This document shows, one piece after another, positions 1-64,000 of a stretch of 64,000 nucleotides of DNA. Numbering within the stretch: position 1 is the first letter of the stretch; each line of letters begins with the position of its first letter. Below the pieces are notes generated by a model. It was not told the origin of the DNA, did not search any database, and saw only the letters and a program-made list of their open reading frames with translations. Source of the stretch: Lysobacter alkalisoli (GTDB lineage: Bacteria; Pseudomonadota; Gammaproteobacteria; Xanthomonadales; Xanthomonadaceae); the NCBI RefSeq assembly GCF_006547045.1, contig NZ_CP041242.1, forward strand, positions 2,118,001 through 2,182,000, written 5' to 3'. A program made the position numbers and the translations under genes.

Positions 1-30
1 CTGGTCGGCGTCCTGAAAACCCGGGAATGA
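1..30 (+). CDS. C-terminal fragment of upstream gene, possibly an ABC permease (partial)
   Basis: From base 1 a frame reads LVGVLKTRE and ends at TGA (28-30), 19 bases before the adaptor start at 50. Only nine residues are visible, so no family can be assigned from sequence. An FtsX/MacB-type permease is inferred only because such genes commonly precede HlyD-type adaptors; this could equally be a chance open frame. Confidence 0.3.
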   Translation: MVGVLKTRE

Positions 31-49
31 ACCACGAGGAGTCATCACG

Positions 50-1339
50 ATGCCGCGTCCTGGAGCAATGTTCCAAAGGATTCCCGCTTTCCTCCGCCGC
101 TTCGGATTCCTGAAGAAGCGCAGCGTCTGGCTGGGCGGCGCCGTCGTGCTCGCCCTGCTGCTCGTCGCGCTGTGGCCGAGCTCGACCGAGGTCGACCTCG
201 CCACCGTGACCACCGGCGAGTTGCAGGTGACCGTCGACGAGGAAGGCGAAACGCGGGTGCGCGAGCGCTACATGGTGTCGGCCCCGGTGGCCGGCGAGAT
301 CCGCCGCATCGAGCTGGAGCCGGGCGATGCGGTCGAGGCCGGGCGCACGGTCGTGGCCCGGCTTCGCCCGTCCGCGCCGGTGCCACTGGACATGCGCGTG
401 CGCGCCGAGGCCGAAGCCGCGATACCGGCCGCCGAAGCCGCACTCGCACGCGCCGAGGCCGAGCGTGCACGCGCGGCGACGGTGGCCACGCGCGCGCAGC
501 AACAGTACGAACGACTGCATGCGCTGCAGGACAGCGGTGCCATCGCACGCGACGCGATCGATGCACAGGAAGCCGAAGCGAAGGCTGCACGCGATGCCCT
601 GCTGTCGGCGGGACACTCGGTCGACCAGGCACGGCATGAACTCGCCGCGGTGCGCGCCCGGCTGATCCACCAAAGCACGGTCACCGAAGAAGCGGCCGCG
701 CAAGAGCCCGAAAACGCCTCGTCCGCCCGTGGCGGCACCGACCTGCTAGTCTACGCGCCAGCGGATGGCGTGGTCCTGCGGCGCCTGCGCGAGAGCCGCG
801 GCGTGGTCCAGGCCGGTGCCGACCTGCTGGAGATCGGAGATGCGCGCCGGCTGGAGATCGTCTCCGACCTGCTGTCGTCCGAAGCGGTGCGGGTGTCGCC
901 GGGCGACGCGGTGCTGATCGAGCAGTGGGGCGGCAGCGACACCCTGCGCGGACGGGTGAGGCGCATCGAACCGGCCGGTTTCCTCAAGGTCTCCGCGCTC
1001 GGTGTCGAGGAGCAACGGGTCAACGTGATCAGCGATTTCGAGGACCCGGTCGAGGCGCGCGAAGCCCTTGGCGATGCCTACCGCGTCGAAGTCCGGATCG
1101 TGGTCTGGCACAAGGCCGAGGCGACCCGACTGCCGGTCGGCAGCCTGTTCCGGGAAGACGGCGACTGGGCGGTGTTCGTCGCCGACGCCGGACGTGCGCG
1201 CCTGCGCAAGGTGGCCGTGGGCGCACGCAACAGCCGCGAGGCGGAGGTGCTGGACGGCCTGGACGCCGGCGAACGGGTGGTGCTCTACCCGGCCGACGAC
1301 CTGCGCGACGGTGCACGCATCCGGCCACGCGGAAACTGA
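50..1339 (+). CDS. HlyD/RND-type efflux periplasmic adaptor subunit
   Basis: A 429-residue membrane-fusion protein that would bridge an inner-membrane transporter and the outer membrane. A GAGGAG ribosome site about 8 bases upstream supports the start; M7 is a possible alternative. A basic N-terminus is followed by one membrane anchor (about residues 24-43), a short biotinyl-lipoyl half (SAPVAGEIRRIELEPGDAV), an Ala/Glu/Arg-rich coiled-coil hairpin (about 115-205), the returning lipoyl half (YAPADGVVLRRL) and beta-barrel/membrane-proximal domains to the end. This domain order is typical of MacA/HlyD adaptors. The partner transporter is probably the gene cut off at the left edge. Substrate cannot be inferred. 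The 3' end converges on uup with a gap of about 73 bases. Confidence 0.85.
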   Translation: MPRPGAMFQRIPAFLRRFGFLKKRSVWLGGAVVLALLLVALWPSSTEVDLATVTTGELQVTVDEEGETRVRERYMVSAPVAGEIRRIELEPGDAVEAGRTVVARLRPSAPVPLDMRVRAEAEAAIPAAEAALARAEAERARAATVATRAQQQYERLHALQDSGAIARDAIDAQEAEAKAARDALLSAGHSVDQARHELAAVRARLIHQSTVTEEAAAQEPENASSARGGTDLLVYAPADGVVLRRLRESRGVVQAGADLLEIGDARRLEIVSDLLSSEAVRVSPGDAVLIEQWGGSDTLRGRVRRIEPAGFLKVSALGVEEQRVNVISDFEDPVEAREALGDAYRVEVRIVVWHKAEATRLPVGSLFREDGDWAVFVADAGRARLRKVAVGARNSREAEVLDGLDAGERVVLYPADDLRDGARIRPRGN

Positions 1340-1412
1340 TGGCACGGCTGGCTGCCCCGCGCTCGATCATTGGCACGGACCGCGCTAGTTCACTGCAAAT
1401 CCGGCCCAGTGA

Positions 1413-3290
1413 TCAGGCGCCGGCATCTTCCAGTTCGGCCCAACGCGCATAGGCGGTGTCGAGCGCGGCCTGGGTCTCGCCGAGCTCGGCGGTATGAGCC
1501 GTGACGGTCGCCGGATCCTGCTGGAAGAACGACGGATCGTTCATCGCTTCGGTCAGTTCGGACAACCGGGTTTCCAGTTGTTCGATCCGGACCGGCAGCT
1601 GCTCCAGCTCACGCGCGTCCTTATAGCTGAGCTTGCGGCGGGCGGGTGTCGGCGTCGGAGGCGAAACCGGTTCGGCTGCCCGCCTGCCACGCTCCGGTTC
1701 GGGTTTCGGCTTCGACCGTTGCCGCTCCCAATCGCTGTAGCCGCCGATGTATTCGCCGACGCGGCCCGCCCCTTCCATCACCAGGGTCGAGGTGACCACG
1801 TTGTCGAGGAAATCGCGATCGTGGCTGACCAGCAGCAAGGTGCCGGGATAGTCGGCCAGCATCTCCTCCAGCAACTCCAGCGTCTCGACGTCGAGGTCGT
1901 TGGTCGGTTCGTCCATCACCAGCAGGTTGGACGGCTGCGCGAACAGCCTGGCCAGCAGCAGGCGGTTGCGCTCGCCGCCGGACAGGCGGGTGATCGGCGC
2001 GCGGGCGCGTTCGGGCGTGAACAGGAAGTCCTGCAGGTAGCCGATGACATGCTTGGACTTGCCGCCGACTTCGACAAACTCGCGACCCTCGGCAACGTTC
2101 TCCAGTGCGTTCCAGTCCTCGCGCAGGGTGGCGCGGTACTGGTCGAAATAGGCGACCTGCAGGTTGCTGCCCAGCCTCACCTCGCCTCGCGGCGGCGCCA
2201 GCTCACCCAGCAGCAGCTTGATCAGGGTGGTCTTGCCGCTACCGTTCGGACCGATCAGGCCGATCCGGTCGCCGCGCATGATGGTGGTGTCCAGACCCTG
2301 CACCAGCACCTTGTCGCCGTAGGCGAAGCCAAGCCCCTTCGCTTCGATGACCTTGCGCCCGGACGCCTCGCCCTGGGCCAGTGCCATCTTCACGTTGCCC
2401 TGCTGTTCGCGACGCTCCACGCGCTCGGCGCGCATCTGCTTGAGCCGGCGCACGCGGCCTTCGTCACGGGTACGCCGGGCCTTGATGCCCTGGCGGATCC
2501 ACACTTCTTCCTGCGCAAGCATCTTGTCGAAGCGGGCGTTCTCCTGCGCTTCCGCGTTGAGGCGCTCTTCCTTCCGACGCAGGTAGTTGGCCCAGTCGCC
2601 GGGCCAGCTGGTGACCTGGCCACGGTCGATCTCGACGATGCGGGTAGCCAGCGCGCGCAGGAAGCGGCGGTCGTGGGTGATGAACACCAGCGCCCCCGGC
2701 CAGCCCTTGAGGAAGCTTTCCAGCCAGTCGATCGCCTCGATGTCGAGGTGGTTGGTCGGCTCATCGAGCAGCAGCACGTCCGGCGTCGACACCAGTGCCC
2801 GGGCCAGCAGCACGCGGCGTTTCATGCCGCCGGACAGGCTGGCGAAGGTCGCGTCGCCATCGAGGTCGAGCTTGTCCAGCGTCTCGGTTACGCGCTGGTC
2901 CAGCGACCAGCCTTCGGCAGCCTCGATCCTGGCCTGCACCCGCGCGAGTGCGTCGGTGTCGACCGTCTCGGCATGGCTGAGGTGGTGGAACTCGGCCAGC
3001 CACGCGCCCAGCTCACCCAGACCGTCGGCCACCACGTCCCAGACATCGCCTTTGGCGCCGGCCGGCACCTCCTGTTCGAGCCGGGCGATGCGCACGCCCT
3101 CGGCGCGGCGCACCTCGCCATCGTCGGGTTGCAGTTCGCCATCGATCAGGCGCATCAGGGTGGACTTGCCGGCGCCGTTACGGCCGATCAGGGCAATACG
3201 CTCGCCGGGCTCGATGGACAGCCCGACTTTTTCGAGCAGCAGGGGACCGCCGACGCTGTAGTCGACGTCTATGAGATTGATCAGGGACAT
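1413..3290 (-). CDS. uup: ABC-F family ATPase Uup
   Basis: A 625-residue cytosolic ABC-F ATPase with two nucleotide-binding domains and no membrane segment. Domain 1 has Walker A GRNGAGKS, signature LSGGMKRR and Walker B VLLLDEPTNHLD. Domain 2 has Walker A GPNGSGKT, signature LSGGERNR and LLVMDEPTNDLD. The C-terminus carries the basic, Pro-rich linker and a coiled coil (YKDARELEQLPVRIEQLE onward) that separates Uup from EttA. Family members act on ribosomes or branched DNA intermediates and affect transposon excision. I start at the ATG at 3290; the frame is open to a GTG two codons upstream, giving M-R-M-S. Confidence 0.92.
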   Translation of the reverse strand: MSLINLIDVDYSVGGPLLLEKVGLSIEPGERIALIGRNGAGKSTLMRLIDGELQPDDGEVRRAEGVRIARLEQEVPAGAKGDVWDVVADGLGELGAWLAEFHHLSHAETVDTDALARVQARIEAAEGWSLDQRVTETLDKLDLDGDATFASLSGGMKRRVLLARALVSTPDVLLLDEPTNHLDIEAIDWLESFLKGWPGALVFITHDRRFLRALATRIVEIDRGQVTSWPGDWANYLRRKEERLNAEAQENARFDKMLAQEEVWIRQGIKARRTRDEGRVRRLKQMRAERVERREQQGNVKMALAQGEASGRKVIEAKGLGFAYGDKVLVQGLDTTIMRGDRIGLIGPNGSGKTTLIKLLLGELAPPRGEVRLGSNLQVAYFDQYRATLREDWNALENVAEGREFVEVGGKSKHVIGYLQDFLFTPERARAPITRLSGGERNRLLLARLFAQPSNLLVMDEPTNDLDVETLELLEEMLADYPGTLLLVSHDRDFLDNVVTSTLVMEGAGRVGEYIGGYSDWERQRSKPKPEPERGRRAAEPVSPPTPTPARRKLSYKDARELEQLPVRIEQLETRLSELTEAMNDPSFFQQDPATVTAHTAELGETQAALDTAYARWAELEDAGA

Positions 3291-3347
3291 CCGCACATTC
3301 TAGAGCCACAGCCTGTTCAGCCGCTCCTCGTGAACCAACCGGCGCCG

Positions 3348-3367
3348 GCTGGGGGCAATCCCCCAGC
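3348..3367. promoter_or_regulatory. Perfect 8-bp hairpin in the uup/subtilase divergent region
   Basis: GCTGGGGG, loop CAAT, CCCCCAGC form a perfect stem between the divergent starts of uup (3290) and the secreted peptidase (3452), followed by another G-run/C-run. Its place suggests a 5'-leader or promoter-region structure of one of the two genes. Function is unknown. Confidence 0.4.
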
Positions 3368-3451
3368 CGCGGTGGGGGGTTCCCCGGATGGTTTCATCGG
3401 ATACGGAACCGCAAAGTCATGGCGTTCACCCCATCTTCACGGAGCACACCG

Positions 3452-5539
3452 ATGCGCCTGTCGTCCCCGCTGACCCGTACCTCGCTCGGTCTTGCCATTG
3501 CCGCCGGCCTGGCCTTCTCCTCCAGTGTCAGCGCCGAGGCGCTGATTTCCGGCGACCTCCAGGCACGCCTCGCCAGCAAGCCCAGCCATGAGGTCATCGT
3601 CACCTTCAGCGACAGCGGCAAGGTCCACCAGCTGCTCAACCTGACCCCCAGCACGCTGGTGATGCAGGAGCTGCCGATGGTCGGCGCCGTGCTGACCAGC
3701 GCGCAGGTGCGCGAGGTCGCGAGCTGGGACGGCGTCGAGAGCCTCTACTTCAACGCCCCGCTGAAGTACTTCAACTACGAGGCCGGCGAAATCACCGACG
3801 GCCACAAGGTCCACGACCATATCGGCCTGTACGGCAATGGCGTGACCGTGGCCGTGCTGGATTCGGGCGTCGACGCCACCCACCCGGACCTCCCGCTCGG
3901 CAGCAAGACGGTCCAGAACGTCAAACTGATCGGCGACCTCGGCCTGGTCGGCGTCAGCACCTATCTGGAAAACCAGCCCAACACCGACACCAGCAGCGGC
4001 CACGGCACCCATGTCGCCGGCACGGTCGGCGGCACCGGCGCGGCCTCGGCCAATGATCCGCGTCGCCCGAACTACTACGCGGGCATCGCTCCGGAAGCCA
4101 GCCTGATCGGCCTCGGCGCCGGTGAAGCGATCAGCATCCTGTACGCACTGATGGGCTTCGACTGGGCGCTGGCGAGCCAGGACCGCTACGACATCGACAT
4201 CATCACCAACTCCTGGGGCAGTTCCAACAGCGTCTACGACCCCAACAACCCGATCAACAAAGCCAGCTACGAGGCCTACAAGCGCGGCATGGTGGTGACC
4301 TTCGCCGCCGGCAACGACGGCCCCGGCCAGGACACCCTCAACCCGTACGCGATCGTGCCGTGGGTCATCAACGTCGGCTCCGGCACCAAGGCCGGCGACC
4401 TGTCCGGCTTCTCCAGCCGGGGCCTGGAAGGCGACTTCTACAAGCACATCGACGTGGTCGCCCCCGGATCGAGCATCGTCTCCACCCGCGCACTCAATAC
4501 CCCACTGCCCGTGCTCGGCCCGGTCCTCGACCCGACCAACCCGGGCTACACCGCCTACTACGCCGGCATGAGCGGCACCAGCATGGCGACCCCGTTCGTG
4601 GCCGGTGTCGCCGCACTGCTGCTGGAAGCCAATCCGGACCTGTCGCCCGACCAGATCGAGCGGATCCTGGTGGACACCGCGACCCCGATGCCCGGCTACG
4701 GTTATCACGAGGTCGGCGGCGGCTACATCAACGTGCTGGCGGCCGTCGATCTCGCATCACGCACCGAAGGCAGGCGCACCGAGTTCCTCGATGGCATGAC
4801 CGCCTGGTCGAGCCAGGGCCAGTGGAACGGGATCTCCGACGGCGACGCCCTGCTCGCCTACGGCGGCACCTGGCAGACGGTAGCCGCCAGCGGCGCGACC
4901 GATGGAAGCTACCTGAAGTCCAGAGTCAGCAAGAAGTCGGTGCCGCGCGTGAACCTCTCCTTCAACGGACCGGCGCTGCAGCTGCAGTACCCGCGCGACA
5001 ACAAGGGCGGCCTGGCCGACGTCTACATCGACGGCGTGTTCCGCGGCCGCATGAGCTTCTTCAACGAAACCGCCGACTTCGGCGGCCGCTTCGCGGTCAA
5101 CAACCTGTCCTCCGGCATCCACAAGGTCGAGATCCGCGGCATCCAGGGCAACGTCTACTTCGATGGCGCCCTGCTCGATGGCCGGCTCATGGCCAGCAAC
5201 ATCAGCCTGACCGAGCAAACCGAGACCTTCACCGGCCTGATGGGCCCGTCGGCGGAAAACCTGCAGATCGATGAAATCCCGTTCGAGGTCGGACAGGACA
5301 CCGTTTCGATCAGGGCCGCCCTGGAATGGGATGCGGGCGCCGTGGACCTGGACTTCTACCTGCTCGACCCCCACGGCCAACCGGTCGCCTCGGCCGCCAG
5401 CCTCGACAACCCCGAAGTGCTGGAATACGCGGTGACCGAGCCCGGCACCTACACCTACCAGGTGACCGGCTACATCTCGGTGCTGTCGAACTACACGGTG
5501 ACCAGCACCCAGAGCAAGGCGGTTGTGATCGCCGAATAA
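3452..5539 (+). CDS. Secreted S8 family subtilisin-like serine peptidase
   Basis: A 695-residue exported subtilase. GGAG at 3441-3444 sits 7 bases before the ATG at 3452, which is preferred over an in-frame ATG at 3419. A signal peptide (MRLSSPLTR, a hydrophobic stretch, cleavage near SVSA-EA) is followed by an inhibitor-like propeptide (about 31-120). The catalytic triad is Asp137 (VLDSGVD), His184 (SGHGTHVAG) and Ser377 (SGTSMATPFVAG). The last roughly 100 residues resemble a PPC-type beta domain (VDLDFYLLDPHGQ, EPGTYTYQVTGY), usually removed after secretion. It probably degrades extracellular protein. A perfect GC hairpin follows about 75 bases after the stop. Confidence 0.92.
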   Translation: MRLSSPLTRTSLGLAIAAGLAFSSSVSAEALISGDLQARLASKPSHEVIVTFSDSGKVHQLLNLTPSTLVMQELPMVGAVLTSAQVREVASWDGVESLYFNAPLKYFNYEAGEITDGHKVHDHIGLYGNGVTVAVLDSGVDATHPDLPLGSKTVQNVKLIGDLGLVGVSTYLENQPNTDTSSGHGTHVAGTVGGTGAASANDPRRPNYYAGIAPEASLIGLGAGEAISILYALMGFDWALASQDRYDIDIITNSWGSSNSVYDPNNPINKASYEAYKRGMVVTFAAGNDGPGQDTLNPYAIVPWVINVGSGTKAGDLSGFSSRGLEGDFYKHIDVVAPGSSIVSTRALNTPLPVLGPVLDPTNPGYTAYYAGMSGTSMATPFVAGVAALLLEANPDLSPDQIERILVDTATPMPGYGYHEVGGGYINVLAAVDLASRTEGRRTEFLDGMTAWSSQGQWNGISDGDALLAYGGTWQTVAASGATDGSYLKSRVSKKSVPRVNLSFNGPALQLQYPRDNKGGLADVYIDGVFRGRMSFFNETADFGGRFAVNNLSSGIHKVEIRGIQGNVYFDGALLDGRLMASNISLTEQTETFTGLMGPSAENLQIDEIPFEVGQDTVSIRAALEWDAGAVDLDFYLLDPHGQPVASAASLDNPEVLEYAVTEPGTYTYQVTGYISVLSNYTVTSTQSKAVVIAE

Positions 5540-5613
5540 GCATCCCGGCCACCTCGCCTACCCCGCCTGGCACATCGTCGGGCGGGCAAGGCGCGATCCT
5601 CTGACCTGTCACG

Positions 5614-5633
5614 GGGCGGCGCATGCGCCGCCC
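5614..5633 (+). terminator. GC-rich hairpin after the subtilase gene
   Basis: A perfect 20-bp palindrome centred on GCATGC (arm GGGCGGCGCA) lies 75 bases past the subtilase stop. It is followed by TGTTCC rather than a clear U-run, so intrinsic termination is plausible but not certain. Confidence 0.5.
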
Positions 5634-5733
5634 TGTTCCATCTGGGCGCGTGCGTCCTTCCTGTGTGGAGTGTGGAGGATGGGACAGCGGGCTGGCGTGC
5701 AGTCGGGGCGGCGTTCGGCCACAAGCGGACATA

Positions 5734-5793
5734 GACCAACGCCAGAACTAAGCTGAGCCGCGAAGCCGCTTCGGCTTGGCCTTGAGTAGCGTC
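5734..5793 (-). repeat. attC-like integron cassette recombination site (degenerate)
   Basis: A 60-base imperfect palindrome. On the minus strand it ends in GCGTTGGTC, matching the attC core GTTRRRY at six of seven positions. The central region (AAGCCGAAGCGGCTTCGCGG, minus strand) resembles the folded stem of Xanthomonadaceae attC sites as I know them, and AAGC/GCTT arms can pair. The opposite box (minus strand GACGCTACTC) is degraded against RYYYAAC. It lies just past the stop of the L,D-transpeptidase-like gene on that gene's strand, exactly where a cassette carries attC. No integrase is visible in the window. Confidence 0.5.
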
Positions 5794-5841
5794 ATCTGCT
5801 GCGCTGCTTTGCACACCAATGGCAACGCGCCGACGCGCCCG

Positions 5842-6609
5842 TCAGTGGCTGGCGGGCCAGGCGCGTCTCCCATCATTGCGTTGCGCAGTCGCGCGACTTT
5901 GCACGAACTCCGGGAAGGTCTCCGCTAGCGACGCCGTGTCCGGCAAGATGTAGAACACTCCGCCCCGCTCGAACGTCGGACGGATGATCTCCTCGTAAAA
6001 CTCGGGTGCGACGTTGATGCAACCATGAGTGATGCGGTTGTCGTCCGGCGAAGGCGATGCAAGGCGTTCGGCGCGTCTCTCGGCCGGGACGCCAGTCGCC
6101 GTAGGGTGCATGGAGACCGCGGAATCGTAGTCCACCCACAGGACGCGCCCGGCGTCGGTTGATGGGCCGAATCCGCCCACGAAGCGACCAGCAGGCGTCG
6201 TGCGATCCCGGCCCGGAATCTCGCGAAGAGCGAGACCGGCGATGCCGGGGGCCGAATGATCGCCGATCGCCGAGCCAAAGAGCCCAGGCGCCGCGCCGCG
6301 AAGCCGGCCGTCGCCGCCGAACACCAGGATCTGTGCAGCGGCCTTGTCCATGACCGCGAACGGATAGCCTTCGCTGTCCCTGGTTGCGACAACCCAGCCC
6401 GCGAGCTCAATCACCGTGCCGGACACTTCTTGGCCGCGCGGAAGCAAGTCGATAGCGGCCACCGGTTGCGCGGCGGCATCCTCGGCACTGGCCACGCCGA
6501 AGCTCGCGAATGCCAGCGCCAGCGCTAGCGCGCCATAAGCGGCCCGGATCGCAGGGTGTATGCACGTACGGATGGGGCGGCTCCTTGGGTCGAAGACCCG
6601 GTGAAGCAA
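5842..6609 (-). CDS. Secreted L,D-transpeptidase (YkuD-fold) protein
   Basis: The open frame holds 255 codons. The C-terminal half carries the YkuD signature: a conserved His in AVSMHPTA and THGCINV with the catalytic Cys. The family makes 3-3 peptidoglycan cross-links or attaches lipoproteins to the wall in the periplasm. The N-terminus is a signal peptide (AYGALALALAFASFG, cleavage near VASA-ED). The only in-frame conventional start before it is TTG at 6609, which lacks a ribosome site; AAGGAG lies 7 bases upstream of an in-frame ATC at 6573, which would give a normal signal peptide. The attC-like site follows the stop, suggesting cassette ancestry. The small Lpp-like gene just upstream is a plausible functional neighbour. 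Confidence 0.78.
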   Translation of the reverse strand: MLHRVFDPRSRPIRTCIHPAIRAAYGALALALAFASFGVASAEDAAAQPVAAIDLLPRGQEVSGTVIELAGWVVATRDSEGYPFAVMDKAAAQILVFGGDGRLRGAAPGLFGSAIGDHSAPGIAGLALREIPGRDRTTPAGRFVGGFGPSTDAGRVLWVDYDSAVSMHPTATGVPAERRAERLASPSPDDNRITHGCINVAPEFYEEIIRPTFERGGVFYILPDTASLAETFPEFVQSRATAQRNDGRRAWPASH

Positions 6610-6680
6610 AGAGACCGGTGGCTAGCAAAGGCCACCAGTCACGGCTTCAAACGGTAAAGTCAGGAGTTGTGCAGGAGCGA

Positions 6681-6950
6681 CTAACCGCGTGGCACGCGGC
6701 GTGGTGCCGCTTCGAGCTGTTGGACGCGGCCTTCCAATTGATCCAACCGTCGGTTGGCCTGCTGCGCGGACTGATTGGCGGATTCGGCGCTCTGGGCCGC
6801 GCCCTGCACCCTCGCGTCGAGTTGATCGAGGCGTGAGTTGATCGTTGCAAACTCGTCACCATAGGTGGCGCAGCCGGCAAAGCCCAGGGCGACGACGATC
6901 GCCACGCCGAGCGTACGCGCCATCGTCAGATGTTGCTTGGTCGGAAACAT
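6681..6950 (-). CDS. Small Lpp-like lipoprotein with coiled-coil/alanine zipper
   Basis: An 89-residue lipoprotein. GAGGAG 7 bases upstream supports the ATG at 6950. A short basic leader and hydrophobic stretch (TLGVAIVVALGF) run into a lipobox AGC, so Cys27 would be lipidated. The mature part (INSRLDQLDARVQ, SAESANQSAQQANRRLDQLEGRVQQLE) is an Ala/Leu heptad coiled coil as in Lpp/OprI-type lipoproteins that trimerise under the outer membrane. No C-terminal Lys for peptidoglycan attachment is present (it ends RRVPRG), so covalent attachment is doubtful. It lies upstream of, and codirectional with, the L,D-transpeptidase-fold gene. Confidence 0.72.
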   Translation of the reverse strand: MFPTKQHLTMARTLGVAIVVALGFAGCATYGDEFATINSRLDQLDARVQGAAQSAESANQSAQQANRRLDQLEGRVQQLEAAPRRVPRG

Positions 6951-7217
6951 TTCAATGCTCCTCAGTCTCGGGTATCGGAAATACAGGACCCGTTCTCAGC
7001 CTACATTGGGAATACGTAGTTGGATTGTGAAGATGCGGCAATTGAGATTTGCTGCATGAGTCCATCAGCCTCCACGAAAACTCACATTGTTTTAACGACT
7101 ATCGCAAGCTGCGAAGTCACCGATTCCCCACTCAAGGACAACAGGAGACCTAAATAAGGTTCTTCGCCCAATCGAGGGAAAAGCGCCGGGTCTGTTGGAT
7201 GGCCGGGGCGCCCGGGA

Positions 7218-7298
7218 CGAAGGCCCTTGGATGCGAATGTCCCCCGGCACCGGCCAGGGCCGGCGCCTCCTCCTTGATTTCGCACCCAAGGGCCTTCG
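7218..7298 (+). repeat. Hairpin module A of inverted doublet
   Basis: Outer arms 7218-7230 (CGAAGGCCCTTGG) and 7286-7298 pair perfectly over 13 bp. GCGAA (7233-7237) pairs with TTCGC (7279-7283) inside. The conserved core reads GAATGTCCCCCGG on the left and CCTCCTCCTTGATTTCGC on the right. Module B is the same core inverted, with a different outer stem. Confidence 0.7.
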
Positions 7299-7373
7299 CC
7301 CCCGGCGTTCGGACATGGCCGGTAGTTCCAGAAGCAGAATCCCACGGAGAACCAGCTTCGCGTTTCGACGTGG

Positions 7374-7457
7374 CCTGTCGGCCTTGACGGCGAAATCAAG
7401 GAGGAGGCCGCCGCCGCAGGCGGCGGCCGGGGGACATTCGCCGTCAAGGCCGGCAGG
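7374..7457 (-). repeat. Hairpin module B of inverted doublet
   Basis: Outer arms 7374-7394 and 7437-7457 pair over 21 bp with a single G-U. An inner perfect 10-bp stem (GGCCGCCGCC, loop GCA) occupies 7406-7428. Read on the minus strand it carries the same core as module A (GAATGTCCCCCGG, then CCTCCTCCTTGATTTCGC), but outer and apical stems differ in sequence while remaining paired. Confidence 0.7.
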
Positions 7458-7596
7458 TCGCGGCGGGACAGCCAGGTAGCGGTGAGAAGTAGCGGCGAGA
7501 ACCGGCGATCGAACGCCAACGCAAGCGGTAAGAGGCAAGCCCCCCTCACTTGGGAGAAGAACCGCAAATAAGCGCCTTCCGGACCCCTTCAGCCCC

Positions 7597-9210
7597 TCAC
7601 GAACTGCACGACAGCATCGAGCAGCCGGCCCGGTCGCGTGCCCAGTCCGGCCGGCGTGCGGCGAAGGCCTCGCGGCCCGGCTTGTCGGGGGAATGCTGGT
7701 CGTCGTAGGGGTGGCGCATCACGTCGAGCAGTTCGATGACGCCGTCCATGTCGCCCTGGTGGGCGCGGTCGATCGCTTGCTGGGCCAGGTAGTTGCGCAG
7801 CACGTAGCGCGGGTTGGCGGAATCCATCAGCGCCTTGCGGTGTTCGGCCGGCAGCGGGTCGTCGGCGACGCGGGCGACGTAGGTCGTCAGCCATTGCAGC
7901 AGTGCCGGCGCCACCGCGTCGCGCTTGCCGGTGTCGTAGAAGGCATCATCGAAGCCATCCAGCGACGGCGCCGACGGATCGACATCCGCCAGTTGGCGGA
8001 AGAACAGGGTCATGTCGATCTCGCCCTGCTTGAGCAGGTCGCGCAGGGATTGCATCAGGCCGATGTCGTCGTCGCGGCAGCCCTCCAGTCCGAGCTTGGC
8101 GGCGATGTTGCCGCGCTCGGCGGCGTTGAACGCATCGACATAGCGGCGCAAGCCATCCTGCAAGGCTTCCGTTCCATCGAACAGCGGCGACAGCGCGCCG
8201 GCCAGGCGGCCGAGGTTCCAGTACGCCACCTGTGGCTGCTGGCCGAAGCGGTAGCGGCCATGGGTCGCATCGGTGGTGTTGGGGGTCCAGTCCGGGTCGA
8301 AGTCGTCGATCCAGCCGTAGGGCCCGTAGTCGATGGTCAGGCCGAGGATCGACATGTTGTCGGTGTTCATCACCCCGTGAACGAAGCCGACCCGCATCCA
8401 GTGCGCGACCGTCACCGCGGTGCGCCCGCAGACCTCGGCGAACCAGTCGCCATACAACTGTTCGCCCTCGCCGGACAGGTGCGGGAAATCGCGGCGGATG
8501 CAGAAGTCCGTGAGTTTGCGAAGCAGCTCGTTGTCGCCGCGCGAGGCGGGCAGCTCGAAATTGCCAAAGCGGATGAACGACGGCGCGACCCGGCAGGTGA
8601 TCGCGCCCGGCTCGGCCTCGGGGTGGCCGTCATAGAACATGTCGCGGACGACCGTCTCACCGGTACCGACCAGGCTGAGCGCGCGCGTGGTCGGCACACC
8701 AAGGTGGTGCATGGCCTCGCTGCACAGGAACTCGCGGATCGAGGAGCGCAGCACCGCACGGCCATCGGCGCTGCGCGAGTACGGGGTCGGGCCTGCACCC
8801 TTGAGCTGCAGTTCCCAGCGCTCCCCTGCCCCGTTGATGGCCTCGCCCAGGCTGATCGCGCGGCCGTCGCCAAGCTGCCCGGCCCAGTGGCCGAACTGGT
8901 GCCCGCCGTAGTTGGCGGCGAATGGCTGCATGCCTTCCAGCAGGCGGTTGCCGGCCAGCACTTCGGCCGCCAGCGGGCTGTTCATGAACGTGGCATCCAG
9001 CCCCAGGCTTGCGGCCATCTCGGCCGACCAGGCCAGCATCCGTGGCGCCGCCACCGGGGTCGGCGCCACGGCCGACCACAGCGCGCCCTCAACCTGGCGG
9101 ACCCCGGGGCCGCTCTCGGGGTCGGCCGGCATTTCACGTATGAATGAATTGTCGAAGCGTAGTATCGCGTTCGGGGTCGTCGGCATCGGCAAGTCCGGGA
9201 CGCGGTTCAT
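7597..9210 (-). CDS. selO: Protein adenylyltransferase SelO (YdiU family)
   Basis: A 537-residue pseudokinase-fold enzyme that transfers AMP from ATP to Ser/Thr/Tyr of protein targets in redox stress. Visible motifs: [37 protein letters not shown] with the nucleotide-binding Lys, the catalytic-loop equivalent HGVMNTDN, and metal-binding DYGP. The C-terminus GCSMLSCSS holds the Cys at the position of selenocysteine in animal SelO; here it is an ordinary TGC codon. Two in-frame ATGs (9210 and 9186) precede LRFDNSF and neither has a strong ribosome site; I use 9210. The frame stays open far upstream but that part does not look like SelO. Confidence 0.93.
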
Positions 9211-9292
9211 AGAACCCGGGATTCCATGGTCGCACGTGCCCGCCGCCCGCATGTATCCGGTGCATGCCGCTTGAACAGGGGGACCATGGCCT

Positions 9293-10369
9293 ATGGGCTG
9301 GAAGTTTGCATGGCGTAACCGTACCCCGCTGGACGGCTCGGAACTGCAACGGTTCCGCAAGTTCGCCTTTGCCAAGACCCGCCCCGGCCTGACCCTGCTG
9401 ACCTTTTCCATGCCGCTGCTGTTCGCGGTGGGTTGGGCGCGGGATCTGGCCGTACTGGGTCCGTCCGCACGCTGGACACTGTTGATCCGGCTGTCGCTGG
9501 TGATCGCGTTGCTGATCGTCGCCTGGCTGATGCGCAGTGCCGGTTCCGGCCGCCGTATCGAGGTATTCGGGATCCTGTACGCATTCGTCTTCGGCATCGC
9601 GATCGCGACCACCAGCGCGATCGAACCCCAGCGACTGAGCCTGACCCACGTGGTGGTGATGCTGCTGATCATCATCCTGCTGCCGTTCGCCCAGACCCGG
9701 TTCTCGGCCGCTGGCGTGATCGTGGCGATAGCGCTGCCGATGTTCGGGCTGTTGTGGCTCCTGGACGCCTCACCGGGACTGTGGGTCGCCTACCTGCTGT
9801 TCTTCGTCGCCGGCTGTGTGGTCGGCCTGACCCAGCGCGCCGCGCAGATGGCCGCCGCCGCGGAGATCTTCGTCCACCGGCAACGGCTGCTGGAGCGCCT
9901 GCACCACGACTCGCTGACCGGCACCATCAACCGCGACGGCTGGCAGGCTCACGCGCAGCGCATGCACCGTGCCCACATGCACTCCGGAGACCCGCTGTCG
10001 GTGGTGTTCTTCGACCTCGATCATTTCAAGGCGGTCAACGACGAGCATGGCCATGCGTCCGGCGATGCGCTGCTGCAGGAGGTATCGAGGGTGATGCGGG
10101 CCAGCCTGCGCAAACACGATCTGCTGGCGCGGATCGGGGGCGAGGAATTCGTGGCCCTGCTGCCCGATCTCGACGCCGAAGCCGCGATCCGGGTGGCCGA
10201 ACGGATCCGCAAGGCGGTGGCCGCGATCGAATCGCCGCAGTCGGTCACCATCAGTGCCGGGGTCACCCAGGCCCGCCCGGGCGAGGAACTGAAGACCGTC
10301 ACCGACCGTGCCGACAGTGCCCTGCTGGCCGCCAAGCGGCGCGGGCGCGACCGGGTTGAACGGGCATGA
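9293..10369 (+). CDS. Membrane diguanylate cyclase (GGDEF domain)
   Basis: A 358-residue protein. About six hydrophobic segments fill the first 200 residues with no named sensor domain. A linker then leads to a GGDEF domain (about 205-355) with [12 protein letters not shown] for metal binding and an active-site motif GGEEF (about 282-286), which is catalytically competent. It would make cyclic di-GMP from two GTP at the inner membrane. No RxxD inhibitory site is seen directly before GGEEF. A G-rich sequence lies about 13 bases upstream of the ATG, a little far. It is transcribed away from selO. Confidence 0.88.
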
Positions 10370-10521
10370 TTGAGCGTGCGTGTCTGAGCGCATGTGAAGA
10401 ACGGAACTGGAGAATGGGCCTGAGCGAACACTGACGCCCGCCACGATCAGGCTCCGGAGAGCCCCTTCCCCGGCGTACAATGGTCGATTGGCCCTCGCGG
10501 GCGGTATCGAGGGTTTACCCG

Positions 10522-12426
10522 ATGAACGACGACATTCCTTCCCCTTCCCTCAAGTTCAGCGATCTGGCCCTGCCCGAGCCGCTGCTCAAGGCGTTGTCCG
10601 ATGTCGGCTACGAGTCGCCCTCGCCGATCCAGGCCGCGACCATCCCGCCGCTGCTCGAAGGCCGTGACGTGCTGGGCCAGGCCCAGACCGGCACCGGCAA
10701 GACCGCCGCATTCGCGCTGCCGGTCCTCGCCCGTGCCAAGCCCGGGCAGAAGAAGCCGCGGGCACTGGTGCTGGCACCGACCCGCGAGCTGGCGATCCAG
10801 GTCGCCGAGGCGTTCCAGAAGTACGCCCACCACCTGCCCGGCTTCCACGTGCTGCCGATCTACGGCGGCCAGAGCTACGGGCCGCAGCTGGCGGCGCTGC
10901 GGCGTGGCGTCGATGTGGTGGTCGGCACCCCGGGTCGGATCATCGACCACCTCGAGCGCGGCTCGCTGGACCTGTCCGAGCTGGACTGCCTGGTCCTCGA
11001 CGAGGCCGACGAGATGCTGCGGATGGGCTTCATCGACGATGTCGAGGCGGTGCTGAAGAAGACCCCCGAGACCCGCCAGGTCGCGCTGTTCTCGGCCACC
11101 ATGCCGAGCCAGATCAAGCGCATCGCCCAGACCTACCTCAAGGACCCGGTCGAGATCGCGATCAAGACCAAGACCAGCACCGCTGCCAATATCCGCCAGC
11201 GTTACTGGTCGGTCAGCGGCGTGCACAAGCTCGACGCGCTGACCCGCATCCTCGAAGCCGAGCCGTTCGACGCGATGATCATCTTCGCCCGCACCAAGCT
11301 CGGCACCGACGAACTGGCCGAGAAGCTGACCGCGCGCGGCTTCTCCGCCGCCGCGATCAACGGCGACGTGCAGCAGGCCCAGCGCGAGAAGACCGTACAG
11401 CAGCTCAAGGACGGTCGCATCGACGTACTGGTCGCCACCGACGTGGCCGCCCGCGGGCTCGACGTGGAACGGATCAGCCACGTGCTGAACTACGACATCC
11501 CCTACGACACCGAGAGCTACGTCCACCGCATCGGCCGCACCGGGCGGGCCGGCCGCAGCGGCGAGGCGATCCTGTTCGTGACCCCGCGCGAGCGCGGCAT
11601 GCTGCGCGCGATCGAGCGCGCGACCCGGCAGCCGATCGAGCCGATGGAGTTGCCGAGCATCGATACCGTCAACGAGCAGCGGGTCAACAAGTTCCTCGAT
11701 CGCATCGGCGAATCGCTGGAGCGTGCCGACCTGACCCTGTTCCGCGACCTGGTCGAACGCTACGAGCGCGAAAAGAACGTGCCGATGGCCGAGATCGCCG
11801 CGGCACTGGCCGGAATGGTTCAAGGCGACCGGCCACTGTTGCTGGACGCCCCGAAGGAGAGGCCACGGCCCGAACGCAGCCGGCCCGGTTTCGACAAGCC
11901 CGGTTTCGACAAGCCGGGCTTTGACAAGCCTGGTTTCGACAAGCGCGGTGCCGACAGGCCCGGCAGCGACCGCGCGCCGCGCAACCGTGCCGAAGCGATG
12001 TTCGACGACGACGCTCCTCGCCCGCGCCGCGAACGCACCACGCATGAACCCGAAGCCGGCATGGAGACCTTCCGCATCGAGGTCGGCCACGTGCATGGGG
12101 TCAAGCCCGGCAACATCGTCGGCGCCATCGCCAACGAGGCCGAACTGGAAAGCCGCTATATCGGCCGCATCGACATCCAGCAGGACCACAGCTACGTCGA
12201 CCTGCCCGAAGGCATGCCACGCGAGCTGATGGAGCACCTGAAGAAGGTCCGCGTCGCCGGCCAGCCGCTGCGGATCAGCCGTCCGCGCGACCTGCCTGAG
12301 GGCGGTCCTGCCCCGGCCCTTCGCGACGGTCGCCCGCCGCGGCGCCCGCACCCGGGCAAGCCGCACGGCAAACCGCACGGCAAGGCCGGTCCGCGCGGAC
12401 CCAAGAAGCCGCATCGCGGCCGCTGA
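10522..12426 (+). CDS. deaD: ATP-dependent DEAD-box RNA helicase (DeaD/CsdA-like)
   Basis: A 634-residue RNA helicase. RecA domain 1 has Walker A AQTGTGKT (54-61), PTRELA, TPGR, DEAD (about 160-163) and SAT. Domain 2 has ARGLD and HRIGRTGR (about 335-342). After the core comes a DeaD-type extension, a low-complexity Arg/Pro linker with four tandem PGFDK units (455-474), an RNA-binding DbpA-like domain (METFRIEVGHVHGVKPGNIVGAIANE) and a basic tail rich in KPHGK. The family unwinds RNA in ribosome assembly and cold adaptation. The start is the ATG before NDDIPSP; the frame runs open 14 codons further without support. A 29-bp inverted repeat lies just downstream. Confidence 0.92.
   Translation: MNDDIPSPSLKFSDLALPEPLLKALSDVGYESPSPIQAATIPPLLEGRDVLGQAQTGTGKTAAFALPVLARAKPGQKKPRALVLAPTRELAIQVAEAFQKYAHHLPGFHVLPIYGGQSYGPQLAALRRGVDVVVGTPGRIIDHLERGSLDLSELDCLVLDEADEMLRMGFIDDVEAVLKKTPETRQVALFSATMPSQIKRIAQTYLKDPVEIAIKTKTSTAANIRQRYWSVSGVHKLDALTRILEAEPFDAMIIFARTKLGTDELAEKLTARGFSAAAINGDVQQAQREKTVQQLKDGRIDVLVATDVAARGLDVERISHVLNYDIPYDTESYVHRIGRTGRAGRSGEAILFVTPRERGMLRAIERATRQPIEPMELPSIDTVNEQRVNKFLDRIGESLERADLTLFRDLVERYEREKNVPMAEIAAALAGMVQGDRPLLLDAPKERPRPERSRPGFDKPGFDKPGFDKPGFDKRGADRPGSDRAPRNRAEAMFDDDAPRPRRERTTHEPEAGMETFRIEVGHVHGVKPGNIVGAIANEAELESRYIGRIDIQQDHSYVDLPEGMPRELMEHLKKVRVAGQPLRISRPRDLPEGGPAPALRDGRPPRRPHPGKPHGKPHGKAGPRGPKKPHRGR
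11884..11943 (+). repeat. Four tandem 15-base repeats inside the helicase gene
   Basis: Four consecutive units of the type CCCGGTTTCGACAAG encode (PGFDK)4, followed by a diverged unit (RGADR). Units 1 and 2 are identical; units 3 and 4 differ only synonymously. The array sits in the disordered linker and can vary in copy number without a frameshift. Confidence 0.85.
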
Positions 12427-12468
12427 GCACTCGGTTCCGACGACCGTCGTCCCGGTCATGTAAGTCAT

Positions 12469-12551
12469 GTAGCCCGGGTAAGCGCAGCGCACCCGGGGCC
12501 GTTCGTCGCACCCCGAACCAGTCCCGGGTGCGCTGCGCTTACCCGGGCTAC
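12469..12551. repeat. REP-like element: perfect 29-bp inverted repeat
   Basis: Arms 12469-12497 and 12523-12551 are perfect reverse complements around a 25-base loop; each begins or ends with GTAGCCCGGGTAAGCGCAGC. Related copies lie at 28507-28535 (one arm) and as a fragment at 26331-26345, so this is a dispersed family as in xanthomonads. Located after the helicase stop, it could terminate or stabilise transcripts. The rest of the 318-base gap (12427-12744) shows nothing else. Confidence 0.8.
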
Positions 12552-12744
12552 GGATCGCGTGGCAGCTGGAAGCAAACGCACAATGGATCCCGGCTTTCGC
12601 CGGGACGACGAAGGTCGGCAAGGATGGCCTCCGGTGCCGGATCGTCATGACGACCTGAGCATTCGTCATCTCCGTGATACTCCGGCCCAGCGCCTGGATT
12701 TGGCATAGTGGCCGAACCGCGCCGTCCGCCCTGCCGCTCCGCCC

Positions 12745-13500
12745 ATGCCCCGCATCCAGGTCTTCCAGCACGTTGCCGCCGAACCGCTGGGCACGCTCGA
12801 CCCGCTGATCCGCCGCCGCGGCCATCGCATCCGCTTCACCAATTTCGAGCGCGACCCGGACGCGCAGCCGAACATGGAGCGCTACCGTGGGCTGGTCGTG
12901 CTGGGCGGGCCGATGAACGTGGAGGAGAAGGATCGCCGCGCCCACCTGCGGACCGAACTGCATGCGATCGAGCAGATGCTCAAGCTCGGCCGCCCGGTAC
13001 TCGGCATCTGCCTCGGGGCGCAGTTGCTGGCGCACGTCCTCGGCGCGCCGATCCGCCGGCACCCGGTGCCCGAGGTCGGCTGGCATCCGCTCGCGACCAC
13101 GCCGGACGGGCGTGAAGACCCGGTGCTGGCCCCCTTGGGCGAGGCCGCGCCGGTGTTCCAGTGGCACCGCTACAGCTTCGAGGTGCCGGGCGACGCGGTG
13201 CATCTGGCCCGCTCGCCGCTGTGCGAGCCGCAGGCCTTCCGCTGGGGCGACAACGCCTATGGTTTCCAGTTCCACCTGGAGATGGACGAAAAGCTGATCG
13301 AGCGCTGGCTGTCCAATCCGCATTACCTCGACGAACTGGCGGCCTGCGGCCACGCCACCGATGCCGACACCATCCGTGCCCACACCCGCGAGCACATCTC
13401 GGCGATGAAGGCGCGCTCGGAGGAGGTCTTCAACCGCTTCCTCGATCTGGTCGGTCGCCCCCAGCGCAAGGTCGCCCTGCCCTCGCGGGAATGGGTCTGA
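12745..13500 (+). CDS. Class I glutamine amidotransferase-like protein
   Basis: A 251-residue protein with a GATase1 domain like GMP-synthase-related amidotransferases. The nucleophile elbow GICLGAQ places Cys89; FQFHLE gives His177 and Glu179, completing the triad for glutamine hydrolysis. The oxyanion stretch VLGGPMNVEE is present. No synthetase domain is fused, so the ammonia acceptor is unknown; stand-alone members often act on small amines or are uncharacterised. No clear ribosome site is visible before the ATG. It converges with the pseudouridine synthase gene, 19 bases apart. Confidence 0.85.
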   Translation: MPRIQVFQHVAAEPLGTLDPLIRRRGHRIRFTNFERDPDAQPNMERYRGLVVLGGPMNVEEKDRRAHLRTELHAIEQMLKLGRPVLGICLGAQLLAHVLGAPIRRHPVPEVGWHPLATTPDGREDPVLAPLGEAAPVFQWHRYSFEVPGDAVHLARSPLCEPQAFRWGDNAYGFQFHLEMDEKLIERWLSNPHYLDELAACGHATDADTIRAHTREHISAMKARSEEVFNRFLDLVGRPQRKVALPSREWV

Positions 13501-13519
13501 GCCGCTAGGCCTGTTGGCG

Positions 13520-14434
13520 TTATTGAGATGGGGCCTGGAGCGAAGACCCGCTCAGGAACCGCCGCAGGCTCCCATCCAGCGGATCATCGAACGCCAGCTC
13601 GCGCGCCAGCAGCTTGAGCGGCCGCTCGAAATCATCGCCTTCGGCCACCCGGCACTCCGGATACAACGGGTCATTGAGGATCGGTGCCCCCAGCGCCGCC
13701 ATGTGCACGCGCAGCTGATGCTTGCGGCCGGTCACCGGTTCCAGCCGGTAGCGCCAGACAGCACCGTCCTGCCCGACGGCCTCGATCCGGCTTTCGCTGT
13801 TGGGCGGGCCATCCGTCTCGCGCATGCGGAAGAACGGATCGCCACGTTCAAGGCGGGACTTGCGCGTCAATGGAAACACAGCGCCCTCCATCGCCGGCGC
13901 CAGCGCTTCGTAGATCTTGCAGATGCGCCTTTGCGGGAACAGCGACTGGTAGCGGGCCCGGGTGGCCGGGTTGGCGGAGAACATCACCAGCCCGGCGGTG
14001 CCGCGGTCGATCCGATGCAGCGGCACCAGGTCCGGGTTGCCCAGGCGTCGCGTCAGCCGCCCCAGCAACGTTTCGGCCACGAAGGCACCGGCGGGGGCGA
14101 CCGGCAGGAAGTGCGGCTTGTCGGCGACCACCAGGTGTTCATCGACATGGATAAGCCCCTCCTCGAACGGAATGGTCGGCTCCTGCGCCACCTCGCGGAA
14201 GTAGCGGACCTCCATGCCGATGCGGTAGCGCGCATCCGGCGCCAGCGGCTCGCCCGCGCCGTCGAGGACCCGGCCGCGCGCGAAGCGGTCGCGCCAGGTG
14301 TCGCGGCCGATCCGCGGAAACGCCGCGCACAGCCCGTCCAGCACCGTCGTCCACGGCCCCGGCGGCAGCTGGAAACGGCTGGCGCGGACACCATCTGGAA
14401 TGCCGCCATCGGTAGCGTAGTCGTGCCGGGTCAT
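13520..14434 (-). CDS. RluA-family pseudouridine synthase
   Basis: A 304-residue RNA modification enzyme converting uridine to pseudouridine. The catalytic motif is LHRIDRGTAGLVMF, with Asp in the usual HRLDxxTSG context. Other motifs are VVADKPHFLPVAP and GRKHQLRVHMAALGAPILND. A short S4-like N-terminal part (WRDRFARGRVLDGAGEPL) precedes it. The target RNA position cannot be called. I start at the ATG at 14434 (MTRHDYATD); the frame stays open 18 codons upstream without support. It is divergent from yaeQ. Confidence 0.88.
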   Translation of the reverse strand: MTRHDYATDGGIPDGVRASRFQLPPGPWTTVLDGLCAAFPRIGRDTWRDRFARGRVLDGAGEPLAPDARYRIGMEVRYFREVAQEPTIPFEEGLIHVDEHLVVADKPHFLPVAPAGAFVAETLLGRLTRRLGNPDLVPLHRIDRGTAGLVMFSANPATRARYQSLFPQRRICKIYEALAPAMEGAVFPLTRKSRLERGDPFFRMRETDGPPNSESRIEAVGQDGAVWRYRLEPVTGRKHQLRVHMAALGAPILNDPLYPECRVAEGDDFERPLKLLARELAFDDPLDGSLRRFLSGSSLQAPSQ

Positions 14435-14541
14435 GCGGGCAGGATAGCCGTCGCCGGCGTCGCAGGCGCGCGCAGCCGCCAGCATCACCCGCGCAAACGC
14501 CAGAACGATAGAATGGCGCTCTTTTTCGCGGTGAACCGCAC

Positions 14542-15087
14542 ATGGCCCTCAATTCCACCGTCGTCAAGGCGGAGCTGCAGATCAGCGACATGGACCGGCA
14601 TTACTACGCCACCCATGACCTGACCCTGGCCCAGCACCCGTCCGAAACCGACCAGCGGCTGATGGTGCGCGTGGTCGCCTTTGCCCTCTACGCGAGCGAT
14701 CGTCTCGAATTCGGCCGCGGCCTGAGCACCGAGGAGGATCCGGACCTCTGGCAGCGCGACTACACCGGCGACATCGACCTGTGGATCGACCTCGGCCAAC
14801 CGGACGAGTCGCGCATCAAGAAGGCCTGCGCGCGTGCCCGTCAGGTGGTGGTGATCAACTACAGCGGCAACTCGGCCGAAATCTGGTGGGGCAAGATCGC
14901 CAGCTCCTTGACCCGGCTGAAGAACCTGACCGTCCTCGACCTCCCGCCCGGGACGGTGGACGAACTCGCGGCCATCGGCAAGCGTGGCATGCGTCTGCAG
15001 GCGCTGATCCAGGACCGCGAACTGCAGTTGATGGGCGAACTCGGCAGCGTCGCGCTGCGGCCGGATGTGCGTGTCGCCCCACAGTGA
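14542..15087 (+). CDS. yaeQ: YaeQ family protein
   Basis: A 181-residue protein matching YaeQ along its length: MALNSTVVKAELQISDMDRHYY, the ETDQRLMVRVVAFAL core, DIDLWIDLGQPDE and IWWGKIASSL. The fold is a PD-(D/E)xK nuclease-like variant; E. coli YaeQ was once linked to RfaH suppression, but biochemical function is unresolved. A possible -10 (GATAGAAT) lies about 35 bases upstream. Its 3' end abuts a flavoprotein gene whose preferred start is 5 bases after the yaeQ stop, suggesting one transcript. Confidence 0.9.
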   Translation: MALNSTVVKAELQISDMDRHYYATHDLTLAQHPSETDQRLMVRVVAFALYASDRLEFGRGLSTEEDPDLWQRDYTGDIDLWIDLGQPDESRIKKACARARQVVVINYSGNSAEIWWGKIASSLTRLKNLTVLDLPPGTVDELAAIGKRGMRLQALIQDRELQLMGELGSVALRPDVRVAPQ

Positions 15088-15091
15088 TGGC

Positions 15092-16312
15092 ATGACCCCG
15101 ACGGCGGGCAATACCTGCGACGTGATCATCATCGGCGGCGGTGCCGCCGGGCTGATGTGCGCGCTCACCGCCGGCCGGCGCGGGCTGCGCGTGCGCGTGG
15201 TCGAGCATGCCAACCGGGTCGGCAAGAAAATCCTGATGTCCGGCGGCGGCCGCTGCAATTTCACCAATACCGGCACCTCGCCCGCCAACTTCCTCTCGGC
15301 CAACCCGCACTTCTGCAAGTCCGCACTGGCGCGCTACACGCCGTGGCATTTCATCGACATGGTCGAACGCCACCGCATCGCGTATCACGAGAAGGAACTC
15401 GGGCAGCTGTTCTGCGATGTGTCGAGCAAGCTGATCGTGAAGATGCTGGTCGATGAGTGCACGGATGCCGACGTGCACATCGAGACATCGTGTTCGATCG
15501 AGCAGGTGCACCATGACGACGACGGCAGTTCTCATGGGAACTTCCGTCTGAAAACCACCCGCGGGACGTTACGCGCCCCGAAGCTGGTGGTCGCCAGCGG
15601 CGGCTTGTCGATCCCGAGCATGGGCGCGACCGGTTTCGGCTACGACCTCGCGCGCCGGTTCGGACACGACGTGCTGCCGACCCGTGCCGGCCTGGTCCCG
15701 CTGACCCTCAGCGGCAAGCACCAGGAGCGCATGGCCGACCTGAGCGGCGTGTCGTTGCCGGTCACCGCCAGTTGCAACGGCCAGAGTTTCAGCAACGCGA
15801 TGCTGGTGACCCACCGCGGCATCAGTGGCCCGGCGATCCTGCAGATCTCCTCGTACTGGCAACCCGGCGACGACCTGCGGCTGGACCTGCTGCCCGGCGA
15901 GGATGCGCTGGAATGGCTGCAACACCAGCAGGCCGAGCGCCCGGCCGCGGAACTCAAGACCGTGCTCGGCGAGGTGTTGCCCAAGCGCTTTGCCCAGCGT
16001 CTGTGCGAGGTCTGGCTGCCGGGCAATCCCGCGCACCGGCCGATGAGGCAGTTCAACCTGCCGCAACTGCGCGAACTGGCACAGGTGATCGAAAGCTGGC
16101 CGCTGGTCGCCAGCGGCACCGAGGGCTACCGCACCGCCGAGGTGACCCTGGGCGGGGTCGACACCAACGGCCTGTCGTCGTCCACGATGGAATCCCGCCA
16201 TGTGCCGGGGCTGTACTTCATCGGCGAGGTCGTCGACGTCACCGGCTGGCTGGGCGGCTACAACTTCCAGTGGGCGTGGGCATCCGGCCACGCCGCCGGC
16301 CTGGCGGTATGA
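15092..16312 (+). CDS. HI0933-like flavoprotein (NAD(P)/FAD-dependent oxidoreductase, YhiN type)
   Basis: A 406-residue FAD protein. The N-terminus has the dinucleotide motif CDVIIIGGGAAGLMCALTAG, then KKILMSGGGRCNFTNTG, the hallmark of the HI0933 family (BaiN/YhiN). The C-terminus has TLGGVDT and GLYFIGEVVDVTGWLGGYNFQWAWASG. Family roles are mostly unassigned; one member reduces bile-acid double bonds. I start at the ATG at 15092. The frame is open to 15065 inside yaeQ, an alternative. A second family member is at 21573-22838. Confidence 0.88.
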   Translation: MTPTAGNTCDVIIIGGGAAGLMCALTAGRRGLRVRVVEHANRVGKKILMSGGGRCNFTNTGTSPANFLSANPHFCKSALARYTPWHFIDMVERHRIAYHEKELGQLFCDVSSKLIVKMLVDECTDADVHIETSCSIEQVHHDDDGSSHGNFRLKTTRGTLRAPKLVVASGGLSIPSMGATGFGYDLARRFGHDVLPTRAGLVPLTLSGKHQERMADLSGVSLPVTASCNGQSFSNAMLVTHRGISGPAILQISSYWQPGDDLRLDLLPGEDALEWLQHQQAERPAAELKTVLGEVLPKRFAQRLCEVWLPGNPAHRPMRQFNLPQLRELAQVIESWPLVASGTEGYRTAEVTLGGVDTNGLSSSTMESRHVPGLYFIGEVVDVTGWLGGYNFQWAWASGHAAGLAV

Positions 16313-16339
16313 CCGCGCGGCACCGGCCGCGCTCAGGGA

Positions 16340-18151
16340 TCAGCACTCCAGCGGGCCGCCCAGCGGCTTGACGCAGTACGTATTCCGGCCCGCCTTTTTG
16401 GCCCCATACAAGGCGGCGTCCGCGATCGACATCAGTGTCCTGGCATCGACGGGCACGTGCGCGTAGGCGATACCAATGCTGGTCGTGATCTTCAAGGCCG
16501 TGCCATTCACCGGAACGGGCCGGCCCGTCGCTTCGATCAACTTGCTTGCGATCGTTTCGGCGGCATCCGGGACGGCCGCATCCTCGACGATGACCACGAA
16601 CTCATCGCCGCCAATACGCGCCGGAAGATCGATCGCGCGGACGTTCTCCCGGAGGCGCTGCGCGAATGCGCACAGGATCTGATCGCCCACGTCATGGCCA
16701 TGGGTGTCGTTGATGCCCTTGAAGTGATCGACATCAAGGTAGATCAGGGCAAGTGGATGCCCGTGTCGCTGCAGACGCTGGAGCGCCAGCGACATGCGTT
16801 CCTCGAACTGGCGCCGGTTGGCCAGGCCGGTCAACGTGTCGATACGGACGAGGCGCTCGAGTTCGCGCCGGCTTTCCTCCAGCGCCTCCTCGGCGGCGAC
16901 CCTGCTGCTGACGTCGCGATTGGCATAGATGATGTCGAATTCACCCTTCCGGTCGGCGCTTGGGATCGGCTGCACCGCCGCTTCCACCCAGACGTAGTGG
17001 CCATCCTTGTGGCGCACGCGGTAGACGTCCGTCCTCGCCTGGCCGGAGCTGATGACATCGGCCATCGCCTCGGCCTGGCGCTCGCGATCGTCCGGATGCA
17101 CCAGGTTCCAGCGCGAGCCGAGCATTTCGTCCGGATCCCAGCCGAGCATGTCCTTGGCCGAAGGCGAAACGTATAACCGTTCGCCGTCCGTACGCATCCG
17201 CACCACGACGTCGTGCGAGTAGTCCGCGAGCAGCTTGTAGCGACGCTCGCTGTCGCGCACGCGCGCCGTCAGCTGCCTGCGCTCGCCCATCGCCAGCGCC
17301 ACCGGGATCGTCATCAGGCAGCCGCCGGCAATGTACAGCTGTAGCAACGCAATGCGTCCGGACGCGCCGATGCCCTCGATCGACCACAGCGGGCCGTACC
17401 CCATCGCCGTTGCGACGCTGCCGATGACCGCGAGCAGCATCACCCCGACGGCAACGCCGGCGAAACCGTGCCGGACCGCACCCAGCAGCAGCGGGGGATA
17501 CGCCAGGAAGAGCAGCGGATACCTGAAGAAGAACACGGTGGTGGCGACCACCGCCAGCAACAGCATCACGCCGACGAAGCTCCCGAGCTTTCCCGATACC
17601 ACCACCGGTCGCAACCCTTCGCGATGGACGACGAGGGTCGTCGTGGCGAATATCACCATGCCGACGACATGTGCTGCGTACCAGCTGAACAGGCCGCGCA
17701 GGAACGAGCCGTCTTTCAGGGTGGCGACGATCGTGGCGGCGAGGATGCCCGACACCGCACAGGCCACCAGCGTACTGCCTGTCGCGATGCCGCCCAACCT
17801 GACCCAGGTCCTGGGATCGCCCACATCGGGCACGCGCCACCTGACGAAACCGGCAACGATCAACACCTCGATGACATTGCTGATCCCGATGGCGGCGGCA
17901 TACGTTGCCGGATCTCCGGTCAGCACGTGCGCAAGAAAGTCGGCGAGGAACCCCACCGCCACGTAGCCCGGCCACAGGCGCGTCGACCTGGACAGCAGCC
18001 AGCCCGCAAGGAGGCCATTGCCGATCCAGATCGCAGACAACTCACCGGGTCCGCGCACCAGCACCAGGGACAACCAGGCGCTCACACCAATGAGGAGCGC
18101 CAGTACCAGGCGATCCACCCCCAGACGCTGTGGCGTCATCGAATGATCCAT
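16340..18151 (-). CDS. MASE1-PAS-GGDEF diguanylate cyclase
   Basis: A 603-residue membrane sensor. GGAG 8 bases upstream supports the ATG at 18151. The N-terminal 290 residues form about eight membrane helices of MASE1 type (AIWIGNGLLAGWLL, YVAVGFLADFLAHVL). A PAS domain follows (about 300-410) with its PAC-like end (HKDGHYVWVEAAVQPI, FDIIYANRDVS). The GGDEF domain (about 435-595) has YLDVDHFKGINDTHG and a canonical GGDEF near residues 514-518. It should synthesise cyclic di-GMP in response to a ligand sensed in the membrane or PAS pocket. This is the second cyclase in the window. Confidence 0.9.
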   Translation of the reverse strand: MDHSMTPQRLGVDRLVLALLIGVSAWLSLVLVRGPGELSAIWIGNGLLAGWLLSRSTRLWPGYVAVGFLADFLAHVLTGDPATYAAAIGISNVIEVLIVAGFVRWRVPDVGDPRTWVRLGGIATGSTLVACAVSGILAATIVATLKDGSFLRGLFSWYAAHVVGMVIFATTTLVVHREGLRPVVVSGKLGSFVGVMLLLAVVATTVFFFRYPLLFLAYPPLLLGAVRHGFAGVAVGVMLLAVIGSVATAMGYGPLWSIEGIGASGRIALLQLYIAGGCLMTIPVALAMGERRQLTARVRDSERRYKLLADYSHDVVVRMRTDGERLYVSPSAKDMLGWDPDEMLGSRWNLVHPDDRERQAEAMADVISSGQARTDVYRVRHKDGHYVWVEAAVQPIPSADRKGEFDIIYANRDVSSRVAAEEALEESRRELERLVRIDTLTGLANRRQFEERMSLALQRLQRHGHPLALIYLDVDHFKGINDTHGHDVGDQILCAFAQRLRENVRAIDLPARIGGDEFVVIVEDAAVPDAAETIASKLIEATGRPVPVNGTALKITTSIGIAYAHVPVDARTLMSIADAALYGAKKAGRNTYCVKPLGGPLEC

Positions 18152-18505
18152 GCCAGTCTCCGCCCCGTTCAACGACCCTGTCCCAGTGCGCTTTCCCATA
18201 TCAGGTGGACCGCGCTTCGTACGCGCAAGATGAAGATTCCCTCGACATGATGACCCCGACGGCCGCTTGGTGATGTCAAGACGCGTTCATCCAGATTCGC
18301 GATGCAGGAGCACCTGTCGCAGCCATACCTTGCCGGGGAGGGCCTCGCCGGTCGCCACCCGTGCGCTGTTGAACCCGGAAACATCCACCACACGGGGGTT
18401 CATCAGCGCCCATGAGTCCTCGCCCGCGGAACCTCCCCCAAAGCGATGTGGCGACGCGGCCGCTGTTCGACTAACTTCTGCGGAACTCACTGAAGGGGGA
18501 TACGC

Positions 18506-19675
18506 ATGGAACCTGCGCAGCGCTCGTGGTTCGCCTGGATTTCCGCCGGACTGGGCCTTTCGGCCTTGCTCGGCGTGCTGTGTTTCCATTTCCCCGAACT
18601 GCTGACCAGCCGCGATTTTCGCGCCGTCTACAGCGAGCAGTTCGCGCGCCAGCTGCTGTTGGCCGGGCTGGTCGTGGCGTTCCTGCTCGGCACGTTGGCG
18701 ATCCTGCGCAACCGCAACAAGCGGGTCGCACTGGTCGGGGTCGGCAGCGCGGCGCTGGCGGTGCTGCTGGGCGGCGCCACGGTGCACTTCGATTCGATCG
18801 AATCGACGCCGTTCTCGCTGGGGCTGGACTGGTTCGTGATCTCGCTGTTCTTCTCGGCGCTGGTCTTCATCCCGATCGAAAGGATGCTTCCGGTGCGGCC
18901 AATGTCGCCGCTCCGGCACGAGTGGCGCACCGACCTGGCCTATTTCTTCATGAGCCACGTGCTGGTCCAGTTCCTGCTGATCGCGGTGACTGCCTCGACC
19001 TCGACGGTTGCAGCATTCGCGGCGTTTCCGGCGCTCAAGGCCGCGATCCAGTCGCTGCCGGTATGGCTGCAGTTCCTGATCGCGGTCTTCGTCGCCGACC
19101 TGGCACAGGCGCTGCTGCACCGGGCGTATCACAACATCCCCTGGCTGTGGCGCTTCCATGCCGTGCATCATTCGAGCCGACGCATGGACTGGCTGGCCGG
19201 ATCACGCATTCACCTGGTCGAGATCGTGCTCACCCGCAGCGCGGTGCTGCTGCCGCTGGTCGTGCTCGGCTTTTCGGCCGAAGCGATCAACGGCTACGTG
19301 ATCCTGGTCGGCGTGCAGGCGGTGCTCGCGCACGCCAACCTGCGCATGGACTTCGGCTGGCTGGAATACGTACTGGTCACCCCGCGCTATCACCACTGGC
19401 ACCACGCCCGGCACGCCGACTACGTGGACGTGAACTATGCGATCCACCTGCCGTTGGTCGACATGCTGATGGGCACCTTCCGCCGGCCGCCGCGCGGGCA
19501 ATGGCCGGAGGAATACGGGGTGATGAAACTGGAAACCGTACCGCGCGGAGTCTGGGCACAGGGACTGATGCCATTCTCGCCGCGCAAGGCGTATGCGGAC
19601 TACGTTGGTGGCAACGGAGCAGCCGCAGACCACGGCGGCCAGGGCAGTCCGAGCAGCGGTGCGAGCAACCAGTAG
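18506..19675 (+). CDS. Sterol desaturase/fatty acid hydroxylase family membrane protein
   Basis: A 389-residue integral membrane di-iron enzyme. AAGGGGG about 7 bases before the ATG is a good ribosome site. About seven hydrophobic helices surround the histidine boxes HRAYH, HAVHHSS and HHWHHARHADYVDVNY, the expected pattern for iron ligation. Family members hydroxylate or desaturate lipid acyl chains, sterols or carotenoids; the substrate here is unknown. The last 76 bases overlap, on the opposite strand, the 3' end of a small membrane-protein gene (19600-19782). The tail AADHGGQGSPSSGASNQ lies in that overlap and is probably unconstrained. Confidence 0.87.
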   Translation: MEPAQRSWFAWISAGLGLSALLGVLCFHFPELLTSRDFRAVYSEQFARQLLLAGLVVAFLLGTLAILRNRNKRVALVGVGSAALAVLLGGATVHFDSIESTPFSLGLDWFVISLFFSALVFIPIERMLPVRPMSPLRHEWRTDLAYFFMSHVLVQFLLIAVTASTSTVAAFAAFPALKAAIQSLPVWLQFLIAVFVADLAQALLHRAYHNIPWLWRFHAVHHSSRRMDWLAGSRIHLVEIVLTRSAVLLPLVVLGFSAEAINGYVILVGVQAVLAHANLRMDFGWLEYVLVTPRYHHWHHARHADYVDVNYAIHLPLVDMLMGTFRRPPRGQWPEEYGVMKLETVPRGVWAQGLMPFSPRKAYADYVGGNGAAADHGGQGSPSSGASNQ

Positions 19676-19782
19676 GCGCACAGCAGCACCAGCCCCCAGA
19701 CCAGCACCTTCAGCAGGCAGCCGGTGACCTTGAACGCCAGCCAGATGCCCAGCACGATCAGGACGATTCCCAGCCAGCTCAC
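19600..19782 (-). CDS. Small hydrophobic membrane protein (60 aa)
   Basis: A 60-residue protein starting at GTG 19782, with a strong GGAGG site 6 bases upstream. Almost the whole chain is hydrophobic (WLGIVLIVLGIWLAFKV, VLVWGLVLLCAYWLLAPLLG), predicting two closely spaced membrane helices. It begins 16 bases after the serine hydrolase stop on the same strand, so the two are probably cotranscribed. Its 3' third overlaps the convergent sterol-desaturase gene. I recognise no family; the ribosome site and hydrophobicity argue it is real. Confidence 0.65.
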   Translation of the reverse strand: MSWLGIVLIVLGIWLAFKVTGCLLKVLVWGLVLLCAYWLLAPLLGLPWPPWSAAAPLPPT

Positions 19783-19797
19783 CGCGCACCTCCAGCT

Positions 19798-21435
19798 TCA
19801 TTCGTCGTTCGTTTCGCCCTGCTCCACCGGCTTGAGCCGCAGATGATGGAAGTCGAAGCTGAAGTCGGTCAGCGGCGAGATCGCCTCCATCCGTGCCTCG
19901 CGGACCTTGCCATCCGGGTTCAGCGAGAAGGTGACGAAGGCATCTGCATTCAACCAGCGCTCATGCCAACGGACGATGAAGGTGTCGTGATGCCAGTGTT
20001 CCAGCGAACCGCGCAGCACCGGGGTGTGCGCGAACTGCATCAGCAACCTGCCGTCCTGCATGGAAACGTCGATGTTGCCGTACCACGGGTCGCGATAGGT
20101 ACGCGCATAGCCCGTCAACGGCAATGAAGGTTTCGACTTCGCATCGCGTGCGGCCAGGTGCTTCCGCCAGTCCTCCCCGGCCTCATCCCGGCTCTTGGCT
20201 ACCGCTGAGGCATAGGCGGCGTTCCAGTCGCGCGTTGGCTCATGGTGCCCCGGCACATCGAGCATCGCGTCCAGCGCGCGCATGGTGACCGCGTTGAACG
20301 CCGCACCGACTTCGGCATTGGTCAGCACGATGATGCCGATGCCCTTCGACGGCACCAGGGTCAGCCGCGACACCATGCCCGGCCAGCCGCCGGTGTGCCA
20401 GACCAGCTTTTCGCCGCGGTAATCGGTCAGGCTCCAGCCTTCGCCGTAGCCGGAGAAGTTCGGCATCGCCGGCTCGAGTTCGGGCACCGGCGCCTTGCCG
20501 ACCGCGCGCGGCGTCACCACCGTCCACATCGCCTGCTGGCGCTTCTCGCTGAACAGCCGTTGCTCGGTTCCGGCCGCATCGCGGTAGGTGCCGCCGGCCA
20601 GGTGCATGCTCATCCAGCGGGTCAGGTCGTGGACGCTGGAGTACAGACCGCCCGCACCGGAGACGTTGGCCCAGGCCATGCGCGGTGCCGGCTGCACGTC
20701 CTTGAAATCGGCCTTGGCATAGCCGGTGGCGACGTTGTCGCCGGGCTGCAGGCGATCGCTGTTGAAGCGGGTGCCGGCCATGCCGAGCGGGTCGAGGATG
20801 CGCTGCTGCAGGAAGTCGGCATACGACTGCCCGCTGGCCGCCTCGATCACCAGCTGGGCGACGCCGTAGAGGATGTTGTCGTAGGCGTACTGGCCGCGGA
20901 AGCTGCCGTCGATCGGCACGTCGCGCAGACGTCGCGCCACCTCCTCCGTGCTGTAGTCGGTGGTCGGCCAGTACAGCAGGTCGCCGGCACCCAGTGCCAG
21001 CCCGCTGCGGTGCACGAGCAGGTCGCGGATACGCATCTCCTGCGTGATGTAGGCGTCCGACATGCGGAACCATGGCAGGTGGTCGATGACGCGGTCGTCG
21101 AGCGACAGTTCGCCCTCGTCGGCGAGGATCGACAGCGAGACGGAGGTGAAGGCCTTGGTCAGCGAGGCGATCGCGAACAGCGTCTGTGGCTCGACCGGCT
21201 CGCGCGATTCCAGGCTCTTGAAGCCGTAGCCCTTTTCGAGCACGACCTCGCCGTCCTTGACGATGGCCACGGCGATGCCGGGCACGTCGAAGGTTTCGCG
21301 GGTGGCTTCGACGAAGGCATCGAAAGCGGCCAGCGTGCTGGCCTCGCTCGCGGGGGCGGCTTCCTGCGCCATCGAAGGCACAACCGCCATCGACAGCGCC
21401 ACCCCAAGCATCAAACCGGTGATCGCCCGTCCCAT
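19798..21435 (-). CDS. Exported serine hydrolase (class C beta-lactamase/AmpC-like fold)
   Basis: A 545-residue protein. The chosen ATG at 21435 gives a clean signal peptide (GRAITGLMLGVALSMAVVPSMAQ); the frame is open further upstream. The beta-lactamase-type domain has the nucleophile motif SLTKAF (SxxK), a YDN motif as in YxN, and HTGG for the third element. The final roughly 110 residues (TGYARTYRDPWYGNIDVSM, FAHTPVLRGSLEHW) match the DUF3471-type domain common in this group. Such proteins are usually esterases or D-amino peptidases; antibiotic hydrolysis should not be assumed. A small membrane protein follows 16 bases downstream. Confidence 0.87.
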   Translation of the reverse strand: MGRAITGLMLGVALSMAVVPSMAQEAAPASEASTLAAFDAFVEATRETFDVPGIAVAIVKDGEVVLEKGYGFKSLESREPVEPQTLFAIASLTKAFTSVSLSILADEGELSLDDRVIDHLPWFRMSDAYITQEMRIRDLLVHRSGLALGAGDLLYWPTTDYSTEEVARRLRDVPIDGSFRGQYAYDNILYGVAQLVIEAASGQSYADFLQQRILDPLGMAGTRFNSDRLQPGDNVATGYAKADFKDVQPAPRMAWANVSGAGGLYSSVHDLTRWMSMHLAGGTYRDAAGTEQRLFSEKRQQAMWTVVTPRAVGKAPVPELEPAMPNFSGYGEGWSLTDYRGEKLVWHTGGWPGMVSRLTLVPSKGIGIIVLTNAEVGAAFNAVTMRALDAMLDVPGHHEPTRDWNAAYASAVAKSRDEAGEDWRKHLAARDAKSKPSLPLTGYARTYRDPWYGNIDVSMQDGRLLMQFAHTPVLRGSLEHWHHDTFIVRWHERWLNADAFVTFSLNPDGKVREARMEAISPLTDFSFDFHHLRLKPVEQGETNDE

Positions 21436-21572
21436 CGCCCCTTGCCCCACCCCTTGCCTGCTGTTCCCCATTCCCGGCTCCCGCCATGCACAAGGCGCTG
21501 ACATTACCGCAGCCGGGGCGAGAGTCGGCAGCCGGCATAATGTCGGCCCCTGTCCCGATGCCGTCGCCACGC

Positions 21573-22838
21573 ATGCCCTCCATCCCGACCACCCTGCCCG
21601 GCCTCGCCGTCATCGGCGGCGGCCCCGCCGGCCTGATGGCGGCCGAAACCGCACGGGCGGCCGGCATCGAGGTCGACCTGTTCGAGGCCAAGGGCTCGGT
21701 CGGACGCAAGTTCCTGATCGCCGGCAAGGGCGGGCTCAACCTGACTCATGGCGAGCCGCGTCCGGCCTTCGACACCCGCTACCGCGAGCGCGCCGCCGAG
21801 GTCGGTCGCTGGCTCGACGATTTCGATGCCGATGCCCTGCGCGACTGGGCGCGCGGCTTTGGTATCGAAACCTACGTCGGCACCTCCGGACGCGTGTTCC
21901 CGGACGACCGCAAGGCCGCGCCGCTGCTGCGCGGCTGGGTAAGGCGGCTGCGCGAGCAGGGCGTGCGCTTCCACGTCCACCATCGCTGGCTGGGCTGGGG
22001 TGACGACGGCGCGCTGCGCTTCGAGACACCCGCTGGCGAGATCGCGCTGCAGGCGCCAGCCACGGTGCTGGCACTCGGCGGTGGCAGCTGGCCGCAACTG
22101 GGCTCCGACGGCAGCTGGGTCTCATCACTGATGGCACGTGGCATCGACGTCGCTCCGCTCAAGCCGGCCAACTGCGGCTTCGATATCGGCTGGAGCGAAC
22201 ACCTTGCCCGCCACGCAGGCGCGCCGTTGAAGCCCGTGATCGCGCACTGGCGCGATGCCGGCGGCGAACACGCATTGCAGGGCGAGTGCGTGCTGACGGA
22301 AACGGGCATCGAAGGCAGCCTGGTCTATGCCCTTTCGGCCGACCTGCGCGAGGCGATCGCCCGCGACGGCAGAGCCAGTCTGACCCTCGACCTCGCCCCG
22401 GGCCGCGACCTCGAACGCCTGCAACGCGACCTCGCCCGCCCGCGCGGCAAGCGCAGCCGCGTCGAGCACCTGCGTCGCCAGGGCGGACTGTCCGCGGCGA
22501 AGGCCGCGCTGGTGATCGAAACCCTCGGCCCGGAGGCACTCGACGATGCAGGCAGGATCGCCGCCGCGATCAAACGCCTGCCTCTCGTGCTCAAGCAGCC
22601 ACGACCGATTGCCGAGGCGATCAGCAGTGCAGGTGGCGTGCGCCTGGAAGCACTCGACGACTCTCTGATGCTGCGCCCCCTGTCCAGTCATGATCTGCAA
22701 GGTCGTGACCTCTCCGGCATCTTCTGCGCCGGCGAGATGCTCGACTGGGAAGCGCCGACCGGCGGCTACCTGTTGCAGGCCTGTTTCGCGAGCGGCCTGC
22801 GCGCCGGTCGCGGTGCGGTGGCCTGGCTCTCGCGTTGA
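21573..22838 (+). CDS. HI0933-like flavoprotein (TIGR03862-type)
   Basis: A 421-residue FAD protein. The N-terminus LAVIGGGPAGLMAAETARA is a dinucleotide fold. KFLIAGKGGLNLTHGEP is the family variant of the GGGRCN motif, in which Cys and Asn are replaced, and separates this subgroup from the protein at 15092. GIFCAGEMLDWEAPTGGYLLQACFASG closes the FAD site. Function is unknown. Several in-frame ATGs (21486, 21540, 21558, 21573) exist without a clear ribosome site; I use the last, just before the FAD motif. It is divergent from the serine hydrolase. Confidence 0.86.
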   Translation: MPSIPTTLPGLAVIGGGPAGLMAAETARAAGIEVDLFEAKGSVGRKFLIAGKGGLNLTHGEPRPAFDTRYRERAAEVGRWLDDFDADALRDWARGFGIETYVGTSGRVFPDDRKAAPLLRGWVRRLREQGVRFHVHHRWLGWGDDGALRFETPAGEIALQAPATVLALGGGSWPQLGSDGSWVSSLMARGIDVAPLKPANCGFDIGWSEHLARHAGAPLKPVIAHWRDAGGEHALQGECVLTETGIEGSLVYALSADLREAIARDGRASLTLDLAPGRDLERLQRDLARPRGKRSRVEHLRRQGGLSAAKAALVIETLGPEALDDAGRIAAAIKRLPLVLKQPRPIAEAISSAGGVRLEALDDSLMLRPLSSHDLQGRDLSGIFCAGEMLDWEAPTGGYLLQACFASGLRAGRGAVAWLSR

Positions 22839-22865
22839 ACCGGTAGCAGGAACCCGGCCGCGGCG

Positions 22866-23762
22866 TCACTCCGCGCCGACGCGGTCGACAAGGAAGTCCA
22901 TCACGGCGCGCACGCCGGGCAGTTGCCCACGACGATGGGTGGTCAACAGGGTGGTGGTGATCGTACCTGCCTGCCAGTCCGGCAATACGCGGGCGAGCAT
23001 GCCGGCGGCGATGGCCTGGCGGCACATCGGTTCCGGCAAGCAGGTGATGCCGAGCCCGGCACACGCAGCTCCGATCAGCACGCTGGATTCGTTCGCAACC
23101 ATGGCCGGCTGCGGGGCGACGGCGCATTCCGCCCCATCGGGACCGGTCAGCCGCCATTCGCGCGCGGTCGGCGCACTCGGCAGGCCCGCGTGCGAGGCCA
23201 GGTCTGCCGGCGTGTCCGGCTGGCCACGGTCGGCGAGATAGGCCGGCGAGGCGACCAGGATGAAGGGTTCCACCAGCAGCTGGCGCTGGATCAGCCCGGA
23301 ATCGGGCAGCGGCATCCGGTGGCAGCGCAGGGCGATGTCGACGTTCTCCTGCAACAGATCCACGAAGCGGTCGGTGACCTCGACCTCGAGCCGCAACCGC
23401 GGGTGGGCGCGTGCCAGCACGGGCAGATGCACGGCCAGCACGCCCTGCGCGGTGGGGATGGAGCAGGTCAGGCGCACCACGCCGCGGGGCTCGGCCTGCC
23501 GTTGCCGCACCACGCTCTCGGCCGCCTCGGTTTCGATCAGCGCGGCACGTGCATGCTCGTGGAAGTCGCGGCCAAGGTCGGTGAGCACGAAACTGCGCGA
23601 GGTGCGGTGGATCAGGCGCGCCGACAGCGCTTCCTCCAGCGCGGCCACGCGCTTGCTGACGGTGGACTTGGGCACGCCGAGATGCCGGGCGGCCGCGGCG
23701 AAGCTCCCTTGCTCCACCGCGGCGACGAAGAATTGCAGGTCATTGAGATTGAGCACGGACAT
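22866..23762 (-). CDS. LysR-family transcriptional regulator
   Basis: A 298-residue regulator: N-terminal winged helix (LNDLQFFVAAVEQGSFAAAARHLGVPKSTVSKRVAALE) and a C-terminal periplasmic-binding-type effector domain. It resembles the CrgA/DsdC-like branch that controls adjacent oxidoreductase or GST genes. It is divergent from the glutathione-transferase-like gene 120 bases away, the classic arrangement for a LysR regulator and its target. The shared gap holds a 12-base direct repeat and a palindrome overlapping the lysR start, consistent with autoregulation. The effector is unknown. Confidence 0.9.
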   Translation of the reverse strand: MSVLNLNDLQFFVAAVEQGSFAAAARHLGVPKSTVSKRVAALEEALSARLIHRTSRSFVLTDLGRDFHEHARAALIETEAAESVVRQRQAEPRGVVRLTCSIPTAQGVLAVHLPVLARAHPRLRLEVEVTDRFVDLLQENVDIALRCHRMPLPDSGLIQRQLLVEPFILVASPAYLADRGQPDTPADLASHAGLPSAPTAREWRLTGPDGAECAVAPQPAMVANESSVLIGAACAGLGITCLPEPMCRQAIAAGMLARVLPDWQAGTITTTLLTTHRRGQLPGVRAVMDFLVDRVGAE

Positions 23763-23821
23763 CGTCCATGTATGTGGACATTCGAAGTCAATCTAGACGA
23801 CTACTCAGCCATCGTCCATGT
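23760..23821. promoter_or_regulatory. Putative LysR operator region (direct repeat plus palindrome)
   Basis: CATCGTCCATGT occurs at 23760-23771 and again at 23810-23821, exactly 50 bases apart. The first copy is part of GTCCA-TGTATG-TGGAC (23764-23779), a 5-bp-arm palindrome beside the regulator's own start codon. Both lie between divergent lysR and GST genes. Binding by this LysR protein is inferred. Confidence 0.55.
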
Positions 23822-23881
23822 CAATAGATTTCAGGTGCCCCGCAACGCGGGCGAACCCAACCCACACAGGAGCACCTGACC

Positions 23882-24607
23882 ATGTCCCCCATCCTCTTCT
23901 ACGGCGTCCCCTCCGGCTGTTCATTCGGCTCCATCGTCGCCCTGGAATGGCTTGGCCTGCCCTATCGTCTGTGCCGGATCGAGATGCCCGAGGTCGCCAC
24001 CAGCGAGGCCTACCGCCGCATCAATCCGGTCGCCGAGACCCCCTCCCTGCTGACCGCCGATGGACACCTGCTCCGCGAGAGCCTGGCGATCCTCAATCAC
24101 CTCGGTTCCCAGGCCACGAGCAATGGCTTGGCCTTCGCCCAGGGCACGCCGGAGTTCGACCGGCTCAACCAGATGCTGGCCTACCTCAACACCACCTATT
24201 TCGGCGCCTTCGCGCCTCTCTGGTACCTGCTGGAGCATTCGATCGGCGACACCGAGAAACAGGCACTGCGCGAGTACGGGCGGGCACTGGTGGAGAAGGC
24301 CCATGCGGACCTCGAGGCCATGCTCGGCGATCAGCCCTGGCTGCTGGGTGGGCAGCGCAGTCTGGCCGACGCGTATTTCGCGGGCATCGCGCGATGGACC
24401 CGTTACCACGACGACGTCATCGATCTGGCCGACTATCCGCGATTGAAGGCCTTGTACGAACGCCTGCAGGACGACCCCGCGGTCCGGTTCGCGCATGCCA
24501 TCGAGCACCAGCAGGCAGTCACCAGTGCCGGCGGCTTCCGGGGCGAAGTCACCCTGGCGGAGGCCCTCGATCAGTTGGCCGAGGCGACGCAAGAACCCGT
24601 TCAGTGA
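23882..24607 (+). CDS. Glutathione S-transferase family protein
   Basis: A 241-residue cytosolic protein. The N-terminal thioredoxin-like domain (LFYGVPSGCSFGSIVALEWLG, NPVAETPSLL, HLLRESLAILNHLG) has the cis-Pro and the Glu-Ser pair that binds the glutathione gamma-glutamyl group. The alpha-helical C-terminal domain includes WLLGGQRSLADAYFAGI. Ser/Cys near SGCSF is the likely catalytic position. It probably conjugates or reduces electrophiles, and is likely controlled by the divergent LysR. A strong GC hairpin follows 36 bases downstream. Confidence 0.87.
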   Translation: MSPILFYGVPSGCSFGSIVALEWLGLPYRLCRIEMPEVATSEAYRRINPVAETPSLLTADGHLLRESLAILNHLGSQATSNGLAFAQGTPEFDRLNQMLAYLNTTYFGAFAPLWYLLEHSIGDTEKQALREYGRALVEKAHADLEAMLGDQPWLLGGQRSLADAYFAGIARWTRYHDDVIDLADYPRLKALYERLQDDPAVRFAHAIEHQQAVTSAGGFRGEVTLAEALDQLAEATQEPVQ

Positions 24608-24642
24608 GCCTGCTCCATATCGCCACGCAATCTGTACGCAAC

Positions 24643-24674
24643 ACATCCCTCCCGCAGCAGCGCGGGAGGGATGT
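24643..24674 (+). terminator. 13-bp hairpin after the GST gene
   Basis: ACATCCCTCCCGC (24643-24655), a 6-base loop, and its perfect complement (24662-24674) lie 36 bases after the GST stop. No U-run follows, but the stem is strong and correctly placed between this gene and the ArsR promoter. Confidence 0.6.
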
Positions 24675-24750
24675 GCGAGTCGGGCCATGAGACCGGCACC
24701 GGAGCGCCATGACCGCTTGTCGGCCACCGCACAAACATTTCACCAAACGG

Positions 24751-24794
24751 TTGACATTTGTCCTGCACCTGCGGATAGTCAACCACATGGTTGA
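24751..24794 (+). promoter_or_regulatory. Promoter and operator of the arsR-type gene
   Basis: TTGACA (24751-24756), 17 bases, then GATAGT (24774-24779) forms a good sigma-70 promoter. A perfect palindrome TCAACC-ACAT-GGTTGA spans 24779-24794 and contains the start codon ATG at 24787. The expected start of transcription (about 7 bases past the -10) falls at or next to the ATG and no ribosome site is visible, which suggests a leaderless, autorepressed transcript. Confidence 0.68.
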
Positions 24795-25176
24795 AAATAA
24801 TCCGCAAACACTGGACGCCCTGTTCCACGCCCTGTCCGACCCGACCCGGCGCTCGATGCTGCAGGCGCTGGCCCGGCAACCGCACAAGGTTGGCGAGCTG
24901 GCTGCGCCGTTCGAGATGTCGCTGGCCGCGGCCTCCAAGCACATCAAGGTGCTCGAACACGCCGGCCTGGTCCGGCGCGAGATCAGCGGCCGCACCCACA
25001 CCTGCCACCTCGAGGCCATGCCGATGCACGCCGGCCTGGAATGGATCCGCCACTACGAACGCTTCTGGAACAGCCGCTTGGATGCCCTGGAAGCCCTGCT
25101 GAGGGCGGACGATGCCGCCCGCCCTGTCCCCGCGCCTGTCCCTCCCCAGCGGCGCAAACGCAAGAAGAAGGAGTGA
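24787..25176 (+). CDS. ArsR-family winged-helix regulator
   Basis: A 129-residue regulator (LDALFHALSDPTRRSMLQALA, then the recognition helix region SLAAASKHIKVLEHAGLVRRE). No metal-binding Cys cluster (ELCVCDL type) is present, so metal sensing is unlikely. It belongs to the group paired with SRPBCC/AHSA1 proteins, and such a gene starts 4 bases after its stop. The C-terminus is a basic tail ending RRKRKKKE. The ATG lies inside a palindromic operator, implying autoregulation. Confidence 0.88.
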   Translation: MVENNPQTLDALFHALSDPTRRSMLQALARQPHKVGELAAPFEMSLAAASKHIKVLEHAGLVRREISGRTHTCHLEAMPMHAGLEWIRHYERFWNSRLDALEALLRADDAARPVPAPVPPQRRKRKKKE

Positions 25177-25180
25177 GTCG

Positions 25181-25750
25181 ATGAACATGAACAACGATGC
25201 CCACGGCACCCTGCTCGCGGCCGACACCATCCGCCTGCAACGCACCCTGCCCGGCCCGGTCGAGCGTGTCTGGCGCTACCTGACCGAACCGGAACTGCGC
25301 CGCCAGTGGCTGGCCGGCGGCGCCTTCGGCGCGCCCGGTGATCGTCATGAACTGGTGTTCCGCAACAACTCGCTGACCGAGAACGACGAGCCCGCACCGG
25401 CCAAGTACGCCGACATGGCCGACGAGGTACGCATCCATGGGCGGGTGGTCGAGTGCACGCCGCATGAGCGGCTGGTCATCACCTGGAACGAGAACGACGA
25501 AGGCGTCGGCTCCGAGGTCGCCTTCGAACTGCAGCCGCGCGGCAGCGAGGTCGAACTGACCCTGACCCACAGCCGCCTGCCAAGCCGCGACTCCATGCTC
25601 AGCGTCGCCGGCGGCTGGCACGCCCACCTGCGCGTGCTGATCGCGCGCCTGCGCGACGAAACGCCGCCCGGGCTCTGGGCCAGCTTCAACCAGCTGGAAG
25701 CCGAATACGATCGCCTGATCCCGCAGGCCACCGATCCAGCGGCGGCCTGA
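25181..25750 (+). CDS. SRPBCC (AHSA1-type) domain protein
   Basis: A 189-residue START-like protein. AAGGAG about 7 bases upstream, inside the end of the arsR-type gene, supports the ATG at 25181 and coupled translation. Features typical of AHSA1-type domains: RTLPGPVERVWRYLTEPELRRQWLAGG at the start, GRVVECTPHERLVITWN in the middle and a C-terminal helix. These bind hydrophobic ligands or act as cochaperone-like proteins; the ligand is unknown. It is in an operon with the ArsR-type regulator. Confidence 0.88.
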   Translation: MNMNNDAHGTLLAADTIRLQRTLPGPVERVWRYLTEPELRRQWLAGGAFGAPGDRHELVFRNNSLTENDEPAPAKYADMADEVRIHGRVVECTPHERLVITWNENDEGVGSEVAFELQPRGSEVELTLTHSRLPSRDSMLSVAGGWHAHLRVLIARLRDETPPGLWASFNQLEAEYDRLIPQATDPAAA

Positions 25751-25849
25751 GTCGCCTCGGCAGGGACAACACGCCGGCCGGCCCCCTCCGGCCGGCGCAC
25801 GTCGAAGGGCGGCGATGCGATACTGGCCCGCCCATCGTGACCCGTGCCG

Positions 25850-26314
25850 ATGCAGCGCTCCATTCCATTCGCCAGCCAGCTCTTCGCCTGCCTGTTCTTC
25901 GCCAGCCTGCTACTGACCCTCTCCGCCTGCCGCGACCCCGGCCCGCCGCCGGGCGGCACCGTCGCCGAACTGCAGCGTATCGACGTGCACGAAGGCGATG
26001 GCGCCCTCGCCCGCCCCGGCATGGAAGTGACCGTTCACTACACCGGCTGGAACTACGACGAGCGCCAGCCGGACCGGCGCGGCGAGAAGTTCGACAGCTC
26101 GGTCGACCGCGGCGAGCCTTTCACCTTCCTGCTTGGTGCCGGCCGGGTGATCCGCGGCTGGGACGAAGGCGTGGCCGGCATGCGCGTGGGCGGCAAGCGC
26201 GAACTGCATATCCCGGCTGAACTCGGCTATGGCAGCCGTGGTGCCGGCGGCGTGATCCCGCCCAACGGCTCGCTGGTATTCGAGGTCGAACTGCTCGACG
26301 TGCGCGAGCGCTGA
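25850..26314 (+). CDS. FKBP-type peptidyl-prolyl isomerase lipoprotein
   Basis: A 154-residue protein. The leader QLFACLFFASLLLTLSAC ends in a lipobox (LSAC), so it is probably anchored in a membrane. The FKBP domain follows: VTVHYTGW, KFDSSVDRGEPFTFLLGAGRVIRGWDEGVAGM, and LGYGSRGAGGVIPPNGSLVFEVELL, with the usual hydrophobic active-site residues. It would catalyse prolyl isomerisation and assist folding of exported proteins. GTG at 25844 is an alternative start two codons upstream. A hairpin element and htpG follow, giving a folding-related neighbourhood. Confidence 0.88.
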   Translation: MQRSIPFASQLFACLFFASLLLTLSACRDPGPPPGGTVAELQRIDVHEGDGALARPGMEVTVHYTGWNYDERQPDRRGEKFDSSVDRGEPFTFLLGAGRVIRGWDEGVAGMRVGGKRELHIPAELGYGSRGAGGVIPPNGSLVFEVELLDVRER

Positions 26315-26330
26315 TCAGCGCCATGGTTTC

Positions 26331-26345
26331 GTAGCCCGGGCAAGC
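26331..26345. repeat. REP family fragment
   Basis: GTAGCCCGGGCAAGC matches the outer end of the 29-base REP arm at 12469 with one mismatch, then diverges. It looks like a truncated relic directly before the hairpin element. Confidence 0.5.
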
Positions 26346-26370
26346 AATCGGCTTTCCAGCCAACTGTCCA

Positions 26371-26478
26371 GACGCGCCCGGGCATGGCTCTGCAGGACCT
26401 TCCGCGACATGGATGTTGCGGATGAGCCCCCATGGACGGGTTTACGGCGTGTCCTGCAGAGCCATGCCCGGGCGCGTC
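26371..26478. repeat. Long-stem hairpin element, copy 1 (28-bp stem, 52-nt loop)
   Basis: Arms 26371-26398 and 26451-26478 are perfect 28-base reverse complements. The 52-base loop carries a small inner hairpin (CCGCGACAT/ATGTTGCGG) and the words CATGGATG and CATGGACG. Copy 2 at 28652-28759 has the same dimensions; 42 of 52 loop bases match, and nine of 28 stem positions differ with full compensation. It lies between the FKBP gene and the htpG promoter, so it may end FKBP transcripts. Confidence 0.85.
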
Positions 26479-26537
26479 CTCATGCACGCACTCAAAGCAG
26501 ATCCCATGCCCGGAATGACGGGCACGGAACATTGAGG

Positions 26538-26565
26538 CTTGAAAGCTCGCCGCACGGCCCCATCC
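26538..26565 (+). promoter_or_regulatory. Sigma-32 (RpoH) type promoter of htpG
   Basis: CTTGAAA (26538-26544), 13 bases, then CCCCATCC (26558-26565) matches the heat-shock consensus closely. The expected transcript start near 26572 gives a 5' leader of about 33 bases before the htpG ATG. Confidence 0.85.
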
Positions 26566-26604
26566 AGCGCCCTGTCCACGCACCACCGCGCACAGGAGCC
26601 CGCC

Positions 26605-28497
26605 ATGAGCGTCGAAACCCACAAGGAAACCCTCGGCTTCCAGACCGAGGTCAAGCAGCTGCTGCAGCTGATGATCCACTCGCTGTATTCGAACCAGGAG
26701 ATCTTCCTGCGCGAGCTGGTCTCCAACGCCTCCGACGCCATCGACAACCTGCGCTTCCAGGCCATCGCCCGGCCCGAACTGCTCGAAGGCCAGGGCGAGC
26801 CGCGCATCCGCATCTCCACCGACAAGGATGCCGGCACCGTCACCATCGAGGACAACGGCATCGGCATGAACCGCGACGAGGTCGTCGCCAACCTCGGCAC
26901 CATCGCCCGTTCCGGCACCGCCGAACTGCTGCGCGGCATGACCGGCGAGCAGAAGAAGGACTCACAGCTGATCGGCCAGTTCGGCGTCGGCTTCTACTCC
27001 TCGTTCATCGTCGCCGACAAGGTCGAGGTGTTCACCCGGCGCGCCGGCGCGCCGGCCGACGAGGGCGTGCACTGGAGCTCGAACGGCGAAGGCGAGTTCG
27101 ACATCGCCACCCTCGACAAGCCCGAGCCTGGCACCCGCATCGTCCTGCACCTGAAGGAAGACACCCGCGAGTTCGCCGATGACTGGCGCCTGCGCGGCAT
27201 CATCAAGCGCTACGCCGACCACATCGGCGCCGCGATCGAGATGCCGAAGCAGGACGACGACGGCAAGGCCGGCGACGAGTGGGAGAGCGTCAACGACGCC
27301 AGCGCGCTGTGGACCCGGCCGCGCAACGACGTGACCGACGAGGAATACCGCAGCTTCTACCAGCACACCGCCCACGACTTCGAGGACCCGCTGGCGTGGA
27401 GTCACAACAAGGTCGAGGGCAACCTGGAGTACACCTCGCTGCTGTACGTGCCGGGCCGCGCCGGCTTCGACCTTTACCACCGCGACGCCAGCCACGGCCT
27501 CAAGCTGTACGTGCAGCGCGTCTTCATCACCGACCGCGCCGACCAGTTCCTGCCCCACTACCTGCGCTTCATCCGCGGCGTGGTGGATTCCAGCGACCTG
27601 TCGCTGAACGTCTCGCGCGAGATCCTGCAGAACAGCCCGGTCATCGGCTCGATGAAGACCGCATTGACCAAGCGCGTGCTCGACATGCTCGGCAAGCTGG
27701 CCAATGACGACGCGGAAAAGTACGCGAAGTTCTGGGACCAGTTCGGCGAGGTGCTGAAGGAAGGCCCGGCCGAGGACTTCGGCAACACCGAGAAGATCGC
27801 CGCCCTGTTCCGCTTCGCCTCTACCTTTGACGACAGCGGCAAACCGTCGGTGGCGCTGGCTGACTATGTCGGACGGATGAAGGACGGCCAGGACAAGATC
27901 TACTACCTGATCGGCGAAAGCCACACCCAGCTGCAGGGCAGCCCGCACCTGGAGGTATTCCGCAAGAAGGGCGTGGAGGTGCTGTTGCTCAGCGACCGCA
28001 TCGACGAGTGGATGATGGGCTACCTGCGCGAATTCGACAGCAAGTCCTTCGTCGACATCAGCCGTGGCGACCTCGACCTCGGCAGCCTGGATTCCAGCGA
28101 GGACAAGGCCGCGCTGGAGGAAGCTGCCAAGGCCAGCGAAGGCCTGGTTGGACGGATCAAGACCGCACTCGGCGACCAGGTTTCGGATGTGCGCGTATCC
28201 CATCGCCTGACCGAATCCCCGGCGGTGCTCGCCGCCGGCGAACACGACGTTGGTGCGCAGATGCGGCAGATACTCGAAGCCACCGGCCAGTCCATACCCG
28301 AGTCAAAGCCGGTGTTCGAATTCAACCCCGGCCACCCGCTGATCGAACGGCTCGACCGTGAAAGCGACGGCGAACGCTTCAGCGCCCTCAGCCACATCCT
28401 GTTCGAGCAGGCCTCGCTGGCCGCCGGCCACGGGTTGAAAGACCCCGCCGGCTACGTCGGCCGCCTCAACAAGCTGCTGATCGAACTGGCGGGCTGA
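26605..28497 (+). CDS. htpG: Molecular chaperone HtpG (Hsp90)
   Basis: A 630-residue ATP-dependent chaperone, full length. GGAG about 8 bases upstream supports the ATG. The N-terminal GHKL ATPase domain has [17 protein letters not shown] and [20 protein letters not shown]. The middle domain has the catalytic-loop Arg region ([20 protein letters not shown]). The C-terminal dimerisation domain ends NKLLIELAG. It remodels partly folded clients in the cytosol with DnaK. A sigma-32-type promoter lies just upstream. Copies of the 28-bp-stem element lie on both sides of the gene. Confidence 0.97.
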
Positions 28498-28506
28498 CCG
28501 TGATCT

Positions 28507-28535
28507 CCCGGGTGCGCTTCGCTTACCCGGGCTAC
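28507..28535. repeat. REP-like single arm after htpG
   Basis: This 29-base sequence matches the right arm of the 12469-12551 element with one difference (CTTCG for CTGCG). It folds on itself through CCCGGGT and ACCCGGG. It starts 9 bases after the htpG stop. Confidence 0.7.
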
Positions 28536-28651
28536 GATCCTGGCGGGCTGATCTCTACCCCACATCTTCCGGATGCGAGTGTGGCTACGGCCACACCCGC
28601 AGCATGGAGTGGTCAAGGAGATTTCCACCATGAGCGCCGGCCAACCATCCA

Positions 28652-28759
28652 GAAGCCGGCTGCCATGCCTTTGCGGGACCGTCCGCAACATGGATGTTGC
28701 GGAAGAGCCTACATGGACGTATTCACGGCGCGTCCCGCAAAGGCATGGCAGCCGGCTTC
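28652..28759. repeat. Long-stem hairpin element, copy 2 (28-bp stem, 52-nt loop)
   Basis: Arms 28652-28679 and 28732-28759 are perfect 28-base complements around a 52-base loop (28680-28731). The loop holds a perfect inner 9-bp hairpin CCGCAACAT/ATGTTGCGG, then AAGAGCCTACATGGACGT and ACGGCG. It has the same orientation as copy 1. It sits between htpG and the convergent araC-type gene, a typical bidirectional terminator position. Confidence 0.85.
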
Positions 28760-28786
28760 CGCGGGATACGAACCGATCTCACACCA

Positions 28787-29725
28787 TCACTCCAGCACTC
28801 CCCGCATCGCCCGCACCTCGCGCCGCGGCGGCGCGCCGAACAGCCGACGGTATTCGCGGCTGAACTGCGACGGACTCTCGTAACCGACCCGGTGCGCGGC
28901 CGAGGCCGCCTCCAGTCCCTCGCTGAACATCAACCGCCGCGCCTCGTGCAGGCGCAACTGCTTCTGGAACTGCAGCGGTGACATTGCCGTCACCGCCTTG
29001 AACTGGTGGTGCAGCGACGACGGACTCATGTGCACCGCCTCGGCCAGCGACTCGATCCGCAGCGACTGGTCGAAACGCGACCGGATCCACTCGATCGCAC
29101 GTGCCACCCGCTGCGTCCGCCCATCGTGCACCGCCAGGTCGCGCAGGCGGTGGCCGAGTTCGCCCATCAACACCCGGTAGTGGATCTCGCGGCACGCTGC
29201 CGGCGCCAGTACCGGCAGCTCGCGCGGCTCGTCCAGCAGGCGCACCAGCCGCAGCAACGCATCGAGCAGGGCTCCCGACATCGAGGCCACATACAACCCC
29301 GGCTCGCCAGCGCCCGCCGTTGCCGTCGCGGCACCGGGACCCAGATCCAGCATCAGCCGCGAGACCTCCTCGGTATCGATGTCCAGCCGCAGGCACAGGT
29401 AAGGGCGTTCCGGACTGGCTTCCAGGATCTGCCCCACCGCCGGCAGGGTCACCGACACCACCAGGTAGTTGAGCGGGTCGTAGTGGAACACCCGGTCGCC
29501 CACCAGCGCCCGCTTGCTGCCCTGCACGACCACGCACAGGCAGGGCTCGTAGACCGATGGCAGGCCGTCATTGGGCGTGCTGGCCTGGATCAGGGTCAGG
29601 GATTCCCAGGCTGAGCCATGCACGCCATCACCTGGCACCAATCGGGCAATCCGTTCGGACAGCTCCTGCTGACGGGGATCGGCGGCCGGCGCAGGCATGG
29701 CTTTTGATTTCGTCTGCAATTGCAT
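28787..29725 (-). CDS. AraC-family transcriptional regulator
   Basis: A 312-residue regulator. The N-terminal AraC_N-type domain (YEPCLCVVVQGSKRALVGDRVFHYDPLNYLVVSVTLP) is followed by two helix-turn-helix units (IESLAEAVHMSPSSLHHQFKAVT, ASAAHRVGYESPSQFSREYRRLFG). This class often controls a divergent aldo/keto reductase, as here. I start at ATG 29725 (MQLQTKSK); the frame is open 69 more codons through the intergenic region, which is unlikely to be coding. A 7-bp-arm inverted repeat in the gap is a plausible operator. Confidence 0.88.
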   Translation of the reverse strand: MQLQTKSKAMPAPAADPRQQELSERIARLVPGDGVHGSAWESLTLIQASTPNDGLPSVYEPCLCVVVQGSKRALVGDRVFHYDPLNYLVVSVTLPAVGQILEASPERPYLCLRLDIDTEEVSRLMLDLGPGAATATAGAGEPGLYVASMSGALLDALLRLVRLLDEPRELPVLAPAACREIHYRVLMGELGHRLRDLAVHDGRTQRVARAIEWIRSRFDQSLRIESLAEAVHMSPSSLHHQFKAVTAMSPLQFQKQLRLHEARRLMFSEGLEAASAAHRVGYESPSQFSREYRRLFGAPPRREVRAMRGVLE

Positions 29726-29801
29726 GATTTTAATGGCAGTTGACGTGCGACCAAGCATACGTCGCGCACTCATTCTCCGCTGAAGCCTGCCGATCAACAT
29801 G

Positions 29802-29824
29802 CAGGATCGGGCAAGAATCCTGCG
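29802..29824. promoter_or_regulatory. Candidate AraC-type operator between regulator and reductase
   Basis: GCAGGAT (29802-29808), nine bases CGGGCAAGA, then ATCCTGC (29818-29824) is a perfect inverted repeat in the divergent gap, 78 bases before the reductase start. Binding is inferred from position only. Confidence 0.45.
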
Positions 29825-29901
29825 GCAACCTGCTACCGGACCGGGCGCGACCGGACCTAGCCTGCCCGCACTGCCCCAATCCACACCCCCAGGAGCCTGC
29901 C

Positions 29902-30909
<1,008 letters not shown>

Positions 30910-30975
30910 GCCCTCCCGGCCCCATCTCTCAGGCGCCCAGGCGCCGCAACTCCCGCAGCAGGTGGCCTGGCAGCG

Positions 30976-31776
30976 TCAGGCCGCCTGCCTGCCGGTGCCG
31001 GATGCTTCCCGGGCGGCATCTTCCATGTCGTCATCGACATCGCCTGCATCGACCAGCGGCGCCAGTCCGGGATCCAGCGCGACACGCTCGTCGAACACGA
31101 AGCAGCGGCCGTCGTAGTGCGCACCGCCAACCTGTTCGAAGTAGCCGAGGATGCCGCCGTCGAGCTGCAACACGTTGTCCATGCCGGTGGCGTGCATCCA
31201 CAGCGCCGCCTTCTCGCAGCGAATGCCGCCGGTGCAGAAACTGACCACGGTGGCGTCGGCCAGCGCCTCGCGGTGCGGCTCCAGCGCGTCGGGCAGGTCG
31301 GTGAAGTTGTCGATCGGCAGGGTCAGCGCATTGGCGAAGGTGCCGTGGCCGACCTCCTCGCGGTTGCGGGTATCGAGCATCACCACCCGGCGGCCGTCGT
31401 CGTCATGCCCCCGCTCCAGCCAACGCGCGAGGTCGGCCGGCGCCACCGTCGGCGCACGCCCGACCAGTGGCGAGGCATCCTCGCGGCGGAAGGCGATGAT
31501 CTCGCGCTTGAGCTTGACCTTGAGGCGGGAGAATGGCTGCGTGCGGCTGTGGCTGTACTTGACGACGACATCGGCGAAGCGCACGTCCTCACGCAACGCG
31601 TCGAGGAAGCCCTCGATGGCCTTGGCCGTACCGGCCAGGAACAGGTTGACCCCCTCTCCGGCGACCAGCACGGTACCGCGCAGCTCGCCCGATTCGGCAA
31701 AGTCGCGCAGGCGCGCGGCGAGAACGGCCGGATCGTCGACCGGAGTGAAATGGTAGGCGGCGATATTGACGAACAT
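30976..31776 (-). CDS. trhO: Oxygen-dependent tRNA uridine(34) hydroxylase TrhO (rhodanese family)
   Basis: A 266-residue protein matching TrhO/YceA: the N-terminal acylphosphatase-like part (NIAAYHFTPVDDP, LRGTVLVAGEGVNLFLAG) and a rhodanese domain with active-site loop VVSFCTGGIRCEKAALWMH, where Cys is the catalytic residue. It hydroxylates U34 of certain tRNAs as the first step toward 5-methoxy- or carboxymethoxy-uridine, using molecular oxygen. The C-terminus is a short acidic, variable tail. No operon partner; the next gene on the right is divergent. Confidence 0.92.
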   Translation of the reverse strand: MFVNIAAYHFTPVDDPAVLAARLRDFAESGELRGTVLVAGEGVNLFLAGTAKAIEGFLDALREDVRFADVVVKYSHSRTQPFSRLKVKLKREIIAFRREDASPLVGRAPTVAPADLARWLERGHDDDGRRVVMLDTRNREEVGHGTFANALTLPIDNFTDLPDALEPHREALADATVVSFCTGGIRCEKAALWMHATGMDNVLQLDGGILGYFEQVGGAHYDGRCFVFDERVALDPGLAPLVDAGDVDDDMEDAAREASGTGRQAA

Positions 31777-31915
31777 CGGCGGATTCTACGCCGGGTATAC
31801 GTCCCACGCCCTGAACCCGGATGCTTCACCACGTTCAGTCGCAGCCGGAAGGGGGGAGAGCTATCCGGCTCTTACTCCGGCCGGAACCTGACGCCCTTCG
31901 CGTGGTCTGAGTACA

Positions 31916-31962
31916 GGCACTACCTAGATGGTGCCGGGCGGACGCGAACCGACGATCCGCCC
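31916..31962 (+). promoter_or_regulatory. Two tandem hairpins in the leader of the HPF-like gene
   Basis: GGCAC/GTGCC (31916-31935) and GGGCGGA/TCCGCCC (31936-31962, 13-base loop) are adjacent perfect stems ending 26 bases before the ATG at 31988. The second loop resembles an antisense tRNA T-arm but lacks correct spacing. They may form a leader structure controlling the downstream gene; function is inferred. Confidence 0.35.
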
Positions 31963-31987
31963 TCCCAAGAACTACAATGGAGGCGCA

Positions 31988-32305
31988 ATGAAGGTACAGA
32001 TCAACACCGACAGCCACGTCCAGCACGATGAATCCCTGACGCGGCATGTCGAATCTTCCGTCGCGGGGTCACTCGACCGCTTCGGCGACCAGATCACCCG
32101 AATCGAAGTCCACGTCCGCGACAAAAACGGAGGCAAGAGCGGCGGCAACGACAAGGTCTGCCTGATGGAAGCCCGGCTCGAAGGCCGGCCGCCGATGACC
32201 GCCTCCGAAGACGCCGATACCGTCGCCTCTGCCGTATCCGGCGCCGCCCGCAAGCTGCAGCGCGTTCTCGACCACGCCTTGGGCAAGCTCGCGCACGCAC
32301 ACTGA
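31988..32305 (+). CDS. HPF/RaiA-family ribosome-associated protein
   Basis: A 105-residue protein. GGAGG 4-5 bases upstream fixes the start. It fits the short HPF/YfiA fold (VQINTDSHVQHDESLTRHVESSVAGSL, ITRIEVHVRDKNGG, VCLMEARLEG, AARKLQRVLDHALGKL). Such proteins bind the 30S decoding region and silence or dimerise ribosomes in stationary phase. The lysine pattern is weaker than in classical HPF, so it may be a divergent paralogue. A hairpin follows 28 bases downstream. Confidence 0.8.
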   Translation: MKVQINTDSHVQHDESLTRHVESSVAGSLDRFGDQITRIEVHVRDKNGGKSGGNDKVCLMEARLEGRPPMTASEDADTVASAVSGAARKLQRVLDHALGKLAHAH

Positions 32306-32333
32306 GACGTCCTCCACTCCCGTTTCACCTTGG

Positions 32334-32362
32334 CCCGGGCAAGGCCGCAGGCCTTACCCGGG
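32334..32362 (+). terminator. Hairpin after the HPF-like gene
   Basis: CCCGGGCAAGGCC (32334-32346), loop GCA, GGCCTTACCCGGG (32350-32362): a 13-bp stem with one mismatch. It resembles the REP family core (CCCGGGYAAG) and may be a REP-derived terminator. The following 120 bases to the soxR stop show only a small GGCCG/CGGCC hairpin. Confidence 0.5.
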
Positions 32363-32479
32363 ACCGACGGCCAATGAGCGCGAAGACGCTTCGCTTGCCG
32401 GGCCAGGGCCCGCCCGGACCACGACGACGCGACGGCCGAAAAACGGCCCGGTCGGATTCTTTCCTCTTTCTCTTCTTTC

Positions 32480-32920
32480 CTATTCCTCCCAGCGCCGGGC
32501 GCCCGCCCCGTCTTCATGCAGGCGGTCGCCCGGGTTGGCCAGCCTGCAACGCTCCAGCGACAGGCAGCCGCAACCGATGCATTCGCCAAGCGTGTCCCTG
32601 AGCCGGGTCAGCTGATGGATGCGTTCGTCCAGCTCCTCGCGCCAGCGCGTCGACAGCCGCATCCAGTCCTTGCGCGTCGGTGTGCGGTTGTCCGGCAGCG
32701 TGGCCAGGGCCTCGCGGATCGTCGCCAACGGGATCCCGACCCGTTGCGCGACCCGGATCACCGCCAATCGCCGTAGAGTGTCGCGCCCGTAACGACGCTG
32801 GTTGCCGGCGGTCCTGTGGCTGTGAATCAGGCCCTTCGATTCGTAGAAGTGCAATGCCGATACCGCCACGCCGCTGCGTTCGGCCACGTGGCCGACGCTG
32901 AGTTCGGAGCTTAGTCCCAT
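32480..32920 (-). CDS. soxR: Redox-sensitive transcriptional activator SoxR
   Basis: A 146-residue MerR-family sensor. The N-terminal HTH has the SoxR signature [21 protein letters not shown], then GNQRRYGRD, a dimerisation helix, and the iron-sulfur motif [12 protein letters not shown] with the four Cys that hold [2Fe-2S], followed by [10 protein letters not shown]. Oxidation of the cluster by redox-cycling compounds activates transcription. I start at ATG 32920; the frame extends to TTG 32941. A SoxR box lies upstream and faces an MFS transporter; no soxS is present, as usual outside enterics. Confidence 0.95.
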
Positions 32921-32931
32921 ATCACCGCCTG

Positions 32932-32962
32932 TTGACCTCAACCAAACTTGAGGTCATATCCT
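32932..32962 (+). promoter_or_regulatory. SoxR-box promoter of the MFS transporter gene
   Basis: TTGACC (32932-32937) and TATCCT (32957-32962) are separated by 19 bases, the overlong spacer typical of MerR-family targets. Inside is the palindrome GACCTCAA-N6-TTGAGGTC (32934-32955), which includes the known SoxR box CCTCAA-N6-TTGAGG without mismatch. It lies between divergent soxR and the transporter. Confidence 0.88.
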
Positions 32963-33042
32963 CGCGCTTCCGCCATGCCGCATGCAACCTTAGATGCGAG
33001 CGCGTGCCCTGCCACACCCCCATTAATCCAGGCGCCCCATCG

Positions 33043-34428
33043 ATGTCCACCACCCTGGCCACATCGCACACCGACCCGGCCGCTCGCCCGGATGGCCTGC
33101 TCTCGCCCCGTTATCGCACCATGACTGTGGCCATCGTCATGCTCGAAGCGCTGTATGCCTTCGAGGCACTCGGCGTGGCAACCGCGATGCCCACCATCGC
33201 CACCGCCCTTGACGGACTGTCGATGTATGCGATGGCGTTTGGCACCACGCTCGCAGCCAGCGTAATCGGTCTGGTGGCCGGCGGACAATGGAGCGACGCC
33301 CGCGGCGCGCATCCGCCGCTAAGGGCCGGCATCGTGGCTTTCGTGCTCGGTCTTCTGGCCGCCGGACTGGCCACCGACATGCGCGTCTTCATTCTCGGCC
33401 GCGCGGCGCAGGGGCTCGGGGGCGGACTGCTGTCGGTCGCGCTCTACATCGTGGTCGCGCAGGCCTATCCGAAAGCGCTGCATGCGCGCATGTTCGCCGC
33501 CTTCTCCGCGGCCTGGGTGGTGCCGGCCATGGTCGGCCCGGCACTGAGCGGCCTGATCGTCGAACACCTGCACTGGCGACTGGTGTTCCTGGCGGTGGCC
33601 GCGGGCACGGTGATGGTCGCGCCGCTGGTGCTCGGCCCGGTCCGGATTGCCGGCAGCGACAACACCGCGCGTGCAACGACCACATCGTTGTGGCCACGGC
33701 TGGCTTGGGCGGCCATCGCCGCCGGCGGCGCCATGCTGCTCCACCCGGCCGCACGGATGGGCACCACTGCTGGCTGGATGTTGTGTGCGTTCGCGATCCT
33801 TCTGCTGATGCTGGCCTGCCGGCAACTGCTGCCGGCTGGAACCTTGAGGCTGGCACGCGGTCTGCCGACGGTGGTAGCCCTGCGCGGGCTGGCCTCGGCG
33901 GCCTTCTTCGGCACCGAGGCCCTGCTGCCCTTGATGCTCTCGCGCGAACACGGCTTCGCCCCGGCCCAGGCGGGCATGGCGCTGACGCTGGGGGCGATCG
34001 GCTGGTCGCTGGGCTCGTGGCTGCGCTCGCGACTGGATGGATGCGAGCCGGTGCGCCTGATGCAGGCCGGGCTGGCGCTGCTGGTGACCGGAACGGCCGC
34101 CACCGCGACCGCCGCCTGGGCCGACATGCCGGTGGCGATTGCCCTGTGCGGCTGGGTCGCGGCGGGACTCGGCATGGGCCTGACCCGCCCGACCCTGGCC
34201 GTGCTCACGCTGGAACTGGCACCGGATGGCCGCCAGGGCGACAGCGCATCCGCACTGCAGCTGTTCGATGCCTTGTTCACCGCCACCGTGCTGGCCGTCA
34301 GTGGCAGCCTGCTCGCGGCCCGGCTGACCACGGCGCCAACCTTGGCCTATGCGTCGATTCTGGGCGTATCCGGCCTGCTCGCCCTGGCCGCGCTTGCCGC
34401 CGCCGGACGGGCACGTCCCGTGACGTGA
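33043..34428 (+). CDS. MFS transporter under SoxR control
   Basis: A 461-residue carrier with about 12-14 hydrophobic helices. It begins after a short polar N-terminus (SHTDPAARPDGLLSPRYR) and has MFS features of the drug:H+ antiporter type (GGQWSDARGAHPPL for motif A, FILGRAAQGLGGGLLSVALYIVVAQAYP for motif B-like). The SoxR box promoter about 80 bases upstream of the start suggests export of redox-cycling compounds such as phenazines or quinones. The substrate is inferred from regulation. I use ATG 33043; a longer open frame reaches 32932 but would include the promoter. Confidence 0.87.
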   Translation: MSTTLATSHTDPAARPDGLLSPRYRTMTVAIVMLEALYAFEALGVATAMPTIATALDGLSMYAMAFGTTLAASVIGLVAGGQWSDARGAHPPLRAGIVAFVLGLLAAGLATDMRVFILGRAAQGLGGGLLSVALYIVVAQAYPKALHARMFAAFSAAWVVPAMVGPALSGLIVEHLHWRLVFLAVAAGTVMVAPLVLGPVRIAGSDNTARATTTSLWPRLAWAAIAAGGAMLLHPAARMGTTAGWMLCAFAILLLMLACRQLLPAGTLRLARGLPTVVALRGLASAAFFGTEALLPLMLSREHGFAPAQAGMALTLGAIGWSLGSWLRSRLDGCEPVRLMQAGLALLVTGTAATATAAWADMPVAIALCGWVAAGLGMGLTRPTLAVLTLELAPDGRQGDSASALQLFDALFTATVLAVSGSLLAARLTTAPTLAYASILGVSGLLALAALAAAGRARPVT

Positions 34429-34437
34429 ACCCTGCAC

Positions 34438-35613
34438 TCATCCTTCATCGACAAGCCGCTGATAGAGGTCGACCACCCGCCCCATCAGGGCATCCGTGCT
34501 CCATGTCATCGCGTCCGCCGGACCCGCGGCCGACAACGCCGCCCGACGCTCCGGCGAACGCAATAGCCCGGCAACATGGCCCGCGAATTCGGCCACGTCC
34601 TCGCCACTGACCAGCGCGCTGCAGGTGCCCTGCAACACTGTGGCGGTACCCATCACCGCGGTCGACACCACCGGCACGCCCAACGCCATCGCCTCGGTCA
34701 GCACCAGGCCCTGGGTCTCGGTCGGCGAGGCGAACACGAACACATCGCCGGCACGGTAGGCATCGAGCAGTTCGGTACGCCGATCCAGGTTGCCGAAGAA
34801 GCGCACGTTGTCAGCGATCCCCAACCGGTCGACCATCTGCTTCAGCCGCGTCGCATCCGGCCCCTCGCCTGCGACGATGAAGAGCAGGTCGGGGAATTCC
34901 GGCACCAGCCGCTTCACCACCTCGATCAGGAAGGCGATGTTCTTCTCCATCGCCAGCCGGCTGACCGTGACCAGAGTCGGCCGCGCCGGCGCGATTCCAT
35001 GCCGGTGCCGGAACGCGGCGCCATCGCCACCCTTGAACTCATCCAGGTCGATACCGGTCGGGATCACTGTCGAAGGCGTCTCCACGCCATAGCGCTCAAG
35101 CACCTCGACCATCTGCCGGCTCGGCACGATCAGGTGGTCGACGCCATGGCAGAGGAAGCGCGACACCTGCCGCGCGATCATCCGCAGAAGCCCGCCCGGC
35201 AGCCATGGCAGGTAGTGGGCGATGTACTCCTCGAAATAGGTGTGATAGGTCTCGACCGTCGGCACGGCGGTCAAGTCGGACAGCCGCACGCCAAGCCTGT
35301 GAGCGCGGAACGGCGTATGGATGTGCACCACGTCCCAGCGTCCCGCCACCAGCTTCGGCAACACCTCGCGCATGGCCGGGGCGCGGATCAGACGATCTTC
35401 GGGGTCGAAGAAGATCACCCGCGATGGCAGCCGGATGACTTCCAGTCCCGGCAGTCCGTCATCGTCATCCTGGCCACTGCCCTCGCCGTAATCCGGCACG
35501 ACCAGGGTGACCCTGTGACCCATCTGCAGCAGCGACCGGGCGAACGTACGGATCGAGGTGGAGACCCCGTTGACCCGCGGGAAGTAGACGTCCGACAGCA
35601 TCAGGATGTTCAT
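34438..35613 (-). CDS. Glycosyltransferase family 4 protein
   Basis: A 391-residue GT-B enzyme. The N-terminal acceptor domain begins MNILMLSDVYFPRVNGVSTSIRTF and includes HIHTPFRAHRLGVRL. The C-terminal donor domain has VSRLAMEKNIAFLI, FIVAGEGPD and the EX7E motif (ASPTETQGLVLTEAMALGVPVV). It resembles mannosyl- or glucosyltransferases acting on diacylglycerol or phosphatidylinositol-like lipids. Donor and acceptor are not certain. It converges with the MFS gene, 9 bases apart. Confidence 0.88.
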   Translation of the reverse strand: MNILMLSDVYFPRVNGVSTSIRTFARSLLQMGHRVTLVVPDYGEGSGQDDDDGLPGLEVIRLPSRVIFFDPEDRLIRAPAMREVLPKLVAGRWDVVHIHTPFRAHRLGVRLSDLTAVPTVETYHTYFEEYIAHYLPWLPGGLLRMIARQVSRFLCHGVDHLIVPSRQMVEVLERYGVETPSTVIPTGIDLDEFKGGDGAAFRHRHGIAPARPTLVTVSRLAMEKNIAFLIEVVKRLVPEFPDLLFIVAGEGPDATRLKQMVDRLGIADNVRFFGNLDRRTELLDAYRAGDVFVFASPTETQGLVLTEAMALGVPVVSTAVMGTATVLQGTCSALVSGEDVAEFAGHVAGLLRSPERRAALSAAGPADAMTWSTDALMGRVVDLYQRLVDEG

Positions 35614-35709
35614 CAGCTGAGGCTATGTCGGTCGGATGACAGTCGGGTTTCATGCATGCCTGCATCCTTCGCCACGGGGCTCCGGCGCGTCAAACCGATG
35701 ACACGCGAC

Positions 35710-37011
35710 TCAATCGTGGAGCTTGCGCGGGATCGCCAGCAGGGCAAGCAACGTCAGCAACGCAGCGCCGGCCGCATACCAGCCGACCGCCGCCAGTCCG
35801 TAGCGGCCGGCCAGCCATGTCGCCGCGTACGGCGCCAGCGACGCGCCGAAGATGCCCGACAGGTTGAACGCCAGCGAGGCTCCGCTGTAGCGCACCTCGG
35901 CCGGGAACAGCTCGGCCAGGATCGTGCCGAGCGGCCCGTAGGTCAGGCCCATGACCCCCAGTCCCAGCGCGAGGAACAGCGCCACGCCCACGGTACTGCC
36001 AGCGACGAACAGCGGCTCGAACGCCAGCCCGAACACGAGCACGGCCAGCGTCGCCAGCATCATCATCCGTCGGCGGCCGACACGATCCGCATACGCCGCC
36101 GCCAGCGGGATGGTGATGGCAAAGCACACCACGCCCGCCATCTGCATCCACAGGAACTGCTCGCGCGTGTAGCCGAGCTGCGAGGTGCCCCAGCTCAGTG
36201 CGAACACGGTCATCAGGTAGAACAGCACGAAGGTCGCCAGCGCCGCCACCGTGCCTTTGAGCAGCGCGCCCGGATGCCGGGTCAGCACGTCGAGCATCGG
36301 CATACGGACGCGCTCCTGGCGGTCGATCACGCGCTGGAAGGCCGGCGTCTCGCTGATCCGCAGGCGGATCCACAGGCCGAGGAACACCAGTACCGCGCTG
36401 CCGATGAACGGAACCCGCCAGCCCCAGGAGAAGAAGGCGTCGTCGTCCATCACCGCGGTCAGCAGCAGGAAGGTGCCGGTGGCAAGGAAGAAGCCGATCG
36501 GCGCGCCGAGCTGCGGGAACATGCCGTACCAGGCGCGCTGGCCCGGCGGCGCGTTCTCGGTCGCCAGCAGCACCGCCCCGCCCCACTCGCCGCCCAGGCC
36601 GAGGCCCTGCCCGAACCGGCACAGGGCCAGCAATGCCGGCGCCGCCACGCCCCATTGCGCATACGTCGGCAGCAGGCCGATCACCACCGTCGACAGGCCC
36701 ATCGTCAGCAGCGCCGCGACCAGGGTCGCCTTGCGCCCGACCCGGTCGCCGAAGTGGCCGAACACCGCCGAACCGATCGGGCGGGCGAAGAACGCCAGCG
36801 CGAAAGTCGCCAGCGATTGCAGCGTCGACGAGGCCGGATCGGCGGCCGGGAAGAACAGCGCCGGGAACACCAGCACCGCGGCGGTGGCGTAGATGTAGAA
36901 ATCGAAGAACTCGATGGTGGTGCCGATCAGGCTGGCGAACAGCACGCGCCCCTTGGAATTGCCTGCAGGCAGATCCTGCGCACGGGGGATGGTCACGGCG
37001 GCATCGGTCAT
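35710..37011 (-). CDS. MFS transporter of the metabolite:H+ symporter (MHS) family
   Basis: A 433-residue permease with 12 membrane helices. The N-terminus shows the MHS hallmark GTTIEFFDFYIYATAAVLVF and GSAVFGHFGDRVGRKATLV (motif A), then CRFGQGLGLGGEWGGAVLLATENAP. The C-terminal half includes AELFPAEVRYSGASLAFNLSG. Relatives (ShiA, ProP, KgtP, CitA) import organic acids, proline/betaine or shikimate; the substrate is not evident. It is codirectional with the HD hydrolase and sstT genes, 82 bases apart. Confidence 0.9.
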   Translation of the reverse strand: MTDAAVTIPRAQDLPAGNSKGRVLFASLIGTTIEFFDFYIYATAAVLVFPALFFPAADPASSTLQSLATFALAFFARPIGSAVFGHFGDRVGRKATLVAALLTMGLSTVVIGLLPTYAQWGVAAPALLALCRFGQGLGLGGEWGGAVLLATENAPPGQRAWYGMFPQLGAPIGFFLATGTFLLLTAVMDDDAFFSWGWRVPFIGSAVLVFLGLWIRLRISETPAFQRVIDRQERVRMPMLDVLTRHPGALLKGTVAALATFVLFYLMTVFALSWGTSQLGYTREQFLWMQMAGVVCFAITIPLAAAYADRVGRRRMMMLATLAVLVFGLAFEPLFVAGSTVGVALFLALGLGVMGLTYGPLGTILAELFPAEVRYSGASLAFNLSGIFGASLAPYAATWLAGRYGLAAVGWYAAGAALLTLLALLAIPRKLHD

Positions 37012-37093
37012 CGATTAGTGTCTTCAACGGATCGTGGACGGCCGATTGTAGGGTCGAAGGCAACGTCCGCGCGGCTTGGTTTCACGCGCAACA

Positions 37094-37729
37094 TCACCGT
37101 TTCTGCGTCAACAGGCGCCGCAGGTTGGCCCGTGCCTTCTGTTCAAGCCGCTTGTGGAAGAATTCGCTCAGGTAGATGCGTTCGCGCTGCAGCAGTCCCT
37201 TGATGAAGCGCCTGCGATTGAGCCGGAACAACCAGGCTGGCACGTGGCCGCGATACTCGCTGGCGATGCCGCGGTCATAGGCATCGAACGCGGCCGGCTC
37301 GGCGCCGAGGATGGCCATGTCGCAATCGAGGAAGTGACGCACGTCGTCCGCTGCGGAATCGTCGTCGAAGTCCCCGGGCGAGAACGTCCCGTGCCGCGCG
37401 GTCAACTCGATCAGCTCGGCCACGCGGGCGGCATCGATACCGGCATCGGGCATCCAGCGTCCGATCTGCTCGACCGCGAACACGGCCGAGCGCGCCTCGT
37501 TGTCGCCGCGTCCCGGCTGGTAGATCGCATCGTGGTAGAGCACGGCCAGGCGGACCTCGTCCGGCTGCCGCCAGCCAGGGCCGGCCGCCACCGCTTCGTA
37601 GTGCCGCAACACCTCCAGCACATGGCCGAAGTTGTGATAGGCCCGCGGCGGCGAATCGTAGGCCGCCTCCAGCGCCTCCCGCTGGGCATCGGGCAACCCG
37701 GTCGCCAGCGCGGGCGGGACTTCGGTCAT
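37094..37729 (-). CDS. HD-superfamily metal-dependent hydrolase (predicted)
   Basis: A 211-residue protein. Its ATG overlaps the sstT stop as ATGA (37726-37729), implying translational coupling. [37 protein letters not shown] and LIELTARHG supply the H...HD...D pattern of HD phosphohydrolases, and [11 protein letters not shown] supplies another Asp. The C-terminus is a basic helical region ([23 protein letters not shown]). Substrate unknown. This family is common next to unrelated transporters. Confidence 0.85.
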
Positions 37730-38967
37730 TTCCCCATCTTGCTGGCCGCCGCGGTGAACACCACATCCGTCGACGAATTCAACGCGGTCTCGCACGAATC
37801 CTGCACCACCCCGATGATGAAGCCGATCGCGACCACCTGCATCGCGATGTCGTTGGAGATGCCGAACATCGCGCAGGCCAGTGGTATCAGCAGCAGCGAT
37901 CCTCCCGCCACGCCCGACGCGCCGCAGGCCGCGACCGCGGCGACCACGCTCAGCAGCAGCGCGGTCGCGATGTCGACCTCGATGCCGAGTGTGTGAACCG
38001 CCGCCAGCGTCAGCACGGTGATGGTGATCGCCGCGCCGGCCATGTTGATGGTCGCACCGAGCGGGATCGACACCGAATAGGTGTCCTCCGGCAGCCCCAG
38101 GCGCCGGCACAGATCCATGTTGACCGGGATGTTGGCCGCCGAACTGCGGGTGAAGAACGCAGTGATGCCGCTCTCGCGCAGACAGGTCAGCACCAGCGGG
38201 TACGGATTGCTGCGGGTCAGCGCGAACACGATCAGCGGATTGGCGACCAGCGCCACGAACAGCATGCTGCCGACCAGCACCGCCAGCAGCCGCACGTAAT
38301 CGAGCAGCGCACCGAAACCGGACTCGGCCAGCGTCGCCGCGACCAGGCCGAAGATGCCCAGCGGCGCGAAACGGATCACCACCCGCACGATGAAGGTCAC
38401 CGCACCGGCCAGGTCGGACACCACCGCGCGGGTGCCCTCGCCCGCATGCCGGAACGCGATACCCAGCCCCACCGCCCAGGCCAGGATGCCGATGAAGTTG
38501 CCATCGCGCAGCGCGTTGACCGGGTTGTCGACGATCTTCAGCAGCAGCGTCCGCAGCACTTCGACGATGCCCTCCGGCGGCGCCATCTCCACATCCGCAC
38601 CGGCCAGTTGCAGCGTCAACGGGAACATGAAGCTGGCCGCCACCGCGACCACGGCCGCCAGCAGCGTCCCGACCAGGTACAGGCCGATGATCGGACGGAT
38701 GCGCGTCGACTGTCCCTGGCGGTGATTGGCGATCGCCGCGGTGACCAGCACCAGCACCAGCACCGGAGCGACCGCCTTCAGCGCCGACACGAACACCGCG
38801 CCGAGCAGCCCCACCGAAGCCGCCGCGGACGGCCACAACCAGGCCAGCAGCAGGCCGGCGACCAGACCGACCAGGATCTGCACCACCAGGCTGGTTTCGA
38901 ACAGGAAGGCGAGGATCCTGCTGCGCGGAGCCAGGTTGCGGGGGGACAGGTTTTCAGGCGAGGTCAT
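37726..38967 (-). CDS. sstT: Serine/threonine:Na+ symporter SstT
   Basis: A 413-residue carrier of the dicarboxylate/amino-acid:cation symporter family. It has about eight membrane helices and two re-entrant loops. Recognisable signatures are [38 protein letters not shown] and [19 protein letters not shown], the substrate and sodium sites of SstT. It imports L-serine and L-threonine with Na+. Its stop overlaps the HD hydrolase start by four bases. Confidence 0.94.
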
Positions 38968-39090
38968 TGGGCGTCCGCGTGATCAGATTGCGCCGCATCC
39001 TCGCCCGAACGCACGCCCCCCGGCAAGCCCGCGCGTACGGGCCGCCGCGTCCCCGACCGGAGCGGACCGCCCTGCTCCGCCGCTGCGGCC

Positions 39091-39699
39091 TCAGGGCATT
39101 GCCGCCCGCGAACCGGCGGCAAACGGGAATTGCGCGAAGATCGCGGTGACCGCCTGGTCTGCCGCGGCGGAACGCTCCTGCGGTGTGCGCTGCACCACCC
39201 GGCCGATCGCATCGCCGGTCCAGACCAGCCGGTTGCGCGCCGCATCGACCAGGTCGACGGTCAGCGTACCTTCGCGGTACCGGCTCACCTGGGTCTGGTC
39301 GTACCACACCGGCACCGCGACATAGTGGCGGTGACGATAGCTGTAGAAGTACTGGATATCGGTGCGCGGCACGCTGTAGACATCGGTCTTGTCCTGCACC
39401 ACGGCCTGGAAATTGACCCTGAGGTCCGGCGACTGCGCGTCGAACACATAGCCGCGAGCCTCCATTTCGCGCCGGATCGACGTCTTGATCCGATCGCTGA
39501 GGTAGCTGCCGTAGCCCGACTCCTCCATCGCCAGCGGCTCGTAGAACGCATAACTGCGGTAGCGCGAGAAGTCGGCCTCCGGATCGAGTTCGGCGCGGAC
39601 GCGTGGGCCGCTCGCGCAGGACGCCAGCATGGCCATCGCCACGAGAGCACAGAGGACATGGATCATCCGCAAGCGGATCGCCTGATATGGAATGTGCAT
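39091..39699 (-). CDS. DUF4136 lipoprotein
   Basis: A 202-residue exported protein. GAGG 5-6 bases upstream of ATG 39699 supports the start. A hydrophobic leader (MIHVLCALVAMAMLASC) ends in a lipobox ASC. The mature part matches DUF4136 (DPEADFSRYRSYAFYEPLA, REMEARGYVFD, PDLRVNFQA, VWYDQTQVSRYREGTLTVDLVDAARNRLVWTGDAIGRV). The function of the family is unknown; it is an envelope lipoprotein typical of Xanthomonadaceae. Confidence 0.87.
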   Translation of the reverse strand: MHIPYQAIRLRMIHVLCALVAMAMLASCASGPRVRAELDPEADFSRYRSYAFYEPLAMEESGYGSYLSDRIKTSIRREMEARGYVFDAQSPDLRVNFQAVVQDKTDVYSVPRTDIQYFYSYRHRHYVAVPVWYDQTQVSRYREGTLTVDLVDAARNRLVWTGDAIGRVVQRTPQERSAAADQAVTAIFAQFPFAAGSRAAMP

Positions 39700-39838
39700 G
39701 GCAAGCCTCGTCGATTGGTTCTGGGCCGTTGGGTACACGCTACACCCGGTCGCATCCGGGGGAAACCGCCCGCACAACCGGTCATCCGGCGCGGCGGCCC
39801 TCATGGCAGACTGCAACAGATCACGTGAGGATTTCGCC

Positions 39839-40333
39839 ATGATGACGATTCCGTTCAGGAACCGCCCTTCGCTCCCCGGGCTACGTGCCACGGCGGCCCT
39901 GCTGCTGGCGGTCCTGCTCGGCGCCTGCGCAAGCCTGCCCAACCGCGACCCGCTCAACATCGACGTGGCCGGAATCGAATCGTTGCCGGGCGACGGCATG
40001 GAATTGAGGCTGGCGGTCAAGCTGCGCGTCCAGAATCCCAACGACAGCGCCGTCGACTACAGCGGCGCCGCGTTGCGGCTCGACCTCAACGGCCAGCGCC
40101 TGGCCACCGGCGTCAGCAATGAAGCCGGCACGGTACCGCGCTACGGCGAAACCCTGGTCACGATTCCGGTAACCGTTTCGGCGCTCAACGTGGTCCGGCA
40201 GATCACCGGCCTGGCCGACTCCAGCCATGAGCCGGCCTGGAACTACAAGGTAAACGGCAAGCTGGAAGGCGGGCTGTTCGGCACCCGCCGTTTCAGCGGT
40301 GAAGGCACCCTGGACCTGTCGCGCGCTCCGTGA
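39839..40333 (+). CDS. LEA-type 2 (WHy) domain lipoprotein
   Basis: A 164-residue exported protein. The leader ATAALLLAVLLGAC gives a lipobox Cys. The mature domain is LEA14/WHy-like: LRLAVKLRVQNPNDSAVDYSGAALRLDLNGQRLATGVSN, GETLVTIPVTVSALN. This fold is linked to desiccation and stress tolerance in other organisms; the bacterial role is unknown. GAGG upstream is about 8 bases from the ATG. It is divergent from the DUF4136 lipoprotein gene. Confidence 0.85.
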   Translation: MMTIPFRNRPSLPGLRATAALLLAVLLGACASLPNRDPLNIDVAGIESLPGDGMELRLAVKLRVQNPNDSAVDYSGAALRLDLNGQRLATGVSNEAGTVPRYGETLVTIPVTVSALNVVRQITGLADSSHEPAWNYKVNGKLEGGLFGTRRFSGEGTLDLSRAP

Positions 40334-40343
40334 CTCCCGGGCC

Positions 40344-40688
40344 TCAGGCCTTGCGCAGGAAGCAGGTCTTCAGGACCAGGCCCTTGATCTTGTCGGAGTT
40401 GCCTTCGATATGCTCGGCATCGTCCTCGACCAGGCGGATGTTGCGGATCATCGTGCCCTGCTTGAGCGGAATCGACGAACCCTTGACCTTGAGGTCCTTG
40501 ATCACCACCACGCTGTCGCCGGTGGCCAGCACGTTGCCGTTGCTGTCGCGCACGACCACGCTGCTTTCCGCACCTTCGCCGTCGACGATCGGCCATTCGT
40601 AGCCGCAGTCCGCACACACATAACGGGTGTCGTCCACGTAGGTGTTCTCGAGGCTGCATTGCGGACAGGGCGGCGGATTGCTGGACAT
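40344..40688 (-). CDS. yjdM: YjdM (PhnA-like) zinc-ribbon protein
   Basis: A 114-residue protein. The N-terminal zinc ribbon has CPQC...CADC (PPCPQCSLENTYVDDTRYVCADCGYEW). The YjdM domain follows (VVRDSNGNVLATGDSVVVIKDLKVKGSS, LKQGTMIRNIRLVEDDAEHIEGN, IKGLVLKTCFLRKA). It was originally called PhnA from the phosphonate region of E. coli but is not required for phosphonate use; function is unresolved. It converges with the LEA-type gene, 10 bases apart. Confidence 0.92.
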   Translation of the reverse strand: MSSNPPPCPQCSLENTYVDDTRYVCADCGYEWPIVDGEGAESSVVVRDSNGNVLATGDSVVVIKDLKVKGSSIPLKQGTMIRNIRLVEDDAEHIEGNSDKIKGLVLKTCFLRKA

Positions 40689-40849
40689 CGATGAACTCCG
40701 TGAATCGGGCCGGCATTTTACACTGCCACCAGGCCCGGGCCGGCACGGGAGCCGCCGTGCGAGGCACGGCCGTTATCCTGACGTTCGTCCTTCCCGTCCA
40801 CGAACCTTCGCACCCGCCGGGCGTGCCACCGCATCAGGAACCAGAACTA

Positions 40850-41920
40850 ATGACCACAGCCCCCCTGCGAGTCGCCCTGATCGGTTATGGATTCGCCGGC
40901 CGCAGCTTCCATGCGCCGCTGATCCGCGCCATTCCCGGGCTCGATCTGTCGATCGTCGCGTCGGGCGATGCCGCCAAGGTGCATGCCGACCTGCTCGATG
41001 CCGAGGTGATCGGCGACGCGCTGCGCGCGATCTCGGATCCGCGCGTCGAACTGGTGGTGATCGCCTCGCCCAACGACAGCCATGCCCCGCTCGCCCGCGC
41101 GGCACTGCTGGCCGGCAAGCATGTGGTGGTGGACAAGCCGTTCACGCTGTCGCTGCACGAGGCGCGCGAACTGGCTGCACTGGCACAGGAACACGGCCGA
41201 CTGCTGTCGGTGTTCCAGAACCGCCGCTGGGACACCGACTTCCTCGCGATCCGTCAGGCCATCGACGACGGTCTGGTCGGCGAACCGGTACATCTGGAAT
41301 CGCGCATCGAACGCTTCCGCCCGGAAGTCCGCGTGCGCTGGCGCGAGCAGGCCGGAGTGGGCAGCGGGCTGTGGTGGGACCTCGGTCCGCACCTGGTCGA
41401 CCAGGCCCTGCAATTGTTCGGCCTGCCCGACCGTGTGCAGGCTTCTTTCGCTCTGCAGCGGGCCGGTGCGGCCACGACCGACTGGGCGCATGTCGTCCTC
41501 GAACACGGTGCGCGACGGGCCGTGCTCCATGCCGACATGCTCACCGCCGGTGGCCAGACCCGGTTCGCCGTGCACGGCACGCTTGGCAGTGCGGTCAAGG
41601 CCAAGGCGGACCCGCAAGAGTCCCAGTTGCTGGCCGGCGTCCGCCCGGGCGATGCCGACTGGGGTCGCGACGACGACCCGCTGATGGTGCATGACGGCAG
41701 CCACGAGCCACGACCGTTGGCCACGCCTCGCGGCGACCAATCGCGCTACTACGCTGCGATTGCCGATGCCCTGCGTGGATATGGCCGCAACCCGGTCCCG
41801 CCAGCGCAGGCGGTGGCGGTGATGGCGGTGCTCGAAGCCGCGGTCGAAGCCGCGGAAACCGGCCGTGCCGTGGCACTGCCGCTGAGCGACGCCGAACGGG
41901 AAGCGTTCACCGGCTCGTAG
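40850..41920 (+). CDS. Gfo/Idh/MocA-family NAD(P)-dependent oxidoreductase
   Basis: A 356-residue enzyme. The N-terminal Rossmann motif is VALIGYGFAGRSFHAPLI, with EKP-type KHVVVDKPFTLSL. The C-terminal domain carries GSGLWWDLGPHLVDQALQLFG, where Asp and His are the usual catalytic positions. It resembles E. coli YdgJ/YhhX-like oxidoreductases acting on cyclic polyols or sugars. The start is ATG 40850 with AGGA about 11 bases upstream; the longer open frame lacks the family's N-terminus. Confidence 0.9.
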   Translation: MTTAPLRVALIGYGFAGRSFHAPLIRAIPGLDLSIVASGDAAKVHADLLDAEVIGDALRAISDPRVELVVIASPNDSHAPLARAALLAGKHVVVDKPFTLSLHEARELAALAQEHGRLLSVFQNRRWDTDFLAIRQAIDDGLVGEPVHLESRIERFRPEVRVRWREQAGVGSGLWWDLGPHLVDQALQLFGLPDRVQASFALQRAGAATTDWAHVVLEHGARRAVLHADMLTAGGQTRFAVHGTLGSAVKAKADPQESQLLAGVRPGDADWGRDDDPLMVHDGSHEPRPLATPRGDQSRYYAAIADALRGYGRNPVPPAQAVAVMAVLEAAVEAAETGRAVALPLSDAEREAFTGS

Positions 41921-41932
41921 TGGCGTCCCGCG

Positions 41933-42838
41933 CTATCCGTCGACGCGCAGGGTCCGCTCGAACAGCACCAGCAACTTCGCCCAGGCATCGTTCGCAGCTT
42001 TCTCGTCGTAGCGGGGCGTGGTGTCGTTGTTGAAACCGTGCAGCGTGCCCTCGGGCTGGAACAGCTCGTACTTCACTCCGGCAGCCTTCAGCGCGGTTTC
42101 GTAGTCGGGCCAGGTGGCATTGACGCGCGGGTCGTCATCGGCCAGCACCACCAGCATTTCGGCCTTGATGCCCGACACGTCTTCCAGTGGCGGTGCACTG
42201 CCGTAGAACGGGGCCGCGGCGGCCAGCTCCGGCAGCTGTGTGGCCAGGTAGTTGGACATCAGCCCGCCATAGCAGAAACCGACCACGCCCATGCGCCCAT
42301 TGCCGCCCTCGATGCCCTCAAGCATCCGTGCCGCGGCAAGAAAATCCTCGCGCACCCTGGCCTGGTCGAGTTCCGGGAACAGCGCGCGCGCCGCATCCTC
42401 GTCACCGGGATAGCCGCCGAGCGGGAATAGTGCATCCGGTGCGAATGCGATGTAGTTCTCGAGGGCGAGACGCCGGGTCACGTCCTCGATGTGCGGATTG
42501 AGGCCCCGGTTCTCATGCACGACCAGCACCACCGGCAACGGTCCGTCGGCATCGGCGGGCCGGGCCAGATAACCGCGCGCGGTGCCATGGCCCTGCGGCG
42601 ACGGGAACTCGCGGTATCCGGTGTCGAGCCGGGCATCGTCGGGCTCGACCTGCTGCGCGGCGGCGAAATTCGGGCTCAACGCGGCCAGCAGCCCGGCAGC
42701 CCCTGCGGCTCCGGCCGCGAAGCGTGCCGCGCCGGCCAGGAAACCACGGCGATCGATCGCACCATGCACATACTGGTCGAACAGGCGCATGACTTCGGGA
42801 TCGAAGTCCCGGACCTTCGGGCGGAAAGACTGCGACAT
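41933..42838 (-). CDS. Dienelactone hydrolase family protein with Tat-like leader
   Basis: A 301-residue alpha/beta hydrolase. GAGGAG 6 bases upstream supports ATG 42838. A long N-region leads to a twin-arginine motif DRRGFLAGAARF and an Ala-rich hydrophobic stretch, so Tat export is likely. The dienelactone-hydrolase domain has VVHENRGLNPHIEDV, nucleophile GFCYGG (Cys), Asp in LADDDPRV and His in TLHGFNN. Substrate unknown; relatives cleave lactones or esters. A small stress-type gene lies 38 bases upstream on the same strand. Confidence 0.9.
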   Translation of the reverse strand: MSQSFRPKVRDFDPEVMRLFDQYVHGAIDRRGFLAGAARFAAGAAGAAGLLAALSPNFAAAQQVEPDDARLDTGYREFPSPQGHGTARGYLARPADADGPLPVVLVVHENRGLNPHIEDVTRRLALENYIAFAPDALFPLGGYPGDEDAARALFPELDQARVREDFLAAARMLEGIEGGNGRMGVVGFCYGGLMSNYLATQLPELAAAAPFYGSAPPLEDVSGIKAEMLVVLADDDPRVNATWPDYETALKAAGVKYELFQPEGTLHGFNNDTTPRYDEKAANDAWAKLLVLFERTLRVDG

Positions 42839-42876
42839 GCCTGACTCCTCGAACACGTGGAAACCTGGACGGTACA

Positions 42877-43431
42877 TCAAGGCATGGCCATCATCCGGCC
42901 GCCCCGGGACGCCAGCATCGCATCGGCGCGGTCGCGTTCATTGCTGCCGTGCGCATGCACGACGACTGCGGCGTGACCTTTCCGGAGCTCGTCCAGGACG
43001 GCGCTGGCGTGGCTGCCACGATCGGCACGCAATCCAAGAAGACGGCCGATCAGCAGCCCTGACAGCGCCCCGTAGAGCACCAGTGCCACCAATGCCACCA
43101 GGACCGAGGTCACGATCAGGGTCACGCCGGTGGCCCGCAACAACATGAAAACCGCTGCCCCGGCCAACGCGCCGGCCAGGGCCATGGCAAATTGCGGGCG
43201 CAGCGCTGCACGCTTCACTCTGGACCTGGCTCCGGGCCTGACATCCGCCATTCCGGAATCGAGCCTGCGTCCCGGTAGCGGGAAGCGCGGACGGATCACC
43301 CTGACTTGGCCATGCCCGAGATGCAGCGCGGTACGCAGCGACGTCGCGGCCGCGCTCGCCGTGGCGGTATCGGCGAATACGGCCACGACCTTGTTGCACA
43401 CCTTGCCGCCGATCGCGTGGGACAGGGGCAT
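42877..43431 (-). CDS. Small membrane protein with YflT/DUF1269-like architecture
   Basis: A 184-residue protein. An N-terminal soluble module (KVVAVFADTATASAAATSLRTAL) is followed by a basic linker, then two hydrophobic helices (FAMALAGALAGAAVFMLLRATG, LIVTSVLVALVALVLYGALSGLLIG), and a C-terminal soluble segment (GHAAVVVHAHGSNERDRADAML). The order resembles general-stress 17M-like membrane proteins, and the same layout recurs at 56070-56561. Function unknown. It is probably cotranscribed with the hydrolase downstream. The 257 bases to its right hold no gene I can support. Confidence 0.65.
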   Translation of the reverse strand: MPLSHAIGGKVCNKVVAVFADTATASAAATSLRTALHLGHGQVRVIRPRFPLPGRRLDSGMADVRPGARSRVKRAALRPQFAMALAGALAGAAVFMLLRATGVTLIVTSVLVALVALVLYGALSGLLIGRLLGLRADRGSHASAVLDELRKGHAAVVVHAHGSNERDRADAMLASRGGRMMAMP

Positions 43432-43688
43432 CCATCACTCCGGTTCGACTTCGCTGTCCGCCTGGGCGGGCAAAAGCAGGATCACGTCCTGCAAGTGCGC
43501 GATGCGTGAACCCTTCCGGGTGCGATTCAGGCCGTCGTCAGCGCGATGACGGTCCCCATCACGAAACCCAACAGGCCGTCGCGTCGACGGATGGCTGACA
43601 GTCGGCGCGATGCTGCACTGCAGCTTGCCCCTATGGACACTGGCCCCGGGTTGCGGGGGATGGATTACTCCAGGCCATCCGTTGCTGC

Positions 43689-45569
43689 ATGGGGAAGCCG
43701 ATGTCCGTCGTCGCCGAAGTTCCATCCGCAACTCCCACACTCCCCGCTGGTCGACGCTCCGCGCCGGCATTGCAGCGGCGCACGCTGTCTCCACTTCGGC
43801 CCCTGCTCGGCCTGCTGCTCGCGATCGCTGCCCTGCCGGCCCTGGCCCAGACCGAGGTCACCGGTTTCGGCAGCAATCCCGGCAACCTCCGGATGTTCAA
43901 GCACGTCCCCGCCGGATTGCCTGCGAACGCGCCGCTGGTGGTCGCTCTGCACGGCTGTTCGCAGAGCGCTTCCGGCTATGGCGATGGCGCCGGCTGGCGG
44001 ATGCTGGCCGAGCGCTGGCAGTTCGCCCTGCTGCTTCCGGAACAGCAAAGCAGCAACAACGCCAGCAGATGTTTCAACTGGTTCAACAGCGCCGACACCA
44101 GCCGTGGCCAGGGCGAGGCGCTGTCGATCAGGCAGATGGTCGAGCGCATGGTCGCCGACCACGCCACCGCCAGCGACCGCGTCTATGTCACCGGCCTGTC
44201 CGCGGGCGGTGCGATGACCGCGGTGATGCTGGCCACCTATCCGGACGTATTCGCCGGCGGCGCCATCGTGGCCGGCATTCCCTATCGCTGCGCGACCAGC
44301 CAGACCGCCGCCTTCAGCTGCATGAATCCGGGCATCGACAAATCGCCCTCCGGCTGGGGCGATCTGGTGCGCGCGGCCAGCAACTGGAACGGTCCATGGC
44401 CCATCGTTTCGATCTGGCATGGCGATGCCGACTACGTCGTGCGCCCGATGAACATGACCGAGTCGATGGAGCAATGGACCAATGTGCATGGCATTGCCCC
44501 GGTGGCGGACGTGTCCGACACCGTCGCCGGCTACCCGCACAAGGTCTACAAGGACGCAGCCGGCACTCCGCGGGTCGAGACCTACTCCATTACCGGCATG
44601 GGACACGGCACACCGGTGGACCCCGGGGGCGGCGAGACGCAGTGCGGCACGGCCGGCGCCTATATCCTCGACGCCAATATCTGCTCCAGCTACCACATCG
44701 GCCTGTTCTGGGGGCTGGACAACCTCGACGGCATCCCGCCCGTGGTGGCACTCACCTCGCCGGCCGATGGCGCGACGGTGAGCGGCCTGGTCACCCTGAC
44801 CGCCAACGCCAGCGACGACATCGGCGTGGATCGTGTCGAGTTCCTGGTCGACGGCAACCTGGTCGGAAGCGATTCGACGGCGCCCTACGCGACGACATGG
44901 GATGCCGGCAGCGCGAACGACGGCCCCCATGTCCTGCTGGCCCGCGCCCACGACCTGGCCGGCAACGTCGGCACGTCGGCCCAGGTCAACGTGACGGTGA
45001 CCGGAGGCAACGGAAACGGCGGCGGCGAGCCGGTTACGCTGACCTTCGACAACGAAGACGCCAGCGACGGCTATGTGAAGGCCTGGGCCAACGGCGACGC
45101 GCCCGAGGTCGGCACGCTGGAAGCCTGGATGGGCCTCGCGATCGGTCGGGGCACCGATGGCAAGCTCAATCGCAGCCTGCTGTCTTTCGACACCTCCGCC
45201 ATTCCCGACAGCGCCACAATCACCGCGGCCACCCTGACCGTGACCTACCGCAGCGCCTACGGCGATCCCTGGGGCAATCCCGCAGGCAACACGCTGCTGC
45301 TCGACGTTCACAGCGGCTGCCTGGGCGCCTGCGGCGTCGAGGCTGCCGACTGGACCCACCCGGCAACGGCGCATGGCGTGGCCAGCCTGCTGCCGTTCAG
45401 CGGTGGCAGCCAGAGCAGCAACGTCTTCGATGCGGCCGGCCTGGCCGCCATCAACAAGGCAGGCCGCACCCAGTTGCGGCTCCGCTTCGCCAACGACCAG
45501 GGTTCGACCCACTATCTGTGGATCGGCAACGGCGCCAGCGCCAGGCTGAGCGTGACCTACGTGCCCTGA
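43689..45569 (+). CDS. Secreted PHB-depolymerase family esterase with Ig-like and C-terminal accessory domains
   Basis: A 626-residue exported protein. A long N-region precedes a signal helix (PLRPLLGLLLAIAALPALA-QT). The catalytic domain has oxyanion VALHGCSQSASGYGDG, lipase box GLSAGGA (Ser), Asp in WHGDADYVV and His in GMGHGTPVD. An Ig-like domain (ALTSPADGATVSGLVTLTAN, DGPHVLLARAHDLAGN) and a Gly/Asn linker lead to a C-terminal beta domain (LTFDNEDASDGYVKAW, LLSFDTSAIPDSATITAATL) of the DNRLRE/CBM96-like type, probably for binding insoluble substrate. Likely an extracellular polyester or acyl-xylan esterase. ATG 43701 is an alternative start; no ribosome site is seen. Confidence 0.87.
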   Translation: MGKPMSVVAEVPSATPTLPAGRRSAPALQRRTLSPLRPLLGLLLAIAALPALAQTEVTGFGSNPGNLRMFKHVPAGLPANAPLVVALHGCSQSASGYGDGAGWRMLAERWQFALLLPEQQSSNNASRCFNWFNSADTSRGQGEALSIRQMVERMVADHATASDRVYVTGLSAGGAMTAVMLATYPDVFAGGAIVAGIPYRCATSQTAAFSCMNPGIDKSPSGWGDLVRAASNWNGPWPIVSIWHGDADYVVRPMNMTESMEQWTNVHGIAPVADVSDTVAGYPHKVYKDAAGTPRVETYSITGMGHGTPVDPGGGETQCGTAGAYILDANICSSYHIGLFWGLDNLDGIPPVVALTSPADGATVSGLVTLTANASDDIGVDRVEFLVDGNLVGSDSTAPYATTWDAGSANDGPHVLLARAHDLAGNVGTSAQVNVTVTGGNGNGGGEPVTLTFDNEDASDGYVKAWANGDAPEVGTLEAWMGLAIGRGTDGKLNRSLLSFDTSAIPDSATITAATLTVTYRSAYGDPWGNPAGNTLLLDVHSGCLGACGVEAADWTHPATAHGVASLLPFSGGSQSSNVFDAAGLAAINKAGRTQLRLRFANDQGSTHYLWIGNGASARLSVTYVP

Positions 45570-45658
45570 GCCGAACAGACGATCACCTGCCGCAACGAAA
45601 ACGGCGGGGCGGCCAATCTGTCGCCGCACCCGAACACACCGGACAAGGAGAACGGCCC

Positions 45659-46369
45659 ATGCGCACCGTAACCCCGAAACTGCTCGCATCCATGTCGGTC
45701 ATTCTGGCCGTCGCACTCTTCGCTCCCGCGGCCCATGCCGTCTGCCGCGATGCGGTGGTCCTGGTGCATGGCAACACCAGCTCGCCTGCATCGTGGGACA
45801 ACACCCGCAATGAATTGCTGGCCCGGGGCCTGAGCGATGCGGAAATTCTCCGCCCGGCCTGGGGCAACGGCAGTTGCGCTGCCTGCAACGACCACAACGG
45901 CAGCGAGGAGACGCCGGTGCTCGACGCGCTCGTGGAGGCCATCGCCGTTTCGTGTACCGGAAGGATCGATGTCATCGGCCATTCGATGGGCGCCACGCTG
46001 GCCGCGAAGCAGATCATGGACCATGGTCTGGCTGAGTACGTCGACACCTTCGTCGGCATCGCCGGCGCCTTCCGCGGCCTTCGCTCATGCGGCACCTACC
46101 CCTACAACGTGGCCAACAGCACCTGTGGCTACTGGGGACTGTCGATCAGCAGCCCGTTCCTCGACGCCCTGTACGGCGAACGCTTCGGCAGTCGCGTGTA
46201 TTCGATCAAGTCGTGGTACGACCAGGTCATCTGCGCAACCGGCTACTGCACCGTCGGATGGATCCACTCCTCGTCGATCTGGGACGAGGATGCCAGCCAT
46301 ACCTACACCTACGGTCACTTCGGCCTGCAAACCCATACCGCGACCCTGCAGGCCAACCTGATCGAGTGA
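45659..46369 (+). CDS. Secreted lipase-like alpha/beta hydrolase
   Basis: A 236-residue exported enzyme. AAGGAG about 8 bases before ATG 45659 supports the start. The signal peptide is MRTVTPKLLASMSVILAVALFAPAAHA. The mature domain begins VVLVHGNTSSPASWDN (oxyanion), then IDVIGHSMGATLAA with the nucleophile Ser, and ends YGHFGLQTHTATLQANLIE with the likely catalytic His. Paired Cys (CAAC, CGTY, CGYW, CATGYC) suggest disulfides. It resembles the EstA/LipA class 2 lipase group. It sits 89 bases after the PHB-depolymerase-like gene and may share its transcript. Confidence 0.82.
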   Translation: MRTVTPKLLASMSVILAVALFAPAAHAVCRDAVVLVHGNTSSPASWDNTRNELLARGLSDAEILRPAWGNGSCAACNDHNGSEETPVLDALVEAIAVSCTGRIDVIGHSMGATLAAKQIMDHGLAEYVDTFVGIAGAFRGLRSCGTYPYNVANSTCGYWGLSISSPFLDALYGERFGSRVYSIKSWYDQVICATGYCTVGWIHSSSIWDEDASHTYTYGHFGLQTHTATLQANLIE

Positions 46370-46482
46370 CCTGACCGAGTAGTGGATACCGCGATGCCAT
46401 CGCAATTTCCTGCTCCCGCGCTCACGAACAGGACAGCCCTCGCCCTATACTCTGCCCTCCTTTCCCTCGCTCGTACCCAGGC

Positions 46483-46785
46483 ATGACCCGGACCCTCCTG
46501 TTCTGCACCCTGCTCGCCCTCGCATCCACCCCGGCCGTCGCCAGCAGCATTGCCGGCGCGTCCGCCAGTGCTTCCTCGGCCGGCACCTCTGCCTCGTCCG
46601 GCAGCACTTCGGGCAATGACAAGGTCGTGCTGCAGGCACGTGGCGCAGCCGCCGTGTTCGTCGCCAGCGACGGCCGGATCCGCGGCGCGCAGCTGGAAGC
46701 GGCGCTGAATCTGCTGCGCGAGCGCGATGCCGATGCCCGCCACGCCAGCGACATGGAACTGGCCCAGGCGATCCTGGCGCTGTAA
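46483..46785 (+). CDS. DUF2388 domain exported protein
   Basis: A 100-residue protein with a signal peptide (TLLFCTLLALASTPAVA). A Ser/Ala/Gly-rich segment is followed by the DUF2388 core (SGNDKVVLQARGAAAVFVASDGRIRGAQLEAALNLLRE), ending MELAQAILAL. It is a small periplasmic or surface protein of unknown function. The next gene begins within 5 bases of its stop, so both are likely cotranslated; DUF2388 genes sit beside DUF4105-type genes in pseudomonads as well. Confidence 0.82.
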   Translation: MTRTLLFCTLLALASTPAVASSIAGASASASSAGTSASSGSTSGNDKVVLQARGAAAVFVASDGRIRGAQLEAALNLLRERDADARHASDMELAQAILAL

Positions 46786-46789
46786 TCCG

Positions 46790-48697
46790 GTGGAGCACCG
46801 GCCACCGCGGCCACGCCGGCGGTGGATGGCCGGTTGCCTGGCACTGTGCAGCCTGCTGGCCGGTACCGCCCCGGCGCAGGCAGCGCTGCCTGCCGACGGC
46901 CCGCGGCCGGGGCTTGTCGAGGACGGGCTCACTGCGGCCGAGGTCTCGACCAGCCGGCAACTGCTCGACGATGCCCTCCGCCTCCTGCCACCGCGCTGGA
47001 GGCAGGCGCTGGACCCGCGCATCCGGGTCGAATGGCGCGACGATCTGCCCGACGACGTGCATGGCCGCACCCGTGGCCCGCGGCTGCTGCTCGACCGTCG
47101 CCTGCTCGACGGCCTGTCCGGTGATGCGACGATGCCGGTTCCGGACGCGGCACAACATACCGCGCTCGCCGCCGTCATCCACGAGCTGGCCCATTACTAC
47201 GACCGCAGCCGCGGCGGCCGCCTGTCCGGGGATCCACGCCTGCTCGACCTGGCCGGCTGGCAGGTCAGCCCGATGCGGCTGGGCCTGCGTACCTCGCGCA
47301 ATGCTCTCAGCGACCGCAGCCCTGATCCGTACGAGCTGACCGCCCCGGCCGAATTCGTTGCGGTCAATCTCGAATACTTCCTGCTCGATCCGGCCTACGC
47401 CTGCCGCCGCCCCGCGCTGTACCGCCATTTCGCCGCACACTTCGGCGTCGAACCGCCGATGGCGGTGTGCGCCCCGGACCTGGTCTACATCCAGGCGCCG
47501 CCCGATGAATCCAGCTCCGCGCTGTTGCGGATCGATCCCGAGCGCGTTCATGCCATCGACTACCTGCTCGCCGAACCCGACCACCGGGTGATGAGCCGCT
47601 GGGGCCACAGCATGCTGCGCGTGGTCGTCTGCGCCCCGGGACGCCCGCGCGGACCCGATTGCCGGCTCGATCTGCAACACCACCTGGTGTTGTCGTTTCG
47701 TGCCTTCGTCGACGACGTGCAGATATCCAACCTGCGCGGCCTGACCGGCTCCTATCCTTCGCGCCTGTTCGTGCTGCCTCTGGACCAGGTGATCGAGGAG
47801 TACACCCGGGTCGAACTGCGCGGGCTGCGCTCGGTTCCGTTGCGACTGCAGCGCGACGAAGTCGCCACCCTGCTCGAACGCGCCGCGCAGCTGCACTGGG
47901 GATATGACGGCCGTTACTACTTCCTCTCCAACAATTGCGCGGTGGAAACATTCAAGTTGCTGCACGACGGCGTGCCGCGGCTCGCCAGTGAGCGCCTCGG
48001 CAGTATTACGCCCACAGGCTTGCTGCGGCGCCTGAGCAGAGCGGGCATCGCCGACACTTCAGTACTTGATGACGCGGACGAAGCGCTGCGGCTGGGTTAT
48101 CGCTTCGAAGCTTTGAGCACGTACTACCAGGAGATGTACACGGTTGCGCGGCACGCGCTCGACCTGCCGTCGGCCAACGCACGGGACTGGCTGGCAATGT
48201 CGCCTTCCCGGCGGGCCCCATGGCTTGGACAGGCCGACCTGCGCGCCAGTGCCGCCCTGCTGCTGCTGGAACAGGCCGCGCAGCGCCGCGAGGAATTGCA
48301 GGCACGCGACGACCTCAAGCGTCGCTTCCTCGGTCGTGGCGCCGCCTCCCGGGACGCGGAGACTTCGGCCGGATTGGAAGCCCTGAACGAGCTGCTGTGG
48401 ATGGAAGGCGGATTCAGCCGTCCGGCGACCCTGCTGCAGGACGGTGGATATGGCCTGCCACAGCACGAGGAACGCAACGAGCTGGGCGAAACCGGCAACC
48501 GGCTGGCGAAGCGATGGCTGGGGCAACGCGCCGGGCTGCATCGAACAGCACACGACCTGTTGTCTACATCCCGACAGGACGCTTTGGCAGCCATCGAGGC
48601 CAATATCGATACGCTTGGCCAGCAGCTGCGCCAACTCCACCGCGAAGTCGATGGCTTCCAGTTGCAGGCTCCGCCAACAGTGCCATCGCCCATGTGA
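46790..48697 (+). CDS. DUF4105-type exported protein with HExxH-like motif
   Basis: A 635-residue protein from GTG 46790, coupled to the DUF2388 stop; ATG 46826 (MAGCLALCSLLAGTAPAQA) is the alternative and gives a shorter signal peptide. An N-terminal region carries VIHELAHYYDRS, resembling a zinc-peptidase HExxH variant (HELAH). The middle matches DUF4105 (MSRWGHSMLRVVVC, HHLVLSFRAFVDDVQISNLRGLTGSYPSRLFV, YYFLSNNCAVETFKLL, with conserved His and Cys as in an NlpC-like fold). The C-terminal third is helical, with coiled-coil potential. Envelope hydrolase activity is an inference. Confidence 0.8.
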   Translation: MEHRPPRPRRRWMAGCLALCSLLAGTAPAQAALPADGPRPGLVEDGLTAAEVSTSRQLLDDALRLLPPRWRQALDPRIRVEWRDDLPDDVHGRTRGPRLLLDRRLLDGLSGDATMPVPDAAQHTALAAVIHELAHYYDRSRGGRLSGDPRLLDLAGWQVSPMRLGLRTSRNALSDRSPDPYELTAPAEFVAVNLEYFLLDPAYACRRPALYRHFAAHFGVEPPMAVCAPDLVYIQAPPDESSSALLRIDPERVHAIDYLLAEPDHRVMSRWGHSMLRVVVCAPGRPRGPDCRLDLQHHLVLSFRAFVDDVQISNLRGLTGSYPSRLFVLPLDQVIEEYTRVELRGLRSVPLRLQRDEVATLLERAAQLHWGYDGRYYFLSNNCAVETFKLLHDGVPRLASERLGSITPTGLLRRLSRAGIADTSVLDDADEALRLGYRFEALSTYYQEMYTVARHALDLPSANARDWLAMSPSRRAPWLGQADLRASAALLLLEQAAQRREELQARDDLKRRFLGRGAASRDAETSAGLEALNELLWMEGGFSRPATLLQDGGYGLPQHEERNELGETGNRLAKRWLGQRAGLHRTAHDLLSTSRQDALAAIEANIDTLGQQLRQLHREVDGFQLQAPPTVPSPM

Positions 48698-48810
48698 ATA
48701 CGTGAATGTCGCCACATAAATGGCATGACATCGCTGCAACAATGCCTCACTAGGATGGACAACTACCGATCGGGGACGGTGGCTGTCCCGATAGACCAAG
48801 GGAGGGGAAT

Positions 48811-49281
48811 GTGAGGACACGCATGATGCCTGTCGCCCTGGCAGGGCTGCTGACAGCCCTGTGCGCCTGCCAGGCCCCGGCACAGATGGACGAGGCATCC
48901 TCCACGCCCGAGCCTGCTCCGGCTCATCAATCTTCGGCTTCGCCTCCTGCTGTCGCGTCTCGCGATGCAGAGCCCACAGCCCGCCACGAAACCCGCTGCG
49001 GCTGGTTCGAGAACCCCACGCCCGGAAATGCCTGGCTGACCGACCGCGATCGCACCTGGACCATCGCCATGCAGGGCGGTGCGCAGGCGGAAGGCGATTG
49101 GCCGGGCTTCGATGATGAGCAATGGGTGGCCACCAACGGCCCCCACTACGGATATGGCTGCGCCTGCATGTCGGTGACCGTCGATGCGGGACAGGGCCGC
49201 ATCCTGACGATCCGTGATGCGCAGGCCAGGCCATTGTCGCTGTGCCGGGCGGATACCGCCCTTGACGAACCGCAATCCTGA
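48811..49281 (+). CDS. DUF4087 lipoprotein
   Basis: A 156-residue protein from GTG 48811 (ATG 48823 is possible; GAGG lies 6 bases before it). The leader PVALAGLLTALCAC ends in a lipobox. A Pro/Ser/Ala-rich linker leads to the DUF4087 domain: ETRCGWFENPTPGNAWLTDRDRTWTIAMQGG, then YGYGCACMSVTVD with conserved Cys. Function is unknown. It sits just before the peptidoglycan-hydrolase-like gene. Confidence 0.85.
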   Translation: MRTRMMPVALAGLLTALCACQAPAQMDEASSTPEPAPAHQSSASPPAVASRDAEPTARHETRCGWFENPTPGNAWLTDRDRTWTIAMQGGAQAEGDWPGFDDEQWVATNGPHYGYGCACMSVTVDAGQGRILTIRDAQARPLSLCRADTALDEPQS

Positions 49282-49359
49282 CGGAGATACGCCGTATCGA
49301 CGCGGGATCGTGGTGTTCACAACCTTCCTGCCTCACCGATCATTCAAGGACACGAACTT

Positions 49360-50715
49360 ATGACCCTGGCATTACGCTCCATACGCAAGGCTCCACTCGG
49401 AGCCATACTGCCCTGTGCCGTACTGGCCGCATCGTTCGCAACCTCCACGCCCGCCATCGCTGCCACCTGTTCCGGCGTGAAGGTCACCGCCTCCACGCTC
49501 AATGTCCGTTCGGGCCCCGGCACTGGTTACAGCATCGTCGGCAGCGTCAACTCGGGCGAGACCTACGTCACCACCAGCAGCTCCGGTGACTGGAAGAAGA
49601 TCTGGTTCAACAACCACGCCCGCTGGCTCCATGCCGGCTACACCTCGTCAGCCAGTCTGAACTGCGGCACGGTCACCGCCGACACCCTCAACGTCCGCTC
49701 AGGTCCCGGCACCGGCTACGGCATCGTCGGCACCTCGCCGAAGGGATCCAAGTGGTCGGTCATCGGCAGTTCCGGCGACTGGCGCAAAATCTGGTACGCC
49801 AGCGAGGCGCGCTGGGTACATGGCACCTATCTCAATCAGAACGCAACCACTCCGTCGATCGGCCTTTCCGGCGTCACCATCAATGGCGGAGCCGCCTCGA
49901 CCAGCAGCCGCTACGTGAAGGTCTCGTTCAACTTCAGCACCTCGACCCCGAGCCACTACCGCATCAGCCACAGCTCCACGTTCTCCGGCGCCAGCTGGAA
50001 GAGCTACACCGGCAAGACAGTCGACTTCACCCTGTCTACCGGCGGTGGCACCAAGCGCGTCTACATGCAGCTGAAGAACAGCCACGGCCGCCTGTCGAAC
50101 ACCGTGTCGGACACCATCACCTACAACCCGACCAGCACCGCGAGCGGTTACAGGATCGACCGGACCAAGTTCTTCAACCGCTTCGCCTACTACTACGGCA
50201 CCCCAAGCACCAGCCAGAGGAACGGCATCAACTACCTGATCGACAACATGGAGCAGGACAAGCGCCCCGCGATCAACAACCAGACGGTATGGATGCGCCA
50301 GATCGCCTACGTGTGGGCGACCACCAAGCACGAAGTGGCCAACACCTACCAGCCGATCACCGAGTACAGCAACACCCACTGCGTGAACTACAGCGGCGGT
50401 TGCAAGTACAAGGGGCGCGGCTACGTGCAGCTCACCCACGACTACAACTACAAGAAGATGTCGCCGATCGTAGGAGTGGACCTGTTCAAGTACCCGGAAC
50501 GCGCGCTTGAACCGAGGATCGCCTACGTCGTCATGTCGCACGGCATGCACTACGGCATGTTCACCGGCAGGAAGCTGGGCGACTACGTCTATTCCGGCAA
50601 GACCGACTACTGGAACGCGCGCCGGGTGGTGAACGGCACCGATCGCGCCAGCCTCATCGAGGGCTACGCGAAGCAGTTCCAGAACATCATGGAACAATCC
50701 ACCCAGAAGCTGTAA
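49360..50715 (+). CDS. Secreted SH3b-containing GH19/lysozyme-like peptidoglycan hydrolase
   Basis: A 451-residue exported protein. A signal peptide (about 1-34) is followed by two bacterial SH3 repeats (VTASTLNVRSGPGTGYSIVG; VTADTLNVRSGPGTGYGIVG), an Ig-like spacer (about 170-255), and a C-terminal domain like GH19/phage endolysins. That domain has WATTKHEVANTYQPITE with a candidate catalytic Glu, CKYKGRGYVQLTHDYNYKKM (the GRG-QLT motif), and DYWNARRVVNGTDRA. It would bind and cut peptidoglycan or chitin-like glycan outside the cell. A HEAT-like gene follows 16 bases downstream. Confidence 0.85.
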   Translation: MTLALRSIRKAPLGAILPCAVLAASFATSTPAIAATCSGVKVTASTLNVRSGPGTGYSIVGSVNSGETYVTTSSSGDWKKIWFNNHARWLHAGYTSSASLNCGTVTADTLNVRSGPGTGYGIVGTSPKGSKWSVIGSSGDWRKIWYASEARWVHGTYLNQNATTPSIGLSGVTINGGAASTSSRYVKVSFNFSTSTPSHYRISHSSTFSGASWKSYTGKTVDFTLSTGGGTKRVYMQLKNSHGRLSNTVSDTITYNPTSTASGYRIDRTKFFNRFAYYYGTPSTSQRNGINYLIDNMEQDKRPAINNQTVWMRQIAYVWATTKHEVANTYQPITEYSNTHCVNYSGGCKYKGRGYVQLTHDYNYKKMSPIVGVDLFKYPERALEPRIAYVVMSHGMHYGMFTGRKLGDYVYSGKTDYWNARRVVNGTDRASLIEGYAKQFQNIMEQSTQKL

Positions 50716-50731
50716 ACACACGGACACCGCG

Positions 50732-51742
50732 ATGAAGACCAAGAAACTCGTGCTGGGAGCCATCGGCACGATCTCCGCCATCGCGATCGGTGTACTGGTG
50801 GTCCGCGGGCTCGGCGAGCCCGCGGACGCCACTGCAGCGACTGCGGCAAGCGGGCAACAACGGCTCGGGGCGACCCCGTCAACGGGCGATCCACTACCGG
50901 GCGAGGCCAGCCACGACCCCGCCGCCGAAACCGCTCCCTATCGGGAAAGCACCGCCTCCGTGGCCGAGCTGAAGCGACTGCTCGGGATTGCGAACCCCAC
51001 TCCCGAGCAGATCCAGGAACTGCTGGAACTCAAGCAGGCCCTGCTCGACGATGCCGAGAACAACAGCCAGGCCCTGCGCGGTCTGATTGATGCGCTGCGC
51101 ATGGATCCGACCTCATCGACCGCGGAGCACCTGCTCTCCATCCTCGGCGAGGTACGCGACCCGGCGGTCGAACAACTCGGCCTGGAGATGGCGATCAGCG
51201 ACGACGAAGAGATGCAGGCCGTTGGCCTCGACCTGCTTGCGCGGCTCGGCATTGCCGGCCAGGACACCTACGAACTGACCAAGCAGCTGCTGGCCGATCC
51301 CGACCGCGACCCGGAAGTGCTGCGCTCAGCCATCCATGCGATGCCGGACATCCCGCTGCCGGCCAGCGAAATGGACAGCACGGTCTCGCGGCTCGGCGAG
51401 TTGTCTTCCACCCACGCCGACGCAGGCGTGCGCTCGGAAAGCCTGTTCAAGCTCGGCGCAATGGCCAAGGATGCCGGGGACATACGCCCCCTGCTCGACG
51501 CCCTCGCCCCTGAACGATCCGTCGACGACCGCATCAGTGCGGCGATGGCATTGCGCAACAGCCAGGTCGTCGACGATGGCCTGCGCAGGCAGTTGCTCAG
51601 CCTGATGTCCGACCCGAAGGAACTGTGGGAAATCCGCCGTTATGCGGCCGAGACCCTGCAACGTTTCAAGTTGAGCGAAAGCGACTACAGCCGGTACCAG
51701 CGTTTCAACGAGGAACTGGAAGTCATCTCCAGCGGCGGTTGA
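50732..51742 (+). CDS. Exported HEAT-like repeat protein next to the GH19-like enzyme
   Basis: A 336-residue protein. One N-terminal membrane anchor or uncleaved signal (KKLVLGAIGTISAIAIGVLVVRG) is followed by a low-complexity linker. The rest is all-helical with repeats of HEAT-like length (STAEHLLSILGEVRDPAVEQL; AVGLDLLARLGIAGQDTYELTKQLL; ESLFKLGAMAKDAGDIRPLLDAL; DPKELWEIRRYAAETLQRF). I do not recognise a named family. It starts 16 bases after the hydrolase stop, so it is probably cotranscribed. It could be a periplasmic partner or inhibitor of that enzyme; this is inference only. Confidence 0.75.
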   Translation: MKTKKLVLGAIGTISAIAIGVLVVRGLGEPADATAATAASGQQRLGATPSTGDPLPGEASHDPAAETAPYRESTASVAELKRLLGIANPTPEQIQELLELKQALLDDAENNSQALRGLIDALRMDPTSSTAEHLLSILGEVRDPAVEQLGLEMAISDDEEMQAVGLDLLARLGIAGQDTYELTKQLLADPDRDPEVLRSAIHAMPDIPLPASEMDSTVSRLGELSSTHADAGVRSESLFKLGAMAKDAGDIRPLLDALAPERSVDDRISAAMALRNSQVVDDGLRRQLLSLMSDPKELWEIRRYAAETLQRFKLSESDYSRYQRFNEELEVISSGG

Positions 51743-51749
51743 ACGCCTC

Positions 51750-51794
51750 CTGTCGGACGGCTGACACGGCACCCGCCGTGCCACCGCCCGACAG
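51750..51794 (+). terminator. Nested hairpin between HEAT-like gene and metX
   Basis: Outer arms CTGTCGG (51750-51756) and CCGACAG (51788-51794) enclose CACGGC-ACCC-GCCGTG (51765-51780). It starts 7 bases after the stop of the HEAT-like gene and lies about 145 bases before the acyltransferase start. A terminator is the simplest reading; a regulatory leader for metX is possible. Confidence 0.5.
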
Positions 51795-51937
51795 AAGCGT
51801 CGTCTGCGGCCCAGTTGGAAACGAACTGAAGCGGCGCCATAACCCGCGGTTTTCTCATGCGTACCGGCACGCATTTCCCCCGCGGCCCGCTTCCGGGGAC
51901 AATCGCGTGTCGCAACACCAAGGACACGCAACCGCGC

Positions 51938-53080
51938 ATGACCGAATTCATCCCGCCCGGCACCCGCTGGATCGATCTGCCATCGCCCTTCACGATGAAG
52001 CGCGGCGGCGAACTGCATGGTGCCCGTGTCGCCTACGAGACCTGGGGCAGGCTGGCACAGGACGGCGGCAATGCCATCCTGATCGTGACCGGGCTGTCCC
52101 CCGACGCCCACGCCGCCGCCAGCGACGACGACCCGCAGCCGGGCTGGTGGGAGGCGATGGTCGGCCCCGGCAAGCCGATCGACACCGACCGCTGGTTCGT
52201 GGTCTGCGTCAACTCGCTGGGCAGTTGCAAGGGATCGACCGGGCCGGCCTCGATCAATCCGGACACCGGTCGCGTCTACGCGCTCGACTTTCCCGAGCTG
52301 TCCATCGAGGATGGCGCTCGCGCCGCCGCGCACGTGGTCGACACGCTCGGTATCAAACGACTTGCCTGCCTGATCGGCAACTCCATGGGCGGCATGACTG
52401 CGCTGGCACTGCTCGCGGAACGACCGGGCATCGCCCGCGGCCACATCAACATCTCCGGCGCCGCACGGGCGCTGCCGTTCTCGATCGCGATCCGCTCGCT
52501 GCAGCGCGAGGCCATCCGTCTCGACCCGGAATGGAACGGCGGCAACTACGGTGACGAGCACTACCCCGAGTCCGGCATGCGCATGGCGCGCAAGCTCGGC
52601 GTGATCACTTATCGTTCGGCGCTGGAGTGGGACGGCCGCTTCGGTCGCGTGCGGCTGGACTCGGACCGCGCCGACGACGAGCCGTTCGGCCTCGAGTTCG
52701 AAGTCGAGAGCTACCTCGAAGCCCACGCCCGCCGCTTCATACGCCGCTTCGACCCCAACTGCTACCTGTATCTGAGCCGGTCGATGGACTGGTTCGACAT
52801 CGGCGAGCATTGCTCCTCGCGCTGCGGCGACCACGACACCGACGCCCGTGCCGCGCTGGCTGCGATCGGCGCAGGCGGACTGGAGAAAGCCATGGCGATC
52901 GGGGTGCACACCGACATCCTGTTCCCGCTGCAGCAGCAGGAGGAGATCGCCGAAGGCCTGCGCGCCGGCGGCTGCGACGCCGCCTTCCTGCCGCTGCCCT
53001 CGCCACAGGGACATGACGCCTTCCTGGTCGACATCGACCGCTTCGGGCCGGCAGTGGGCGGGTTCCTGGCCGAGCTGTAG
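51938..53080 (+). CDS. metX: MetX-family homoserine/serine O-acyltransferase
   Basis: A 380-residue alpha/beta-hydrolase-fold acyltransferase. The triad is Ser149 (GNSMGGM), Asp326 (HTDILFP) and His359 (QGHDAF). Other family features are ETWGRLAQDGGNAILIVTGLSPDAH, NSLGSCKGSTGPASINP and SRSMDWFDIGEH. MetX proteins acylate homoserine or, in some Xanthomonas relatives, succinylate serine for cysteine synthesis. The usual GGSMGG is GNSMGG here. Which substrate applies cannot be read with certainty; a serine O-succinyltransferase role is plausible for this lineage. ATG 51938 is chosen because the family's N-terminus begins there. Confidence 0.9.
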   Translation: MTEFIPPGTRWIDLPSPFTMKRGGELHGARVAYETWGRLAQDGGNAILIVTGLSPDAHAAASDDDPQPGWWEAMVGPGKPIDTDRWFVVCVNSLGSCKGSTGPASINPDTGRVYALDFPELSIEDGARAAAHVVDTLGIKRLACLIGNSMGGMTALALLAERPGIARGHINISGAARALPFSIAIRSLQREAIRLDPEWNGGNYGDEHYPESGMRMARKLGVITYRSALEWDGRFGRVRLDSDRADDEPFGLEFEVESYLEAHARRFIRRFDPNCYLYLSRSMDWFDIGEHCSSRCGDHDTDARAALAAIGAGGLEKAMAIGVHTDILFPLQQQEEIAEGLRAGGCDAAFLPLPSPQGHDAFLVDIDRFGPAVGGFLAEL

Positions 53081-53201
53081 CACGCGATGTGGCACGCAGA
53101 GGGTAGCGCGCGCGAGCTGCAACACGCCTGCCGTGACCATGATGCCGCGACCGGCACGCATCGTTCCGCTCATGCGCACCATGCGCACATTGATCGCTTG
53201 C

Positions 53202-53225
53202 AATTACATAGCGCGCTATGTAATT
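53202..53225. promoter_or_regulatory. Perfect 24-bp palindrome, OhrR operator
   Basis: AATTACATAGCG followed immediately by its exact reverse complement occupies 53202-53225, 7 bases before the ohrR ATG (53233). The position blocks the ribosome site and promoter, as expected for autorepression by a MarR-type dimer. It resembles the AT-rich OhrR boxes known from Xanthomonas. Confidence 0.85.
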
Positions 53226-53232
53226 TGCTCGC

Positions 53233-53703
53233 ATGGCAAAGAAGACCTCCCTCCCGGCAAAGCCGGCCGATGCACTCAAGCTGGACCACCAGTTGTGCTT
53301 CGCCCTGCATTCGGCCTCGCTGGCCATGACCAAGGTCTACCGAAAGCTGCTTGCGCCGCTCGGTCTGACCTACCCGCAGTACCTGGTGATGCTGGTGCTG
53401 TGGGAACAGGATGCGAGGACCGTCTCGCAGATTGGCGAACGCCTGTTCCTGGACTCAGCCACGCTTACCCCGCTGCTCAAGCGGCTGGAGTCCGCCGGAC
53501 TGGTGACCCGTGCACGAGCCGCACAGGACGAACGCCAGGTGGTCATCACCCTGACCCGCACCGGCAAGTCCCTCAAGACCAGGGCCGCGGAGGTGCCGTA
53601 CCAGGTGCTGTGCGCCACCGCACTCGACATCCGTCGGGCGGGCCCCCTCAAGGCGCAACTGGAAGCGCTGCGCCACGATCTGATCGAACACCTGCCGGAT
53701 TGA
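53233..53703 (+). CDS. ohrR: Organic hydroperoxide-sensing repressor OhrR (MarR family)
   Basis: A 156-residue MarR-family repressor. The reactive Cys falls exactly at residue 22 ([13 protein letters not shown]) and a second at residue 127 (YQVLCATA), the numbering of the two-Cys OhrR of Xanthomonas campestris, where peroxide oxidation forms a Cys22-Cys127 intersubunit disulfide and releases DNA. The winged helix is [42 protein letters not shown]. Its start lies 7 bases after a 24-bp palindrome. ohr, its usual target, is next downstream. Confidence 0.95.
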
Positions 53704-53740
53704 CGACCAGCGTACTGCGCCACGCACCCGACTGGCGGCA

Positions 53741-53762
53741 TATACATAGCGCACGATTTAAT
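53741..53762 (+). promoter_or_regulatory. Second, imperfect OhrR-type operator upstream of ohr
   Basis: TACATAGCGC at 53743-53752 is identical to the left half of the ohrR palindrome; the right half (CGATTTAAT) matches partly. Overall 18 of 24 positions agree. It lies about 65 bases before the ohr ATG, suggesting ohr has its own OhrR-controlled promoter. Confidence 0.65.
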
Positions 53763-53827
53763 CGCTACCAATTGAAGTCGGAGACGACGACCGGCCCCTT
53801 TCGTCGTGCACCAGGAGAAACCATCCC

Positions 53828-54253
53828 ATGTCCATCGAAACCGTGCTGTACCGCGCCACCGCCACTGCCACCGGAGGCCGCGACGGCCGCGCCGTCGCCT
53901 CCGACAACGCCTTTGACCTCCAGCTCTCCACCCCGCGCGAGCTCGGCGGTACGGGTGGCCCCGGCACCAATCCGGAGCAGATGTTTGCGGCCGGCTACTC
54001 GGCCTGCTTCATCGGCGCGCTGAAGTTCGTAGCCGGCCGCCAGAAAATCGCCCTGCCCGCCAACACCGCCATCGAAGGCCAGGTGGGCATCGGCCAGATC
54101 CCTGCCGGGTTCGGCATCGAGGTGGAGCTGAAGGTTTCCATCCCCGGCATGCCGCGCGAGCAGGCCGAGGCACTGGTGGCACAGGCGCATCAGGTGTGCC
54201 CGTATTCCAACGCCACCCGCGGCAACATCGACGTGACCCTGACCGTGCTCTGA
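53828..54253 (+). CDS. ohr: Organic hydroperoxide resistance peroxidase Ohr
   Basis: A 141-residue thiol peroxidase of the OsmC/Ohr family. Catalytic Cys60 (FAAGYSACF) and resolving Cys124 ([14 protein letters not shown]) are at canonical positions. The N-terminus [17 protein letters not shown] is typical of Ohr rather than OsmC. It reduces organic and lipid hydroperoxides with lipoylated proteins as electron donor. It lies 125 bases after ohrR with a partial operator copy between. A strong hairpin follows 9 bases after the stop. Confidence 0.95.
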
Positions 54254-54261
54254 GCCGGCCC

Positions 54262-54285
54262 GCCCCTCCCCTTCCGGGGAGGGGC
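54262..54285 (+). terminator. Hairpin after ohr
   Basis: GCCCCTCCCC (54262-54271), loop TTCC, GGGGAGGGGC (54276-54285) make a perfect 10-bp stem immediately after ohr. No U-run follows. Confidence 0.65.
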
Positions 54286-54371
54286 ATCCAGCGCGTGGCG
54301 GACCGTTCCCCGGCCTGGACCGTGCGGCGTCATACATAACGCCAGGTGATAAGCAGGTTACAATCGCTCAT

Positions 54372-54971
54372 ATGCATGCCGAAGCCACCGCCCTGCCCGA
54401 TCTCGACTTCCCCGGCCACGACAAGCTGGTCGAGGCCATCGACATGGCCGTCGCCAGCGGTGACGAGCACGCGATCACCGCCTCGCTGCGCGACACCCTG
54501 TGCCGGATGATCCGCGACCGCGATGTCGCCCTGCCCGCCTGCGTCTACGAGCCTATCGACGACCACTACGCCCGCCGCGAGATCTACCGCAGCCCCCGCC
54601 ACGGCTACAGCGTCGTCGCGATGACCTGGGGCCCGGGCCAGGGCACCCCGGTGCATGATCATTGTGGCCTGTGGTGCGTGGAAGGCGTCTGGGACGGCGA
54701 GCTGGAGATCACCCAGTACGAACTGCTCGAACGCGACGGCGAGCGCTTCCGTTTCCGCGCCGCCGGCGGCATGCAGGCCGGCCCGGGCAGCGCCGGCAGC
54801 CTGATCCCGCCGCACGAGTACCACACCATCCGCAACACCCGCGACGACTCGGTTGCGGTATCGCTGCACATCTACAAGGCGCCGATGGCGTGCTGCTCGA
54901 TGTTCGTCCCGCAGGACGGCGAGTGGTTCGCCCGCCTCGACAAGCCGCTGAGCACCGACGAAGCCGCCTGA
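54372..54971 (+). CDS. Cysteine dioxygenase-type cupin enzyme
   Basis: A 199-residue cupin of the thiol dioxygenase family. The iron-binding His are in GTPVHDHCGLWCVEGVWDGE (HxH) and PHEYHTIRN. Such enzymes oxidise cysteine or 3-mercaptopropionate to the sulfinate using oxygen. Tyr and Arg positions that would settle the thiol preference cannot be judged without alignment. No strong ribosome site is visible before the ATG. An OhrR-like half-site (TACATAACGC, 54333-54342) lies upstream, so a link to the peroxide regulon is possible. Confidence 0.85.
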   Translation: MHAEATALPDLDFPGHDKLVEAIDMAVASGDEHAITASLRDTLCRMIRDRDVALPACVYEPIDDHYARREIYRSPRHGYSVVAMTWGPGQGTPVHDHCGLWCVEGVWDGELEITQYELLERDGERFRFRAAGGMQAGPGSAGSLIPPHEYHTIRNTRDDSVAVSLHIYKAPMACCSMFVPQDGEWFARLDKPLSTDEAA

Positions 54972-55254
54972 GGGCACCTGCATCGGCGACGCTGCAACGG
55001 CGTACCCGCCCGGGCTGCTGCACCTCGTGAGCAAACTGGCGTCCTTTCGGAGCCGTTCATCTCAAAGTGTGCGTCCGATTCCAGGACAACATGTTTTTCG
55101 CGCAACGCAAACCCATCGTGTACGCAATGGGTACTTCCCGCTAACACCCGGCATCCAGTTCATTAACCGTGGTGTGCGTAGGGTCGATGGCACCCGGAAG
55201 CACGGGATCCGCCTGCTTCCAGGGTGATATCGATTTCCATTGCAGGAGGGAATC

Positions 55255-55653
55255 ATGAAAGTCCGGATGATGAACACCCGGTTCGTTTCAAAAGGCCTCG
55301 TTTCATGCATGTTCGCGGCCCTGCTGTTCGGCGGCGCGGCCCATGCGGCCGGCGCGACACCTGCGATCGCCAATCAGGATGAGCCCGAGATGGAGGAGCA
55401 GGCCACGGAGAACACGGCCGAGTCGTCCCAGCCCGTCCGCGACGCCTGGATCACGACCAAGGTCAAGACCGAGCTCCTGGCCAACGACGAGACCACCGGC
55501 ACCGGGATCAACGTCGAGACCGTCAACGGCGTCGTGCATCTCTCAGGCGAGGTACCCAGCCAGGCCGAGTTCGACAGGGCCGATGAAATCGCTCGTGGCA
55601 TCGAAGGCGTGCTGGGGGTCGACACCAGTGGGCTGACCTACCCCACGCAGTAA
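55255..55653 (+). CDS. BON-domain periplasmic protein
   Basis: A 132-residue exported protein. GGAGGG 4-5 bases upstream fixes the ATG at 55255. A signal peptide (SCMFAALLFGGAAHA-AG) and an acidic linker (EPEMEEQATENTAE) lead to one BON domain (DAWITTKVKTELLANDETTGTGINVETVNGVVHLSGEVPSQAEFDRADEIA). BON domains bind phospholipid and are typical of osmotic-stress proteins such as OsmY, which has two copies. The 283 bases upstream contain no gene I can support. Confidence 0.87.
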   Translation: MKVRMMNTRFVSKGLVSCMFAALLFGGAAHAAGATPAIANQDEPEMEEQATENTAESSQPVRDAWITTKVKTELLANDETTGTGINVETVNGVVHLSGEVPSQAEFDRADEIARGIEGVLGVDTSGLTYPTQ

Positions 55654-55802
55654 CTCGATAGTCAGCAAGCCGTTGCTGGGCAGCCGGGCTGCCCAAGACC
55701 TCCAGACCGGGCAGGCCGCACCCTGCCCCTCTCCCGGCGAGTGCGCAGGAAACCCCTGAATCACGGCGCATCGCCGGGGGAGGTCCCAGAAGAGGAGTCC
55801 CC

Positions 55803-56036
55803 ATGGCCACCTGCGACGTATGCGGCAACAACTACGACAAGGCCTTCCGCGTCGAAATGCCCGGCCGGAAGGGCACCTTTGATTCCTTCGAGTGCGCCAT
55901 CCACGCGCTTGCTCCGCGATGCGCACATTGCCGGTGCGCGATCATCGGCCACGGCGTCGAGGATGACGGTACCTTTTACTGCTGCGCCCATTGCGCGCAC
56001 GAATCCGGAGTCGAGGCACTGCGCGACCGGGTATGA
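55803..56036 (+). CDS. Small Cys-rich zinc-ribbon/metallothionein-like protein
   Basis: A 77-residue protein. GAGGAG about 7 bases upstream of ATG 55803 is a good ribosome site. It has nine Cys, among them CDVC, FECAIHAL, CAHCRC and CCAHCAHES, plus several His, consistent with binding two or more Zn ions. Similar short proteins are annotated as prokaryotic metallothionein-like in related genomes. Probably cytosolic metal storage or stress; no direct partner is visible. Confidence 0.78.
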   Translation: MATCDVCGNNYDKAFRVEMPGRKGTFDSFECAIHALAPRCAHCRCAIIGHGVEDDGTFYCCAHCAHESGVEALRDRV

Positions 56037-56069
56037 CGGCCTCCCCCGCGCGACTTCGCCTACGTCGCG

Positions 56070-56561
56070 CTAGCGCATCGCCGCGGGCGCACTATGGTCG
56101 AGATGGACCGCCCCGCGCTCACCCAGACGCTGCACCAGCATCTGCTGGGTCTCCTCATCCGCGTCGATGACCACCAGGACGCGCCCGGCGTCGATCTCGT
56201 CCTTGAACTTGCGCCGGATCGGATCCGGCAGCGCCGAGCCCATCAATCCCGAGGCCCAGGCACCGACGACGGCACCGCCCGCAGCCATCAACGCCAGGCC
56301 GGCCATGCCCATCGGCAGGATCACCATGGCCACGATCCCGACCACGATGCCGGCCAGGCCGCCGTACAGCACGCCTCTCAGTACAGCCGGCATGAAATCG
56401 GTGTCGGCCTCCTTGCGCTCGTTGGGCACTTCGAGGATCTCGATATCGGAGCGGGCGATCAGGGCGATGTCGTCGTCGGGCACGCCGCTCTCACGAGCAA
56501 GCGCGATCACCTCGTTGGCATGCCGCATGTCGCGCGTGCAGAATGCGTGATGCTGTTTCAT
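56070..56561 (-). CDS. DUF1269-like stress protein with glycine-rich membrane segment
   Basis: A 163-residue protein. GGAGGG about 7 bases upstream of ATG 56561. An N-terminal soluble module (HANEVIALARESGVPDDDIALIARSDIEIL) precedes two adjacent glycine-rich hydrophobic helices (GVLYGGLAGIVVGIVAMVILPMG; GLALMAAGGAVVGAWASGLMG) and a C-terminal soluble strand-helix part (GRVLVVIDADEETQQMLVQRL). The architecture parallels the protein at 42877-43431. Function unknown; probably an inner-membrane stress protein. Confidence 0.75.
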   Translation of the reverse strand: MKQHHAFCTRDMRHANEVIALARESGVPDDDIALIARSDIEILEVPNERKEADTDFMPAVLRGVLYGGLAGIVVGIVAMVILPMGMAGLALMAAGGAVVGAWASGLMGSALPDPIRRKFKDEIDAGRVLVVIDADEETQQMLVQRLGERGAVHLDHSAPAAMR

Positions 56562-56811
56562 GGCGCCCTCCCGGGTCCGGAGGCATCGGTTGTCCGACAC
56601 TTCCTCATGCTGGCAAGCCAAGCATATTCCGGCTTCAGACGAGGCGAAGCCGGCGTGACGGGAACGTTCATGGAGCATGGAGGGGGATCCACGGGCACGC
56701 ACGCGAACGACGACTCCTGCGGCCCGGAGATGCCCGGCAGCACGCCATTCGGGACTTGCTACGCCCCGGCCATACCGCTAGCGTTTCCGCTCCTACATCA
56801 GCGACTCCACC

Positions 56812-57264
56812 ATGCTCACCGATCTGCTGCTCGCCGCCGCCCACCACCTGCTGGTGTTCGGACTTGTCGCCATGCTCGTGACCGAGGCTGCCCTGCTGCG
56901 CGGCACAGTGGATAGGGCCACCGCCGGACGCCTGGCCCGCCTGGACGGCGGCTACGGTGCCTGCGCCGTGCTGCTGCTGGGCTTCGGTGTGCTGAGGCTG
57001 GTCTACGGCGTCAAGGGTTACGACTTCTACCTGCACAATCCCTGGTTCCACGCCAAGATCGGCCTGTACGTGCTGATCGGCCTGCTCTCGGCCCTGCCCA
57101 CGCTCAACTTCATGCGTTGGCGACGCGCCCTGCGCGACGACCCTGCCTTCACTCCGCCTGCCGCCGATGTGGCCCGGGCGCGCAAGATCGTCCGCATCGA
57201 ACTGGCCGCAATCGGCCTGATCTTCATCCTCGCCGCCGCCGTGGCCCGCTTCGGCGGTTTCTGA
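56812..57264 (+). CDS. DUF2214 family membrane protein
   Basis: A 150-residue protein with four predicted membrane helices (LLLAAAHHLLVFGLVAMLVTEAALL; YGACAVLLLGFGVLRLVYG; HAKIGLYVLIGLLSALPTLNF; IELAAIGLIFILAAAVAR). It matches DUF2214, including the conserved His in AAHH and NPWFHAKIGLY. Function is unknown; it may bind haem or metal by these His. It lies 11 bases before the ABM-domain gene, likely the same transcript. Confidence 0.85.
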   Translation: MLTDLLLAAAHHLLVFGLVAMLVTEAALLRGTVDRATAGRLARLDGGYGACAVLLLGFGVLRLVYGVKGYDFYLHNPWFHAKIGLYVLIGLLSALPTLNFMRWRRALRDDPAFTPPAADVARARKIVRIELAAIGLIFILAAAVARFGGF

Positions 57265-57275
57265 GCGACCGTCCC

Positions 57276-57665
57276 GTGCATCGACGCGCCTTCCTCGTCA
57301 CCAGCATCGCCGGCGTCGCGACGCTGGCACTGGCCGGCCGCGCCTCCCCCATCAATGGAGAACCCGCCATGTACGGACTGATCGGAAAGGTGCGCGCAAT
57401 GCCGGGACAACGCGATGCCCTCGTCGAAATCCTGCTGGAAGGCACCGCCGGCATGCCGGGCTGCCAGAGCTATGTCATCGCGAAGGACCCGACCGACACG
57501 GACGGTATCTGGATCACGGAAGTCTGGGACAGTGCCGACAGCCACAAGGCATCGCTGTCGCTGCCAGCCGTACAGGAGGCGATCGCACGCGCCCGGCCAC
57601 TGATCGCCGGCTTCGACCAGCGCATCGAAACCGAACCGGTCGGCGGCCACGGCCTGCCCGCTTGA
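57276..57665 (+). CDS. Antibiotic biosynthesis monooxygenase (ABM) domain protein
   Basis: A 129-residue protein from GTG 57276, which gives a twin-arginine-like leader (HRRAFLVTSIAGVATLALAG). ATG 57369 with GGAG about 10 bases upstream would give a cytosolic 98-residue form. The ABM domain is YGLIGKVRAMPGQRDALVEILLEGTAGMPGCQSYVIAKDPTDTDGIWITEVWDSADSHKASL, as in YgiN-like quinol monooxygenases. It lies next to an AraC regulator and a carboxymuconolactone-decarboxylase-type gene, hinting at quinone or aromatic stress. Confidence 0.82.
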   Translation: MHRRAFLVTSIAGVATLALAGRASPINGEPAMYGLIGKVRAMPGQRDALVEILLEGTAGMPGCQSYVIAKDPTDTDGIWITEVWDSADSHKASLSLPAVQEAIARARPLIAGFDQRIETEPVGGHGLPA

Positions 57666-57676
57666 CCTGACCGGCG

Positions 57677-58501
57677 CTACGCCACCTGCGTTTTCCGCCA
57701 TTCGCGCGGGGACATTCCGCAGTGGGCGCTGAACGCCCGCGACAACGCAGCGGCACTGCCATAGCCCACCGACTCGGCCACCCGCCCGAGCGGGCGGTCG
57801 CGGCGCAACAGATCCTGCGCCAGCGCAATGCGATATCCGGTCAGATAAGCCGCCGGGGGCTGCCCCACCGTGGCCGTGAACGCCTCGGCGAAGCGGCTGC
57901 GCGACATGCCTGCACGCTCGGCCAGCGATGGCAACGTCCAGGGTTCCGCCGGCGCTTCATGCAGGGCGACCAGCGCCTTGGACAGCCGCGAATCGGCCAG
58001 TCCTGCCAGCGCGCCGCCATGGATCCGGCCCTGGTCGAGCAGGCGGCGCAGGATCAGCACCAGCACTACCTCGAACAGCCGGTCCACCACGTGCTGGTGA
58101 CCGCACTGACGCGAGAACGCCTCGTCGAACAACAGCTCCAGCAGACCGCTCGCGGCCGGCAGTTCTTCCAGCGGCATCACCAGCACCGGTGGCAATGCCC
58201 GTGCGACAGGGTTGTCGGGCCGGGCCCCGAGCTGGATATGGGCACAGGCCATGTCGGCGCCCTCGTCGGGGTCGGTGACGAAGCGGTGCCCGAGCGGCCG
58301 CGGATACAGCACCAGGCTCGGCCTGTCGACGCGGTCACGGCCGCCGTCGCCATGCCGGATATCCACCTCTCCGCGCCGGATCAGGTGCAGATAGCCCTGG
58401 GCATCCGCGTCGTCGAAGTCGTGCAGGCCGCACAGCGGGCCGGAGTGGAACATCCGGGCATTGACGCTGAAGCGTTGCAGGAGGGCGTGCAGTCGATCCA
58501 T
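57677..58501 (-). CDS. AraC-family regulator with cupin N-terminus
   Basis: A 274-residue regulator. The N-terminal cupin-type ligand domain (MFHSGPLCGLHDFDDADAQGYLHLIRRGEVDI, LVLYPRPLGHRFV) is of the AraC-binding/cupin_6 type. Two HTH units follow (LPSLAERAGMSRSRFAEAFTATVG; GRVAESVGYGSAAALSRAFSAHCGMSPREWR). It is divergent from the alkylhydroperoxidase-like gene and probably regulates it. An inverted repeat AGGACTA (58527)/TAGTCCT (58568) lies in the 113-base gap. Confidence 0.87.
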   Translation of the reverse strand: MDRLHALLQRFSVNARMFHSGPLCGLHDFDDADAQGYLHLIRRGEVDIRHGDGGRDRVDRPSLVLYPRPLGHRFVTDPDEGADMACAHIQLGARPDNPVARALPPVLVMPLEELPAASGLLELLFDEAFSRQCGHQHVVDRLFEVVLVLILRRLLDQGRIHGGALAGLADSRLSKALVALHEAPAEPWTLPSLAERAGMSRSRFAEAFTATVGQPPAAYLTGYRIALAQDLLRRDRPLGRVAESVGYGSAAALSRAFSAHCGMSPREWRKTQVA

Positions 58502-58614
58502 GTTCGGGACGATAAGACAACAAACAAGGACTATACGTCACAAATCAGCCCAAGGGACAGTGGAAAGTAGTCCTGCGCCAGCAAGGCGCGCCATCCCACA
58601 CAAGGAGATCCAGC

Positions 58615-59160
58615 ATGTCCCGTATCCCCCTCGTCAGCATCGACACCGCCCCCGCTGCCAGCCAGCCCATCCTGCAGGCCATCCACGGCGCGTTCGGCGT
58701 CACTCCGGCCATGTTCCGCGCCGTCGCCAACTCGCCCGCAGCGCTGTCGAGCATGTGGAACAGCTTCGGCGCACTCGGCTCGGGCCGGCTCGGTGCCCGG
58801 CTGGGCGAACTGATCGCGGTGGCCGTCGCCAACTACAACGACTGCCACTATTGCCTGGCTGCGCACACCGCACTCGGCCGCAAGGCCGGCGCCAGCAGCG
58901 CCGAACTGTCCGAGGCGCAGCAAGGCCGCAGCGACGACCCGCGCACCGCCGCCGCACTCGACTTCGCGCTGAAAGTAGTGTCCAAGCGCGCCCAGGTAGA
59001 TGCAGCCGACGTCGACGCCCTGCGCGCCGCCGGTTTCGACGATGGCGAGGTCGTCGAGCTCCTGGCCCATGTCGCCCTCAACCTGTTCACCAACTACATC
59101 AATGTCGCCTTCGATGTGCCGGTGGACTTCCCTGCCGTGGCACTGCGCAAAGCCGCGTGA
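58615..59160 (+). CDS. Carboxymuconolactone decarboxylase/AhpD-like protein
   Basis: A 181-residue protein. AGGAG 7 bases upstream supports the start. The AhpD-like core is LIAVAVANYNDCHYCLAAHTALGRKAG, with the CxxC-xxxH redox motif of peroxidase-related members, and VVELLAHVALNLFTNYINVAFDVPVD at the C-terminus. It is likely a thiol-dependent peroxidase or oxidoreductase rather than a true decarboxylase. It is probably controlled by the divergent AraC regulator. Confidence 0.9.
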   Translation: MSRIPLVSIDTAPAASQPILQAIHGAFGVTPAMFRAVANSPAALSSMWNSFGALGSGRLGARLGELIAVAVANYNDCHYCLAAHTALGRKAGASSAELSEAQQGRSDDPRTAAALDFALKVVSKRAQVDAADVDALRAAGFDDGEVVELLAHVALNLFTNYINVAFDVPVDFPAVALRKAA

Positions 59161-59196
59161 GCACGCGCCGCCCGCGTTCCCGGACGCGGGCGGCCA

Positions 59197-59991
59197 TCAA
59201 CCCCGGGACCGCCGGCCAAGTCCGCGCAACCGAACGAACTCGGCCGCCAACTCCACGCACCCTGCCGGCGACAGTGCCGGCACCTCGTCCACCGCCGGCG
59301 TGCCGACCCAGGCGAAGGCGACCCGGTTGCTCTGCCTGATCTCTTCCACCACCGCCACCCGCGTCTTGCCGAAACTGCGCCGCAGCTTTTCGATATGCGG
59401 TTGCGGGTCCTTGCAATACAAGTTGATCGCCAGCGCCCCGTTCGTCGCCAGCGAGTCGCGGCAGTCATCGTAGAAGCGCTGGGTGGACAACGCCTCCGGG
59501 ATACCGGTCTCGTCATAGCCGTCGACCAGCAGCAGGTCGTAACGACCACACCGCTCTTGCAACAGGCGTGCCGCATCGCCCGGCACGATGCGAAAGCGCG
59601 CATCGTCATCGGGCACACGGAATCGCTTGCGCAACGCGATCACGTGCGGGTTGTTCTCCATTACCTCGACATCGGCCTCGGGCAGGTGCCGGTAGCAGAA
59701 CTTGGCCTGCGAACCGCCGCCCAGCCCGACCATGCCGATGCGCGATGGCCGCGGCACCAGCAGCAGCGCACCCATCATGGTGCGGGTGTAATCGATCAGC
59801 AGCCGGTCCGGCTCGGCGGCCAGCATCCGGCTCTGCCCCACGCCGCGGGCGAATTGCAGCTCGGTAGTGCGCCCGCGCCTGCGGATCACCGGCTTGCGCA
59901 GATGCGGCGGCACGTCCTCGTGATGGCTGCGCAGCAACGCCAACAAGCCCTTGACCCGTTGCCACATCCCCCATCCCGCCTGCTGTTTCAT
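59197..59991 (-). CDS. Spermidine synthase-like aminopropyl/methyltransferase-fold protein
   Basis: A 264-residue protein from ATG 59991 (TTG 60015 possible). The Rossmann core has SRIGMVGLGGGSQAKFCYRHLPEADVEVMENNPHVIALRKRF, the GGGxG and acidic pair for decarboxyAdoMet or AdoMet, DDARFRIVPGDAARLLQ, and YDLLLVDGYDE at the active site. It lacks the full N-terminal beta domain of classical SpeE. Polyamine synthesis is possible, but similar short proteins remain uncharacterised, so no gene symbol is given. Confidence 0.8.
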   Translation of the reverse strand: MKQQAGWGMWQRVKGLLALLRSHHEDVPPHLRKPVIRRRGRTTELQFARGVGQSRMLAAEPDRLLIDYTRTMMGALLLVPRPSRIGMVGLGGGSQAKFCYRHLPEADVEVMENNPHVIALRKRFRVPDDDARFRIVPGDAARLLQERCGRYDLLLVDGYDETGIPEALSTQRFYDDCRDSLATNGALAINLYCKDPQPHIEKLRRSFGKTRVAVVEEIRQSNRVAFAWVGTPAVDEVPALSPAGCVELAAEFVRLRGLGRRSRG

Positions 59992-60060
59992 CGACTGTCC
60001 GCATATCCGCTCCAACCGCGAATGTTGCGGTCTGGTCGCGGAAACGCAAGCGGCGCGGCT

Positions 60061-61653
60061 CTACCCCGTCAGGCGCATCAGCTTGCGCTCGTGGTGCAGC
60101 CCCATCGCCAGACTCACGCACATCAACAGCAGCACGAAGGTGAACGGCAATCCCAGACTCACAGCACCGGCCTGCAGGGCTTTCAGCGCCGCCTCGCCGC
60201 CGATGGCCAGCAGCACCGCGGCAACCAGGCCCTCGGTCACCGCCCAGAAGATGCGCTGTACGACCGGCGCATCGACCATGCCGCCCGAAGTAATGCTGTC
60301 GATCACCAGCGAGCCAGAATCCGACGAGGTGATGAAGAACAGCAGCACCAGCACGATGGCCATCAACGAAGTGATCGCCGTCCACGGCAAGTGTTGCAGC
60401 ATCTGGAACAGCGCCAGAGACTCGTCGCCGATCCCCTTGGCCAGCTCGCCGATTCCCGTCATCGACTGATCCAGTCCGTTGCCGCCGAACGCGCTCATCC
60501 AGACGATGGTCAGCAGCATCGGCACCAGCAGCACCGCGGTCATGAACTCGCGCACTGTCCTGCCCTTGGACACACGGGCAATGAACATGCCCACGAAGGG
60601 CGACCACGAAATCCACCAGGCCCAATAGAAGATGGTCCAGCCATGGTAGAAGGTGTCGTCCGTGCGACCGGCCGGATTGCTCAGCGGCAGGATGTACTCC
60701 GCATAGGACAGCACGGTGGTTCCGACATTGCCGGCGAAAGCCAGCAGCGAACCGGCAATGATCACGAACAGCAGCAATGCCGCCGCCAATATCATGTTGA
60801 TATTGCTCAGCAGCTTGACACCACCATTGATCCCCCGAATCACCGAAATCGTGGCGATGGCGGTGACGCCGGCGATGATGCCGACCTGCAACGCCAACCC
60901 GCCCGATACGCCGAACAGGAACTCGATGCCGCCCGCGGCCTGCTTGGCACCCAGACCCAATGAAGTCGCCAGGCCGAACAGTGTCGCCAGCACCGCCAGC
61001 GTATCGATGACGTGACCCAGCGGCCCCCAGACCCGTTCGCCGAAGATCGGATAGAAGGTCGAGCGAATGGTCAGTGGCAGACCCTTGTTGTAGGCGAAGA
61101 ATGCCAGCGACAACGCCACCACCCCGTAGATCGCCCACGGGTGCAGGCCCCAGTGGTACATGGTGGCGCCGAGCGCAGCCTCGCGCGACGTTTCAGTACC
61201 GCCAGCGATGTCCAGCGGGGTGCCGTACCACTCGGTGAAGTAACCCACCGGCTCGGCCACGCTCCAGAACATCAGGCCGATGCCCATGCCCGCCGCGAAC
61301 AGCATCGCAAACCATGACGGTCGCGAGAACTCGGGTTTTGCCTCCTGGCCGCCAATCCGGATGTTGCCTACCGGCAGCACGATCAGCGCCAGGCAGAACA
61401 GGACGAAAATATTGCCTGCCGACAGGAACATCCAGTCGAAGGTATTCTGGATCCACACCCGGGCTCCGAGCAGCACCTCGCCCGCACGCTCCGGGGCGGC
61501 CAGAGAGAGCACGACGAACAGCAACGTCAGGGCCGCACTGACGATGAAGACGGGGTTGTGCAAGTCGAGGCCGAACGCCTTGATGTTGTTCTGGCCTGCC
61601 TCGTAATCGGTCTCGTAGACCTTTTCGAGCGCTGCAATCTGCTGTTCGCTCAT
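60061..61653 (-). CDS. BCCT-family betaine/carnitine/choline transporter
   Basis: A 530-residue carrier with 12 membrane helices. GAGGAG about 8 bases before ATG 61653 supports the start. The BCCT signature is YHGWTIFYWAWWISWSPFVGMFIARVSKGRT with the conserved Trp box. GMGIGLMFWSVAEPVGYF matches the first-half motif, and SSDSGSLVIDSI near TM8 is also typical. It imports quaternary ammonium compounds such as glycine betaine, choline or carnitine with Na+ or H+. The short C-terminal tail argues against osmosensing of the BetP type. It lies downstream of a barrel porin gene on the same strand. Confidence 0.93.
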   Translation of the reverse strand: MSEQQIAALEKVYETDYEAGQNNIKAFGLDLHNPVFIVSAALTLLFVVLSLAAPERAGEVLLGARVWIQNTFDWMFLSAGNIFVLFCLALIVLPVGNIRIGGQEAKPEFSRPSWFAMLFAAGMGIGLMFWSVAEPVGYFTEWYGTPLDIAGGTETSREAALGATMYHWGLHPWAIYGVVALSLAFFAYNKGLPLTIRSTFYPIFGERVWGPLGHVIDTLAVLATLFGLATSLGLGAKQAAGGIEFLFGVSGGLALQVGIIAGVTAIATISVIRGINGGVKLLSNINMILAAALLLFVIIAGSLLAFAGNVGTTVLSYAEYILPLSNPAGRTDDTFYHGWTIFYWAWWISWSPFVGMFIARVSKGRTVREFMTAVLLVPMLLTIVWMSAFGGNGLDQSMTGIGELAKGIGDESLALFQMLQHLPWTAITSLMAIVLVLLFFITSSDSGSLVIDSITSGGMVDAPVVQRIFWAVTEGLVAAVLLAIGGEAALKALQAGAVSLGLPFTFVLLLMCVSLAMGLHHERKLMRLTG

Positions 61654-61763
61654 GGCGCGTACTCCTCGGTGAAGCTGTCTTCCTCGATTGGACGGATACG
61701 GCAAGCGCAGTCGTTGCTGCCGTGCCGCGTCCACGTTCGACCGCGATACGCGGCCCTTCGGCG

Positions 61764-62855
61764 TCAGAAATAGAAGCCGAGATTGATGTTCAGGCGCGAG
61801 CGCCAGCGATCCGATCCGGGCTCTTCGATACCAATGCCGGAGCCTCCGACGAACCACATGTTCTTGCCTGCGATCCAGTCGACATAGGTGAACATCGGCC
61901 CCTTCGAGAAACTGCAACCGGTGACGTTCTGCCACGACTCCCGCAGGCCCGGATCGCTGCCGACCGGTTGTGTCGTGCTGAGATTGTTGTAGCAGGTGAT
62001 GCCGTCGAACCAGCCGGAGCTCGGCAGCGCATAGGCGACGTTGAACGTAGGCACGTCGGCCTCGGCCGCGATCTCGAACGGGAACTCGAACGCCGACATC
62101 GCGATCCGCGATTCCGGAATGCGGTAACGGTAGCGCGCCCACTGCAGTTGCACGGTCGTGCCGCCGCGTTTCCATTGCGCATGCACGGCCGCACCGTCGT
62201 GTCCGTGCTTGCCGCCATCGATGCGATTCTCGACCTTGCCGCTGAACAGCGAGGCACCCAGCGCAAGCTCGGCGCCATTCCAGTCGCGAGAATTCTCGTA
62301 GCGTAAATTCAACCGCTCACGTTCGCGGTACGGCAGGTCATCGGTGGTGGCGACGTCGAACGAATAGCGGTCGTAGCGCGCCCCGGTGCCGTATTCGTCC
62401 GCAAGGAAAACCCCGGCATGGAACTGATGCGGGCCTTCGGCACGCTGCCAGACCACGCCCAGGTCGTAGTCGTCCTCGATGCCGAGGTAATAGCCGGAAC
62501 CGAACCAGAAACTTTGTGAGGCATACGGCAACAGCCCGAACGGCGCCTGCTGGATGCCGACACGGACATCGGAGACATCATCAAGCTTCCAGCCCGCCCA
62601 CGCGTGATGCACGGCATGGAAACCGTCGTACCAGCGGTACTGGAGGGAGAAGAATGCTGGACCTGCGCTGCCCTTGGCGTCGACACGCAGCAGCTCGAGG
62701 TCGGCACCTGGATTGTCGCCGTAGTCGAGCCAACCGTAATTGAAGCGGACCGCACCGCCCAGATCGAACTCGGGATCACCCTCGGCCGCACGCGCCCCGG
62801 ACATGGACAATGCAAACAGACAGAAACACAAACACACGGAACCTCGCGAAATCAC
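61764..62855 (-). CDS. Outer-membrane beta-barrel (porin-like) protein
   Basis: A 363-residue exported protein. A signal peptide (CLCFCLFALSMSGARA-AE) is followed by alternating amphipathic strands rich in Tyr/Trp (FDLGGAVRFNYGWLDYGD; FFSLQYRWYDGFHAVHHAWAGW; YLGIEDDYDLGVVWQR; RLNINLGFYF) and a C-terminal Phe, the usual outer-membrane barrel end. It looks like a substrate-limited porin of a small family without a named member I recognise. It starts upstream of the BCCT transporter gene on the same strand, so it may pass the same solute. The Cys pair CYNN...GCSF may form a loop disulfide. Confidence 0.8.
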   Translation of the reverse strand: MISRGSVCLCFCLFALSMSGARAAEGDPEFDLGGAVRFNYGWLDYGDNPGADLELLRVDAKGSAGPAFFSLQYRWYDGFHAVHHAWAGWKLDDVSDVRVGIQQAPFGLLPYASQSFWFGSGYYLGIEDDYDLGVVWQRAEGPHQFHAGVFLADEYGTGARYDRYSFDVATTDDLPYRERERLNLRYENSRDWNGAELALGASLFSGKVENRIDGGKHGHDGAAVHAQWKRGGTTVQLQWARYRYRIPESRIAMSAFEFPFEIAAEADVPTFNVAYALPSSGWFDGITCYNNLSTTQPVGSDPGLRESWQNVTGCSFSKGPMFTYVDWIAGKNMWFVGGSGIGIEEPGSDRWRSRLNINLGFYF

Positions 62856-63073
62856 GGGCAGCCCGGACCTCTCTAAGACACTTGGAATCCAAACAGGCTA
62901 GCGTCCGCATACGCATGGCGCAAATCAACGGGATGCAGAAAATGGCCTGTTTTTTGCTGTAAAGCGCATCAGAGCGTCCTTTCAGCGAGATCGAGGCGAC
63001 ACGCAGAACTTCACTGAAACGGCACGATCCAGCCGCAATCCGCGCGGCCATCGAAGGATCGCACACATGAAAA

Positions 63074-63095
63074 CGGGGCCGGTAATCCGGCCCCG
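63074..63095 (-). terminator. Rho-independent terminator of the M13 peptidase gene
   Basis: CGGGGCCGG, loop TAAT, CCGGCCCCG (63074-63095) with AAAA on its left. Read on the minus strand this is a 9-bp GC stem followed by TTTT, 24 bases after the peptidase stop. Confidence 0.88.
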
Positions 63096-63118
63096 CGATG
63101 GTTGTCGGAGTGTGCGAA

Positions 63119-64000
63119 TCACCAGATCCGTACGCGTTCCTCCGGAGCGATGTAGAGCGTATCGCCCTGCCCGATGCCGAAGGCGTCGTACCACGCATCG
63201 ATGTTTCGCAGCGGCGCGAAGGCGCGGATCTGGCCGGGTGAGTGCGGGCCGTTGACCAATTGCTGGCGCAGTGCGTCATCGCGCCAGAGCGTGCGCCACA
63301 CCTGCGCCCAGCCCATGAAAAAGCGCTGCTCGCCGGTGAAGCCGTCGAGTACCGGCGCCGGCTGGCCATCCAGCGAGCGCTGGTAGGCTTCGAAAGCAAT
63401 GGTCAGGCCGCCGAGGTCGCCGATGTTCTCGCCCATCGCGACCTGGCCGTTGATGTGCATGCCGGGCAGTTCCGGGAACTCGTAACTTTCATACTGCGCA
63501 CCGAGCTTGGCCGCCTCGGCCTCGAAGCGTGCGGCATCGTCGACGCTCCACCAGTCGCGCAGCACGCCATTACCATCGGACTTGCGGCCCTGGTCGTCGA
63601 AGCCATGGATGATTTCGTGGCCGATCACGCCACCGATGCCGCCATAGTTGACCGCCGGGTCGGCATCCGGGTCGAAGAACGGCGGCTGCAGGATCGCGGC
63701 CGGGAACACGATTTCGTTCTTCACCGACGAGTAGTAGGCATTGACCGTTTGCGGAGTCATGCCCCACTCGTCCTTGTCGACCGGCCGGCCGAGGCGGTTG
63801 CGGCGGAAATCCCAGTGGAAGCGCTGCGAACGCTCGGCATTGCCGAACAGGTCGCCGTTGACGACCTCGAGGTCGCTGTAATCGCGCCACTTGTCCGGGT
63901 AGCCGATCTTCAAGCCGAAGCCCTTGAGCTTGTCCCGGGCCTCGGCCTTGGTCTCCGGCCCCATCCACTCAAGCTGATCCAGCCGCGCGCCCATCGCCAC
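63119..64000 (-). CDS. M13 family metallopeptidase (neprilysin-like), 3' part
   Basis: The window holds the last 293 codons; the 5' part lies beyond 64000. The zinc site is VIGHEIIHGFDDQGRKSDGNG (HExxH) and GENIGDLGG gives the third ligand Glu and the Asp typical of M13. The substrate-binding NAYYSSVKNEIVFPAAILQPPFF and the C-terminal RVRIW, close to the family's conserved CRVW end but lacking the Cys, are present. Exported M13 enzymes of bacteria (PepO-like) cleave peptides in the periplasm or outside. A strong terminator follows. Confidence 0.93.
   Translation of the reverse strand: MAMGARLDQLEWMGPETKAEARDKLKGFGLKIGYPDKWRDYSDLEVVNGDLFGNAERSQRFHWDFRRNRLGRPVDKDEWGMTPQTVNAYYSSVKNEIVFPAAILQPPFFDPDADPAVNYGGIGGVIGHEIIHGFDDQGRKSDGNGVLRDWWSVDDAARFEAEAAKLGAQYESYEFPELPGMHINGQVAMGENIGDLGGLTIAFEAYQRSLDGQPAPVLDGFTGEQRFFMGWAQVWRTLWRDDALRQQLVNGPHSPGQIRAFAPLRNIDAWYDAFGIGQGDTLYIAPEERVRIW

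Follow-up and report, generated by a model that had tools for sequence, protein, structure and literature searches.

Dispersed hairpin elements beside htpG of Lysobacter alkalisoli: pairing selected on one strand and a possible CsrA/RsmA-binding head

Two hairpins beside htpG and their copies across the genome

Two long hairpins stand on either side of htpG in the window, the 64,000-nucleotide stretch of the Lysobacter alkalisoli genome analysed here (Table 1). Do they serve this gene, or are they copies of something more widespread, and what is their fold for? A repeat search recovered the architecture described in the first-pass annotation: both elements have arms of 28 nt that are 100% complementary and 52 nt apart, and the two lie in like orientation. 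They differ at 9 of 28 stem positions, every difference being compensated on the opposite arm, also as first described, and their loops are identical at 43 of 52 positions on recount rather than at 42. Dinucleotide shuffling (200 shuffles each) gave z-scores of -9.03 and -10.43 for the window copies, with 0 of 200 shuffles as stable.

Table 1. Features at the htpG locus (positions are those of the window).
Feature	Position	Strand	Basis
Gene upstream of copy 1; FKBP-type peptidyl-prolyl isomerase-like (named by eye)	25844..26314	+	ORF list
Copy 1, 5′ arm, 28 nt	26371..26398	+	repeat search, 100% complementary
Copy 1, inner hairpin 1, 8-bp helix; hexaloop AUGGAU at 26409-26414	26401..26422	+	sequence, fold, covariation of helix 2 (42 aligned copies)
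Copy 1, inner hairpin 2; hexaloop AUGGAC at 26432-26437	26426..26448	+	sequence; helices 3 and 4 of the 42-copy alignment
Copy 1, 3′ arm, 28 nt	26451..26478	+	repeat search
Presumed heat-shock (sigma-32)-type promoter of htpG	26538..26563	+	sequence and congener alignment
htpG (named by eye and in the first-pass annotation)	26605..28497	+	ORF list
Copy 2, 5′ arm, 28 nt	28652..28679	+	repeat search
Copy 2, inner hairpin 1; hexaloop AUGGAU at 28690-28695	28682..28703	+	sequence, fold, 42-copy covariation
Copy 2, inner hairpin 2; hexaloop AUGGAC at 28713-28718	28707..28729	+	sequence, 42-copy covariation
Copy 2, 3′ arm, 28 nt	28732..28759	+	repeat search

Copy 1 starts 56 nt past the stop codon of the gene preceding htpG and copy 2 starts 154 nt past that of htpG, each on the same strand as the gene before it. 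A counterpart of copy 1 with identical arms occupies the same place in one congener (G141) and is absent from three others (G119, G019 and G093), while copy 2 is absent from all three congeners readable at that point (G141, G019 and G093), the contig of G119 stopping inside the interval after htpG. Each window copy thus lies behind a gene, and the bracketing of htpG is incidental. Alignment shows that the heat-shock-type promoter of htpG is kept in the congeners without copy 1. A transcription insulator, as the first-pass annotation had suggested, or any other regulation specific to htpG finds no support in these comparisons and was rejected; the copies are separate, lineage-specific insertions, which agrees with the mobile element proposed as another option at the same time. 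A second, different palindromic repeat (of the CCCGGGTGCGCT...ACCCGGG type) was also observed in the window at 28507-28531 and in the flanks of L014, L028 and L041, and it recurs intergenically near elements.

Searching the window's genome (G000) with the loop pattern at up to 3 mismatches returned 50 matches, including a few chance matches in coding sequence (for example in L046), against 0 for the reversed pattern used as a control. The covariance model R1, built from an alignment of 42 copies, recovered 61 full copies at 90 bits or more, two altered copies (47.9 and 41.0 bits) and one 27-bit match. The remaining rows are the same places on the other strand, and these opposite-strand shadows, the altered copies and the 27-bit match are left out of the 61. 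With 50 pattern matches against none, 61 model-found copies, and paired stems in the 42 of them that were aligned, chance is ruled out as the origin, and so is the local duplication that the first-pass annotation had named as the reading to be checked in this way.

For none of the 61 full copies does the overlap with a called gene exceed 20 nt, the gene calls coming from a simple script that uses codon usage and was trained on six genes of the window rather than from a published tool. The upstream gene lies on the same strand for 40 of the 61 (p 0.02) and on the other for 21; 14 copies sit between convergent genes and 7 between divergent genes. This arrangement speaks for a 3′ untranslated stabiliser or terminator, a long hairpin that merely blocks exonucleases or read-through, as has been proposed for the Yersinia repeat YPAL, which is associated with upstream genes and may influence how stable transcripts are (excerpt of PMC2229807). 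We consider that explanation quite unlikely, because such a hairpin would not need a head of some 52 nt that is conserved, and bears two GGA loops, on unrelated stems, the 21 antisense copies stand against it, and inspection of flanks by eye showed no U-run after the stem.

Several copies depart from the common form. An unrelated repeat-like insert displaces the 3′ half of the two altered copies (L014 and L048, at C1:129371 and 3078760), whose loop 2 has no GGA. At C1:776464-776577 (L020, minus strand, 1880-2160) the core together with its arms is turned round with respect to the outer, lineage-specific flanks that other copies have, as if the head had flipped via recombination between its own arms. 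One subfamily (flanks of L009, L011, L013, L032, L033 and L035) has a second, outer pair of arms extending the palindrome; these outer arms are largely complementary within a copy and different in sequence between copies.

Pairing is selected on one strand

Covariation was measured on 42 of the 61 copies. In this alignment 99.3% of 1,748 cells are paired, and 30 of 42 pairs show changes on both sides. None of 500 shuffles matched any of five covariation measures, and slid structures paired in only 33.7-41.7%. Eight of the 42 copies have a 50-nt loop from which one C and one G have been lost on opposite sides of one short helix.

Perfect arms, present in 31 of 61 copies and diverse in sequence, could also be produced by DNA template switching, in which one arm is copied onto the other without selection on the folded strand, and the outer arms that extend the palindrome in some copies would fit the same process. 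Mismatches separate the two causes, since G-U and A-C mismatches are each the other on the opposite strand and are therefore expected in roughly equal numbers under double-stranded DNA similarity or arm copying. Among the 61 copies, 38 mismatches are of the G-U type and 3 of the A-C type (p 1e-8), with 17:3 in copies on the plus strand and 21:0 in copies on the minus strand. The same excess was found in 167 copies from other genomes (pattern-found elements outside G000 with loops of 50-53 nt, from 118 loci), several of which share a genome so that the copies are not independent: their inner 22 pairs are 91.7% Watson-Crick, with 211 G-U against 21 A-C. Slid-arm controls gave G-U:A-C counts of 314:377, 384:393, 440:239 and 492:259, and removal of identical copies left 165 distinct copies elsewhere with 207:21.

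The predominance of G-U over A-C indicates that the strand carrying CAUGGAUG is the one whose fold matters, and the pairing of the element is selected on that one strand. Of the two causes that the first-pass annotation had offered for the compensated stems, selection on the fold is thereby upheld, and arm-to-arm copying as the sole cause is contradicted. As the inner hairpins covary too, template switching is a very improbable explanation. The mismatch bias marks the folding strand, and RNA and single-stranded DNA fit it alike; the structured RNA suggested earlier consequently holds good as a strand-specific structured element, whereas its being RNA does not follow from the bias alone. The bias holds alike for copies lying antisense (11:1) and sense (26:1) to the upstream gene (the indel copy 559795, retained in the 38:3 count, was dropped from this one), so read-through from neighbouring genes cannot be the sole source of a transcript. 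No conserved promoter was seen by eye at the copies.

Spread, mobility and known relatives

R1 matches were found in 39 of 149 genomes of the family and in 67 of 369 genomes of the class, in searches that score a capped number of candidates per genome and give only rough copy numbers; the mention in the first-pass annotation of similar loops in other Gammaproteobacteria was accurate. Carriers, among the matches listed, include Stenotrophomonas, Xanthomonas, Microbulbifer, Marinobacter, Cellvibrio, Halopseudomonas, Rheinheimera and Alteromonas. A search of 398 genomes of the phylum placed 31 of 31 matches in the same class, the share of the 398 outside that class not being given. Within the genus, one of five other genomes has at least 25 matches, G141 has 11 copies and a weak one, and three have none; G119 has no element match anywhere in the R1 search. 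Beyond the htpG locus, none of four congeners has the copy at 1074427 in the corresponding position, and neither of two has the copy at 3211306. Target duplications were sought at five sites, those of the two window copies and three others, one of which is too diverged to interpret; the empty sites in congeners are too diverged for the junctions to be read. Being intergenic, multi-copy and present or absent among relatives, the elements behave as members of the YPAL/RU-2 superfamily do.

Neighbouring copies less than 2 kb apart lie in opposite orientation in 52 of 55 pairs (41 as -+ and 11 as +-; two of the 55 are in G000), and one array (L226:2485-3359) holds six elements of strictly alternating orientation with gaps of 52, 34, 52, 34 and 54 nt. 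Such doublets and arrays, together with the intergenic, multi-copy habit, are shared with REP, REPIN and BIME sequences. They raise the alternative of a REP/BIME-type mobile palindrome, whose folded single strand would be the substrate of a single-stranded DNA transposase, its loops the recognition marks and any role as RNA a by-product. Patchiness between species (39 of 149 family genomes) speaks for this alternative, and G-T is the milder mismatch in DNA as well. The expected enzyme does not follow the element, however. The REP transposase domain Y1_Tnp occurs in 29 of 39 element-bearing and 72 of 110 other family genomes (p 0.33), an absence of association that speaks against it as the mobiliser; with absences read from listings of genomes with a match, neither G141 (11 copies) nor G082 (at least 20 copies) appears among the Y1_Tnp carriers, and G019 has five Y1_Tnp matches and 0 element matches. 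The shape differs also, surveyed REPs having stems of 5-13 bp and loops of 2-20 nt (excerpt of PMC3733652) and the elements a much longer, 28-bp stem with a conserved, branched loop of 52 nt in place of a short hairpin with a GTAG or CGTC tag; CGTC occurs in some element heads, yet inside the structure. An ANGGA loop with a free second base would, moreover, better fit an RNA-binding protein. We therefore regard a REP/BIME-type palindrome as unlikely, if still a serious alternative.

Other features of the copies bear on their surroundings. The 20 near-identical copies in G082 (L256-L275) have long lineage-specific flanks with tandem repeats, which lie upstream, and many have degenerate tandem copies of the 3′ half downstream. 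At least 14 draft contigs (11 in G044 and 3 in G082) start within 10 bases of an element core, which suggests that the hairpin stops sequencing or assembly.

Neither 72,556 records of plasmids nor 50,697 of phages contained a match to the window core, and plasmid or phage cargo was rejected in its case. The exact core pattern was found in one viral contig (L245), and a relative of the element there occurs in 5 of 5,426 Escherichia coli genomes, in four of the five places on plasmids, so that plasmid carriage exists for the wider family; the same query had 0 matches in phage records. Compared by eye with the RU-2/YPAL sequence printed at 168 nt (excerpt of PMC2759123), the L245 element is nearly identical to that repeat. 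R1 matches this YPAL copy at 48.6 bits (E 6.9e-10) with the inner hairpins paired, and it matches the E. coli relative (L313) at E 4.9e-8. The RU-2 core, likewise that of a mobile intergenic palindrome, shares the two GGA loops with the window elements, although the YPAL stem and flanks are unrelated to theirs. Judged from sequence and model matches, the core of the element is homologous to YPAL/RU-2, and the window element is distantly related by descent to this known type of mobile palindrome, on different stems. YPAL itself is described as a mobile Yersinia repeat of about 167-168 bp with target duplications of 3-26 bp (excerpt of PMC2229807) and as abundant in all surveyed Yersinia genomes but that of Y. 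ruckeri (excerpt of PMC2847712).

Two Rfam families fall close to the same core. TwoAYGGAY (RF01731) likewise consists of adjacent hairpins with AYGGAY loops within an enclosing stem, on the same strand, and window copy 1 aligns over the whole model; the second loop base of our elements is not always Y (T, G, A and C occur). Scores are low: 36.7 bits for copy 1, below the gathering score of 43, no listing for copy 2 up to E 5, and 35.5 and 28.4 bits for the two of five other loci that scored; 0 of 20 further loci matched at the gathering score. Ysr224 (RF02770), a Yersinia sRNA reported to respond to temperature (excerpt of PMC9029176), overlaps the YPAL copy in L245 at 133.9 bits and gives weak, sub-threshold matches on our elements, although the model lies on the opposite strand, both in L245 and in the weak matches to the window copies. 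Rfam matches of the palindromes to microRNA and viral-intron families were taken as chance matches of long hairpins.

Paired GGA loops and a candidate CsrA/RsmA site

GGA is present in both apical loops of all 61 full copies in the window's genome. The loop of hairpin 1 reads AUGGAU in 53 of the 61, AGGAU in 5, AUGGAC in 1, AAGGAU in 1 and AGGAC in 1, and that of hairpin 2 follows A-N-GGA-Y, where N is U in 42, G in 11, A in 6 and C in 2. In other genomes of the family and class, the best loci yielded 95 model rows, namely 71 best matches and 24 others (21 opposite-strand shadows, one further shadow of a weak match, making 22 shadows, and two weak matches). Both loops carry GGA in 71 of the 73 non-shadow matches, and the surroundings of GGA vary among these 71, while the two weak matches keep a single GGA hairpin; since the model was built from GGA-bearing copies and meets only top-scoring loci, this loop conservation may be overstated. 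In a set of 224 elements found by pattern, the spacer between the motifs is 15 nt (equal to 20 nt between GGAs) in 204, and because the pattern itself requires both GGA words, the claim of GGA conservation rests on the 61 copies and the 71 model matches instead. The two weak matches (L052:782-870 and L109:1234-1325, the latter on the minus strand) are shorter relatives with the long stem and only one GGA hairpin on top, and are perhaps deletion derivatives.

ANGGA hairpin loops and two sites at a distance that a dimer could bridge, the features of CsrA/RsmA-binding RNA, are both present, the fit of the spacing being judged against what we take to be the best distance. The base preceding GGA is free to vary, as in the CsrA/RsmA pattern. 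In the SELEX consensus for CsrA, RUACARGGAUGU, both ACA and GGA are fully conserved, and GGA lies within a hairpin loop (excerpt of PMC4347634). Hairpin 1 agrees with it in 39 of 42 copies, where an A precedes the closing C (ACAUGGA), whereas hairpin 2 has C at this position, unlike the SELEX A, in 30 of 42. Sequestering sRNAs of the CsrB/RsmZ type also carry GGA loops on hairpins, but combine many sites at a single locus, in contrast to two sites per copy on tens of dispersed copies here. Rfam clan CL00106 holds both TwoAYGGAY and CsrB.

The window's genome encodes CsrA, the proposed partner (one match). Among class genomes at least 90% complete, a CsrA match is found in 55 of 56 with the element and in 225 of 258 without it (p 0.015), and among all 369 in 62 of 67 and 251 of 302 (p 0.06), absences again being read from listings of genomes with a match. 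This co-occurrence is weakly compatible with dependence on CsrA, the signal being weak because CsrA is nearly universal in the class. Five of the 67 element-bearing genomes lack a CsrA match, one of them 98% complete (G342).

We propose that the element may be a mobile, transcribed hairpin that binds CsrA/RsmA, a reading whose chances we put as even and which was arrived at from sequence. The element would be a small, non-autonomous mobile unit that lands between genes. RNA from the CAUGGAUG strand would form the 28-bp stem topped by two short hairpins with ANGGA hexaloops, and the GGA words, usually 20 nt apart, would give the layout of a double CsrA/RsmA binding site. Either within the 3′ portion of a transcript or after its release from one, the element could hold a CsrA/RsmA dimer, many copies jointly sequestering the regulator or each fixing it on a host transcript, and the long stem would protect the 3′ end. 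The preference for an upstream gene on the same strand (40 of 61) speaks for this reading. Dispersal, variable presence among relatives, compensated pairing on one strand, a near-invariant GGA in each loop and homology to YPAL were observed directly; transcription in L. alkalisoli, CsrA binding and an effect on neighbouring genes are what we infer. Several observations weigh against this reading: Ysr224, the expressed relative, is modelled on the opposite strand; the 21 copies antisense to their upstream gene keep the 11:1 bias; hairpin 2 departs from the SELEX consensus, and two matches elsewhere have a single GGA; and the co-occurrence with CsrA has its exceptions and falls to p 0.06 over all genomes. 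Even so, CsrA/RsmA binding would be the best available mechanism, with the case for and against it roughly in balance.

The first-pass annotation knew of no assigned function for such loops, which was partly right: YPAL and TwoAYGGAY are both in print, and a 2014 study proposed CsrA binding for TwoAYGGAY (excerpt of PMC4333381). The literature search found no paper treating YPAL together with CsrA, and the passages retrieved contain no link between YPAL and TwoAYGGAY, one that may already be published elsewhere. What is new here is the breadth of the family, together with strand-specific selection on the fold and the presence of GGA loops as a pair. Counting G-U against A-C mismatches also offers an easy test of which strand in a palindromic repeat is selected for its fold.

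More tentatively, and with the greater chance of being wrong, YPAL, TwoAYGGAY and the present elements could form one gammaproteobacterial lineage of mobile CsrA/RsmA RNA decoys that alter both how much of a global regulator is available and which targets it reaches. If so, the 61 copies would amount to 122 sites in this genome, and jumping between genes and expansion to tens of copies would repeatedly re-set both dose and targets, the decoy being selfish and either subsisting on the post-transcriptional network or tolerated on account of it. The findings link a mobile Yersinia repeat, an orphan Rfam family and the annotation of an expressed Yersinia sRNA to one multi-copy element spread through many gammaproteobacterial families, and give these separately named things a testable common partner. 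If the reading is right, the Csr/Rsm network would have a hidden setting in the copy number of a mobile repeat, and closely related species with none or with 61 copies would allow that setting to be measured.
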